Shown: positions 1 to 64,000 of the stretch, one piece after another
Layout of the letters: the number at the start of each line of letters is the position of its first letter
Numbering within the stretch: the stretch's first letter is position 1
NCBI GenBank assembly: GCA_964035015.1
Contig: OZ035998.1
Span: 28,379,529 to 28,443,528 of the forward strand
Reading direction: 5' to 3'
DNA: 64,000 nt
Source of the DNA: Corallium rubrum
Lineage: Eukaryota > Cnidaria > Anthozoa > Scleralcyonacea > Coralliidae
Position numbers and translations under genes: made by a program
The notes under the pieces: generated by a model
What the model saw: only the letters and a program-made list of their open reading frames with translations
Told to the model about the DNA's origin: nothing
Database searches by the model: none

Positions 1-3071
<3,071 letters not shown>

Positions 3072-3172
3072 GTAGATCTCTAGATCTCTAGATCTCTAGA
3101 TCTCTAGATCTCTAGATCTCTAGATCTCTAGATCTCTAGATCTCTAGATCTCTAGATCTCTAGATCTCAATC
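3072..3172. repeat. 8-bp tandem array TAGATCTC
   Basis: Almost pure TAGATCTC units, about 12 copies. Each is near-palindromic (AGATCT, TCTAGA), so either strand can fold into short hairpins. It joins the 10-bp satellite to the CATCCCTC block. Confidence 0.95.
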
Positions 3173-3431
3173 TCTCTATCTCTCCATCCCTCCATCCCTT
3201 CATCCCTCCATCCCTCCATCCCTCCATTCCTCCATCCCTCCATCCCTCCATCCCTCCATCCCTCCATCCCTCCATCTCTCCATCTCTCCATCTCTCCATC
3301 TCTCCATCTCTCTATCTCTCCATCTCTCCATCTCTCCATCTCTCCATCTCTCCATCTCTCCATCTCTCCATCTCTCCATCTCTCCATCTCTCCATCTCTA
3401 TCTCTCTCTCTCTATCTCTCTCTCTCTCCCT
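3173..3431. repeat. 8-bp pyrimidine arrays (CATCCCTC, CATCTCTC)
   Basis: Tandem CATCCCTC changes to CATCTCTC and then CT-rich sequence, stopping at the exact point where duplicon A begins. Confidence 0.9.
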
Positions 3432-4350
3432 CCATGAAGTTAGTTATAATACCTAGCTAACAGTTTTTATATTATTTCGATCGATTTCTCAACAAGACTC
3501 ATTGTTTCGATTTTGCATTTTATCTTCAAACGTGGTTATACTAGCCGTTCCTGAAAGACCGAGACCCCAGTAAATGGACAAGTTCACCTGAAGGAAAGGA
3601 GACTTCTACTCAGCCCATTCTTCCCATGTTGAAAAATGTGGGAAGTGAGGGCAGGAGCGTGGCGAGGTAATCACGATTGGGGGAGTGTGTCATATGATAA
3701 TAACCAACTTTTTGCAATGATAAACGAAAATTTTCATATCAGACACACGTGTAAAAATGTCGAGAATAGGCGAATTTCAGCGTATTGCGCTTGCATCAGT
3801 TTGCCAAGGAATTGGCGGGTTCTTGGCGGGCTACCTACATAGTAAGCAATGACAAACAGACATGCTAGCGAGCCAACAACAGCAGAATAACGTAACAGTG
3901 TTAAACATTCGGAAACTGTATCTATACTTTATTTATTTTTAACAGTTTGTTTACTTTGAGGGGAGTTGGCCAGCTTTTTTGAAAAATGATGCGCGCACAA
4001 TACCCTGAAACTCGCCTATTGATCGAAAAACTTGTAATGCATAAACGGGTATTTAAGAGCTGGGCAAAACAAGACAAGACAGAAACATTTTATTTTTATG
4101 GAAACAATCAAAAGTCACTGAAACTCTGAAAGTGTTCTGAATGTTAATCTGAAAGTAACTTGAATAAAGTGGAAAACATGTTTAACAATTACGGTGGTAA
4201 ACTAGTTATCTAGGCAATGCTAATTCTTCGACATGTAAAGTTTGCCCAGCAGCATATCTCCTAATTTAGAATTACTTGAAATAATGTTATACTTCTGTTA
4301 GTTAATCAGGGAGTAATTTTTCCTTTTATTCAATTTCTAGTTTCGTAGCA

Positions 4351-5210
4351 ATGGAAGTACACAAGCTATGTTTTGCCATTGTTTCCCTATTACTCCAACC
4401 AGTTTGTGCCACGACGGCAGAAGAACCGGACTTCACGGCTGCTCGTAACAAGATCAATGCAGCGAAACCCAACATTGTCTACAAGACGTTTTGTAGTGCG
4501 ACAAAATCGGGAGGCGACAAGATTGCTTGTCGTCTCAAAGATGTTCCATCAGTTGGATACCTGGTGTGCAAGACAGAAAAAGTAGAAGGAGAACCGTGTG
4601 AAGACATTATAGGCGAAGAGTTGAATAATATCAAGACACTCGGTAATGATGAAGTCAAGACAGTGACCGTCTCACCGCCCGCCATCAACGGTGTAATGTG
4701 TGGAAATGAGTCTAGCCCAAATTGCACTGGATTCTTGGAAGAATGGATCGACGAGAAGGACGGAGATTTCCAGCATGTTCGCGACCATATCTCGGATGGC
4801 ACAGTGGACAATCTCATCAAAACAGTGGAAAACATAACCACTAAAGAAGGGCTCAAAACAACTGCTACTGATCTTAAGAAGATCGTGGAATATATGACAA
4901 AGGGCCAGGAAAAATACCGACAAATATGCGATCTTCAGGGTTTCTTTCTGAAGAAAGGAGGGTTTCTTCTCAACGACGTCCCGGCCCTCGAAGACAATCT
5001 AATCTTAAATGGTACCTGTTTTACAGGGGAGCCTCTGCAACTGAAGTACTTGATGCCCTTAATAAGATGATTACAGCGTTTGACGTCGACGGTGCCACTA
5101 ATACGCCTTCCAATTCGTATTCTGCACAGAAGCTGCACCTTTCATTTTATTTCGTCGTAATATAGCTAGTTTTCGTCTTTTATTTAAAGGGTGAATATGA
5201 GTTGGTTTAA
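4351..5210 (+). pseudogene. Secreted/membrane protein of unknown family, copy A, broken near the C-terminus
   Basis: The open frame starts at 4351 with a hydrophobic N-terminus (MEVHKLCFAIVSLLLQPVCA) that looks like a signal peptide cut near residue 20. The body has spaced cysteines, N-glycosylation sequons (NES, NCT, NIT, NGT) and a Thr/Lys-rich region around residues 155-190. Compared with copy B, one base is missing near 5035, so the frame ends early in a short tail, and the original frame then meets TAG at 5163-5165. Copy B shows that the ancestral C-terminus ran on into a hydrophobic stretch, consistent with one membrane pass or a GPI signal. I do not recognise the family; the mid-region resembles stalk segments of adhesion-type receptors only weakly. 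No intron is evident. The two copies are broken at different places. Confidence 0.7.
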
Positions 5211-7403
5211 GAATTTTAATAGATCCAAAGAAATGAGTAGTTTTGACGTTAAATAAGCTTTCAGAAAAAATTACATTGCTGCACAATGTTGATTTCTACT
5301 TTTTTTTATGTGTATGGGAAAGTATATTCCTAGTTCTATATACCTGAAACACTGATTGACCGTTCTCTTTTTGTTTACTATACGACTTTATTATACCGTC
5401 ACAAATAATAATCGTTCAATCAAACGTCTACATTAGCGTCACGCGCCAGTTCAATTATCATTAAAGTTGATTAAACACATGCCAGCCACTGATCTCCATA
5501 ACCTGAGTGTCAGCATTATTCTGTTTCGCTATAAGGAGCGAGATGGGGCTAGGCAGGCAGGAGGGCGAAAAGACGAGAAAAATATAAACCGGTAAACCAG
5601 TCATGATATAAGGGTAGACAATACCTACAGTGGTTTTCAAAGAACGAGGCAACACAATAGAATATACAACAGAAACAGTAAAACGGAATATCATAGACAA
5701 TAAACTCTAAAAATAGTAAATGCCCCTAAAACGTGACTCATATGTAAGAAAAATAAGGCCGGATGATACAATTCGTAGGTGTTTTATTTTGAAAGACTCG
5801 CTTCAGAGCGTTACCGATCAGCGTGCCTCCAGTTCTGGTTAACGTAATTCGCATAACTCACAATCATAAACAAACAAGAAATATGGCGTGAATACACCTA
5901 AATATAGCACTTCGAAGAAAAGCCACAACAACGTAAGCTTGCCAAGAATCAGAAACTTATTTGATCTGGTAGATACAAAGAAGTCTCATATTCGTAAATT
6001 ACTTCGTTTTATTTTGGTAATTTGCCGATACCGTAATGTTAAAGCTGAGCTTTTGTACTACAGTACAGTGTTGCTCGGATATCTTCAGACATTTAACTCA
6101 CCGGATCAACAGTGCTATCTTGATACACGGATGGCAACCGGCCTAGTCATCTTGATTAAGGTCTAAGCTACATTTCTGTGGTGGTTATACCTGTTTGTAA
6201 CAAAAAGTTGGCTGCTTGTAATGGCTGTTCTTCGAAGTGTTATATTTAGGTAAATTTGCGCCATGTTCTTGTTTGTTTATGTTTGTGAGTATTACTCACA
6301 AATTAGAATAATCAGAACTTCAGCCAATCCAAATAAAACACAAACTTATTAGGCAGCACTTTACAGATATCCCATTCATCACATTGTGCTTTTAAAAAGT
6401 TACAAATTTTAGAATATAAATCAATAATTATGACTGGTAATCCCCCTTATACCTTCAAAATATACACTATCCGATATGATTTATCATAGTTACCTTCTTG
6501 TAACAAAAAATGCCAGCAACAGTAATATTTTGAAGCCTTGGCTGGTCGTCTATTACTCCATGAGCTTCCTTATACGTCTCTTAATTTGTAGACGCTTGGG
6601 AGAAGTTGTTACATTAAACTCTTGTCATAACCAGTACGGAGTACATACAGCTAGCACATCCTCATTAAACAGGAGTACAGGCACTACACGTTCGCGCTGT
6701 TCTTTCTGTAGATTTTTTATTTTAAACTCCTCAGTCTAAACATCGTCTGTTGACATCATTGAATTGCGGCAGATGCATTGAAGGTTCAAGTCCGTATATT
6801 TTACCCTGGCTAAAGCAGGAGTGCCGGACGATTTTACTCGTCACAGGGAGAATATATCCAAAGAAGTCTGGAAAGGGTCAGCTTAATTAAGGACCGTTTA
6901 AATTAACCCAAGACCGTTGCATTGGAAATACCAGACGGGAAACATTCATGCATGGTTTAGGAAATAGTTCATGGTTGGCGTGCTCCACTGTGAGGAGTGA
7001 AATCGTCTGGTATTGGCTTAAACCAGAGTGAAATAAGCTATAAAAGACATCTGTATATGTACTGCGCCAATACAGTAATAATCTGATGGTGGAAATGGTT
7101 GCATAGGTATCTGGTGAAAAAGACAGACTTGTTAAAACAAGTGTAGCAGAATTTGAGCACAGTCGTTTTTTTATTATCTATTTTCAACACTTAGCCTTTC
7201 AATACAAGTCTTACTTTATAAGTAATGAGTATATTGGTAACCATTAAACAAAACTACACTGTAACATTCATTACCACAAGTTATACTTAGAGTGTTTTAT
7301 CCCACGTGTTCAAGGAAATGAAATAGCTCAGCCTCAGCTACAGACTGCATAAAACATGAACAGCACTTCAAGTTTTTAGTTAAACTCATCCAGTGTTTAG
7401 TTG
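5211..7403. other. Non-coding part of duplicon A
   Basis: No supported gene; open frames here are short and not kept between the two copies. At about 6785-6850 there is a segment resembling the internal part of the 101-bp MITE described at 15846 and 40577 (CGGACGATTTTACTCG). Confidence 0.5.
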
Positions 7404-7615
7404 CTAAAAAAATGGTAAAAGTCCAGCAGCAACACATGACGTCGTGCATTTTCCTTGTGCTGCATTGCATGCAAGAATTGCTGCAGAGACTCCAGTGCCT
7501 CCTGTCGATACTCCTGCAACTCCTCCCTCCAGCAGCGACACAAGCAACCCAAACTGCATTGCATCCAGTATAGAAAATCTCACAAGCAGCCGGACCAGCT
7601 TGGATTTGATTTGCC
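7404..7615 (-). pseudogene. Broken copy of the small cysteine-rich secreted peptide gene
   Basis: Minus-strand homologue of the intact gene at 59277-59540. Copy A keeps the cysteine-rich body and a stop codon (7404-7406). It has an extra C in the CTCCCTCC stretch near 7525 that shifts the frame, and it lacks the roughly 50 bp coding for the start and signal peptide. It is therefore non-functional. Confidence 0.75.
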
Positions 7616-8060
7616 GGATTTGATTTGCCGTAATTTAATATGACAGAGAAATTAAAAAATTCAAAAGCACAGAAAACAATTGCCCTGTGATAGGCCAGGG
7701 GCTGTGGTTAAAAACTAGCTGAGAAATACAATTGTTAGACACATTTCAAGATAAATTCGTAAAAATGGAATTAATTGCAATGCAGATCAACCAATTGCCC
7801 ATGGCATATAAATAACCAGTTTGCTTAAAAAGACAAACAGTGTTGTAAACAATGACGTCATCCAGAGTGGAAAAAAATATAAACTTGCGAATGATCCGCA
7901 AGTTAGAGATGAATATTAAACATAATTATATTGCTAGTGCTTTGTTCTGCAGAAACATGAACGCAGTAAATTAACAAAATTTACTTTAAAATTAACAGGC
8001 AGATCTGCCTGAAGATTCTTTTTTAGATGAAACAGCCTGTTGCAGGCTTTTGAGGTAAGC

Positions 8061-8180
<120 letters not shown>

Positions 8181-8292
8181 AATGCTATGTAATCGAGTGA
8201 AATGCCCAATATCATCTATAATATACCCAATTCTCTCCTGGCATTACCACCTTATTATATATACAAAACTCGCGATCAAGCTCTCGGCAACG

Positions 8293-8363
8293 GCCTCCGT
8301 GGCTCAGTGGTCAGAGCATTGCACTAGAATCGCAAGGTCGTGGGTTCAATTCCTGCCGGAGGG
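8293..8363 (+). repeat. tRNA-like head of a SINE
   Basis: A cloverleaf is readable: acceptor GCCTCCG against CGGAGGG, D-arm GGCTCAGTGGTCAGAGC with an A-box, anticodon-like loop CTAGAAT, and B-box GTGGGTTCAATTCC. The anticodon would read AGA (Ser), but the long variable arm of tRNA-Ser is missing and two stems have mismatches. A conserved non-tRNA body follows to 8458 (CTACACTCGAATTTTCCTTC). That body recurs reversed at 16790-16865, so this is a mobile tRNA-derived unit, not a working tRNA gene. Confidence 0.65.
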
Positions 8364-8455
8364 CCTGTGTAGTTGCATTTTTCGCAGCTGCTCCCGGTTT
8401 GGTCTTAAAATGTATATATTCTACACTCGAATTTTCCTTCACCCTAAATCCTTAG

Positions 8456-8459
<4 letters not shown>

Positions 8460-8503
<44 letters not shown>
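8460..8503. repeat. AT dinucleotide tract
   Basis: Pure (AT)n at the end of the SINE body, directly before the point where homology with copy B resumes. Confidence 0.95.
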
Positions 8504-8510
<7 letters not shown>

Positions 8511-8590
8511 CTTGCTTTGGTTTTGTTGCTTACTTGCTTTGGTTCCCTTTTCGCTGAAAAGGCCAGCGATACGAACACAACTGAGCGACT

Positions 8591-9850
8591 CGAGTTCAAG
8601 GTAAAAGTTACGTCAAATTCAAAATCACACTTAAATTAAACGAGAAACGGAATACAAAAGAAAAAATGAACTTCAGGATTACAAAAAATGACGGGAACTC
8701 GGAGGAGATCTAGCCAGTAGAAATATTTGCTGACCGGTGATTAAATGAAAAGGTGATTACTATTACTTATAAGGATATAAGTCGGGTACCTTTTGGTAAT
8801 GACGTAACTTCGGGAAGCAGTCGGAGACCAATCGGGAATGAATACCAGGGGGGTTGAGTAACAGCTAGGGTTTAGGGGGGAAAGTTAGGGTTAAGAGGGT
8901 CCAAGAGGGTCCTAAAGGAGTCTGAGAAATAATGACGTATGCATAATGAGATTAGAGTTAGGAGGTCCCACAGGGGCCTGAGAATGAATAAATAATAAGT
9001 TGAATATTTAATGAGGCGGCATCCCTTTGGCAGCTATATGGGGGGGGGGGGGTATCACTACTTGTACTTCTATTTAGTGCAAAAATTTCTAAAATTTGAA
9101 CCGTTTTATAGCCATTTTTACTTGTACTCTGTTTATATATTTACTAGTCGCATTTTAGCTTTTGTGTGGTTGAAACCTGACAGCAAACTTTGTTGTCGTA
9201 CGTTTTGATAGTTAAATGGCTCATGCTGCTGAACCAATCAACTACTATAGACTATTCTTCGGAAACAAACATTTTATTATTTAAATATTTGTAATAGTTT
9301 ATAGCTGGACTGGATTTCATCTTCAAAAGATAAAGCTTATAATTTTCTGCAAGCAAGTAATATAGCCAATCAATATTTGTAACTTGGAAAAAATATATAC
9401 GTGAGGCATCTTTTCATTATTCATTATTTTCTTCAGTCAATTCAGTAATGCTCTGATGAGGTCCAGCGTGTCCGATATGTATTAACTTCGGCAAACAAAC
9501 TGTCACCCTCGGTACCAGTACATAAAGTGTTTATTGTTATTTTAATAATAGAAATGTGAATTCTTTAAAGCATCTGTTGATATACTAAATATATAAACAA
9601 ATACAAGTTGTTATTGTCCCCAATTTCTAAACAGATGAGATACACTGGATTTTCAATTAAAATGTAAGAATTCAGATCACGTATTACCGATTTCCCCGAC
9701 TGTAAAGTTGGCCTGCACGGGGAATAAACCCCCCGCGCAATTTTTCGCAAATTTGGCGAAATCCGCGTATTTTGCCAAAAAATGACTGAAAACATGTCTT
9801 TTTCGCCATTTTTTGCCATTTTACGCAATTTTGTCCGGGATCTGTTTTTC
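8591..9850. other. Intergenic, G-runs and degenerate repeats
   Basis: No supported gene. Degenerate repeats with AGGGTTT/AGGGTTA and GAGGGTCC lie at about 8845-8960, with a 12-G run near 9040. Confidence 0.4.
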
Positions 9851-10075
9851 AGGGAGATCCCACATTAAGTGGTCACCCCATATTTTTATGGTTATAATTA
9901 TTCAATTCTGTGGAGATACCCACGTTAAGTCATGGTGAAGCCATATTTTCATATTTTATATTTACACTTTTTTAGTATTGGGGAGATCCCCACCCTAATT
10001 GTCCAAAAATTTTAGTTTTGGGGAGATACCCACTCTTTGTGGTGACCCCATATAGTTTCCTTTTCATCTTATTTT
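9850..10075. repeat. Degenerate tandem repeat of about 60 bp
   Basis: Four diverged units share GGGAGATMCCCACNNTAAGT, then GGTGACCCCATA and a T-rich spacer. G-rich tracts follow at 10140-10165 and 10230-10246. Confidence 0.6.
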
Positions 10076-10295
10076 TTTATTTTATTTCTAAGAGATATGT
10101 CCACAAACGTTGTGATAACCAGTCGCATAGCCAATGGGAGGGGGTGGGTGGGGGGTGAGGGGGTCACGCCCCAATGGTCTCCAAGATCGTTCTCGTGAAA
10201 AGTTTAAATCCACGGAGAAACTTGTTGTAATGGGGGGGGGGGGGGGTACAGTTGCTTTAAGGCCAAGTCAGCCAAGTCAGTAGACTAGTAATGTG

Positions 10296-10296
<1 letters not shown>

Positions 10297-10340
<44 letters not shown>
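10297..10340. repeat. AT dinucleotide tract (left edge of retrozyme)
   Basis: (AT)n directly abutting the first retrozyme unit. Confidence 0.9.
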
Positions 10341-10341
<1 letters not shown>

Positions 10342-10482
10342 CAGGATGAGCCATGAGCCATTGCTGCTTACGCATTGTGCACACGCTCACTGCTTGCAGT
10401 TTGAGCGCTCTGGCATGGTTTTGATGTCCCACAATTTGTGAGGCACCAAAGGTGAATGTAAATAGCAGTTACGCTCATCAGC

Positions 10483-10528
10483 ACTACACTGATGAGGCCC
10501 GAAAGGCCGAAACGGTACCGTCTGTAGT
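10483..10528 (+). ncRNA. Type I hammerhead ribozyme, copy 1
   Basis: Core CTGATGA at 10489-10495; stem II GGCC/GGCC closed by CGAAA; GAAA at 10509-10512; minimal stem III CGGTACCG at 10513-10520; cleavage triplet GTC ending at 10522. Stem I is a perfect 6-bp pair of ACTACA (10483-10488) with TGTAGT (10523-10528). All invariant core bases are present. The very short stem III suggests activity mainly as a dimer, as in retroelement hammerheads. Confidence 0.92.
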
Positions 10529-10713
10529 TAGATATCGCTCTATGGCCTTTAGGTCATATTGAGCGCTCTACAGGATGAGCCATTGCTGCTTACGCATTGT
10601 GCGCACGCTCACTGCTTGCAGTTTGAGTGCTCTGGCATGGTTTTGATGGCCCACAATTTGTGAGGCACCAAAGGTGACTGTAAATAGCAGTTACCTTCAT
10701 CCTGCTCATCAGC

Positions 10714-10757
10714 ACTACACTGATGAGGCCCGAAAGGCCGAAACGGTACCGTCTGTA

Positions 10758-10759
<2 letters not shown>
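10714..10759 (+). ncRNA. Type I hammerhead ribozyme, copy 2
   Basis: Same core as copy 1: ACTACA 10714-10719, CTGATGA 10720-10726, GTC 10751-10753, TGTAGT 10754-10759. The second unit runs into (AT)n right after stem I, so peripheral stem I contacts are lost on the 3' side. Confidence 0.92.

Positions 10760-10821
<62 letters not shown>
10760..10821. repeat. AT dinucleotide tract (right edge of retrozyme)
   Basis: (AT)n starts directly after TGTAGT of the second ribozyme. Confidence 0.95.
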
Positions 10822-10824
<3 letters not shown>

Positions 10825-11040
10825 GCAGGCATGCATATGCTATAAATTACAATACTAAGGGTCTATACAAAATGCATCCAACTTGTTTTTACATTTACAA
10901 CTTGTTTATAAATAAATCTAAAGATATTCTGACATGTATCATTCTATGTTCTGGTTTTATAACAACAAAATTATGTAATTTATGGCTTTCAGATTACTCT
11001 TAAATACTTGTCTCAAAATGCAGGAAATAGTGTTTCAGAG

Positions 11041-11763
11041 TAGGCTGATGCGGTATTGAAAAAATACCGAATACCGATACTGGAAAAAAAATACCGATAA
11101 TACTGACATATCGATATTTCACCGCAACAGAAACTTATTAATGTGTATCGATCCTAATTTCGACCAAGCGAAAAAAATGTCGGGGGTTTTTCACAAAAAA
11201 ACTTCGCCGTTTTTCGTGGTAAATCTAGCGCGTGCATGTATCATCTTATTGACATTGGCAGTGGAAGAGACGGAGATACAGAGTGAAGAAGAAGCTTGTT
11301 GTTTCTTTTTGTCTCGGGAGCTGTACGAGTTAGTGATTTGCCTTAAGATGAGGCATGAGATTGGATTGTGTTGGTTTCCTTATATTCTTTACGGCTTTCC
11401 CGCAGATTTGACACGTAGGATCGTCTTTTCCCTTTCTGAAATAATAAGTAATCTTTTACCTTCAGACGCAAGAGACGTAAGAAACGAGATATTGACTGTT
11501 TCAATATAGCACTCGCATGCACTGCAATCTGTTGCATAGCTCTTTATATCTTATCGGATTTCTTGGCGCGTGGCTGCCAACAAATTTCGGAGACTGTGAC
11601 CGCACTTTAAACGCAACATAAACGTAATACCGTAGTACTGTTGCGATAATATCGAAAATTTCGGTATCATCGGTATATCGATATTTGAAAATTGAAATAT
11701 CGAGTAATCGGTGCTTCAAAAAACCGATAATAATCGATATATCGCTATTACCGTATCAGCCTA
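11041..11763. mobile_element. Non-autonomous hAT-type element, 723 bp
   Basis: Ends are TAGGCTGATGCGG and CCGTATCAGCCTA, flanked by a perfect 8-bp target duplication TTTCAGAG (11033-11040 and 11764-11771). Subterminal regions are rich in ATACCGATA / TATCGGTAT motifs in opposite orientation. An 8-bp duplication and TA-starting ends fit hAT. No transposase catalytic domain remains, but a BED zinc-finger relic is inside on the minus strand. Confidence 0.85.
11330..11440 (-). pseudogene. BED-type zinc-finger relic inside the hAT element
   Basis: Minus-strand frame reads DDPTCQICGKAV, then SNLMPHLKANH and a stop. The C-x2-C, aromatic-free linker, SNL..HL...H pattern is the BED finger found at the N-terminus of hAT transposases. 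Upstream in-frame sequence is TTTATTTCAG-like and could be an old splice acceptor. Only the DNA-binding finger is left. Confidence 0.7.
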
Positions 11764-12232
11764 TTTCAGAGTCCCCCTAGAAATGCAAAATTTTCTGGGA
11801 GGGGATACCCCCAGACCCTCCTAGGAGATCTAGGTTCTTGCCCCCCCCCCCCCCCAACCCAAGACCCTGACTATGTCACTAGTGATAAACTCAATTTATG
11901 ATAAAGAACTTGACTGGTTTACACCTTAACCCTGCAGAGTAGCAATATATACACCATGTCTTATCCATGATAATTTACCTGGTTTCTCATAAAAACTGTT
12001 TAATTTTAATTTTTATTTTTATCTGTGTTTAAATTTTATTTTTATTTGTTACCAACACAATTGAAGACTGCAGGTTAAATTCCAACAATTTTTGCCATTG
12101 ACTGGTATCTACACGCTGTATTCTGGCTGTTGTTTTGATTTCTGTATATATTCAACTGCTAAGGATAGAACATATTCTTTTGGATTGGGCATGTACTATA
12201 TAAAATAATCTATGTAAATCCTATAGAATATA

Positions 12233-12567
12233 TGTTTACAAGGAGGTATAGGGTTACCCACCAGGTCAAACAAAGTTAACCTGGGGTTACAAGCAAAATT
12301 TCACAGGTAGGATCACCCTGCTACCTGGGTTAACTTTATTAGACGTGGTCACCAATCACTAATAACAAGAAGCCTGGGGCTAGTAAAAAGTTGTCCTGGA
12401 CAGGCGAGTTATATCCTTACCAAACGCATTTACAAGTGCAAAACATAACCCTTAACCTTAGTGGCGTGATAGGGTTACCCTAGCATCCTTGTAAACACGA
12501 CAAAACAACAAGAAATGTACGAAAGCTAGGGTAACCCAAAGGGAAACCCTACCTCCTTGTAAACAGG
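12233..12567. mobile_element. MITE, about 335 bp
   Basis: Terminal inverted repeats TTTACAAGGAGGTATAGGGT and ACCCTACCTCCTTGTAAA bound the element; internal GGTTACCC/GGGTAACC pairs extend the arms. Confidence 0.75.
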
Positions 12568-12721
12568 CCCTAAGCTTGTTTGACCTGTCATGGCGCACGC
12601 TGATTGGTTGATTACGGCCTGCTGAGATTTGCGGGAAAATTTCCGAGTTGATTTAAATGAAAACAACAAAGATTCGGTATGTTTTTTGTTGGAAAGTTTG
12701 GACAATATTACGTCCCGAGAC

Positions 12722-12953
12722 ATTAAGCCCTAATCAAACGAGAACGCAAGTCATCGCAAGTTTACAGTCACGCTATCTCAACCAGCCGCTCTGAATAATT
12801 TCCCGAAAATATTATGTACCGTGACAAAGTTAAAACTTGTTGAAAACACTCATGAAACTTTTATTTTGTTAATTTTGGTGTTCGAACGACCGCCACAGAA
12901 ATTTGTGACTGCCAATTTGCGATAACTTGCGTTCTCGTTTGATTAGTGCTTTA
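12722..12953. mobile_element. MITE, about 230 bp
   Basis: About 35-bp inverted ends: CTAATCAAACGAGAACGCAA at the left, and its complement TTGCGTTCTCGTTTGATTAG at the right, with further pairing (CAGTCAC/GTGACTG) inside. Confidence 0.8.
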
Positions 12954-13012
12954 CTCTTGCTTTTTTCTAAAAGATGTTATCTTTAAGCGAGGAAAATAAA
13001 CGTTTAACGTGT

Positions 13013-13421
13013 ATATAACCTGAAATTTTTTATCATCTAAATACGTTCTACCTTTGGCAAATAGTTGAACAACGAAATATTTTTTAGATTGGAGCAACCT
13101 TTAAATTTGCTTCAATTTCAAAATGGTAATGAGATGATCATTGTCTATACAATATTTATTTGCAGGAGTGACATGACCCAATTCTTCCATTAATGGTGTG
13201 TTTGAACAACATGTTCTATATTGTATGAGTTTTTCCACAAAAATTCTCCGGTAGTTTATCTTGCCAAAAAGAGAAAGAAAGCGAAATGCCAACATAGACA
13301 TCATCTCATTACCATACTAGAAATGCGAATCGCCAAAAAACATTGAAGAATAGCTCCAATCAAAAAAATATTTCACTCTATGTAGAACGTATTCAGATGA
13401 TAAAAAATCTGGTTTATATGC
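13013..13421. mobile_element. TIR element, about 410 bp
   Basis: About 40-bp imperfect inverted ends containing TTTTTTATCATCTAAATACG and CGTATTCAGATGATAAAAAA, with an inner inverted pair GGTAATGAGATGAT/ATCATCTCATTACC. Confidence 0.75.
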
Positions 13422-13424
13422 AGG

Positions 13425-14039
13425 TAACAGGTGTAAACATGAAGCGAAGCGAACAAGCTCAAAAGTAACGTAAACGGCAACATTTTTAAGACGAACGCAG
13501 GGCTAAAAGCAACAAAGAAAATGAACCAAAAGCTATACAGTAACTGCCTTATTAACCTCGTTTTTTTCAGTTTTTTGCAAGAACTTACAATAACTATTTT
13601 TCGTCTTAATTTAAACAGACTTTGGACTATTTTTCCGCTAAAAAGAATCTCCTTCTGTAAAATGGATGATTGTATCTTGCTTCGTAGGCACACTGGATGC
13701 AAACGGCCAATACAAGGTACTCTTTACCATTTTAGTTGGAGTACATTTGTACTTTTAGTATACCGTGAAAGCTCTGTTAAACCTTTAGTTACTTAATGAT
13801 ATTTACACACGGTAGCACATCAATCTGTAATAAGGTTTGTTTTCACGAGGCCGTGGGTTAAAAATTATATTTTAAGAAATGGTTCATGGTTTGGCGTGCT
13901 CCATCGAGTTGTGGATGGACGCGGGAAGTTCTGAGTGCAGGTAGAAAGCGTAAGCACGCACGGTAGCGAACCGGAAACGCTGTTATATAGCGTGTCCGTT
14001 GTATTCATTCAATGGTTTTGATCAGCTGTACTGTTTGAG
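13425..14039. other. Intergenic
   Basis: No gene supported. Near 13875 a segment resembles duplicon sequence near 6970 and 58820 (GGTTTGGCGTGCTCCA), indicating a dispersed repeat. Confidence 0.4.
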
Positions 14040-14140
14040 GGGCCCAAACTTGCGTCGCATACCCAAGATGGGCGACGGACAATTGCCAGGTAGGTGGTGG
14101 TTTGCTTTGGCTGCTTGTGGGTGGACTTGATACATAACAT
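14040..14140 (-). pseudogene. LINE RT C-terminal relic
   Basis: The segment GACGGACAATTGCCAG with its flanks matches 31700-31770 inside the LINE at 30990-34721 (region of the GYASQVW/PQT motif), same strand. It is a short, decayed fragment. Confidence 0.6.
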
Positions 14141-14989
14141 ATATTAGTATAAATTTACAAGTTTATAATGCAAATCCTCGAATTTCAATGGCTATTGCAG
14201 GAGTTTATAATCGGTGATATAAACCTCTGGGATAAGCCAATGAAAGTCATTCTTTTGAAAAAAATAACCAATGACAAAATGCGTAGTATAGCACGAACAA
14301 TGATCATTAGAGCCAGCGGTAATGTTCTGTTAAGCAACAATGGCGTTGAAATTATAACAGAGTTGGCAAATGAAAGAAGAAATTGAACATTTAGGCGAAG
14401 CAATACATTTTACAGAAAACAAAACCGGCTACAAAATGGTTAGAATGGAAATTATTAATGGTAAGACCGTTAATTTGTTTATCAGTGTTCGTTTAAAACG
14501 AAATAACTGCAAACAAAACACATTTCAAAATTACGCTTGCTGTTGACAAGAGTTCGTGATGTAAACTATACGCTAAATTGAATGTTTCTTTCAACTTTTT
14601 GTCATTTTTACAAATCAAATGAGTGGATATATATTGTTTCAATATTGTACATGATTGTACAATATATATTGTTCATAATTATCATCACGATTGTTTATAC
14701 TCTTTAATTGTTATTCTAATTTATTCTGTATTCATGTAATTCTTAACATAATTCAGCTTTTCGGCTGCAATGTTTTTGAAAATAAACCATCTATCTATCT
14801 ATCTATCTAACTATCTATCTATCTATCTATCTATCCATGAAAATCCATGCTAAATTATGCAAGAAAAGTTACTTTTCCATCAGTTATCGTTTGTTGTTGG
14901 CATGCAGTTAAAAAATGTATTAAACGAGCCTCAAAGAATATGTTATGGTCGAGAATTTATTTAACTTTTGTTAGTAAATTTATACTAAA
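14141..14989. other. Intergenic with a retroelement-like 3' tail and (ATCT)n
   Basis: An open frame at 14168-14386 (72 aa) has no recognisable domain. At 14775-14836 an AATAAACC end runs directly into (ATCT)n, the same layout as the LINE tails elsewhere in the window. Confidence 0.5.
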
Positions 14990-15091
14990 ACAATTAGACA
15001 ACTCGCCCTCGTTTTCTGTGAGTGATAGTCAACTCGGCTTCGCCTCGTTGACTATTCACTCATAGAAAACTCGGGCTCGTTGTCTAATTGT
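14990..15091. repeat. Hairpin MITE with GCTTCGC tip
   Basis: Inverted arms ACAATTAGACAACTCG and CGTTGTCTAATTGT enclose an inner palindrome AGTCAACTCG/CGTTGACT. The loop heptamer is GCTTCGC (15037-15043), i.e. GCGAAGC on the minus strand. Confidence 0.85.
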
Positions 15092-15845
15092 TAACTATAA
15101 GCGGATAGTGGGAAAAATTGTGCACGCATCAAACTTCCCACGTTTGTAGAGATATAAGTACTCAGTAACAGTACTGGACATGGAGCCATATCGACGAAAA
15201 TTCCTGCAACTAGAATGAATTGGGTTTAAGTAAAAATACTGAGTCAGCAGGTCTATTTTATTAATTTTCTCTAGATTATTGTTACACTAAGGTCTATGTA
15301 TACGATACGATTGTTGTATGCAATTGTCATTCTGACGTACGAGTTTTTGTGTACGTCACACAATTCTACGGAGGTTTGAATATCCGAGGAAGAAATTATG
15401 TAAATACTAGAAGTTACTATCGCGAGTGAAGTGCTGCCTCAAATGGGATGACAACCTTTAGCCTACTCCGCAGGCAACTCTGTGCAGTCTATGGCTAACA
15501 TGACATCCCACTGCCCATCTCCACCCAAGTTTTCCATCATTCCACCTAAGTTGGCCTACTCCGCGCACGTTTGCCCTTAAACCCTGATTTGTTTGAAAAG
15601 CAATGCGGCCTCGTCTTTCAACCCACTTCTCGGGTTTGGATATCAGATGAAACACTCTTCCTCGTGTCTGATCTATTACATCCACTGACTTGTGTATAAC
15701 TGGACTGCGTGTGTTTCACTTTCAAAATGACGGCACGTATGGGTCTTTCTGCTGATGGTAGCGACCACTGACATATACTTAATTATCGCAAGAAAAAAAT
15801 AATATTTATGTAAATACTTAGTAAATACAAAGCGATTTTCTTACT

Positions 15846-15948
15846 TTAACTCGTTCCTGTGCGAGCTGGGCTTCCCCAGGTGTGAATAAAATCGTCTGAC
15901 GTTAGCTAGAATAAAATACTAGAGACAAATTCGACTGGAAAGAGTTAA
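15846..15948 (-). mobile_element. 101-bp MITE family, copy 1
   Basis: Bounded by TTAACTCGTTCCTGT and CTGGAAAGAGTTAA. It is the reverse complement of the element at 40577-40677 along its whole length (shared core GAATAAAATCGTCTG). Confidence 0.85.
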
Positions 15949-17096
15949 TGCATGGTTAATGGTTGGTCATTGTTAATTTATTGCTCGAGTTTGTGTAAAC
16001 AAAATATTTCGGTGGTTTTTTCATGTATAACATTTTTTCATTGCTTTCATTTGACATATCGCTCAAGGTTGTACGTTACGTAGTTGAATCATGAAAAAAC
16101 ATTTGATATTCTATAATATTTGTGAGAAGTAAATGTTATATTATTACGAACATTGCTACGAATATTTTAATTTTTAAAAAGTTTCACGTTTCATGGAAAC
16201 TTAAACTTTATATCAAACGAAAGCTGAACACAATTCCTAACAACATACCTGCACGATATATTTCAACAATGAGTAGTTCTGAAATCATTATCCTTCTTCT
16301 TCCATGTATACTGACATGACTTTCATAATTACTCGGGCTACCTGTGGTAGGCCACGTCTAGGTTTCGGCTTTTTTTTTAGGGGGGGTCCACAAAATTGCA
16401 TTGCTTCATCCCGTCAGGCCTTGCGAAACTGTAAGGCATGTTGCGTGCTCGATTTTTTCGAGTTATTTTACCTTTGAGCGAGTTGGGTTGAGGTGTTTTC
16501 CGACGGTATTGGTGAATTCATGAGTAGTTTATCAGTAATGTTGCTGACAAGGTTTGTCCATGAAGACAGAATAGACGAATTTATTACAGACGCGAAAAAA
16601 TGTGCGCCGTTGTGACATCAGTACCTATGAAGTTTGACTTGAGGACTAGAGACACAAGAAAGGGCCACAGTATATCAAAGAACATATACGTACTGTTTAC
16701 CTAGTAACGGCTTTCTCCTTGTTTGAATAGCTTTACCTTTTGCAAGTGACTGAGTTATAGTTGATCAGTATTATTGGGCATTTCACTCAATTACATAACA
16801 TATTCTAAGGATTTTGGGTGAAGGAAAATTCGAGTGTAGAATATATACATTTTAAGACCAAACCGGGTAAACATGCTTTAACTACAAAGGCTTATCGCGA
16901 TAGACATAGTACGTAAAAGATGACGAGCTATTTCAAAACGGGTTGGCCCTGGCATTGCTGCTTCATAGTCCAACAACTACAAAATGCAAGTATAATATTA
17001 TTACTAAGCACCGAATAATATGTTGAACTGTTCAGTGCATGTCCGGATATCGCGTAGTTGTCGTGTGTCAGTTACATTTGAAAACGTGTGCAGTTC
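15949..17096. other. Intergenic, includes a SINE body fragment
   Basis: No supported gene. At 16790-16865, in reverse orientation, lies the non-tRNA body of the SINE seen at 8364-8458, followed by the segment also seen at 8185-8210 (GTGAAATGCCCAATA). Confidence 0.6.
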
Positions 17097-19410
17097 GAGA
17101 GAATCTAATTGTCGCGGGTCGCGTGTCGCGGTTTTTTTCCGCGGGTCGCGCCTTTTTGTCGCGGGTCGCGGGCAGTTGTCATGGGGCGATTTTTATCGCG
17201 GTTTTTGCTCCGACTTTGATTTTATCTGGGGGTCTTTCTCCGGCTTCCTTACCGGGGAACACAATCGTTGTTAACACATATGTCGAATAAGAAGGCCCAC
17301 AGGGAATCATCTTCAGTCGTTTTCCGTTTGCGCACAGCGAATGAACCGCTAGGTATTTAAACGCTGTATATATATTTACTATATAAGAAATATACTAAGT
17401 ATATTTCTTTGACAAACTCTGTATACTTTAGCTAGGTCAAAGGATGTTCTTACTCTGTCCGCTGTAACGCCAGGTTCGACAACACGTGAAAGGGTTTAAA
17501 TCTATAAGCCAGCCGCTTGCCATTATTTTGTTCGTACTCTACGAACCTCCATCCTGATTCTCATTTCGAAAATTATGCTGTGCCCAATTAAGTAACATCA
17601 TCCATGGCTATCCTATGCTATCGCGCGTTTATTTGTATAAGTAAAGCGTCTATAGTCACACGTGTTATGTATAGTCGGGATGACAAGCATTGTTTTGCTG
17701 AATCGCCTTATCATAATCATCGTATATATTTATTGAAATTTATGTACTGTGATATAAACTAAAAGTTATTATCATAAGTAAGTGCTGCCTATCGCTCATG
17801 ATCAACGCGAAATTGGGGAAAGAGGCAGGGGAGTTTTGATGTCGAGTGTTGACGCACAAAACTGTATTATTATATGAATATGCGGTGCCGTTAGGTGATC
17901 AGGTATATATAAAAAGGTGCCAACCTGTTCTATATAAGCGCAATTATGTCGATTTGCGCTGGAAATTTTAGATCAAGAGTTGGCCACTACAAAATACTTC
18001 TTTTCATAATAGCCGCAATTATGGCAATTTGTGCTGCAAATTTCATTATCAAAACTATTTCACTGGCAAGACCATTTATTCGAAATAACTCCTCAGCAAA
18101 AAAAGCCGCAATTATGTCGATTTGCGCTGGAAATTTTAGATCAAATGTTGGCCACTACAAAATACTGCTTTCCAATATAGCGGCAATCATGTCAATTTGC
18201 GCTGCAAATTTCAGGATCAAAATTATTCCACTGGCAAGATAATTTATTCGGAATAACTCCTCAGCAAAAAAAAGGTTGGCCTCCACAAAATACTGCTGTT
18301 CTATATAGACGCAATTATGTCGATTTGCGCTGGAAATTTTAGATCTAAAGTTGCATGGCCACTACAGAATACTGCTTTTCAAAATAGCCGCAATTATGGA
18401 AATTTGCGCTGATCACTTAAACTTAGTTTTTTTGCTGAGGTGTTATTTCGAATAAATGATCTTGACAGTGAAATAATTTTAATCCTGAAATTTTCGGCAC
18501 AAATTGCCATAATTGCGGCTATTTTGAAAAGCAGTATTTTGTAGTGGCCAACTCTTGATCTAAAATTTCCAGCGCAAATCGACATAATTGCGCCTATATA
18601 GAACAGCAGTATTTTGTGGAGGCCAACCTTTTTATATATACCTTGATCACCTTACACCACATATTCATATAATGATACAGTTTTGTGCGTCAACACTCGA
18701 CATCAAAACTCCCCTGCTTCTTTCCCCAATTTCGCGTTGAGCGATGGGCAGCACTTACTTATGATAATAACTTCCAGTTTATATCACAGTACATAAATTT
18801 CAATAAAGATATACGATGATGATGATAAGTCGCTTCAGCAAAACGATGCTTGTCATCCCGACTATGCATAACACGTGTGACTATAGACGATGTTACTTGC
18901 ATGGGCACATCATAATTTTCGAAATGAGAATCAGGATGGAGGTTCGTAGAGTACGAACAAAATAATGGCAAGCAGCTGGCTTATAGATTTAAACTTTCAC
19001 GTCTTGTCGAACCTGGCGTTATAGCGGACAGAGTAAGAACATCCTTTGACCTAACTAAAGTATAAAGAGTTTGTCAAAGCAATATACTTAGTATATTTCT
19101 TATATAGTAAATAAATATACAGCGTTTAAATACCTCTCGGTTCATTCGCTGTGCGCAAACGGCAAACGACTGAAGATGATTCCCTGTGGGTCTTTATATT
19201 CGACATATGTGTAACAACGATTGTGTTCCCCCGGTTAGGAAACCGGAGAAAGACCCCCAGATAAAATCAAAGCCGGAGCAAAAACCCGCGATAAAAATCG
19301 CCCCGCGGCAATTGCCCGCGACCCGCGACAATTACCCGCGACCCGCGACAAAAAGGCACCACCCGCGAAAAAAAAACGCGACACGCGACCCGCGACAATT
19401 AGATTCTCTC
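17097..19410. mobile_element. Foldback element, 2.3 kb, with about 1-kb inverted arms
   Basis: Left arm 17097 to about 18105 and right arm about 18420-19410 are inverted copies with small indels. Ends are GAGAGAATCTAATTGTCGCG and its complement; TGCAGTT lies outside both ends (17089-17095, 19412-19418), a likely target duplication. Terminal parts are clusters of TCGCGGGTCGCGGG. The centre (17940-18600) is a tandem repeat with motifs GCAATTATGTCGATTTGCGC and GGCCACTACAAAATACTGC that changes orientation near 18410. No transposase is visible. Frames at 17946-18242 and 18394-18585 translate the tandem repeat only. Confidence 0.9.
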
Positions 19411-19586
19411 CTGCAGTTACTTCATATAAGACTATAAATTCTATTTGTCAAAATATATGCAATTATGCATTGCCATTGCCATATAGTCTTGTTAGAGTAC
19501 GCGTAGGCTACGCCAAGCTTTCAGAAATCAGTAGCCCGAGTGAACGCCTGAGCAGGCGTCTTGTTGGTTTATAAAATTCTCTCAGC

Positions 19587-19615
19587 GGTCTGGAACGGCA
19601 GATTCCAGACCGCGC
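19587..19615. repeat. Short perfect hairpin
   Basis: GCGGTCTGGAA pairs with TTCCAGACCGC over 11 bp around a 7-nt loop. Confidence 0.8.
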
Positions 19616-19694
19616 AGGAACCAATCAAATTTCTGGATTTCACGTTCCATGGAGACCGCTCACGGAAATAGTCAGATAATAATATATGTTTCTA

Positions 19695-21715
19695 TAGAGA
19701 GTTTATCTCTGAGAATAGTCAAAACCAGAGGAAACTATTTCGTGCAACTAAAGGCCTTTTTAGACATGATTCTGATCTTGTTTTTCCTCACTATAACGAC
19801 AGTACTGTTCTCTCTAATGATTTAGACAATTTTTTGCTCAAAAGATCGTCAAGATTCGCTCTGAACTTGACACAGCAACGATCCGTGAACAAGCAGTTCC
19901 TCCTGACATGCCGTCGGTTCCACTGAACAGTGACCAGATTTTTCAAGAATTTTCTCTGATGAGTGAAGACGATACTAAACGATTAATAACCTCGTCAAAC
20001 AAGAAATCTAGTTCCCTGGATCCCATCCCTACTAAATTGGTCATTGAATGCCTGGATGTTCTTCTGCCTGTTATTACTAAAATGATCAACCTTTCATTAG
20101 AGTCTGGCATATTCCCTTGTATCTGGAAAGAGGCCTAGCTGATGTCCTACCAAGACTCAAGAAACAGGGCTTGGAAGCACTATTTGAAAACCTACGACCT
20201 ATCTCCAACCTCTCATACGTTTCAAAACTAGTTGAGAGAACAGTTTGTAATCAATCTCATAATCATCTATCAGTTCATCATCTGTACCCTGGAAATCAAT
20301 CGGCATATCGAGAATTTCACAGTACTGAGACAGCATTACTGCGTGTGAAGAACGATATACTTATGAATATGAATAAGCAACATGTCACTCTGCTGGTACT
20401 ACTCGACCTTAGTGCCGCGTTTGACACCGTCGATCATGTTCTCCTACTTCAGCGCTTACAACTGAAATTCGGCCTATCCGGAACCGCTCTTGAATGGTTT
20501 ACATCTTATCTTTCCCAGCGAACACAAAGAGTTACAGTTGATGGTGTGTCTTCTGAGCAATTTAATGTTGATTGTGGTGTTCCTCAAGGATCATGTTTAG
20601 GTCCGCTTCTATTCGTTCTTTATGTTGGCGAACTACTTGAGTTAATAGAACGTCACCTACCAGATGCACATGCTTATGCCGACGATACTCAACTCTACAT
20701 CTCGTTTCGTGCAGATTCTCGTATTGACCAAGAAACTGCAGTTCGAACTGTTGAGATGTGCATTGATGACATCAAACGATGGATGCTCGTTAACAGACTG
20801 AAACTCAACGAGGGAAAAACCTAAGTAATTTTAATTGGTACTTGGCAGCAACTCGCTAAGATCGACTTCAATGATATTCGTGTTGGTAACAACGTTGTCA
20901 CTTGTGTTGAGACCGCCAAGAGCCTGGGCTGCTGGTTTGACTCGCAGATGAAAATGGACACCCATGTTACTAAATGCTGTAAAGCTGCCTTCTTCCACCT
21001 TTTTAACATTAGACGTATTAGGAAGTTTCTTGACCAACATACAACTCAGATCCTTGTGCAGGCTTTTGTTCTAAGCCGCCTGGACTATTGTAACAGTCTC
21101 TTTTATGGTCTTCCTTCGTCCCAATTGAGGAAATTACAAGCTGTTCAAAATGCGGCAGCTCGGCTCATCTGTAACATCCCTCGATTCGATCACATCACTC
21201 CTGTTTTATATGATCTTCACTGGCTCCCGATTAAATCTCGTATTGATTTTAAAATACTTCTTATTACATACAAGGCCTTAAATAATCAAGCTCCAATGTA
21301 CATTAAAGAACTTCTCTCAATTAGGAAACCCACTATTTACAACCTTAGATCGTACTCTGATCCGTGTCTACTAGAACGCCCCAGACTTAAAACTCTTAAG
21401 ACCCTGGGTGATCGATCGTTTTCTCTCGCTGCCCAACTTTATGGAACGCTCTTCCCAAAACCATCAGGAATGCATCTTCAGTAGCTACATTTAAAAAAAA
21501 CTATTAAAGACATTTTTATTTTTAGACGCTTTTAATTAATTAATGAATGTTCACGTTCCATCCTTACTTGTAGTTATCACTGCAATGTATTTTTTATTAA
21601 CTTAATATTATTGTAATACTCATAAATTGTATATTATCTATTGTTGTAAGAAGTGCATTTGAACATATCCATATGGAAAATGCGCTATATAAATGTAATT
21701 CATTATCATTATGTT
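19695..21715 (+). pseudogene. CR1/Jockey-type LINE, 5'-truncated, inactivated
   Basis: The copy starts in the linker before the reverse transcriptase; the endonuclease is missing. RT motifs are in order: LDPIPTKLV, RPISNLSYVSKLVER, DLSAAFDTVDH (motif A), GVPQGSCLGPLLF (B), YADDTQLY (C), then MLVNRLKLNEGKT. A typical C-terminal region follows (VLSRLDYCNSLFYGLP, LQAVQNAAARLI). The frame is interrupted near 20136 (TAG) and at 20822 (TAA). The 3' end has GCGCTATATAAATG followed by an ATT-rich tail, common in this group. No function is expected. Confidence 0.9.
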
Positions 21716-21955
21716 ATTGCTTCTTTCTATTTCAAAACAACGCAACATATCGCCATCCAACACATCAAAATTATATGTTATTGCCTCGGACTACATGCAT
21801 TTCAAAACCACGCGACATATCGCTATCCAATAACTCAATAATATATATGTTATTTTCTCGTTCTATTTCAAAACCACGCAACTTATCGGCTATCCAACAG
21901 GTCAATATTATATGCTATTGCCTGAGTCTATTTCAAAAACCACGCAACATATGTC
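21716..21955. repeat. About 75-bp tandem repeat, four units
   Basis: Units share CAAAACCACGCAACATATCG, CTATCCAA and TATATGTTATT. The array begins right at the LINE 3' end. Confidence 0.75.
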
Positions 21956-22084
21956 ACGCATACAACAACATTTTCAGCTTCAAAACTGTTTCGCAAAAAA
22001 GTGGTGAACTTGCGATACACGAGAAAGGGAAAACCGCTAGTGGTAATGTGTCAGAACCAAACAAAGTGCTAAAAAGCGGTGCCC

Positions 22085-22190
22085 TGTTTAGCGTCAAAAA
22101 TGTCGGGTCAAAAATACCGCAACAAAAATATCGCGTCAAAAATACCGCGTCAAAAATGTCGTGTCAAAATTATTGCATCAAGAACGTCGA
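22085..22190. repeat. Short minisatellite GTCAAAAATACCGC
   Basis: About six variable units of about 17 bp with GTCAAAAATRYCGC. Confidence 0.75.
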
Positions 22191-22299
22191 ATGCTATTGA
22201 TTCCGCACGAACGAACTAGGCAATGCAAGAGTTATATAATTAAATCTACAACTTCAGCTCATTTGTTTTATTGTTCACACAAGAACTACTGAACTAAAC

Positions 22300-22800
22300 G
22301 TCTTTTTACATGTTTTCAACGTTTTAAACGTAAACATAGCTATAATCCCAAGACTTACTACAACAATTATAAGCGCTATTTATAACATAGGCTCAAAGTT
22401 TTAAATTTAAACACTATATTCCCAAGACTTAAGGCCTGGCCAAACGCTTTCAACATTCCATTCAGCATCGTTCAACATTGTTGAATTCAACCGTCATTCA
22501 ACATGTCGAAAACGTTTGGCCACCGCTGTTGAATGATGTTGAACGTTGTTCAGTGGTGTTGAATGATGTTGAATGAAATTTGAACATGTTCAAATTTTGA
22601 ACATGTTCAAACAACAATTATAAGCGCTATTTATAACATAAGTTTAAAGTTTTCAATTTAAGAATTATAATCCCAAGACTTACTTCAATTATAAGCGCTA
22701 TTTATAGGATAGTTTAAAGTTTTAAATCTAAACATTACAAACTCAAGACTTACTACAACAACAATTATTATAAGCGCTATTTATAAGATATATATGGTGG
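22300..22800. repeat. About 100-bp tandem repeat interrupted by a MITE
   Basis: Four units share CCCAAGACTTACTACAACAA and TTATAAGCGCTATTTATA. The array is split at CCCAAGACTTA by an insertion (about 22432-22614) rich in GTTGAATGATGTTGAA and starting AAGGCCTGGCCAAACG, probably a MITE. Confidence 0.7.
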
Positions 22801-23029
22801 TTCGTGGTTGTGCTAATCCTAACACTGTCCCAAGCCCGAAGCCTAATCCTAACTCCAAACGTGCCTAACCCAGTGAGCTATATATATATATAACTGAAGT
22901 GTTATCTTCTGATCATTGACCAGGCAAACCAATAGAAGACATGTAGACCTGAAGTTTGTATACCTCCAGTCTTCCACGCAGAGATGAAAATTCAGCCTCG
23001 CTACTTTTAGAATACAGTGAAACCTCTAT

Positions 23030-24350
23030 TAAAAGTGCTTATAAGGTGAAAATTAAGTCTGTGTTATTTAAAAGAACACTTAAAATGACAAAGTAACATC
23101 TTTTGCAGTTTTTCGTTTCCTTGCTTCATTGTTGAGATATTTCTGGTTGTTTGGATATGCAAATTAGAAATCTAGATGTCACACGTGCATAACGATTTAT
23201 CGAAAAAGGTTATCAACCGCGTCTCAGGGCCATTTGTGGGGGCTGGGCCAAAATGGAGACAAAAACAAAATGGCCGGAAGAAATGGACCTGGCTGACAAA
23301 AATGAAGCATTATATGGTGCATTCTTTACTCGTACCCAATTTTCACAAAGTTTATTGCGCCTAGTCAGGCTATCGATTGACGTGCAAGATTCAAGATGTC
23401 GCTCACGTTAAATGTATTCTTATACTGCGTTCGATATGCTTTGCATAATTCTAACTACAGCGAAATTATCTTCTTTTGCCACCTCAATACTAAAATACTC
23501 TTTGACTTTGTTCATCAAGTCTTTCCAATTCGTTTCTCTAGATTTAGAAAACAATTTGGTCACCTCATGGGCTTCGTTGTATGGCAGGGCACAGAGACGA
23601 CACAACCCATCATTGCATATTTTCCGAAGTTTTTTGGGGGATTTCGCCAGCTTTTCTCTCATTTTCATTCATTTTGAAGTTGTTTTTAAATTTACCGCCA
23701 TCGCTTATTTATAATTGAATCCTTTTAACTAATGCCCGCGAGTTAGCCTGAGCGCCTGCCTTGTTTCCACCAATCAGAATACCTAAAACATCCAATGTTA
23801 TCTCGACCAATCAGATGTGGTGATGATTCAGTCTGTGCCAGGGCCATTTGTTCCCGCCATTTTGCTTTTGCCCGCCATCTTGGCCCAACCCCCAAGGCCA
23901 ATGGAATGTTATATATCTTTGCTATTATTAAACCAAATTAATTCGACGGAAGCGCGTGGGTGTGTTTCTCTCACAACACCAAACATGTAGATTTTCAAGT
24001 AATAGCGTACCGTTGAGCTGCTATTTATAGCCCATAATGCGGACAAACAAACCAAAATCGACTTCCAAATGATTGCAAATGAGCCATTATCTATTGTTCG
24101 CACTGCGAGAATTGTGGGTAAAAGCGGAAAACTTGAATAGTGACGTCACCACGACTGAGCGCTATTATGTTTGGTAATAGCAAAGATATATAATATTCTC
24201 CAATGGCTCATTATATACGCTAAGATGTTAATTTGTGACGTCAAGATGTTTCCTTTGCTTATCAAACAACCAAGCAAAGCTAAGAATAAAAAAAATGCAA
24301 AATATGTTACTCTGTCATTTTTAGTGCTATTTCAAATAAGACAGAGTTGA
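23030..24350. mobile_element. Nested inverted-repeat elements
   Basis: Outer arms near 23040-23165 and 24220-24345 are a poor inverted pair of the family seen more clearly at 49057-49494 (CGTTTCCTTGCTT, TTGAGATATTTC). Inside are two TIR elements: about 23225-23905, with 70-bp ends around GGCCATTTGT and GGGCCAAAATGG, and about 23897-24206, with ends CAATGGAATGTTATATATCT and ATATATAATATTCTCCAATG. Confidence 0.65.
23420..23668 (-). pseudogene. ZAD-like zinc-finger fragment inside a TIR element
   Basis: An 82-residue frame starts MKMREKLAKSPKKLRKICND, followed by GLCRLCALPYNEAHEV. The CRLC pair at the start followed by a helical segment resembles the zinc-finger-associated (ZAD) fold, but the second Cys pair is absent from this frame. 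It is probably a remnant of the element carrying it, not a host gene. Confidence 0.4.
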
Positions 24351-24696
24351 TCATACAAATAAGACGGAGGTTTCTTTTTCCACACCTTGGTAGGAGTTAA
24401 TAAAGCTTTTATTGTCTGTGATGTGAAACAGTCAGTCTGAAAATACGGAAAACAACAGATTAACGCTTAATGCAGGATTAGTGCCAATCAACTTTTGAAA
24501 TGTTAGGGTTCCCGCTGCCACGGGTTACGTGGAAAACATCACGCTCAAAAACTGTCACACAAAAACTGCTCGACCAATCAGAAAATCATAACCCTAGAAC
24601 TATGGATTTTAACACCTGATATATAACAAAAGTTATTATGGCTATCAAATGAGCTTTTCTCTAACAATAACGCTGTTTTGTGTGAACAAAGATATT

Positions 24697-24968
24697 CTAA
24701 AAGTTGCGTGGCCTGATTTTCATTTCAGCTGTCTTTAAAGAATAGTAGTGTCCTTTCCAATCATGCCAGACAACGCCTTGACTACGGTTGTTGTACATGT
24801 TACGACCACGAAGATACAAACCATTTAAGTTGGAGAAATGACAGTAATCGTACCACCAGGCGCCTTTGTAAAGCACAGCACAGTTTCCCTTACTCCATTT
24901 GTCATTATCTTCATCTTTAGTGGTAAACTTCATTCCATTGTGATAACCAAGTGAGTCAGTAGCATTAC
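24697..24968 (-). CDS. FReD gene exon 7 (C-terminal part of fibrinogen domain)
   Basis: 272 nt to TAG at 24697. Contains DEDNDKW (calcium loop), [16 protein letters not shown] (third disulfide and ligand-pocket aromatics) and a closing TAEMKIRP. The sequence is open and conserved, arguing for selection. Confidence 0.9.
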
Positions 24969-27900
24969 CTTGTAAAAAGAAAAAATGCACCATGTCCGTG
25001 AAAAGACGCGTTCACATAATTCGATCTAATATATCCAACACTCGTCAGTGTTCTTTCTCCAATTTCTAAATACAGCCAAGTAAGTTGAACATACGAGGCA
25101 AAGCCCCGTGTTGTTTTAAGCATAGTTAATAGAACATATACATGGTTTTGAAACTCGTTCAAAGTGATTGTTCTATGTTTTTGTTCAAGTTTATGGAAAT
25201 TTGTTCAAGTTTATGGAAATTTGTGCAATTTCACAATATTGCATTTTCTGTATATTGAAGCAGCCATCCAATAGCAACGCTCGGGCACAGGGAGCTCTAA
25301 CATGTATTTTTTGTTTTAAAAGTATATACATCCATACACACGTACATATTATATATAAATTACCGTATAGTTTAGTAGTGTCCTTGCTCTTGCCTCTTGT
25401 TGCTCCAAAAACAGGCCGAATCAAGGATTCAAGGATTTTCTCGTACTCAACCCCCGCTCGGCCAACTCGCCAGGCGGAGAGAAGAAAGAATAAGAGAAGG
25501 GAGGAAAGCAATTCACGTCATGGCTTGATGATCACCGCATATAGCATGGAACGGAAGTAAAACCTCGAACTTCAAATTCAAATTTTAAACGGATTAACGG
25601 AAGTTAGAACAGCTCGTAATTTGTAAACAATGAATAAATTGTATGGACAAGCGATCCCCTTTAATTATAAATGTAGACAGGCAAGAACAAAAAATCATTA
25701 ATATTCCCTTCCGTTCCAATGACAGACAATGTTCCATGCGATTTGCGGTGATCATCGAACCATATCGAACTATAGCTCTGTCTTTATGATTCTGATCTTT
25801 CTCGTCCGATTTTCTTCGTAAAACTGCGCACAGTTGTTTATCTATGTTATAACATTACACAGAGCATTAATTGTTCCACGTTTGTAAACTGTAACAACCG
25901 ATATGGGGTGATCATCAATCCATGACGTGATTGATTTCCTCCCTTCTCTCTTTCTTTCTTCTCTTCTGCCTGGCGAGTTGGCCGAGCGGGGGTTGAGTAC
26001 GGGAAAATGACCAAAAGGATCGCAGACTCTGGGTACGAGATTGTTTGAATCCTTGAATCCTTGATTCAGCTTGTTTTTGGAGCAACAACAGGCAAGAGCA
26101 AGGACACTACTAAACTATACGGTAATTTATAAAAAATATGTATGTGTCTATTGATGTATACACTGTTTAAAACAAAAAATACATGTTAGAGCTCCCTGTG
26201 CCCGGGTTTAATTAGTGAGTTGCTTCATCGTCACGTGTCCATACAAGTTACTTCCATATAAAGATCTCCATTGTCAGTTCAACACGACCGTGCTTCATGT
26301 TGAAAGACAATAGAGCTTCCAAACTAGGTGCCTTGTTCCAAATCATGTATATGCTCTATTAACTATGTTTTAACCAGCTTGGCTGTATTTAGACATCGGA
26401 GGACAAAAACTGAGGAGTGTTCGATATAGCTTCTTAAACGAATCAATATTTTTAAGACAAAATCGACCAAAATATTTGCTAAATGTGACCGTAATCTTCT
26501 TCCGATTTCTAAATACTGATTAACTACTTATTTCTTCTGAATTGTACTCATAAATTATTAATGAGTTTGAGAATAATCAGATCTGAATCTCCTTTTAAGG
26601 TGGCTCCATACAGTTTCTTGAAAAGTGGAAAGTACAAGTTGGAGAGTCCAAAACACGTGCATAAACAATTCGGAAAAAGAATAAAACTAAATGTTATGCA
26701 TCGTTAAAAAGTCTTACAATCAAAAACTGTTACCAAATAAATAGCAACCGTTGTTGCTATGGCAACAATGAAGTTTCAAAATGGCTGCAAATTACCCTTC
26801 AAACTAATTTAATTCGAAAAAAACTTTGGTGACCCCCAATTTTTTTTTTGATTAAAACTTTTCTTGAAGCATGAGTAATCAATTGGCCGATTTTAAAAAA
26901 ATTCTGTATAGCGAATAATTTTTTTTTTCTCGGAAAAATCATGTTTGTTAATTTTAACGACCTATAGATCGTTTTCATCTGACGTCACGGCGGCCATATT
27001 GGTGTACCAAAACAATGAAATGGCGGCCATATTGGTGTACGGTATGGGAATTAGCTCTTTCTTATTCAAATATTTCGTATTGTTTCACCATCCCAATGGG
27101 CTCACCGATCACGTGAGTGAAAACGATCTATTGATCACTCTTTACTTGGTAACTACTATTTATTTGGTAACAGTTTTTGATTGTCAGAATGTTTAACTAT
27201 GGATAACATTTAGTTTTATTCTTTTGCCAAATTTTTTTTGCACGTGTTTTGGACTCTCAAACTTGTATTTTCCATTTTTCAAGAAACTGTACGGAGCCAC
27301 CTTAATGTATGTGATTTACATATCAAAGTAAAAACTGTGGTGTTCGCAAGCAAATTACTCGACACTCTTGTAAGTCTAAGTAGTGTGACGTTTCTCTCTG
27401 ACGAAGGGCCTTTGTTCGAATCACTTGACTTCTAATCTACGTTCCATATTTCGGTAGTATACCGAACCATACTATATTTCAACTCTTGTATGTCACTGTA
27501 GTCAATCACATACATACATCGGCACAATAGTCGGATCCAATTAATCAGATCGTGTGACTGACTTGCAATAACAAGCCCTTTGCCATTTTGTACAATACCC
27601 AAAATCTTCGCGAGACAAGTTTCTACAATCGTCGCACAGAGTAGAAAGCAATTCTTCTGCAATACTGCAATTGTGGGGACTTGTCTTGCACAAATTTGAC
27701 CAAGCGTACGACACGTTTCAATTTTCTAATACGCAACTACAAACAAATAGCTTTGTACCTTGTTAATAACTTTCTCAAATAAAATTTTTCTCACCTGAAT
27801 AACCTGTTACGGTCAGCTTATATAGGTCTGTTTCATTTGCCATGGCAAATGTGCTGTACTTAGCGTAACGTGTCTCGTTTTCAAAATCTTCCAGATCAAC

Positions 27901-30900
27901 TCTCAAAACATCTTGACCAATCTCTGACAAACGATTTATCTTGTCCAGTCCTAACCAGAACTCTCCACTGAGATTACCAAATCCATTTTTGTAATCAGCC
28001 CAATTTAGATAAAAATCCACGGTTCCGTCCATTCGTCTTTGAAAAACAGTCCAACCTCCTCCATCAGTTGTCATGTCACACCTTACATCAAAAGCTTCTT
28101 TTTCATCTAGGATAATTGTGTACACGGCATTTTCTTTTATTCCATTTTTGTACAAATCGGCACAACTTTTCCGCAGTACTATATGTAAAAGATTGAGTAG
28201 AAGAATGTCACAAATACATAAAAGTGTAAATCCAACTTAAACGTGCATATGTTGTTGTATTGTAAAGACACATCTAGAGCAAATATACAGGGAAAACGTA
28301 ATGTGTCTGTGGTATGTCTCCAAACATTTTTTCGCTTCCCATAACTAGAAGCTATCTTGATCATAAGCACACTCGCGGCATTATTGCTGTATAAGCTCCG
28401 GCCCCAGGTCTTATAATTAGAATATTTCAATGTGTACTTAACAAATACAATACATTTTTCCATGTGTGCACTGTAATAGATTACAGATGATGATCACTTG
28501 ACTGAACGCGTCAACTGAGCACAAGAGCGGCGTGGCCCACAGCGACACCGGGAGATTTCCTGGTGGGTCCTGAGGATGTGTACCTTGTGGGCCCCAAGAA
28601 TTTGTGACTGGTGGGACCAAATAATTTGTAGACGCCTAGCTGGTTGGCCCCAATAATTTTTAAAAACTGCAGCCTAAACCTTGAAGTGCAATTTAGATCA
28701 AAAATAATACCACAATATATCATTTGAATCGTTTTTACCTCTACTATTCAAATTTTGGGTTGTCGGGTCTTGTCAGACAACCCATTTTGCAAATTATGCT
28801 AATTTATGCTAATTATTATTAAAAATATTATTATAATCTATAACAAAATGTTAAATATTTAAACAATAAATGACTTTAGCACCAAACTTTGGTGAAGTAA
28901 AATGAAAAGCACCATTTCACAAATTCAAATTGAAAAAATTAAAGCAATATAATAAAACGCGAATATTATATTGATTTTTTAGTATTTTCCATTGGCGACC
29001 CCCCGTGGTGCCGCTCGAGCGGGATCATCACTTATTTTGGAAATTCACAAATTAAAACAGAATTATACAAGAACATACAACCATAATACATCATTAAGAT
29101 CGTTTTTAAGTCAGCTATTCAGATTTGTTGTCATTTTGCATGATATTTACTCCTGTTTGCCACTACAACGCCGACAAGTCGAGGCAAATTTTGTTCGAAA
29201 AATGGCCGACCGGCTGAGATCGTTTCGTCAAATTTTACCAAATTACTGCTAATCTACGAAATAATTACATCAAACAAAAGCTTATACTCACTTTAGGAGT
29301 TGTTACAGCAAAAAATTTGGTTGGTTTCGCTTATATATTGACCAAAAAAAGCCATTTTCTTCTTGTCGTCTCGCCACGGCTGCGACCACATTTGCGGTTT
29401 CGTGTTTCATCGCTCAGAGCTCGCGCAGTACTTCATGGCATATCATTATAAAGGTCTCATTTTAAAAAGGGATCTTTCAGGATCATTTTAAGCCCAAGGG
29501 GGGTAATTTTGGTCAAAACCTCGCCGGTTCACAGCGAACCGAAGTGATCCGTCACCTGTAGCGGATGACAATAGGGCCGGACCAGAATGAGTTAAGGAAT
29601 ATTGCATGCAGTTTGATAGCGTTTCGAGCTGAGGCCCTTTATCAAAGAAACGTACAGTTCAATCCGATTTATAGAACCTTTACTATTTCGATATTTTTAC
29701 ATTGCAACGTTACCTAAGCAGCACATTAATCTTATTGTATTTTATAAATTTAAGTATATATGTACATTATAAATAAAATCATATCGGGCCTTGCGTTCGT
29801 TGTTGAAAAAATCGAATAAGCGAAGTTTAAAATAAGCTTTATTTCACATGAGTTGTGCGAATGTTGGGTCTACAGTCTTCGTACCGATATATCCAGTGCG
29901 GTCGAAAAGTAGATTTTTCTTCACCAAAAGCAAAGACAATTGAATATCATAACAGTTCTAATTTTCTGGAATTTCAAACTGCAGGAAATAACGCCGCCTA
30001 TATGCTAAGGCTAAACATCTATGTTGAACTACCAAAATATATTACCTGTGCAGTTTGTTCCATTTGCAATAAAACCGCGATTACATGCGCAAGTATAAGA
30101 ACCAGCGGTATTGTTGCAAGTAGCATTTTTGTGGCAAGGATTGACGTTGCATTCATCAACGTCTAAAATTAAAAATAAATCAGGTCAGACCAGGTCAGAC
30201 CAGACCAGACCAGACTAGGCCAGGCCACGCCTCGCCTCGCCTCGCCACACCACACCACACCACACCACACGCCACACACCACACACGACACGACACGACA
30301 CGACACGACACGACACGACACGACACGACACTACACTACACTACACTACACTACACTACACTACACTACACTACACTACACTACACTACACTACACTACA
30401 CTACACTACACTACACTACACTACACTACACTACACTACACTACACTACACTAGAGTGCAATGGATTGGGATAGAATAGGATGGAATGGAAAAGAATGGA
30501 ATAGAGTGGAGAGGAGTGGGATGGAGTGGAGTGGAGTGTAGTGGAGTAGAGTAGGAATCAGATATATACGAATATTTAAAGAATCTTTTCAATTTTAATC
30601 ATTTGAAAGACTAAAGTAGATAATGGCAACGATGATGCATGTTTCAGATGAGAAACGCGAGTACAAATAAGCCTTCCGCGCGAATTTAGGCTAAATAATG
30701 TCAGACCTTGTGTTAGTTGTTGAGAAAATTCGACAAGCAAAGTTCAAAATCAACTGTATAGGGCAAACGTTGTGGGAATGTTGAGCCTACAGCCATTGCA
30801 CCTAAAGATCCGGTGTCGAAAAATAGGATTGTTCTCACCAAAAGCAAAGATAATTGTGTAATTTAAAAATGAATATCAGAGACCAGCAAATGACTTTGAA

Positions 30901-33900
30901 ACTAATCTCCAAACTTAATCCAGTTCTTAACGCCACTATAAGATCAACTCCTCTTGATCTATTTTAAGTATGTTGTCTGTTATTGATATTTTATTTTATT
31001 TTATTTAACTTTACCTTGACTAAATAAATACAAGGATAGGAACACCGCAACAACTGAGGCCGATTACTGCGGGTCCTGATTGTCTACTATTTACATTAAA
31101 TAATATGTGATATAAATATAATTATTTGATATAAACATAACAAGTAAAAACTTTTAAGATGAAGCTAGCTGAAGGTCTAAAAAGAACAAGTAGGGGAAAC
31201 ACATAGACTACGGACAGAGTTACATTTAATACAAATTGATTTCCAGGTGCGTGGGTCTTCAGAATGGTATGTAGAGAGAATAGCAGAGTGGTAGTATTCT
31301 TTTAGTTTGTTTTTGAAATTTGAAAGATTGGTAGTCCGGGTTATTTCTTGAGGCAGCACGTTCCATATTCTTGGAGCTCTTATTAGGTATGATTTACCGT
31401 ACGTCGATGTTCTATATGATCGCTGTTTGAAAGCGCTGCCATCTGTTTTAATCTGAGATCTTGTAGGTATGTTGGTAGGTTTGCATTTTTCAGGAATTGT
31501 AGTTTTGTCAAATGAAATATATTGATTGATTATTTTGAAAAAGAATACCATGTCCAGATATTCGTGCCAGTAGGTTAGAGGAAGTAGGTTTGTTTCGATT
31601 AGTCTGTTCTCGTAAGTAATTTCACATTGGAAAGGTAGATTAAGAATATATTTTGTTGCGCGTCGTTGAACTCGTTCGAGATTTTTTATCAGCTCAATTG
31701 TTTGTGGGCTCCAAACCTGAGACGCGTATCCAATGTGGCAACGGACAATTGCCAGATAGATGGTACGTTTGGTGCTGATGGCGTTAATGTTTTTTGTGGT
31801 TCTTCTAGCGTACCCCAGGATCTTGTTGGCCTTAGCTGTTTGTGAATGAACCTGTTTCTTCCACAATAAGTCAGAGGAAATCCATACTCCAAGGTCTCGT
31901 TCATGTGAACAGTGTTTCAGTTCGATGTTGTCCATGGAGTATGGGATCATGACGCGTTTCTTCTTTCTTGTTATGGTCTGAACTTTGCATTTTCTTTGGT
32001 TAAAAGCAAGGTTTGAAGATAGTGACCATTCATTGATGTTATTCAGGTCCTGTTGCAGCAGAGTGTTGTCTGCTTCAGTAGATATGCGCTTGATTAGTTT
32101 TGTATCATCGGCGAAGGTCGCTATTATTGTGGACGATAATACTGCGTAGGGAAGATCGTTGACGTAAAGAAGGAATAGCAATGGTCCGAGGATCGATCCT
32201 TGAGGCACACCAGAAGTTACAGGTAGAGGAGAAGAAGTTTCACCAAGTACTGTGACTTGCTGCCGACGGTCTGTGAGGTACGACTGAAACCAAGAGAGCA
32301 GGCTGCCGCGGAATCCAAAGCGACATAGTTTGTCAATGACTTTTTTATGACTTACTTTATCGAATGCTTTGGACATGTCAAGGTAAATAACATCGATCTG
32401 TTTTCCTTGGTCGAGATCACTTCCAATTGCATCTAGAATTTGGATGAGTTGAGTTGTACAGGATTTTCCTGGAACAAAGCCGTGCTGATATTCATTGATG
32501 GTGTTTTTCAAGAAGTCCCTAATGTGGTTGAGTACACAACGTTCCAACAATTTTGAAACAATGCAAAGGAGGGAAATAGGCCTGTTGTTTTGGTCCTCTT
32601 TTGTGTACTGGAACAACGTTGGCCAGTTTCCACTCGTCTGGAATCATACCAATACGGAGAGATTTGTTGAATAGGCAGCAGTGATGGGGCAATCTGGTAA
32701 GCTGTTGCAGTGAGAATTCGGCCAGGGATTTCATCCGGTCCTATTGCTTTATCTGGATCTAAGGATTTCAGCGCGATAAGAACATCAGTTTCCAACAAGG
32801 TCAATTCGTTGATGGTTTGTAACGGCGTGTTAGAGGTGCCTTGAGAGGTAGTATTAGTGTAGTCGTAGTTTGATGGTGTTGAGTCCATGTCTGTATCCTG
32901 GTTAAACACTAATGCGAAATAATTGTTAAACATATGAGCGATATCATTTGGGTTGTTGGCCACTTGGGGATAATTTTCCATGGAACGAGGAATACTAATT
33001 GTTTTTACTTTTAACTTAAACAAACTCCAAAAGCGTTTTGGACTGAAGTGTAGACTTTGACCAAGAGTGTTAAGATAGTTTTCGCGACCTTCTTTCATAA
33101 GACGTTTAACTGTAGTTCTAATTTTTCATGATGTCTTACACTGCTAAAGTCAACCGAAAAATTTCGGCTGACTCGAGCGGGATTTGAACTCGCACCTTCG
33201 GGATTCCGGTCCGCCGCTCTACCTGTTGAGCTATCGAGCCGCACAGGGATTGGAGGCAAGTTCTATCCAACTTAAGTGCACGAGATATTCTCGCGACAAC
33301 TTCAAATCCCGCTCAAGTCAGCCGAAATTTTTCGGTTGACTTTAGCAGTGTAAGACATCATGAAAAATTTTCTCATGTTTCTGAGGATGATTCTGTAATA
33401 GAATTGTAGTTCTAAGTTTCTTGAACTTTTCATACAGATAATTTGTGGGAGATCGAGCAAGTTTGCGACGGACAGTCTCTTTCTTGTTTAATAAATGCTG
33501 GATTTCGCTGTTAAACCAAGGGATGTTTTTCTTACCTTTCACTTTCTTCATTGGAATGTAGTCCTTAACCGCTGTGAGAAATGCGTTTTTCCAAGACGAC
33601 CAATCGTTATTGATGTTACCGTTAGCTGATATTACGTTAGATAAGTTTAATGATTCAAGACTAGAACGAAGTCCGTTGATATCTGCACGTTTGTAGCCGT
33701 AAACCACTCTATTCATTTTCACTGGTCGTTGAGGACAAGTTAATATCTCAAACGTAATGGCGCTGTGATCAGTCGCTACTCCGGACATTTCTGGCGAGAG
33801 GATTTCACATATTTTAATTTGGTCGGGTATGCTTGTTATTAAAAGGTCTAGAATGTTGTTTCCTCTTGTAGGAGAAGTGTTTATTTGAAAAAGGAAAAAA

Positions 33901-36900
33901 TCTTTTAGAAGTTCAGGACATGCATTTCCGGTTGTAATTTCAATTGTCTCGTCGTCAGTATTCTGCCAATTAGTGTTCGGAAAATTAAAATCACCCGCAA
34001 TGATGATGTCATCATACTGGTCACGAATCATACCAAGAAAATCGTTAAGTTCGTTTAGCCAGTTTTCGTCTGAATTTGGAGGTCTATAGCACGAACACAC
34101 CAAAAAATGTGAATTTGAATCCGTAGTTACATCAACTGCTACAATTTCAATATTGCAATTTGTTTGAATTTCACGCACGCATTTAAACGACTCACTTTTA
34201 ATTGCCAGAAGTACTCCACCACCTCTGTTATCTCTGTCTTTTCGAAAAATTTCATAATGTTGACCAAGAATCTCGCAGCTTAATACATCCTGTCCTCGGA
34301 ATAAACCAAACGGTGTTTTGCTGGAAATTTTCCCACGGGTTGGTACAGTTGACTTGAAGTTAGGTCCGGGATTAGTTTCTATGTCTCCAGACAATTTGAT
34401 TAAAATAGTAGCAAACATTGCGTGCTTCAAAAGGCGAACTTCAAGAATTGCAACAGTCGAATAATTTAACGGTCGCGATTTGCCCGTTACATGGCTACTG
34501 TAAAAACGGCGTCGTAAATTGAATGTTGAGATTTCTCCTGACAAATGGAGTAGTTCACTTGATTTATTGAAACTTTTATGATCTAGTATGTCTCCCAAAA
34601 CCAGGTTTAAGTAAATAATTAGGCATAAGCTGCGGGAGCTCGAAAGAACCCAACCAGCTGCCATGATGGCGCAAGCAAACATGATCATATTCAATCTCTG
34701 TTGTCTGTTCTTGATGTTCATTTGTCCGTTTGAACTTTAAATTTTGTAACCGTTCTTGTAATTTTAAACCAGTATATCTTTGTAGTATATATAGTGAACC
34801 AACTGTAATATAGTTTAAATGCTCTGAAGATGTTGTGATGTAACAACGAAACGTCAGTAAATAAATTTTTTCTTTTTATTATGTCTTGTTTCAAAGTCAT
34901 TTGCTGGGCTCTGATATTCATTTTTAAATTGCGTTTTCCGCCTGGTGTGTCTGTCGTTATAATTGTGTAACCTCAAACTGCTGGAAATAACTCCGCCTAT
35001 GCAAAGGCAAATATCTATTTTCCATTACAAGAATTTACCTGTGCAATTGGTTCCATCGCCAGTAAATCCACGATTACATGTGCAAGTATAAGAACTAACG
35101 GTATGTCTACAAGTAGCATGTTGATGGCAGAGTTTGGAGCTACATTTATCAACGTCTAAAAATAAACACAATTAAGTCATTATGAATTACAGCGCTCGCG
35201 TTTACTAACAAGGAACAGGAGTTCAATTTCGGACTCTATTCGAGTTCTTATATTGGCTAATATAATTAAATGTTTAATTGAAGATTTTCAGATAATATTT
35301 TCGTATCTTAAAGTCTTAGACGTCAAAGCTTTCTCTAAATCTGCCTTGTCAGATTGTTTATTTGCGTAAAAATGTTGTTTTAAATACAGTTACCTTTGGC
35401 TTCGCATGTTTGATCACTTTCTTTCATCTGCAATGTTTAGACAACATAATGTTAGTTTATAACAACATAATGTTAGTTTATAACTACTATAATAATATAA
35501 TATAATATAATCAATAATTATATCACGCAGTTATCTATAACTTAAACATTTTCTGTCAACACAACTGATGTATTTATTTTTATGCTTTGCCTACTTACAT
35601 TTATTACTTCATAATAATTAAATGATGGATCAGGAACGAGTATTTCTGGTTTAGTCGTCTTTGTTTCGTTGTTCAATTGACATTTCTTTCTTGCATTCAT
35701 ATTCTTGGTTTCTTCCTTTTCAAAGTTGATAGATTTACATCCTCGGCAGAGTTCTGCCAAACACAGATGTCCACAGTCCAATAAACTTTCCACTTCTTTT
35801 TCATAGATTAAGGATTTGTTAAGGCGATGTTCTTGTTAATCGAAAGAAAAAGATCACGAAAGAAAAAGTTGTGTGATTTACAGTAAAAAGCCGCATAAAA
35901 GAACACCTATTTTTAATGTGAGGCTGAATGGTTCTTATAGGTTGGGTGTGTATAGTGAGAAATGAGGCTGATAGGCTCTTGACAGGTTCTTATTTATAGG
36001 GTGAAAACAATTGTAACTGATCTGGTGTATTTTCATATTAGGGAAGAGTGGATGTATTACACAGGACGTATTACACTAATTATTGCTATAAAGAAGCAAA
36101 TAGACAAAAGAATCCCACAATTTAGTTATAAATACTACTATTTTTGGAGTATTGATTTACTTGCTTTGTATCTGCATGTGTTCGGAGTAGAACAGGCTGG
36201 AGTACATTACAGTACATTACAGTGCAGTGCAGTGCAGTGCAGTGCAGTGCAGTGCAGTGCAGTGCAGTGCAGTGCAGTGCAGTGCAGTGTAGTGTAGTGT
36301 AGTGTAGTGTAGTGTAGTGTAGTATAGTATAGTATCCTAAACCATACCATACCATACCATACCCATTCCCAACACGTACCGCACCAGTAGCCATCCGAAG
36401 CCGTACCGTACCAGCACCGCACCAGTAACGTACCAGTACAGTACCGCATCAGCACAGTACCGCACCAGTACCGTACTAGCTCCATACCAGCAACGAGCCA
36501 TCACCCTACCAGCACTATGAGTACCGTACCAGTACTGTACCAACACCGTACCAGTAGTACCGTAGCAGTACTTCACCAATACCGTATCAGTACCAGTATA
36601 CCGTACAAACACCGTACCAGTAACATACCAGTTCCATACCATTACCGCACAAACAGCGTACCAGTACCAGTACAACAGCGTACCAGTACCGTACCAGTAG
36701 CAGTAGAGTACCAGCACCGTACCAGTACCGTATCGGTGCTTTACCAGTACCACACAGTTCCATACCAGCACCGTACCAGTACCGTACCAGTAGCGTACCA
36801 GTACCAGTTTCAGTATCGTACCAGTACAGGACCAGTACCGTACCAGCAACGTACCAGCACCGTCTAGCACCATACCAGCACCGTATCAGTACCGTACCAG

Positions 36901-39900
36901 CACCTTACTAGCACCATACCAGCACCGTACCAGCACCGTATTAGCACCGTATCAGCACAGTACTAGCACCATACCAGTACCGTACCAGCATCGTACCAGT
37001 ATCATACCAGCAACGTACCAGCACCGTACCAGTACCGTACTAGCACTATACCAGCACCGTACCAGTACCGTACCAGCAACGTACCAGCACCGTACTAGCA
37101 CCATACCAACACCGTACCAACACCGTACCAGTATCGTACCAGTAGTGTACCAGTACAGGCCCAGTACCGCACCAGCATTGTACCAGTAACGTACCAGTAC
37201 CGTACCATTACTGTACCACTAGAATCGTACCAGTACCGTACTGAACCAGTAACGTAACAGTACCGTACCATTACCAATACAAGTAGCGTACCAGTAGCGT
37301 ACAAATTCCAGTTCCAGTAGCGTACCAATACCAGTTCCAGGCGCATACCAGTCGCGTACCAGAATGGTACCAGAATTGTACCAGCACCGTACTAGCAACG
37401 TACCCACGCCGTAGCAAAACGTACTAGTACCGTACCATTATTGTACCACTAGCACCGTACCAGCACCGTGCCGTACCAGTACCAGTTTCAGTAACGTAAC
37501 ATTACCGTACCACTAGCACCGTACCAGTACCGTACCATTACTGTAACACAAGTACTGTACCAGAACAAGTACCGTAACAGTACCAGGACCGTATTCTACT
37601 GTACTGTACCGTGCCGTGCTTCGCTGCGCGCCGCGCCGCAACGCATCGCACTCTACTCTACTCTGCCCTCCTCCCCTCTCCTCTGCAAGCAGGTGATTAA
37701 ACTCACTCCTCTCCTCTCCTCCCCTCCCCTCTCCTCTCCTCCCCTCCCCTCCCCTCCCCTCTCCTCTCCTCTCCTCTCCTCTGCAAGCAGGTGATTAAAC
37801 TCACTGTAGAATTATTTACTATACGTAACTAATTCATTAATTTATTATTTTTATATATCATATAGTCTGCAGGCGAGATTCCTTCCTACTTTCAGGGAAG
37901 AATGTTTGCTTGCAGGCCATATGTATCAACTTAGTGTTGATCTATTAATTTAACTTACTATATTTGTATTGTATATTACTCTTATCTGTAAACATAAGTC
38001 CAACAATGTATGTAGTTTAATTTAAGTAGATTTGTTATTATCTCTGTCTCTTTAAATTCTAAGCTTTAGCAATACCAAATGTACTATATAGGTCATGCTA
38101 ATAAAGCTATTATTTACCTTACCTTACCTTACCTCTCCTCTGCTCTGCTCTCCTCTGCTCTCCTCTGCTCTTCCCTCCTCTCCTCTCCTCTCCTCTCCTC
38201 TCCTCTCCTCTCCTCTCCTCTCCTCTCCTCTCCGCCTCTGCTCTGCTCTGCTCTCCTCTCCTCTCCATTAGATTTATGTCTGGACAGAGGACAGCTGATC
38301 ATATATTTACTTTGAAAACTTTAATTGATAAACATTTAAATCAAAATAGAAACCAAAAGATATATGCATGTTTTGTTGACCTCAAAAAGGCATTTGATTC
38401 TGTCTGGCACGATGGACTCTTTGCAAAATTACTGGACAACAAAATTGGTGGAAACTTTTATAGTCTGATCAAAAATCTGTACTCTAAATCTAAATGTGCA
38501 GTTAGACATGGCAAATATAGAACACCATTCTTTTCATACTCTAAAGGAGTCAGGCAAGGTTGCATCCTTAGTCCACTCCTATTTAACATTTACAATAATG
38601 AAATAGTTTCTTTATTTAATAATACAGCCTCTGATCCTTTCATACTTCCAAATGAAACAAAATTAAGCTGTCTTCTTTAAGCTGATGATCTAGTAATATC
38701 TCGTTCAAAATACGGTCTTCAAAATAGTCTAGACCAACTACATAGTTGGTGTGAGAAATGGATGATGAAAGTTAATTTAGCAAAGACAAAAACTGTGATA
38801 TTTCAGAAAGGTAACAAAAAATCAACGGCAAATTTACACTAGCTCGTCAACAACTCAGTGAGAAAGCAATGAATGCCTTCTATACAATACGAAAACACCT
38901 AGCCTTGACCTACTATCTCCCAAATTAGCCATTAAAATTTTTGATTGCATAATCACACCCATTCTCTTATATAACTCAGAAGTACAGTATGGGGTGCTTA
39001 TGTGAACAATGATTTTAATAAATGGGATAAATCACCCACTGAAAAAGTTCACTTGAAATTCTGCAAAATATATCTAGGAGTATTAAACAGCAAAGCTACT
39101 AATATAGCCTGTAGAGGAGAATTAGGCAAACTACCTTTGCTAATAAATATCCACAAAAGGATACTTAAGTATGTTACCCATCTCAACATGCTGCCTGATT
39201 CTTCAATTGCTAAACAAGCTTTTCTAATCTCTAAAGAGTTATACCAAAATGAAAAAAACCCCTTTTATTCCAATGTAATATCATTACTCAAATTCTATAA
39301 CTGCTCTAATTCTATAGAATCACTGTCTAACCAATCATTGACACAATTATCCAATGATATGCATAACAAATATCTCAACTTTTGGAAACATAAACTTAAC
39401 AATTCAAGTAAACTTTCCTTCTACTCCAAATTTAAAACTGAAATACAATTAGAAGAATATCTTACTGTAGTTAAAAGTTCAATGCAAAGAAAAAATCTCA
39501 CCAAATTTCGCATAAGCAATCATAAACTCTTTATAGAATATGGTCGTTATCAAAAGATTCCCCATGACCAACGACTATGTGAATTGTGCGAGAAAAATGA
39601 AATAGAGGACGAGTACCACTTTGCTTTAACATGTGAGTGTTACGATACCTTGAGATCTTCTTTCCTTGAAAAATTAACTCATGATTCCTCTAACACTTCT
39701 TCTAAAGAGGAACTATTACATATTGTTATATACCAAAGACTTTCGTTTGCCAAAGATGAAATCCTATTGGTCAGATCATGGTCACGTGTTGTTCAACAAA
39801 CTCAATGTTTCTTTCTGCCGAGGGAAACATTGCACTGTTTCCCTCTGACGTCACAACGAAGAAGGAAACAGTGCAATGTTTCCCTCTGACGTCAGCTTTA

Positions 39901-41635
39901 ATCATGCGTTGGTCACGTGAATACACAGTGATTATTGCATCAGATCAAGAACTTTGGACTTTTCGGAACATATTGAAAACAAGAGCTGTTTCGAGCTTGT
40001 TTGCTATGAAATAGTCGATTTTCCAAAGGAAAGAATATCTATACATATCTTCAAAGAAGGTCTGAAGAAAACCTGGATAAATTTAAAGCTGTTATTTGTG
40101 CTTGTTGAGTCTGGTGTATTAATGTTTAGCTGAATTGAAATTACTAAGATAAAGTCAGTGTTTTGGTAAGTCTTTTTGCCTTTTGCAAGTTTCGAGTCAA
40201 CTTGGTATTTTGTGTTTTAAAAGTCTTTGGTATATAACAAAACGCTTGTTGACTTTTGCCTCGAGAAACATCGAGTTTTACGGTCCCTCAGGCTTCAATG
40301 TCACCCTCGGGCTAAAGCCCTTGGGTGACATTGAAGCCTTCGGGTCCGTAAAACTCGATGTTTCCCTCGGCGCCAGTCAACAAGTGTATAATATTATGTC
40401 CTCAAGGAATCCAAATATAATTTCCCTTACTGCAAAATACATCGATTCTTGCTTTGTGTACCAATACTTGATAAGTTATTAATTAGTTAATATGTACCAA
40501 GTAGCCTGCATGCAGGCATCACTTTCTGCCTTTTTAGAAAGGAATGTCTGCAAGCAGGTGATTATAAACTATCTCTTTAACTCTTTCTTGTCCGAATTGG
40601 TCTTTAGTATTTTATTCTGGCTAACGCCAGACGATTTTATTCACCTCTGGGGAAGCCCCCGGACAGGAATGAGTTAAACTCACTGTTGAATTATTTACTA
40701 TACGTAACTAATTCATTAATTTATTCTCTTTATATATCATATAGTCTGCAGGTAGGCATTCCTTTCTACCTTTAGAAAGGAATGTTTATTTGCGGGCAAT
40801 ATACCCATCAACAGTTGATGGTCAACTTACTTGTAAATGTAAATTCAACATTGTATTTAATCTAAGTAGATTTACTATTTCTTTTTCTCTTTTATAAAAT
40901 GTAAGCTTTAGCAATACCTGATGTAAAATAGGTCATGCCAATAAAGCTATTATTTACCTTACCTTACCTTACCTTACCTTACCTTACCTTACCTTACCTT
41001 ACCTTACCTTACCTTACCTTACCTTACCTTACCTTACCTTACCTTACCTTACCTTACCTTACCTTACCTTACCTTACCTTACCTCTCCTCTCCTCTCCTC
41101 TCCTCTCCTCTCCTCTCCTCTCCTCTCCTCTCCTCTCCTCTCCTCTCCTCTCCTCTCCTCTCCTCTCCTCTCCTCTCCTCTCCTCTCCTCTCCTCTCCTC
41201 TCCTCTCCTCTCCTCTCCTCTCCTCTCCTCTCCTCTCCTCTCCTCCGCTCCTCTCCGCTCCACGCCACGCCACGCCACGCCACGCCACGCCACGCCACTC
41301 CACTCCACTCCACTCCACTCCACTCCACTCCACTCCACTCCACTCCACTCCACTCCACTCCACTCCACTCCACTCCACTCCACTCCACTCCACTCTACTC
41401 TACTCTACCCTACTGAGTGAAGTGGAGTGTAACAGAGAAAAGCAGAGAATGAAAAGACGGAACAGTAAATTGAAGAAGAGTTGAAGAACATACCACGAGT
41501 AAGGACATACTGTGTCTGTTGAAATCCAACCAATGCTTCGGAACAAGTGGCCAAAGTTGAAACTATCACAAATACCAGTATACCAATAGCAAGTCGTCTT
41601 GGAAAAAAGCCTTGATTATGTTTTTCAAACGCCAT
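24697..41635 (-). CDS. Secreted PAN-EGF-EGF-fibrinogen-domain protein, 7 exons, 432 aa
   Basis: Seven exons join in phase with GT-AG sites: 41635-41494, 35831-35599, 35427-35394, 35155-35039, 30162-30046, 28178-27795, 24968-24697 (1299 nt with TAG). Residues 1-35 hold a signal sequence ([19 protein letters not shown]). Residues 48-125 form a PAN/apple-like module ([16 protein letters not shown], then KKC). Residues 137-175 and 176-214 are EGF modules beginning DVDKC and DVDEC. Residues 215-432 are a complete fibrinogen-related domain with [20 protein letters not shown], calcium-site-like DEDNDKW and [13 protein letters not shown]. Such proteins act outside the cell as lectin-like recognition or adhesion molecules, often binding acetylated sugars; ligand and role here are unknown. 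Exons from the third on are phase 1, the class that allows module shuffling. Start chosen because it gives the signal peptide and correct phase. Introns are full of repeats; intron 1 is 5.7 kb. Confidence 0.85.
25010..26440. repeat. Large inverted repeat in intron 6 of the FReD gene
   Basis: Left arm (about 25010-25560) and right arm (about 25900-26440) are inverted and partly diverged. Paired blocks include GAGCTCTAACATGTATTTTT with its complement near 26175, and CCCCCGCTCGGCCAACTCGC with its complement near 25980. A smaller inverted pair (GGTGATCATC blocks at 25528 and 25747) sits in the centre. Confidence 0.8.
26598..27308. mobile_element. TIR element, about 710 bp
   Basis: About 130-150-bp imperfect inverted ends starting TTAAGGTGGCTCC and ending GGAGCCACCTTAA, with paired CAAAAACTGTTACCAAATAA inside. 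TTAA at both ends suggests a TTAA or TTA target. No coding capacity. Confidence 0.8.
27795..28178 (-). CDS. FReD gene exon 6 (N-terminal part of fibrinogen domain)
   Basis: 384 nt, phase 1-1. Contains [28 protein letters not shown] and [12 protein letters not shown], hallmarks of subdomain A and B of fibrinogen C-terminal domains. Donor GTGAGA. Confidence 0.9.
28180..29789. other. FReD gene intron 5, no supported feature except weak repeats
   Basis: A degenerate repeat with GGGCCCCAAGAATTTGTG / GTGGGACCAAATAATTTG occupies 28540-28660. A MITE end CAGAATGAGTTAA lies at 29583-29595. Nothing coding found. Confidence 0.5.
30046..30162 (-). CDS. FReD gene exon 5 (EGF module 2)
   Basis: 117 nt, phase 1-1. 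Begins DVDEC and contains [12 protein letters not shown]. Closely related to exon 4, and the flanking intron sequence is related too, so the exon arose by local duplication. Confidence 0.85.
30180..30560. repeat. Pentanucleotide array with unit drift and strand flip
   Basis: Successive blocks of CAGAC, CTCGC, CACAC, GACAC and a long run of TACAC; at about 30452 it switches to the complementary-type units GAATG, GAGTG, GGAGT. Confidence 0.9.
30990..34721 (-). pseudogene. CR1-type LINE ORF2 with 2A-like motif, endonuclease and reverse transcriptase
   Basis: From ATG 34721: an N-terminal region with 2A-like GDIETNPGP (residues about 112-120), then an APE-type endonuclease ([27 protein letters not shown]), RT with [15 protein letters not shown] (A), [13 protein letters not shown] (B) and TFADDTKL (C), and a C-terminal region ending near 31177. 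The 3' end is (AAATA)-rich at about 31000. It is dead: at least two frameshifts near 32600 and 32690 and a 283-bp insertion at 33122-33404. The 2A motif in families like this releases an N-terminal product during translation and can act in targeting. The LINE lies in the same transcription sense as its host gene. Confidence 0.88.
33122..33404 (-). mobile_element. Hairpin element carrying a tRNA-like gene, inserted in the LINE
   Basis: Flanked by an 11-bp target duplication TGTAGTTCTAA (33111-33121, 33405-33415). Inverted arms 33127-33188 and 33301-33362 match at 61 of 62 positions. The minus strand 33240-33170 folds as a tRNA-like unit (GGCTCGATAGCTC, GCGGACCGGAATCCCG, GCGAGTTCAAATCCCGC) with A- and B-boxes. 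Its T-arm lies inside one inverted arm, so the B-box is duplicated in inverted form. Confidence 0.8.
34820..34856 (+). ncRNA. Hammerhead-like motif at a Penelope-type terminus
   Basis: CTGAAGA (34824-34830), hairpin GTTG/CAAC, GAAAC (34848-34852) and GTC in hammerhead order. N7 = A is allowed, but stem I is weak and stem III would be only ACGT. Penelope-like elements are known to carry minimal hammerheads. Activity is doubtful. Confidence 0.4.
35039..35155 (-). CDS. FReD gene exon 4 (EGF module 1)
   Basis: 117 nt, phase 1-1, with TAG acceptor and GTAAAT donor. Six cysteines; begins DVDKC and ends GFTGDGTNC, the calcium-binding EGF pattern, although the usual N/D hydroxylation site is weak. 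Confidence 0.85.
35394..35427 (-). CDS. FReD gene exon 3 (34-nt micro-exon)
   Basis: Between TTGCAG and GTAACT. Encodes [11 protein letters not shown] plus one base; it is needed to carry phase 0 after the PAN exon to phase 1 before the EGF exons. Confidence 0.7.
35599..35831 (-). CDS. FReD gene exon 2 (PAN/apple-like module)
   Basis: Acceptor ACAAG at 35832 and donor GTAAGT at 35598. Five cysteines spaced as in PAN modules, with conserved GCKSINFE and a closing YYEVIN. PAN modules bind proteins or carbohydrates. Confidence 0.8.
35840..36190. other. FReD intron 1, unique part
   Basis: AT-rich, no supported feature. Confidence 0.4.
36190..36362. repeat. Pentanucleotide array with stepwise unit change
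   Basis: AGTACATTAC twice, then about 17 AGTGC, then AGTGT, AGTAT and finally CCATA units: each variant forms its own block. Confidence 0.92.
36363..37600. repeat. 11-bp minisatellite AGYACCGTACC
   Basis: About 110 variable units of the 11-mer (AGCACCGTACC, AGTACCGTACC, AGCAACGTACC, AGTAGCGTACC). Frames on both strands translate the repeat. Confidence 0.85.
37601..37790. repeat. CTCCT pentamer array with an embedded LINE-tail scrap
   Basis: TCCTC/CCCCT units; the segment TGCAAGCAGGTGATTAAACT appears twice (37684 and 37782), the second time continuing into a LINE 3' end. Confidence 0.75.
37791..38130 (+). pseudogene. LINE 3' end, 5'-truncated
   Basis: Matches 40677-40960 of the next LINE copy: TTATTTACTATACGTAACTA, a GGAATGTTT hairpin, ends AATAAAGCTATTATTTACC and then CCTTA units. 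Confidence 0.85.
38131..38270. repeat. CTCTC/TCCTC array
   Basis: Pentameric TCCTC with a few TGCTC units, between the tail of one LINE and the truncated start of the next. Confidence 0.9.
39800..40385. repeat. Two hairpin elements inside the LINE
   Basis: 39817-39895: GGAAACATTGCACTGTTTCC against GGAAACAGTGCAATGTTTCC. 40246-40385: CTTGTTGAC...CATCGAGTTTTACGG...TTCAATGTCACC, mirrored by its complement with tip CTCGGGCTAAAGCCC. Confidence 0.85.
40577..40677 (+). mobile_element. 101-bp MITE family, copy 2
   Basis: TTAACTCTTTCTTGTCC and GGACAGGAATGAGTTAA ends, inserted at TTAA in the LINE 3' region (compare the uninterrupted copy at 37791). Inverted relative to 15846-15948. Confidence 0.85.
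40957..41410. repeat. Composite pentanucleotide array in FReD intron 1
   Basis: Blocks in order: CCTTA (40957-41083), TCCTC (41084 to about 41245), CACGC (about 41261-41296), CACTC (41297-41395), TACTC, then a switch to GAGTG-type units at 41414. The array starts exactly at the LINE 3' end. Confidence 0.95.
41494..41635 (-). CDS. FReD gene exon 1 (signal sequence)
   Basis: Starts at ATG 41635, encodes residues 1-47 plus one base, and ends at donor GTATGT (41493-41488). The h-region [13 protein letters not shown] after RR supports secretion; cleavage probably lies near SEA|LV. The pentanucleotide array of intron 1 starts only about 85 bp past the donor. Confidence 0.8.
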
Positions 41636-42879
41636 TGCGTCCTTTAAAATTTTTTGCCGTATTACGGCTCAAAATATCTCTCAATGTCTCCCTCAGTAAC
41701 CGTCCGTCGAAAGTACGAGATTCTTCGCGAAATTCACAATTGTATTCTAAAATGAAATTCAAAATATTAGTTCTTTAATTTACTCCAGTCTGTCTATTTA
41801 CTCAAATGTTTGGGATTTTACAATATGCTGCCATATGGACTTTGTTTTGCGTTGTATTTTTTTGGATTATTATTGAAAAAAATTTAGTTGGCTTAAAGTT
41901 ACCTTCTATACCTTTATGTGTGTCTCCAGTGTAAAGAAGTTACCTTAATTTCCGCATTATATTAAAACTTATAAAATTTGCAATTACAACTTGCCAATAC
42001 ATTTTAATTTTACTAAAGGAACGATTTTTTCGCAATACCTCCAGACGAATGTCGAGATTGACTTTAACACGCTTTAACTCAAAGCGGTTTTTATTACATG
42101 CGCAATATACTTTCGATAGTGTTAGTATACTTGAGAAATTTAGTCTATGTAGCAATATGGGGTTTTCTATAAGAAGTCCCGCGAAATTCTGCTGCAGTGC
42201 GAACCTTATTCAAATCCATCTACTCTCTTCTTCGCTATTGTGCCAACCCAGCCCTGGTGGGACCCAGATCAATCTAAATTTTAAAGTCTAGAGTAAACGG
42301 TTCTATACCTTGAAACATTATTTTAGAAATGTCAACTAGTTATAGAACAACTTATTAGTATTGCTCTTTAGAAAACCCGTCTTCGTTCATCAAAAACCCT
42401 TCTCCTTATGGAAATTTAGCCAAGGGCTTCTGGCTTTTAAATGTGCTGTAATAATTATCCTATTTCCTGTTCATAAATATTTGAAAAGGCAGACTGCGCA
42501 TGTTTCAGAAAATTGACTGTAGTTCGCAAATACTGCTTCAAATTTATTGAAACATATTTAAAAAGTTGACATAAAATGATTAAATTAAATTAAACACTCA
42601 ATAGAATACGTTTGGTTATCTTCCGTACACAATAAATGTAGATGGAGTTAAAATGCCAAGCCAATGTATACGCACGCACATAAAACTTGTTTGTAAACAT
42701 CAGTTTTTAAAAGTGAAATGCAATGCAAATTTTTTTCTTTATTATATTAAACTATATTATAGCGTAAAGTAGCTGACAAAATTTTCACTGAAAATAACTT
42801 AAAGATTTAGATATTAATGTTTTTGTAATTGGAAATCTTGTCAAATTCAAAATTGCGCGTTGTTGGAAATGCCTTCGGA
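41636..42879. other. Upstream of the FReD gene
   Basis: AT-rich region that should hold the promoter of the minus-strand gene; no clear TATA or initiator could be chosen. Open frames are short and unsupported. Confidence 0.4.
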
Positions 42880-43680
42880 AAATGTCACTTGAAATACACT
42901 GAATTTCTCAACAAAATTTATTTTATGTACTTTATAATTTACTTTAAGTTTTCGTGTCGATTTGTGTCTAAGGCACATTTTATAAAATGTATAACAAAAT
43001 AAATACAAAAGACAAATGTAATTCATATAGCTTTGTTTTACTACCTCCGCCAGAAGGTTATGTTTTTACTTCAGTTTGTTTGTCTGTCTGCAAATACTAT
43101 ATATCTCAAAAAGAATTGAACCAATTTCGATGTAACTTTGCAAAAACATTGTCCACATACCAAGCACCAACCCATTAAATTTTCGTTTACTTTAGCTTAG
43201 TTTAGAATTAGATAAAAAATTTTACACAAGTTTGACGGAAGGTTCTACATGTAAAAGAAATGAATAAAAGATAATTAATTGCACTCAGTGTCATTATATT
43301 ATGCAAACTTTTAAGTGAAAATTTAGTTGAATGAACAAATAACCGTAACAGACTTAACAGATTCATTGTTTTCGATTTGATATTTACTTAAAGTTTATAC
43401 GATAAATCAGCTGTGCACTGAAAACGAATATAATGAAGCATTTTATATTTATACAGGTCTGCTAATCTTGCCTGGTTAATAGCGGGATGGCTCGTTTCTC
43501 TTAATAATCTGCTGGCAGAAGTATGCAGTCTCTGGGTGCTTTTTACTGTCTTTACACTTATGGTAATCGCCTAGAACATTTACACTAGATTGTTATATTT
43601 GCCATTGCAAAACAACAGTCTAAATGTATATTGGCTACAAACCGTGTTTTGAATTAATGAAGACATCTGTTAAGCGCTAA
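42880..43680. repeat. Segmental duplication, copy 1 (matches 47085-48430)
   Basis: Shares TTATAATTTACTTTAA, TGTTTTACTACCTCC, GTTTGTTTGTCTGTCTG and GCCTAGAACATTTACACT blocks in the same order as copy 2, about 80% alike by eye. Copy 2 has about 600 extra bp (47200-47790). It includes a widely dispersed animal repeat containing CCTCCGCCAGAAGGTTATGT. Confidence 0.7.
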
Positions 43681-43773
43681 AGTTGTCATTGGAAATACGC
43701 TTTGCAGACGCTTCATTTTCAGCTGTATTACTCAAAAATGACATAGTGCATGAGTGATCTTTTTTTGTATAGG

Positions 43774-43929
43774 TAATCGCATGGGGCCGAGGAAAATTAC
43801 GATTTAATTTCACGAGTGTTTTCAAAATTTTACAAAATTGCCCGAGTCGCGAAGCGACGAGGGTAATTTGTAATATTTTGAAAACACGAGTGAAATTAAA
43901 CCGTAATTTTACGAGAACTCATGCGATTA
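43774..43929. repeat. Hairpin MITE with GCGAAGC tip
   Basis: About 75-bp arms: TAATCGCATG, ATTTAATTTCACGAGTGTTT and ATTTTACAAAATT are matched in inverted order on the right. Tip CGAGTCGCGAAGCGAC, heptamer at 43849-43855. Confidence 0.9.
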
Positions 43930-44079
43930 TGTGTTAATAATATAGAGGGAAAAATTAAATCATAATTATAATTATGAACATAATTATTTTACGTACGTCA
44001 TGACTGCAAGGAAGCCCGCTAAATGCCAAAGCCAAACTGATCAGGGGCGGATCTAGCCTAAAATCTGACCGTGGCCCAC

Positions 44080-44160
44080 AAGCTAGGGGGTCCGTGGGCA
44101 TGCCCCCCGGGAAATTTTGAAAATTAGAGTCTCTGAAGTCTGAAAACGCATTTCCTGCAT
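44080..44160. repeat. Dispersed repeat (also at 62825-62910)
   Basis: GGGGGTC, GGGCATG, GGAAATTTT and ATTTCCTGCATTTTGAGAG occur in the same order at both places. Confidence 0.7.
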
Positions 44161-44167
44161 TTTGAGA

Positions 44168-44452
44168 GAGATCTACAATCTTGGACAAAAAGACTTGAGA
44201 AAAATTGAAAAATATGAAAAATACTGCATATTTTAGGTTTATTTTGATTTTTTTTTTGCTCCTCCCCTCCCCCCCTTATCAATGTTGAATATTTTGGTAG
44301 AGGAGTCACCCAACATTGATTTGGGGGAGGGGCGGTGGGGGGTGGGGTGGGGGGTGGGATACTTAAAGTTATTATCGTATTTTTATGTTTAAATATTAAC
44401 ACTAAGTGAAATTCCAAAATTTTCTCAACAATTTTGTCCAAGATTGTAGAGT
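44168..44452. mobile_element. TIR element with internal G-rich tract
   Basis: Ends CTACAATCTTGGACAAAA and TTTTGTCCAAGATTGTAG. Inside, 44323-44360 has runs of GGGG/GGTGGGG able to form G-quadruplexes. Confidence 0.75.
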
Positions 44453-44929
44453 CATATTGTAGGATCGTTTTATATATGTTTTACACCGAGGTCTTTGTAT
44501 AAATTTTACTCATATCAAATTTTTTCTTTTCTCTTTAATTTCAAGCCAAGATCTTCTGATTATTCAATAAAATGTTTAGGAATAATTGATCCAATATGAA
44601 TCGTAATGTATCAATAGTTTAACGAGTTTTGTGTGACATATAAACTAACCAGTCAAGTATAGCTAGGTATCCTTTGGCCATTATTTAGAATTCTATTGAG
44701 TATTCTAATGCCAGCCAACCCTGGTAGTGTAATATTAATATTAATTTATAGGTATCAGCTAGCATTTGTCAGACTCCAGATCAGGAAATGGAGTCCCTCT
44801 ACGTTTTATACTGTCTTTCCCTCGATAAAGCGAGAATAACAACAATGGAGTTGATGAGAGCAAGAAGATGTAAACTGAGTTAGTAAATAGATTCGTAAAT
44901 ATCGTCGCTCTATACAGTCTGTCAAACGA

Positions 44930-45052
44930 TTAAGTAATAGATAAATCCCGAGAACGAGGGATTTATGCTATATAAAGACCCGAGGACGCGAAGCGTCCGA
45001 GGGCTTTATATCGCATAAATCCCGACGTTCGAGGGATTTATCAGACTTAATT
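44930..45052. repeat. Hairpin MITE with GCGAAGC tip
   Basis: AAATCCCGAGAACGAGGGAT and TATATAAAGACCCGAGGACG pair with the right half; tip GACGCGAAGCGTC, heptamer at 44988-44994. Related TTTATGCGATATAAAGCCCT recurs at 45158. Confidence 0.9.
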
Positions 45053-45528
45053 TATTATTGAGGGGGTTTTCCAACAAAGTTTTGTTTTTTTTCTGCCTTG
45101 GACAAAGATTTTCCTAGTTTTTTCCTTCATTTCTTATCTAATTAGTATTCAAGGGCTTTATGCGATATAAAGCCCTCGAAAGAACAAAGAAAACCGACTC
45201 AATAATAAATTAAGAGAGTATTAAATCCCGCGACTGACAAGTCTCCGAGTCTTGCACACAATATTTCAAAGTTGAACCATGATAGAAATGCTGTGTTTCA
45301 GTCGATGAGAATTATAAACAATGTAATGAGAGAGAGGTCGCGGCTCTCGGTTTGATCTCATGCTTGTTCTTCAAATGGATCAATGCTTTAAAGATTTATA
45401 TAGTCTGAGTAGAAACACCACACAGTTTTGTAGTAACTAGCGTCTGACAATCAACAATTTTAGTAGAGAGTAACTCGTACTATAAATAAAGAAACCAAAC
45501 AAACCAACATCTCTTCCTTAATTTTCTT

Positions 45529-45909
45529 GTGAACTTATCATCTAGTATTTCGACTATCTACAAAAAAACACCAACGGGCAAAAATACTATCGATAATATC
45601 ATGAAAAAGATGAAGGAAAACTCACCTTTGAAAGTTGCTTGTCCCGAGAAAAAGCTAACCAGCCACAGTGCTAGGAAAACCGTCGTAAAGAAGTTAAAAA
45701 GCTCGGGAGTACCAAAGTGTGAAATAAAAAATATCACGGGTCACAAATCGGAGCAAGACCTCGACGACTATGACTCGGGAGATGAAAAAGAGCAGCAAGT
45801 TTTATCACATAGACGCCGAGTTTCAGCACCAATACCAAAGGCAAACGACCGTTCAACAAGAGGTTTATTTTGCACTCCGATTCAGATTCTGATTGACGAT
45901 GACTGTTGA
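45529..45909 (+). pseudogene. C-terminal half of Crypton/DUF3504-like tyrosine recombinase (inverted)
   Basis: Contains LTSHSARKTVVKKLKSSGVP and IKNITGHKSEQDLDDYD: the H-x-x-R box, GHK box and tyrosine region of tyrosine recombinases as seen in Cryptons and the host proteins derived from them (ZMYM2/QRICH1/KIAA1958 type). It lies on the plus strand, opposite to the N-terminal half at 45920-46850, so the gene is split by an inversion. AATAAAG follows at 45913. Confidence 0.7.
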
Positions 45910-45919
45910 CATTTCAATA

Positions 45920-46850
45920 AAGTTAAAGCTCTTATACTTAATATAGTTTCACTTGTTATATTTTGATGTTTGTTTGAATTAAACTCTTTAAGAGATTTAT
46001 TTATTGCCTCAATGCAGTGAACTTGTTTATCAGCAGGGGTAAAAAGAGACACTGGACATCTTCTTTCGTCTCCAGTAGCAAACATTTTTGGCTTAACAAG
46101 TCTGGGGTTTTCTCGCAAGCCGCTCTGTCTTGTCTTCGTTATTCCTTCAGCAAATGTGATGAACTCGATGCCGTTGTCATCCTTTTGTAAACAATAATCT
46201 TCAACCTTCATTTCGTGGTGCTCTTGTCGACCGCGTAAACCGAAATGCTGTGTAAGAATTAAGCCACCACAATGTATTTATTAACGAGCGAGGGGGTTTT
46301 CCTCCTAACTGGCCGCTTGTCCACAATATTTCTTCTTCTTCGGTGAGACTCTTTGCTTTGTTTGGTCGTTTTCCTAAGCCGTTTCTTCGCAGCTTTCTTG
46401 CTTTTCCTTCGAGCACTTTTCTGGAATTGAGGAATTCAGTGTCTTTTAATATAGATTTTGGATAGGCCTTTTCTTTGAGAAAACGGTGCAGTGATGCTTG
46501 CATTACTCTAAGGCAGTCCAGTTCGTAATCTTCACCATTTGCTTTGCGTAGTTCGGCGTAAAACCGCGACAGTACCTTGTCAAGTTCTTCACTTTCGTAG
46601 GTTTTCACTGACGTTTCTGAGCACTGCCCATTTTTGAAAAATTCCAACCCAGAAGATAGTGCTTTTCTTTGTGTTTGCATTGTCACTTGATATCTTTAAT
46701 TCTTCAATTTCTTCATTATTTGCCTCAACAAAACGGGAAGCCATGACCCTTTTCAAAACATTACGCCATGATAATTTATTTTTTACAAAATCACAAATGT
46801 TTCCCGCCGCTGGTGTATCGACCAATCAGAGGCAAGTAATTTTGCCCTGA
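45920..46850 (-). pseudogene. N-terminal and middle part of Crypton/DUF3504-like tyrosine recombinase
   Basis: Frames on the minus strand, joined across small frameshifts near 46610 and 46250, carry ELDKVLSRFYAELRKANGED, then ASLHRFLKEKAYPKSI, SLINTLWWLN and KTRQSGL, RLVKPKMFATGDERRCPVSL. This order is typical of cnidarian KIAA1958-like/Crypton-derived proteins. The C-terminal catalytic segment is not downstream in this orientation. Function as an intact recombinase is ruled out in the present arrangement. Confidence 0.7.
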
Positions 46851-47084
46851 ATTACAGAAAAATGCCCTCTTCATTACCCAATCATATTCAAGTAATTTTG
46901 CCCTCTATATTATTAGAAATATAAAGCTAGATCCAAAACCTATGTTTTCCTACCTTTTTAAAGATCTAAAGCTACACGTAATATATCGGAATAAAATCGG
47001 AAAGTTTCTTACTGTCGTCGAAAGAATACTGTCGTCGAAAGAATAGATGTCAGAAGTTTAAGCTTATATAGTTCTTGAACTACA

Positions 47085-48430
47085 CCGAATTTTCTCAACA
47101 AAACTTTGTTTTATACTTATTTTATAATTTACTTTAACTTTTCATGTCTATTTGTGTTTAGAGCTCGTTGTATAATATATGTATAATTTATCAGTATATA
47201 GCTGAACTTATTTTTATTTCATTACGCCAAATGGCTCACGTCCATGAGCGGTTGCTGAGAGGTCCAATTAGAAAAACGGTAATGCACTTCCAGCACTGTG
47301 GGAGAGCATTACACCCTTTTTAATAACTTGCATGTTTTGGCAGAAAATTTCTGAGTTGATTTGATTTGAATGAAAGTAAAAGAGAATTAGACAATTTTGT
47401 TGGAATATTTTAAACAATAATACGTCCTGGAACATTAGGGTTCCCTTTTATAAAACGTACTTAACTAAAAGCGCGGAAATTGAATGCTTAACAGGTGTAA
47501 ACATGAAACGAAACGAACAAAAATAAATAAGATGAACGGGATTATCTGAAGACGCAAACAATGAGTGGAAAACAAATAAGAACACAAATTACAAAAACCC
47601 TTCTGTCTTATTAATCTTGTTTGCTTGGTCTGTACTAGAAAGTATTCAGTTGCCTTTGGTGTTTTCGAATAAACCTCGCTTCTTTGTCGCTCGGTCTGTA
47701 CGAAAATCTTAGCTAAATACTTTCCCGTGCAAACTTCACATTTGGTTAGTAGGTTTGTAAAAACAAATGCTACAGAAACTAAAAGTGGCATTGTTTTGTT
47801 TTACTACCTCCATCAGAAAGTTATGTTTTTAATTCTGTTTGTTTGTCTGTCTGTTACTAAGATATCTCAAAAAGCATTGAACCAATTCCGATGTAACTTT
47901 GCGAAAATTTGCCCACAGACCAAGAAACAACTCGTTCAATTTTCGTTTAATTTAGTTGAGAATTGGATAAAAATTTTATAAACATTTGACAGAACATTCT
48001 CCGTGTGAAAGAAATGAATAAAAAGATAGTTAATTGCGTTCATTCTCATTATGTTATACGAACTTTTAAGTGAATATTTAGTTGAATAGATAAATATACC
48101 AATAGGCTTAACAGTTCCATTGTTTATGATTTGATATTTATCTTAAGGTTTATACAATAAAACAGCTGTGCAGTGAAAGACACTCAAAGTCCGTTATTTC
48201 TTTTTGTTCTAAAAACGAGTGCAATGAAGGACTTTATTCATGCATGCGTAGATCTGGCAAGCTAGCCTGATTAGCGTGTCTTGTTTCTCCTAATACCCGC
48301 TGGCAGCGATATGCGGTCTCTGAGTGCCTTCTACTTTGTTTACACTTACGACAAACGTCTAGAACATTTACACTTGGCATTACAAAACAACTCTAAATAT
48401 ATATAATGACTAAAAACTGTGTTTTTTGAA
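47085..48430. repeat. Segmental duplication, copy 2
   Basis: See 42880-43680; includes the same dispersed repeat (ACTACCTCCATCAGAAAGTT) and ends CGTCTAGAACATTTACACTT. Confidence 0.7.
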
Positions 48431-48604
48431 CTAACGGAGTCATATGGCTAGACTTAGCGTTGCCGTGTTTGCTTAATGTATTATTATCATATGAGAGCAG
48501 ATATAAACATATAAAATATTAAGGTGTCTATAATAAACATGACATTTAAGACACTTTCGTGCGCATATTGTCGAACAAACTTTATCTTTTTCACTGCGTT
48601 TATA

Positions 48605-49015
48605 GGACCTGTTTATCATGATCCCAGTATACCATGATGCCCCACTGTATCAGAATCTCGGCTTGTAACTTGGAAAATAACAGTAAATTATCTATATGGC
48701 GGTGGGATCCTTGTCAGGTGGGACAAATGACCCGCGGCAGACCGGGATGAAGTTTACTGAATTGCAATGCTTGTAACTTTGAATATTACGGTCAGAATTT
48801 CGTCCACACGAAATAACTTCTGTAATCTAGTGACAATTAGGATGAGTTTTTTCTCTTTTGCTCCACTTCCTTAAATTCCCGCGCTTTTTGACCCGGTATG
48901 AAATTCATCTCTGTCAACCGGGACGAACAATTTTTATGCTCCATATTAACCTGGAATGAAATTTATCCCCGGCCACCGCGACATCCCGGTATACCGGGAT
49001 CATATAAACTGTAAA
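48605..49015. mobile_element. Probable MITE with GGGAT-rich interior
   Basis: Imperfect ends CCTGTTTATCATGATCCCAG and GGGATCATATAAACTG; three internal copies of a motif like ACCGGGATGAARTTTA. Confidence 0.6.
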
Positions 49016-49056
49016 AACAGGGGTGTTGAAGCACGCGTGCTATATTGCTTAATTGC

Positions 49057-49494
49057 CTATGAAACGAAAATTAAATTTGTGTTATTTAAAAGACTTAAAA
49101 TGATAGAGTAACATATCTTGCAGCTTTTGGTTTCCTTGCTTTGTTGTTGAGATATTTCAGTTTGTTTTAGATAACTTACGTCACTCTTTGCATAAAGACT
49201 TATCGCAAAACATTATATATCTTTGTTATTGTCAAACAAAAACACTTAAAATGTACAGACTCTGTTGTAGCAGAGAGACTCGCACATGGTTCCTAATTCG
49301 CCAAGTGCTTTTGTTCGATAATAACAAAGATATATTGAACACTTTGCGTTAACTCATTATGCAAACTGTGACTTAAGTTATCTTATAAGTCAAATTTGCA
49401 TATCAAACAAACTGAAATATCTCAAAAACGAAGCAAGGAAACGAAAATCTACAAAATATGTTATAGACAAACTTAATTTTCGTTTCATAGGCAC
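49057..49494. repeat. Inverted repeat, about 440 bp
   Basis: Arms of about 140 bp (ATGAAACGAAAATTAA, TTTCCTTGCTT, GAGATATTTCAGTTTGTTT) are mirrored at the right. An inner pair TTATATATCTTTGTTATTGT / ATAATAACAAAGATATAT lies between. Same family as 23030-24350. Confidence 0.8.
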
Positions 49495-49516
49495 TTGAAG
49501 TGTGTTGAATGGACAC

Positions 49517-49830
49517 TCACACGCGTGCTTACGTGTTAAACTACAGTGCCGTTGGAACAAGTAGTTTAAAAAAACACACACAGCATGCGTGCTGTTTTAG
49601 AGAAATGTGTTAAGTTAACACAGTGACGCGTGCTGGCGTGTAAAAACAACACTGTTGAGAAAACCAAGAATTTTAAAACAGCACGCTGCACGCGTGTTAA
49701 TTTACAACAATGTAATACATTGACACAAACACGCGTGCTTGCGTGTTAAAACGACACCGTTGGGAAAACTAAAGACCATAAAACAGCACGCTGTGCATGT
49801 GTTGTATTACAAGATACACTAGAAAACGTA
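49517..49830. repeat. 105-bp tandem repeat with ACACGCGTG motifs
   Basis: Three units start at 49517, 49623 and 49728 with ACGCGTGCTTRCGTGTTAAA, then CAGTGCCGTTGG-like and TTTAAAACAGCACGC. Smaller 22-bp units (GTGTTCTAAATACACGTAGG) follow at 49860-49915. Confidence 0.8.
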
Positions 49831-50389
49831 GCGTGTTGTAAGCGTGTTTTAAAAACATTGATGTGTGTTCTAAATACACGTAGGCGTGTTCTAAATACAC
49901 GTAAGCGTGTTGTTGGTGTGTTGTGATATGTTACACATGTTGCGCCGTGTTCTAACAACACGTTGCCGGAACACTGACGGTTGTTATAAATGAATATATA
50001 TGCGTTACAACACGCGTGCAACACGGCTTGCTCCACACAAAGCGTGCAGCAAACCAGCGTCTAAAAAGTCAGACATTTTGTAACACACTATGCGTGTGAA
50101 AAGGGAGACATTTTTAAGACTATCAGGGGAAGGGGTAGGGGCCGTAAGTAGCTCGACCAATCAAATGCGAGAACAGATTGCCGCCAAAGGAAGTATTTCG
50201 AAGGAAATCGCTGCACTCGGAGAAGTAGGCCGTAGGAAGATGTGAAATATTGGGGAGGGGGGGGGGGGGCTATAGGAAAGTAAAATTTCAGGGGAGGGTA
50301 ATTTTTGGGTGTCAGCAAAACGTTAAAAAATAATATTTACACTGACAATTTATTGTTAAATCGAATAAAAAGACTTCTTTTCAAACATT

Positions 50390-50935
50390 TTAATATAAAA
50401 GTGAGCGATAAAAGATTTACACGACGTTTCGATGTCATCATAACATCATTATCAAGTGAATAAAAGCTAACATGTCCCTTATATACTCTAGGCTAGACAG
50501 TACGTATTTGTCCTGAACAAAAACTAGTCAACCGTGACTATATACAATAAAAGTTCTACAATGCATCAATTAAACGCGTTATGAATAAAGAATGAAGCTG
50601 TGGTGTAATAACGCATGATGTACAACATAAGACTAATTAAAACAATTTAGATTTAATAGAATCCGACTGTCCATTTAAGCTAGGCTTTAGTTCTTTAATG
50701 AAAAGCATTTCAAAAACCAGACAATCAAACTTGTTTTTGCATTTTCGAAGAACTGAGAACCTCCCAAGCAAGTCATCCAAAGCCTGTCCGTGCGCTTCCT
50801 TGGCATGCCTTCCAACAATCGTGGTTTTATGCTCATCAACACGTTGGTATAGGTGTCGGCACGTATATCCGACATAACCAGCATCGCACTGGTCACACTT
50901 GATCACACCAGCATCGCACTGGTCACACTTATGGC
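50390..50935 (-). pseudogene. Penelope-like element 3' part: GIY-YIG endonuclease and terminus
   Basis: Minus-strand frame ending at 50637 reads CDQCDAGYVGYTCRHLYQRV, then DEHKT and LKPSLNGQSD. The GYVGYT...R..EHK pattern with preceding C-x2-C is the GIY-YIG domain of Penelope-like elements. An internal 27-bp duplication repeats CDQCDAG. Downstream (50400-50460) is a terminal motif with GATGT/ACATC hairpin and GAAACGTC. It is cut off from RT. Confidence 0.85.
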
Positions 50936-51563
50936 CAATGCTATAATGTGCAAAGTCGAAGGTAAATTGGAGAGAGATGGGAAAATGCCAGAAAATTACA
51001 ATCGCTATGTTGACGACACTCTTAATCGTTCTACCGACATTGGTACAGCGAATATGTTCCATCAAACGCTGAACGACGCTCATCCGTCACTCACATTTAC
51101 CATGGAGGTTCAGAAAGATGGTCAACTCCCGTTCCTTGGTATGCTCATGACCAAGAAAGATACTCGCATCTCCACCAGCGTCTATCGAAAGCCTACAGAT
51201 ACGGGACTTTTTCTACACTACCAGAGTCATGTCGACAAGCGATACAAGACCGGACTGATCAAAACCATGCTATATCGTGCAAAGAGATTGTCATCGTCAT
51301 CTGAATCCTTTCAAGAGGAATGCGATAGAATTCGTTTAAGGTTTGTACAGCTGAAATACCCTGAAGCACTGGTCAAGTTCGTGATTTTGGAGTTTATGAC
51401 AGCGGATGCTACAGATAATGCTCCTGGTTCACAAGACAGCGTCCCTTCTGGTAAGCCTGACACAGGTGACAGTATAAACGTCAGCCTACCTTTTAAAGAT
51501 CAGAAGTCAGCAAGAGTTGTCAAGCGGCAGCTGTCTGATCTATCCAACAAAGTGCATGGGTAA
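50936..51563 (+). pseudogene. Penelope-like element reverse transcriptase, C-terminal part
   Basis: Plus-strand frame with YNRYVDDTL (catalytic box), HPSLTFTMEVQKDGQLPFLG, YRKPTDTGLFLHYQSHVDKR and KTGLIKTMLYRAKRL, all typical of Penelope RT. It abuts the GIY-YIG piece head to head at about 50936, so the element is rearranged. Confidence 0.88.
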
Positions 51564-51989
51564 CTCTTGCCAATAGACGCTCAAAGAATAAAGCTATAAT
51601 GATGTATAAGGTTTTGAATGATACTGCACCCTCTTATCTTAGAGATTTATTTCAAACATATCCAAGTACATTAAATTACTCTCTACGAAGTAGAGATACA
51701 AATGTTCTACTGCCAAAACCCAAAACCGAATACCTCAAAAAGTAGAGTTTCAAATTTTTTGGAGCAAAGCTATGGAATGAGTTACCCAACGAAATAAAAT
51801 TAGAAAATTCCCTAACTTCGTTCAAAAGAAAAGTGTCGTTACACAGTCTTATTCAATCTGAGTAGCTAAGTTGTAAATAATATATTTTTATTGTTATTGT
51901 TATTGTATATATTTATAACTAATACCTTCTTTCGGCTCACATGAAAAGCAATTTACTGTAAATTGATTGTGGTTCCGAAGTTAAATAAA
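51564..51989 (+). pseudogene. LINE 3' end (C-terminal RT tail and 3' UTR)
   Basis: Reads NKAIMMYKVLNDTAPSYLRD, SLRSRDTNVLLPKPKTEYL, then one stop and FKFFGAKLWNELPNEIKL: the C-terminus of CR1/Jockey-type RTs. The 3' UTR ends GGTTCCGAAGTTAAATAAAC and runs straight into the CT satellite. Confidence 0.85.
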
Positions 51990-52435
51990 CTTTTCTCTCT
52001 CTCTCCATCTCTCTCCATCTCTCTCCATCTCTCTCCATCTCTTTTCCATCTCTCTCCATCTCTCTCCATTTCTCTCCATCTCTCTCCGTCTCTAGAGAGA
52101 GAAAGATCTCTAGATCTCTAGATCTCAAGATCTCAAGATCTCAAGATCTCAAGATCTCTATCCCTCTATCCCTCTATCTCTGTATCCCTCCATCCCTCCA
52201 TCCCTCCACCTCTCCACCTCTCCACCGCTCCACCTCTCCACCTCTCCACCCTTCACCCCTCCACCTCTCCACCCCTCCACCCCTCCACCCCTCCACCCTC
52301 CACCCCTCCACCCCTCCACCCCTCCACCCCTCCACCTCTCCACCTCTCCACCTCTCCACCTCTCTATCTCTATCTATCTCTTTCTATCTCTGTCTTTCTG
52401 TCTTTCTGTCTCTCTGTCTCTCTCTCGTCTGTCTG
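51990..52435. repeat. Composite pyrimidine satellite (same block order as 1-3431)
   Basis: CTCTCCATCT units (51996-52090), TAGATCTC/AAGATCTC units (52094-52160), CATCCCTC then CACCTCTC/CACCCCTC (52162-52355), and TATCTCTT units. Confidence 0.92.
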
Positions 52436-52528
52436 TGATCGCGAGTACAGACGTGTCTTTTTTGCTCTGCGAATTTGATGTGATATTTCAATCTTTTCAA
52501 AGATTTTCATCTTTTATATTATTATAAT

Positions 52529-53640
52529 ATGGAAAATTATCATGAATTCCTAACTTGTGATCACGATTCAAATGATTTTAATTGGAGAGGAAATGTTGAA
52601 GAGCTAAAGTCGTTTGTACATCTCGTGCTCAATGAAAGCGAAGACGAAGATGACCTTGCTGAAGAACTGGGAGAAATAGTTGAAGATCCGATGCACAAAG
52701 CAGTTTCCTATAAACTGTCTGAACTTTCGCTTCGACTCTATTCTACCGAAACGCTAAAATTATTTGTAGCCAAGTCTGGCCTTTCTTAGAGACATATTCC
52801 ACAAGATTCTCGGTACATTCGAACCAGCGAACGTGGACAAAATGGCAATCAACGATGGTGCATCCGAAAAGAACGCTAAGACAAACAGTGATTTAAACTT
52901 GAGAGACGAGCTAGATTCTCTCAGAATGGAAACGGAGTTAATAAGAGAACAAATCAAGTCGGCTTTACCATCAGCTGATAAAGGTGTCGGAGCTGGGGTC
53001 ATTGTCTTGACGAGAAAAGATCAATATCATGAACTCGTAACAGAAAACAATCGAGCAGGGAAGGCAAATATGCAAATTACCAAACGACAACCAACTTTTG
53101 AACGAGGAAATTTGCAATTATTACAGAGTGCAGAATCAAAAACTTGAAGAAGAAAAACAAAGTCTCGTGACGGCAATGCGTCTATTAGTTAAAGAGACCA
53201 CAGCTAATTTGACATCCCGGCAAATCAGCAAAACGACCAAAAGAAAAAAAAGAAAAGAAAAGAATCTAAAAATTCTCCAATGTCTGAAGATAATCAACAA
53301 AATGAAAATCATTCAAACGGCCTTCCGACCGATAGCTTACCGAAAACAACAACCGGTAACGAAAGACAGACGGGCTCTACAAACAAGCCAAAACGGAGAG
53401 ACACCGTTATTGTCGGTGACTCTGTTATCTCTCGAATCGAGGGTTGGCGATTAAGCAACGAAACCACAAGAGTTACTGTCAAGTCTTTGTCGGGAGCAAC
53501 GGTTGAAGACATGTCGCACCATATCAAACCTACATTGAATAACGCACCAGATGAATTGATAATTCATATTGGAACCAACAACTTGAGGAAAGACACGGCA
53601 GAAGAAATCTGTAAACAGATTGAAAAACTACAGCCATTAT
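52529..53640 (+). pseudogene. LINE ORF1 with SGNH-esterase-like domain, frameshifted
   Basis: Starts MENYHEFLTCDHDSNDFNW; an acidic N-terminus (ESEDEDDLAEELGEIVEDP) is followed by a coiled-coil-like region (52833-53140) in a second frame. A lysine-rich linker and a domain with VIVGDSVISRI (GDS block) and IHIGTNNLRKD (G-x-N block) then follow in a third frame. Such esterase-like ORF1s occur in CR1/L2-type LINEs. At least two frameshifts (near 52785 and 53280) break it, and the last catalytic block is lost at the deletion junction. Confidence 0.7.
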
Positions 53641-54236
53641 TTGATTATTGCGAGGTCGTATGGGACACCATTGGAGTGGTACAAAGTACGAGACTGCAAA
53701 AATTAAACAATCGTGCTGGGCGAGTGATTATATACGCAAAATGGGTATGAAGTCAGAGCCAGTGACATAATAAATCAATTAGGATGGTCAACCCTTCATG
53801 AAAGACGACAAGATCATAAGTGCATCATGATGTATAAAGTTTTAATTGCTCCTGCATAACTCAAAAGATACTTTTCTTATGGCATTGACACCAGTAAATA
53901 TTATCTGAGAAACAATAGTGTTAATTTATCTCTCGCTAAACCAAATACAGATTGAATGAAGAAAAGTTTCAAGTTTGCTGGAGCTAAATTATGCAATAGT
54001 TTGCCAGTTGACTTGAAACTTTCATCTACTTTGACGTCTTTCAAGAGGGGTTTGCCAAGGGAAACCTCAACCAACACCTCAGTTCCAAATGAAATTCAAA
54101 TAAACTATGTAAATATCTTGTATTTATGTAAGTAAGTAACACTCTACGTAATACTATAAGTAATACTTTACTATTCTATATATCGGCTCTTACATAAAGC
54201 AATTCTGTAAATTCATTAAGATTCCGAGATTAAATA

Positions 54237-54240
<4 letters not shown>
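53641..54240 (+). pseudogene. LINE ORF2 C-terminal tail fused to ORF1
   Basis: After ICKQIEKLQ the sequence jumps to PLFDYCEVVWDTIG, QKLNNRAGRVIIYAKWV and later LGWSTLHERRQDHKCIMMYK, FKFAGAKLCNSLPVDLKL. Endonuclease and RT core are deleted. The 3' UTR ends GATTCCGAGATTAAATAAAG, followed by (CT)n. Confidence 0.85.
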
Positions 54241-54315
<75 letters not shown>

Positions 54316-55225
54316 TCTCTCCCTCTCTCCCCCTCTCTCCCCCTCTCTCCCCCTCTCTCCCCCTCTCTCCCCCTCTCTCCCCCTCTCTCCCCCTCTCTCC
54401 CCCTCTCTCCCCCTCTATCCCCTCTCTCCCCCTCTCTCCCCCTCTCTCCCCTCTCTCCCCCTCTCTCCCCTCTCTCTCCCCCTCTCTCCCCCTCTCTCCC
54501 CCTCTCTCCCCCTCTCTCCCCCTCTCTCCCCTCTCTCCCCCTCTCTCCCCCTCTCTCCCCCTCTCTCCCCCTCTCTCCCCCTCTCTCCCCCTCTCTCCCC
54601 CTCTCTCCCCCTCTCTCCCCCTCTCTCCCCCTCTCTCCCCCTCTCTCCCCCTCTCTCCCCCTCTTCTCCCACTCTCTCCCCCTCTTCTCCCCCTCTCTCC
54701 CCCTCTTCTCCCACTCTCTCCCCCTCTTCTCCCGCTCTCTCCCCCTCTCTCCCCCTCTCTCCCCCTCTCTCCCCTCTCTCCCCCTCTCTCCCCCTCTCTC
54801 TCCCTCTCTCCCCTCTCTCCCCCCTCTCCCCTCTCTCCCCCTCTCTCCCCCTCTCTCCCCCTCTCTCCCCCTCTCTCCCCCTCTCTCCCCCTCTCTCCCC
54901 CTCTCTCCCCCTCTCTCCCCCTCTCTCCCCCTCTCTCCCCCTCTCTCCCCCTCTCTCCCCCTCTCTCCCCCTCTCTCCCCCTCTCTCCCCCTCTCTCCCC
55001 CTCTCTCCCCCTCTCTCCCCCTCTCTCCCCCTCTCTCCCCCTCTCTCCCCCTCTCTCCCCCTCTCTCCCCCTCTCTCCCCCTCTCTCCCCCTCTCTCCCC
55101 CTCTCTCCCCCTCTCTCCCCCTCTCTCCCCTCTCTCCCCCTCTCTCCCCCTCTCTCCCCCTCTCTCCCCCTCTCTCCCCCTCTCTCCCTCTCTCTCCCTC
55201 TCTCTCCCCTCTCTCCCCCTCTCCC

Positions 55226-55288
<63 letters not shown>
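54241..55288. repeat. Pyrimidine satellite, 10-bp unit CCCCCTCTCT
   Basis: (CT)n at 54241-54310 passes into about 90 CCCCCTCTCT units, with small variants (CTCTTCTCCC near 54660-54730), and back to (CT)n at 55230-55288. It begins at a LINE 3' end and ends where duplicon B begins. Confidence 0.95.
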
Positions 55289-55294
<6 letters not shown>

Positions 55295-56208
55295 AAGTTA
55301 GTTATAATACATAGCTAACAGTTTTTAAATTATTTCGATCGATTTCTCAACAAAACTCATTGTTTCGACTTTGCATTTCATCTTCAAACGTGGTTATACT
55401 AGCCGTTACTTCTGAAAGACCGAAACCCCAGTAAATGGACAAGTTCCCCTGAAGGAAAGGACACTTCTACTCAGCCCATTCTTCCCATGTTGAAAAAAGT
55501 GGGAAGTGAGGGCAGGGGCGTGGCGAGGTAATCACGATTGGGGGGGGGGGGGGGGGGGTAATGACCAACTTTTCGCAATAATAAACGAAAATTTTCATAT
55601 CAGACACACGTGTAAAAAAGTCGAGAATAGGCGAATTTCAGGGTATTGCGCTTGCATCAGTTTGCCAAGGAATTGGCGGGCTCTTGGCGGGCTACCCACA
55701 AAGTAAGCAATGACAAACAGACATGCTAGCGAGCCAACAACAGCAGAATAACGTAACAGTGTTAAACATTCAGAAACTGTATTTATACTTTGTTTATTTT
55801 TAACAGTTTGTTTACTTTGAGGGGAGTTGGCCAGCTTTTTTGAAAAATGATGCGCGCGCAAAACCCTGAAACTCGCCTATTGATCGAAAAACTTGTAATG
55901 CATAAACGGGTATTTAAGAGCTGGGCAAAACAAGACAAGACAGAAACATTTTATTTTTATGGAAACAATCAAAAGTCACTGAAACTCTGAAAGTGTTCTG
56001 AATGTTGATCTAAAAGTAACCCAAATAAAGTAAACATGTTTAACAATTACGGTGGTAATCTAGTTATCTAGGCAATGCTAATTCTTCGACATCTAAAGTT
56101 TGCCCAGCAGTATATCTCCTAATTTAGAATTACTTGAAATAATGTTATACTTCTGTTAGTTAATCAGGGAGTAATTTTTCCTTTTATTCAATTTCTAGTT
56201 TCGTAGCA

Positions 56209-57068
56209 ATGGAAGTACACAAGCTATGTTTTGCCATTGTTTCCCTATTACTCCAACCAGTTTGTGCCACGACGGCAGAAGAACCGGACTTCACGGCTGC
56301 TCGTAACAAGATCAATGCAGCGAAACCCAACATTGTCTACAAGACGTTTTGTAGTGCGACAAAATCGGGAGGCGACAAGATTGCTTGTCGTCTCAAAGAT
56401 GTTCCATCAGTTGGATTCCTGGTGTGCAAGACAGAAAAAGTAGAAGGAGAACCGTGTGAAGACATTATAGGCGAAGAGTTGAATAATATCAAGACACTCG
56501 GTAATGATGAAGTCAAGACAGTGACCGTCTCACCGCCCGCCATCAACGGTGTAATGTGTGGAAATGAGTCCAGCCCAAATTGCACTGGATTCTTGGAAGA
56601 ATGGATCGACGAGAAGACGGAGAGTTCCAGCATGTTCGCGACCATACCTCGGATGGCACAGTGGACAATCTCATCAAAACAGTGGAAAACATAACCACTA
56701 AAGAAGGGCTCAAAACAACTGCTACTGATCTTAAGAAAATCGTGGAATATATGACAAAGGGCCAGGGAAAATATCGATAAATATGCGATCTTCAGGGTTT
56801 CTTTCTGAAGAAAGGAGGGTTTCTTGTCAACGACGTCCCGGCCATCGAAGACAATCTAATCTTAAATGGTACCTGTTTTACAGGGGAGCCTACTACAACT
56901 GAAGTACTTGATGCTCTTAATAAGATGATTACAGCGTTTGACGTCGACGGTGCCACTAATACGCCTTCCAATTCGTATTCTGCACAGAAGCTGCACCTTT
57001 CATTTTATTTCGTCGTCATATCGCTAGTTTTCGTCTTTTATTTAAAGGGTGAATATGAGTTGGTTTAA
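56209..57068 (+). pseudogene. Secreted/membrane protein of unknown family, copy B, broken in the middle
   Basis: Identical start and signal sequence to copy A. A one-base loss near 56615 (GAGAAGACGG against GAGAAGGACGG) shifts the frame after about 136 codons; later TAA at 56777-56779 replaces a CAA codon of copy A. The original frame then runs to a C-terminal hydrophobic segment (FYFVVISLVFVFYL) and a stop at 57066-57068. The gene is broken here, but at sites where copy A is intact, so the two copies decayed independently. Confidence 0.72.
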
Positions 57069-59276
57069 GAATTTTGATAGATACAAAGAAATGAGTAGTT
57101 TTGACGTTAAATAAGCTTTCAGAAAAAATTACATTGCTGCACAATGTTTTTTTTATGTGTATAGGAAAGTATATTCCTAGTTCTATATACCTGAAACACT
57201 AATTGACCGTTCTCTTTTTGTTTACTATACTACTTAATTATTATACCGTCACAAATAATAATCGTTCAATCAAACGTCTACATTAGCGTCACGCGCCAGT
57301 TCAATTATCATTAAAGTTGATTAAACACAAGCCAGCCACTGATCTCCATCACCTGAGTGTCAGCATTATTCTGTCTCGCTATAAGGAGCGAGATGGGGCT
57401 AGGCAGGCAGGAGGGCGAGAAGACGAGAAAAATATAAACCGGTAAACCAGTCATGATATAGGGGTAGACAATACCTACAGTGGTTTTCAATGAACGAGTC
57501 AACACAATAGAATATACAACATGCAAAAACAGTAAAACGGAATACAATCGACAACAATCTCTAAAAATAGTAAATGCCCCTAAATCGTGACTCATATGTA
57601 AGAAAAATAAGGCCGGCTGATACAATTCGTAGGTGTTTTATTTTGAAAGACTCGCTTCAGAACGTTACCGATCAGCGTGCCTCCAGTTCTGGTTAACGTA
57701 ATTCGCATAACTCACAATCATAAACAAATAAGAAATATGGCGTGAATACACCTAAATATAACACTTCGAAGAAAAGCCACAACAACGTAAGCTTGCCAAG
57801 AACCAGAAATTTATTTGATCTGGTAGATACAGAGAAGTCTCATATTCGTAAATTACTTCGTTTTATTTTGGTAATTTGCCGATGCCGTAATGTTAAAGCT
57901 GAGCTTTTGTACTACAGTACAGTGTTAATTGCTCGGATATCTTCAGACATTTAACTCACTGGATCAACAGTGCTATCTTGATACACGGATGGCAACCGGC
58001 CTAGTCATCTTGATTAAGGTCTAAGCTACATTTATGTGGTGGTTACCTGTTTGTAACATAAAGTTGGCTGCTTGTTATGGCTGTTCTTCGAAGTGTTATA
58101 TTTAGGTAAATTTGCGCCATGTTTCTTGTTTGTTTATGTTTGTGAGTAATGCGAATTAGAATAATCAGAACTTCAGCCAATCCAAATAAAACATAAACTT
58201 ATTAGGCAGCACTTTACAGATATCCCATTCATCACAATGTGCTTTTAAAAAGCTACAAATTTTAGAATATAAATCAATAATTATGACTGGTAATCCCCCT
58301 TTTACCTTCAAAATATACACTATGCGATAGATTTATCATGGCTAGCTTCTTGTAACAAAAAATGCCATCAACAGTAATATTTTGAAGCCTTGGCTGGTCG
58401 TCTAAGTACTCCTTAATATAAGCTTCCTTATACGTCTCTTTGTAGACGCTTGCGAGAAGTTGTTACATTAAACTCTTGCCATAACCAGTACGGAGTACAT
58501 ACAGCCAGCACATCCTCATTAAACAGGAGTACAGGCACTACACGTTCGCGCTGTTCTTTCTGTAGATTTTTTATTTTAAACTCCTCAGTCCAAACATCAG
58601 TCTAAACATCGTCTGTTGACATCATTGAATTGCTAGATGCATTGCAGGTTCAAGTCCGTATATTTTACCCAGGCTAAAGCCGGAGTGCCGGACGATTTTA
58701 CTCGTCACAGGGAGAATATATCCATGGAAGTCTGGAAAGGGTCAGCTTAATTAGGGACCGTTTAAATTAACCCAAGACCGTTGCATTGGATATACCAGGC
58801 GGGAAACGTTCAAGCATGGTTTAGGAAATAGTTCATGGTTTGGCGTGCTCCACTGTGAGGAGTGAAATCGTCTGGCATTGGCTTAAACCAGAGTGAAATA
58901 AGCTATAAAAGACATCTGTATATGTACTGCGCCAGGCAGCTTGTTGCAGGTATAGAAATATAGTTTATACAGTAATAATCTGATGGTGGAAATGGTTGCA
59001 TAGGTATTTGGTGAAAAGGACAGACTTGTTAAAACAAGTGTAGCAGAATTTGAGCACATGCAGTCGTTTTTTTATTATCTATTTTCAACACTTAGCCTTT
59101 CAATACAAGTCTTACTTTATAAGTAATGAGTATATTGGTAACCATTAAACAAAACTACACTGTAACATTCATTACCACAAGTTATACTTAGAATGTTTTA
59201 TCCCACACGTTCAAGGAAATGAAATAGCTCAGCCTCAGCTATACAGACTGCATAAAACATGAACAACACTTGGTTT
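57069..59276. other. Non-coding part of duplicon B
   Basis: No supported gene; mirrors 5211-7403. It includes an extra 35-bp segment near 58935 (GCAGCTTGTTGCAGG) absent from copy A. Confidence 0.5.
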
Positions 59277-59540
59277 CTAGAGAGTTGGTAAAAGTCCAGC
59301 AGCAATACATGCTGTCATGCATACGCCTTGTGCTGAATTGCATGCAAGAATTGCTGCAGGGACTGCAGCGCCTCCTGTCGATACTCCTGCAACTCCTCCT
59401 CCAGCAGCGACACAAGCAACCCAAACTGCATTGCATCCAGTATAGCAAATCCCACAAGCAGCTGGACAAGCTTGGATTTGATTTGCCGTAATTGTTATTA
59501 CCAACAAGAGTAGGAATCCCCTTTTATCTGCCTTAACCAT
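59277..59540 (-). CDS. Small cysteine-rich secreted peptide, 87 aa
   Basis: Start at 59540 (MVKADKRGF) is chosen because a hydrophobic signal (FLLLLVITITANQIQA) follows; an in-frame extension upstream to 59672 exists but looks like 5' UTR. The mature part has eight cysteines spaced C-x3-C-x2-C-x3-C-x6-C-x23-C-x6-C-x3-C, with a Gly/Ala-rich hydrophobic middle (AAGGGVAGVSTGGAAVPAA). Peptides of this look are common and unnamed in cnidarians and other invertebrates; the function is unknown to me. The alternating Cys-rich and Ala/Gly segments suggest a compact disulfide-bonded helical peptide, possibly membrane-interacting (inference). No intron is visible. Copy A (7404-7615) is broken, so this is the only intact copy in the window. 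Confidence 0.7.
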   Translation of the reverse strand: MVKADKRGFLLLLVITITANQIQACPAACGICYTGCNAVWVACVAAGGGVAGVSTGGAAVPAAILACNSAQGVCMTACIAAGLLPTL

Positions 59541-59900
59541 ATTGTTACTGGACCCACTGTAATATGACAGAAAAATTAAAAAACTCAAAAGCACAGATCT
59601 AGAAAACAATTGCCCTGTGATAGGCCAGGGACTGTGTTTAAAAACTAGCTTAGAAATACAATTGTTAGACACATTTCAAGATAAATTCGTAAAAATGGAA
59701 TTAATTGTAATGCAGATCAGCCAATTGGCCATGGCATATAAATAACCAGTTTGCTTAAAAAAAACCCAGTGGTGTAAACAATGACGTCATCCAGAGTGGA
59801 AAAAATATAAACTTGGGAATGATCCGCAAGTTAGAGATGAATATCAAGCATAATTATATTGCTAGTGCTTTGTTCTACAGAAACATGAAAGCAGTAAATT

Positions 59901-60018
<118 letters not shown>

Positions 60019-60075
60019 CTTACTTGCTTTGGTTTCCTTTTTCAAAAGGTCAGCGATACGAACACAACTGATTCA

Positions 60076-61200
60076 AACGTCGAACTTAATTAAGTGGTTT
60101 CTGAAAAGATAAACGTAATGATCAGCGGTAGTCGTTAATAATGGCGGAAAGAAAGCGTAAAGCTCTTCACCCAATTCGCACTTTTCCTCGGCTTCCATCT
60201 GTCAAAAATCTCGCCGATTGCTCGGCTACCAGTCGGGCTGTACGGTAGTATACGGTAGTTTTAAAATTAACCCTATGGGTCCCTCAACTTGCGCCCAGGC
60301 TTCAACGCCCTACAAAATGCGTAATATTTATTTTAGCGCAAAGGAGAGGCAGTTTTAGGCAAAAGAAAAGCCTAGAAATGGCAAGAATTACACGAAAACA
60401 TTGCCTTGGTAAGCTCAGGACTTTTAAAAATTACTAAATAACAAGAAAAAAGCCGGAATAAAACCAAAACGGACTAAATAAAAACACACGAACGAGCATA
60501 GAACAAAACGAAAAACTGGGGACGCGGTGACATCGATCTCAGCCACTTCATCACTTTACGGACTGTGCTATCCACTAGACTATCAACGCCCTTCACAAAA
60601 GAGGCGGCGGATTTGGTAACATTATACTTGTATAATAGCTTGGCCGATTATACTTGTATAGTAGCTTCCTCTATTGTTCTCTTCAGGTATAATGGGAAGG
60701 AAATATATTATAATAATTATGAAAAGGGATAACGGGGACACGCGAGGGACTTGAGGGATAAATTGCAGTACGTTTAGTTCATGTGAAGTTCGACGTTTGA
60801 ATCGAACTCGATCCAAAGTCGAAATTCCCGACAAGCGATGTCGAACTTTATCGTTGGATCGGTCTTAATCAAAACAGTCGAAACAGACTGATTCAGACGT
60901 CGATCTTTACATGAACTTAATTGTTGAAATTAGGATCGGTTCATGTGAAGTTCGACGTTTGAACCGGGCCTAAGACTCTACGACGGCAACTTCAACAACG
61001 GCGTCCTCCAAATAAAAGAATTCTAGTTGTGAAACAAAGATCTAGAGGATGAATAATTTGTAATCCCAAGAGTAATCCCAACACCGTCCTCGTTCTTTAT
61101 ACAACGCATTTAGAGCATTTTCAGGACGACGTCAACTCACCAAACGATGAGAACTTCCCTTAACATTAACTTTAGTAGAAACACTACGATCATTTAAGCA
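60076..61200. other. Intergenic with small repeats
   Basis: A short frame at 60141-60248 (MAERKRKALHPIRTFPRL) has no known match to me. TTCATGTGAAGTTCGACGTT occurs at about 60778 and 60939, with CAAACGTCGAACTT at 60072 in inverted form, suggesting a small dispersed element. Confidence 0.45.
60510..60595 (-). repeat. Degenerate tRNA-like unit
   Basis: On the minus strand GTTGATAGTCTAGTGGATAG carries a good A-box. A weak B-box (GAGATCGATGTCACC) follows about 35 nt later, and the outer GGGCG/CGTCCCC ends pair poorly. Probably a decayed tRNA or SINE head. Confidence 0.4.
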
Positions 61201-61217
61201 GTACTGGTTCATTTTAA

Positions 61218-61710
61218 TGATCTATTTTTCCTGATCTAGTTTAACAGCGACGAATAATATATATATGAAAATAATTTAAGCTTTTAACATACCAAATAAT
61301 AGCTGATTTTCTGTCGATCCAGCCGTATATTCAACCGAGTTAATACCAAGATGAAAAAGAATATTTCAGTAGAAACACTACGATCATTTTAGTAGTTTAA
61401 TGACTTTTAAAACGAATCAGTACTATCAAATACAATAGTTGGTTGACTGTAACGTTTTTCAGTTATGGAATTTATGTTGCTTCTTAAGCGCCGTCGTCGT
61501 CGTAGCATCCATTATATATGTAGGCGAGGCCTTCCGTTATCGGCCCGTGCGTGACCTTTTATGATCTATTTTTCCTGATCTAGTTTAACAGCGACGAAAA
61601 AAATATATATGAAAATAATTTAAGCTTTTAACATACCAGGTAATAGCTGATTTTCTGTCGATCCAGCCGTATATTCAACAGTTAATACCAAGATGAAAAA
61701 GAATAGGTTT
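61218..61710. repeat. Direct repeat of about 150 bp
   Basis: ATGATCTATTTTTCCTGATC through ATACCAAGATGAAAAAGAAT occurs at 61218-61370 and 61559-61710, about 95% alike. A shorter unit GTAGAAACACTACGATCATT flanks it at 61180 and 61370. Confidence 0.88.
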
Positions 61711-61938
61711 ATAATTTATGCATGCCTACGCTGTTACGCAGTTAAATTAAAACCAGTTTGACAGACAGGTGGGAAAACCACTGATTGACCAAAATCTGCT
61801 GCCCAGAGCCCAAAGTTTGTAAATGACAAGTATTAAATGTCTATTTTACAAAAACATTTTACAGAGTGTATTAAAGTTTTGCGCGATCTTTTGAATAATC
61901 TATATTCGATTACGTAATGGAAGGTCCCTATATGTGTA

Positions 61939-62058
61939 GGTTAGAGAATGGTCACGTGTGCTCTATGGGATAAGAGGCCGAAGGCCCCTCGTGGCCTTCT
62001 ATCTAATTCGAGGGACTCTATATCCCATAGACTGAGCACGAGTGACCATTCTCTAACC
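61939..62058. repeat. Hairpin MITE
   Basis: GGTTAGAGAATGGTCACGTG and TCTATGGGATA pair with TATCCCATAGA and GAGTGACCATTCTCTAACC; tip GGCCGAAGGCC. Confidence 0.88.
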
Positions 62059-62175
62059 GTCTTAGAGAATGGTTGCAACCACGAAGAAGTTTCAATTTTA
62101 ACTGATAAGTGTGTGTTTTTTATCGTTTGGCATGCACGTTTACTGGATAATTTACTCTATATGGACTACAGTAGT

Positions 62176-62631
62176 GACTCTATTGAACATATTAGTGAGC
62201 TATATATATAGACTCCACTGCAAAATTATTTTGTTTTCTTTTGTCATAGCACAGTGAACTCTATATACAGTGTGTATAAAAAAAACTGAACCCTTAGAAA
62301 ACAACCTATTGTAGTAGTTTGAAAGCCCTAGAAGCGCTGCGTTGTAAATTAATCAGCACATAAGTTAAACAGGAAGAGAAAAAGCTTTTAAATACTTTCA
62401 GATGCATACACTACAAGTTATCTTAATTTCCCAGGTGTATAAGACCGTATGTTTTACGATCTGTGGGTTCAGCGAAGTGCTTAGGGCTTTCAAACTGCTA
62501 CAATAGGTTGTTTTCTAACGGTTCAGGTTTTTTTGATACACACTGTAGAGTCACTAGTGACTCTAGAAAACCAAAGATCTTTGCAGTGGACTCTATATAG
62601 AGCTCGTGCACTAATATGTTCAATCAGAGTC
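62176..62631. mobile_element. Outer TIR element containing a mariner-like MITE
   Basis: GACTCTATTGAACATATTAG at the left and its near complement at 62610-62631 form ends of about 65 bp (continuing with ACTCCACTGCAAA). The inner element interrupts its loop. Confidence 0.8.
62268..62545. mobile_element. Tc1/mariner-type MITE, 278 bp
   Basis: CAGTGTGTATAAAAAAAACT and its inverted partner, 65-bp ends with about five mismatches, flanked by TA on both sides (62266-62267, 62546-62547). The TA target and CAGTG start fit Tc1/mariner. Confidence 0.85.
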
Positions 62632-62668
62632 GGACTGACTTCGTATTAGGGCGTGGTGCCATTGGAGA

Positions 62669-62672
62669 GAGA

Positions 62673-62767
<95 letters not shown>
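62669..62767. repeat. GA dinucleotide tract
   Basis: About 47 uninterrupted GA units after GTGTGAGA; frames through it (RERERE, SLSLSL) are artefacts. Confidence 0.97.
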
Positions 62768-62770
<3 letters not shown>

Positions 62771-62819
62771 CCGTCAGGGTTTCTTTCAGAATACTTAACA
62801 AGGAGCGCCGAAGACGCGA

Positions 62820-62910
62820 CGAACTTCTATGGGGGTCTGGGGGCATGTTACCCCGGAAATTTTTGAATTTTAGAGTCTCTGGAATAGCATTTCCTGCATT
62901 TTGAGAGGGT
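62820..62910. repeat. Dispersed repeat (also at 44080-44160)
   Basis: GGGGGTCTGGGGGCATG, CCCCGGAAATTTTTGAA and ATTTCCTGCATTTTGAGAG, in the same order as the other copy. Confidence 0.7.
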
Positions 62911-63358
62911 TTCGAAAGAGTTTTGAAAGATATAAACTGATACCAAACAAAATATTCAAATATACTCATTTTATATAGCAATACACCATAACATGCAAGG
63001 CATACATCATGAGGACATATCGTCATACATGGACAAATCAACTCACATTGTATGTACCATTAATTAGGTGACTACTTCATGTCAGGCTGTCAGCTGCGTG
63101 AAGCGTACTAAATTATTATTTAATCGTAATATACTATTAGCTGTACCATACTAATTATAACCTAAAACGATTATATAAATCCAAAATCGGGTTTTTAAAA
63201 AGGAATACACCTTTTCGATAATTACGTCACGCTGCATGAAAACGAGGCTCCCAGGCCAAAGTTTCACAATTTTGATTATCATGGTAATCCCGTCATATTT
63301 GTTTATGGAAGAAGATGGCTAATAACGTCCAAACTATATATGGTAGAAATACATCGTG
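62911..63358. other. Intergenic
   Basis: AT-rich, nothing supported. Confidence 0.4.
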
Positions 63359-64000
63359 TAGGTATGTTGTTAGGCATTTCATAAGCTTTCATTTGATGTA
63401 TATTTTAAGTTTCTGTGTTGTGTGTAACTTTTTAAAATGTCCAAAATGTTCGCACCATATATTGCTCGTCAAGTAATATTAAATGGACTTCTCACAACTG
63501 TTGTAGAATTTCCGATATTGTTTTTAAAATACATAACGCACAACTTTGAAACATATATCAAAAAGAAGATACTGTAAAATTCTATTTGCGGTAGAACTTT
63601 CAAGTTTCTAGCTTAAGAGAAAGTATTTTAAAAATGGGAAAACGTACTATTATCTTGGTCTGATGGACATTTGTTAAGTTTGTTTTGTTTACAACTCAGA
63701 CCAAGATAATAGTACGTTTTCCCATTTTTAAAATACTTTCTTTTAAGCTAGAAACTTGAAAGTTGTACCGCGAATAGCATTTTACAGTGTCTTCTTTTTG
63801 ATATATGTTTCAAAGTTGTGCGTTATGTATTTTAAAAACAATATCCGAAATTCTACAACAGTTGTGAGAAGTCCATTTAATATTACTTGACGAGCAATAT
63901 ATGGTGCGAACATTTTGGACATTTTAAAAAGTTACACACAACACAGAAACTTAAAATATACATCAAATGAAAGCTTATGAAATGCCTAACAACATACCTA
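63359..64000. repeat. Near-perfect palindrome, arms of at least 305 bp, 32-nt loop
   Basis: Position x pairs with 127359 minus x. Arms 63359-63663 and 63696-64000 differ at only about seven sites. Loop 63664-63695. The right arm reaches the window end, so the element may be longer. Confidence 0.95.

Follow-up and report, generated by a model that had tools for sequence, protein, structure and literature searches.

A non-coding type I hammerhead retrozyme family of Corallium rubrum with tandem 231-nt units and a common 3' end, frequently next to (TA)n

The window, that is, the whole stretch of 64,000 nucleotides of Corallium rubrum DNA analysed here, was placed on contig C8 of the 474-Mb genome and contains an element that runs from about 10340 to about 10758-10759 and consists of a truncated unit, a full unit and the 3' strand of stem I (Table 1). 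The two 46-nt hammerhead motifs are identical, are spaced exactly 231 nt apart and have the order ACUACA / CUGAUGA / GGCC-CGAAA-GGCC / GAAA / CGG-UA-CCG / UC / UGUAGU, with complete core bases, a stem I of 6 bp and a stem II of 4 bp. In stem III, 2 bp and the conserved A-U pair are closed by a palindromic loop, GUAC. Reading by eye suggests that the internal copies may also form a stem Ia of 3 bp (AUC/GAU) closed by a small loop 1, which the terminal copies have lost. A strict descriptor of type I hammerheads, with stem I set at 5 bp and run on both strands of the window, found these two sites and none besides, leaving the minus strand without a hammerhead by this descriptor, and the same descriptor gave 2 matches in total on 200 Markov-1 random windows of equal size. 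An earlier note on this DNA, made from the sequence alone, had described two complete type I hammerheads 231 nt apart, which these identical motifs bear out. The dimer layout that it proposed holds in part, as the two hammerheads bound one full unit; however, the first unit is 5'-truncated, so there are not two full units. Its statement that the element has no ORF agrees with the finding that no stop-to-stop frame of more than 118 codons overlaps it. In the covariance-model check that it suggested, Rfam gave no ribozyme match in the window at gathering score; with lax limits, the best hammerhead model was Hammerhead_HH9, with 20.3 and 21.9 bits versus a threshold of 52, so that public models at their own thresholds would miss these hammerheads. 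AT-rich Rfam matches under the same lax limits were taken for low-complexity noise. The rest of the window gave only chance-level matches to the element.

Table 1. Positions of the element, its hammerheads and its flanking microsatellites in the window
Feature	Position	Strand	Remarks
Hammerhead type I no. 1	10483-10528	+	Predicted cut after C10522
Hammerhead type I no. 2	10714-10759	+	Predicted cut after C10753
Unit 1, 5'-truncated	10340..10522	+	
Unit 2, full	10523..10753	+	231 nt, between both expected cleavage sites
(TA)n microsatellite, 5' side	10297..10341		Probably the target; TRF; last bases overlap the element start
(TA)n microsatellite, 3' side	10759..10821		TRF
Predicted blocking arm CTCATCAG, unit 1	10474..10481	+	Perfect complement of ribozyme core CTGATGAG
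Predicted blocking arm CTCATCAG, unit 2	10705..10712	+	Same complement of ribozyme core
TAGATAT	10529..10535	+	Most (TA)n-like 7-mer of the unit (6/7); the usual insertion 3' end of the family falls within it

Between the two units of the window there are 4 substitutions over 176 aligned positions and two indels, both in unit 1, which has a 7-nt extra copy near 10353 and is missing 9 nt of unit 2. Set against the 86 full units of the family described below, one unit carries the common form (66-74 of 86) at every one of the four substitutions and the other a rare form (0-3 of 86), though not always the same unit, and neither indel occurs among the 86; such a pattern would be expected if both units were alike at insertion. 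The GC content is 49.8% in the full unit 2 and 50.8% in the truncated unit 1, borderline with respect to the retrozyme criterion of <50%. The 3' end of the element lies 5-6 nt past the second cleavage site (junction TGTAG|TA), and the (TA)n on both sides hides the limits of any target site duplication (TSD).

The window also contains fragments of other retroelements. The LINE and Penelope candidates that had been proposed as a source of borrowed machinery were confirmed as regards the LINE, with RVT_1 and endonuclease domains, and a GIY-YIG domain; however, the Penelope-like reverse transcriptase (RT) was called by eye only. This RT-like fragment (50853-51563, +) is located about 40 kb from the retrozyme and had no match in Pfam (E up to 1) or the PDB and one weak unrelated match, far under the cut-off, in NCBIfam, while its relatives in the genome include at least 150 scored of 2201 candidates, many of them in long open frames. 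The GIY-YIG domain (minus strand, E 4.2e-5) overlaps the fragment in the opposite orientation, the whole region being 50637-51563; GIY-YIG is the endonuclease type of Penelope-like elements. Such short, distant pieces say nothing about the mobilizer of the retrozyme, whose link to a Penelope-like element we infer from the literature.

Among the remaining features, the LINE-type ORF at 33342-34721 (-) encodes GDIETNPGP, which we take to be a 2A-like peptide, upstream of the endonuclease domain. Two ORFs 52 kb apart (4351-5070 and 56209-56694, +) have nearly the same first ~135 residues, and no Pfam match was found for the former. Long pyrimidine-rich tandem repeats with a 10-bp period are present at 1-3435 and 54243-55290, as well as tRNA-like sequences above the Rfam threshold at 8293-8364 (+) and 33169-33240 (-). 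As to the host, one GFP-like exon has fluorescent proteins as its best PDB matches, DsRed-type first; these are presumably anthozoan proteins, and the exon suggests an anthozoan host.

The hammerhead-core pattern CTGATGA-N13-GAAACG-N4-CGTC has 263 + 265 = 528 matches in the genome, versus 0 + 0 for the reversed control, which excludes a chance origin of the hammerheads. A search with the 420-nt element gave at least 112 scored matches (40 of 499 candidates scored), mostly parts of tandem arrays, so that the genome search for dimers proposed by the earlier note did return many tandem relatives. Two samples were taken. The first includes 39 other places from the search with the 420-nt element, chosen by score and hence consisting of long arrays; the second includes 60 loci in genome order on contig C1 (1.47-75.94 Mb), taken from the core-pattern matches listed and leaving out loci already in the first sample as well as listed entries from 76.5 Mb on. 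All 60 genome-order loci are members of the family by blastn, and this set, being conditioned on an intact core, is silent on ribozyme decay. They are mostly 5'-truncated inserts with one ribozyme each by pattern, two in tandem being present in 11 of the 60. Both samples and the window together contain 86 full units in 47 arrays (the score-chosen sample contributing 74 units, the genome-order sample 11 and the window 1), with a length of 231 nt in 47 of the 86, window unit included, and of 223-237 nt in the others. The largest array seen (C203:1394708-1400878, L027) has inverted pieces and a block that is apparently repeated about 1.9 kb further on. The copies of the family truncate at the 5' end, and no LTR layout was seen. 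The size of the family, its tandem 223-237-nt units and the absence of a long ORF back the reading as a tandem retrozyme. By its anatomy, with a complete type I core and non-coding tandem units, the element is a real metazoan non-LTR retrozyme, a class known since 2016-2020, and is new as a family only.

Most insertions of the family have their 3' end at one point, 8 nt past the cleavage site, reading GTC^TGTAGTTA and then (TA)n. Exact terminal junctions (...GTC^TGTAGTTATATATATA) number 247 genome-wide and exact internal junctions (...GTC^TGTAGTTAGATATC) 225, with 0 for the control in both cases. The 217 hammerhead 3' contexts of the 99 fetched loci and the window were sorted into 123 internal contexts, 83 with a TA run and 11 others. 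The TA run starts directly at the cleavage site in none of the 83, TGTAGT precedes it in 62 of them, and one of the 83 is plainly unrelated sequence. Rarer end points are TGT|TA, TGTA|TA, TGTAG|TA (as in the window) and, once, in L054, TGTAGTTAGATAT|ATA, which extends into the next unit. Another context of L054 (+), among the 11 others, reads GTC|TATATG, which is imperfect and may end at about the cleavage site. Exact GGTACCGTC-(TA)n ends at the cleavage site were found twice genome-wide; one of the two, at C12:15823363, is doubtful, as it overlaps an array on the opposite strand and probably represents a 5' end, read in reverse through the palindrome. Of the sequences returned, 6 of the 8 matches to the GGTACCGTC-(TA)n pattern continue AATT and were not counted as family. 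Internal units of L019, L028, L040 and L105 read TATATAT instead of TAGATAT shortly after the cleavage site, which makes this word a perfect (TA)n. Because a linear monomer made by the ribozyme would end at the cleavage site, the ends past it argue that the copied RNA had this site closed and spanned it, as a circle or an uncleaved multimer would.

Here it is proposed that the window element is probably a 5'-truncated dimer of a non-autonomous non-LTR retrozyme, copied via a circle onto (TA)n. In the proposed cycle, a multi-unit genomic copy would be transcribed, the hammerheads would cut the transcript into 231-nt monomers, and a host RNA ligase would close these into circles; judged from its layout, the release of a 231-nt circular RNA from the window dimer is plausible. 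The RT and endonuclease of an autonomous retroelement, for which a Penelope-like element is the published candidate, would then nick (TA)n, and the nicked strand would serve as the primer. Reverse transcription would begin next to where helix I is open, in most cases 8 nt beyond the cleavage site (UGUAGUUA|GAUAUC), a start that may be chosen as the place where the unit is most like (UA)n. From there, the enzyme would round the circle, a fraction of a turn giving a truncated monomer and one or several turns giving tandem arrays.

A different template is conceivable, namely a linear, uncleaved multimeric or read-through RNA with a (UA)n tail that derives from sequence flanking the source copy and pairs with (TA)n, as in LINEs and SINEs with microsatellite tails; this is considered rather unlikely. 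With such a template, inheritance alone would account for the common end TGTAGTTA(TA)n, and TGTAGTTATATATA is the reading in 44 of 66 terminal contexts rich in TA, among which are a few of the second hammerhead family described below. However, the junctions vary among the rarer end points listed above, which small deletions or subfamilies could also explain. The flanks can be read for both templates. The genome-order set has 62 locus-strand entries, of which 6 complex ones were dropped from the flank count; among the 56 simple entries left, TA is present on both sides in 28, on the 5' side only in 7 and on neither side in 2, and the 19 (of all 62) with TA on the 3' side only are what a tail on a linear RNA would leave. 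However, (TA)n is also found on the 5' side in 35 of the 56 simple entries, which argues that it is the target and not a tail only; equally TA-rich 30-mers make up 0.6% of the window. No convincing TSD outside (TA)n was found in the 19 loci with a non-TA 5' flank. With a linear template, the hammerhead would compete with transposition, and the predicted self-blocking of the ribozyme, presented below, would favor this alternative.

The arrays and the variable 5' ends also bear on the template. The nearest relative, ties counted, is located in the same array for 38 of 57 units, versus a mean of 5.0 and a maximum of 12 in 500 label shuffles. Identical full units are present in the arrays L026 (4), L037 (3) and L043 (2), of which only L043 is distinctive, its units being 1.7% from any unit elsewhere, whereas those of L026 and L037 recur exactly in other arrays (closest outside 0.000). 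The mean distance is 2.9% within arrays versus 3.1% between arrays, with mixing in L027 and other large arrays; the similarity of units from different arrays often equals that of units within one, in line with the linear template. The 5' ends fall at unit positions 1-10 in 14 of 109 cases (4.7 if uniform) and in 6 of 64 in the genome-order set (2.8 if uniform); they include inserts of one or two whole turns, starting at the 3' end point of the family, although ends placed at position 7 may be an alignment stretch into the TA-rich flank. A larger peak of 5' ends, at unit positions 71-90 (18 of the 64 genome-order ends), is unexplained. Whole-turn inserts and the distinctive identical units of L043 come more easily from a circle, and the identical units inside some arrays lean towards a circle rather than a multimer as the template; unequal crossing-over could be an alternative source of alike units in one array.

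Copying via a circle was also weighed against the possibility that the element is the terminal (pLTR) remnant of a Penelope-like element with a minimal hammerhead and not a separate retrozyme. The Penelope-like RT fragment called by eye has the many genome relatives mentioned above, and one such element has been described to cut AT-rich DNA and to start reverse transcription internally (PMC11167929). However, the match is confined to the short unit in all 60 genome-order loci (with flanks of ~1 kb), the full units are 223-237-nt tandems, and stem III of the hammerhead comprises 2 bp, the A-U pair and a tetraloop, while the minimal hammerheads of Penelope-like elements are without helix III or loop contacts (PMC7761336), all of which makes this origin very improbable. 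Ordinary satellite DNA, with tandem units made by unequal crossing-over and the hammerhead as a passive relic, would fit the long and internally rearranged largest array and the overall closeness of the spread within and between arrays; however, it has next to no probability given that most genome-order loci bear the mark of retrotransposition, being short, 5'-truncated, one-hammerhead inserts that share a 3' end and are spread along the contig.

Three known kinds of element were considered and rejected for the window copy. A Penelope-like element would have an RT and GIY-YIG coding region, which is lacking in the copy (no frame >118 codons); in a plant-type LTR retrozyme the hammerhead would be type III, and here the open helix is helix I (type I); and a viroid or satellite RNA with symmetric rolling circle does not agree with the absence from the window of a minus-strand hammerhead by the descriptor and of any other Rfam ribozyme at gathering score.

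The ribozyme core is predicted to be paired with the upstream CUCAUCAG, a perfect complement of the core CUGAUGAG, both when circular and in each of five linear contexts that were folded. The minimum free energy (MFE) of the predicted circle is -82.5 kcal/mol with the blocking hairpin versus -74.8 kcal/mol with the hammerhead forced, and in the linear contexts blocking is favored by 5.5 to 9.9 kcal/mol, so that the overall preference is about 5-10 kcal/mol; for the bare 46-nt motif, stem I is predicted to be formed (P 0.85). The blocking arm is kept in 80 of the 86 full units, and its conservation is 0.991 versus a mean of 0.973, a difference too small to claim selection. An equally strong block was obtained with shuffled 20-nt flanks in 16 of 1000 cases for HHR1 and 57 of 1000 for HHR2, and with a shuffled body in 43 of 300 circles. 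The hammerhead was the MFE structure in 0 of 2000 flank shuffles, which indicates that the energy model probably under-rates hammerheads. These predictions are thus no more than suggestive of a self-block by the upstream arm in the natural flanks. The whole circle is more stable than all 300 shuffles, with a z of -3.8 for the linear form. The predicted self-block bears on the puzzle of why circles with active ribozymes are not recut, as stated in PMC7229834.

The comparison with known systems draws on parts of the cited papers. Metazoan non-LTR retrozymes have been described as type I hammerheads in short tandem repeats that self-cleave and give circular RNA (Cervera & de la Pena 2020, PMC7229834), with ~150-450-bp non-coding tandems (dimers or more), GC <50%, no LTR, PBS or PPT, a TSD of >4 bp when present, and the loop 1-loop 2 tertiary contacts of canonical hammerheads as class criteria (PMC7229834). 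Their circles are closed by RtcB in vitro, Penelope-like elements have been proposed as helpers (PMC7229834, PMC7761336), and borrowed retrotransposon machinery, as the earlier note also assumed, is the published view for the class. The ribozyme is free in most of these circles, in contrast to plant retrozymes and viroids (PMC7229834); the predicted circle of the present family hides the ribozyme in a hairpin and so would be an exception. Hammerhead repeats with 15-bp TSDs have been reported in Nematostella (PMC4918200). The newt and axolotl retrozymes are also type I, with a short stem III and tetraloop (two base pairs in axolotl HHR_Amex2), and may act as dimers, but have units of 330-350 nt versus 231 nt here, and are set apart from the present family by description, not by sequence (PMC7229834). 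The plant LTR retrozymes share dimeric hammerheads that bound a non-coding unit and a ribozyme predicted to be blocked in the circle; however, they are type III, with ~350-bp LTRs, PBS and PPT, 4-bp TSDs and a spacing of 600-1000 bp (PMC4918200, PMC7761336). Penelope-like elements likewise have a type I hammerhead, a tandem arrangement, AT-rich targets and internal RT initiation, but they encode an RT and a GIY-YIG endonuclease and, as noted above, have hammerheads of a different build (PMC11167929, PMC7761336). A telling parallel to insertion in (TA)n is that of the carnation CarSV DNA, found in microsatellite-like genome sequences (PMC9695139).

In the literature covered, neither targeting of (TA)n nor a 3' end fixed beyond the cleavage site was found to have been described for animal retrozymes. 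The 2020 paper, in the part drawn on here, leaves both the priming (DNA target or small RNA) and the enzyme undecided for animal retrozymes (PMC7229834). The hundreds of copies of the present family, with one 3' end past the site and many of them in (TA)n, offer a testable answer, which is target-primed copying of an RNA with a closed site. The insertion scars of the family make the copying step testable and give a hint of how retrozymes jump.

A second hammerhead family is present in the same genome (L068, L069, L099 and L110-L119), with a unit of 276 nt in L069/L119, which are one place, and of 278 nt in L112, and with a stem I extended by GUUC/GAAC, as read by eye. At the end of its insertions, TGTAGATTGAAC runs into (TA)n; exact terminal junctions of this form number 213, versus 0 for the control. 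The inferred start of reverse transcription in the first family falls in TAGATAT, adjoining the open end of helix I, and that of the second family is likewise at the open end of helix I, though not in its most (TA)n-like word; compared in this way, the open-end position is common to the two families, and primer pairing is supported in the first only. As a tentative generalization, with somewhat less than an even chance of being right in all its parts, ribozyme-made RNA circles of both families would be copied on (TA)n, healed cleavage site included, from a start point fixed where the hammerhead is open, with the microsatellite strand as the primer and the number of turns setting the number of units, and one of the two circles would be self-protected by an 8-nt complement of its core. 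Both families are found tail to tail in one (TA)n run in L068 and in L069, two loci with a similarity of 92% over 733 nt, which are possibly not independent of each other.

Outside the coral genome, the exact ribozyme pattern had 0 matches in viral contigs and in prokaryote genomes, and the exact unit-body pattern had 0 matches in viral contigs. A looser ribozyme pattern found one unrelated hammerhead-like motif in viral contigs, located at 9535-9568 (minus strand) of the IMG/VR contig L009, which reads TTGCA-CTGATGA...GAAA...GTC-TGCAA.
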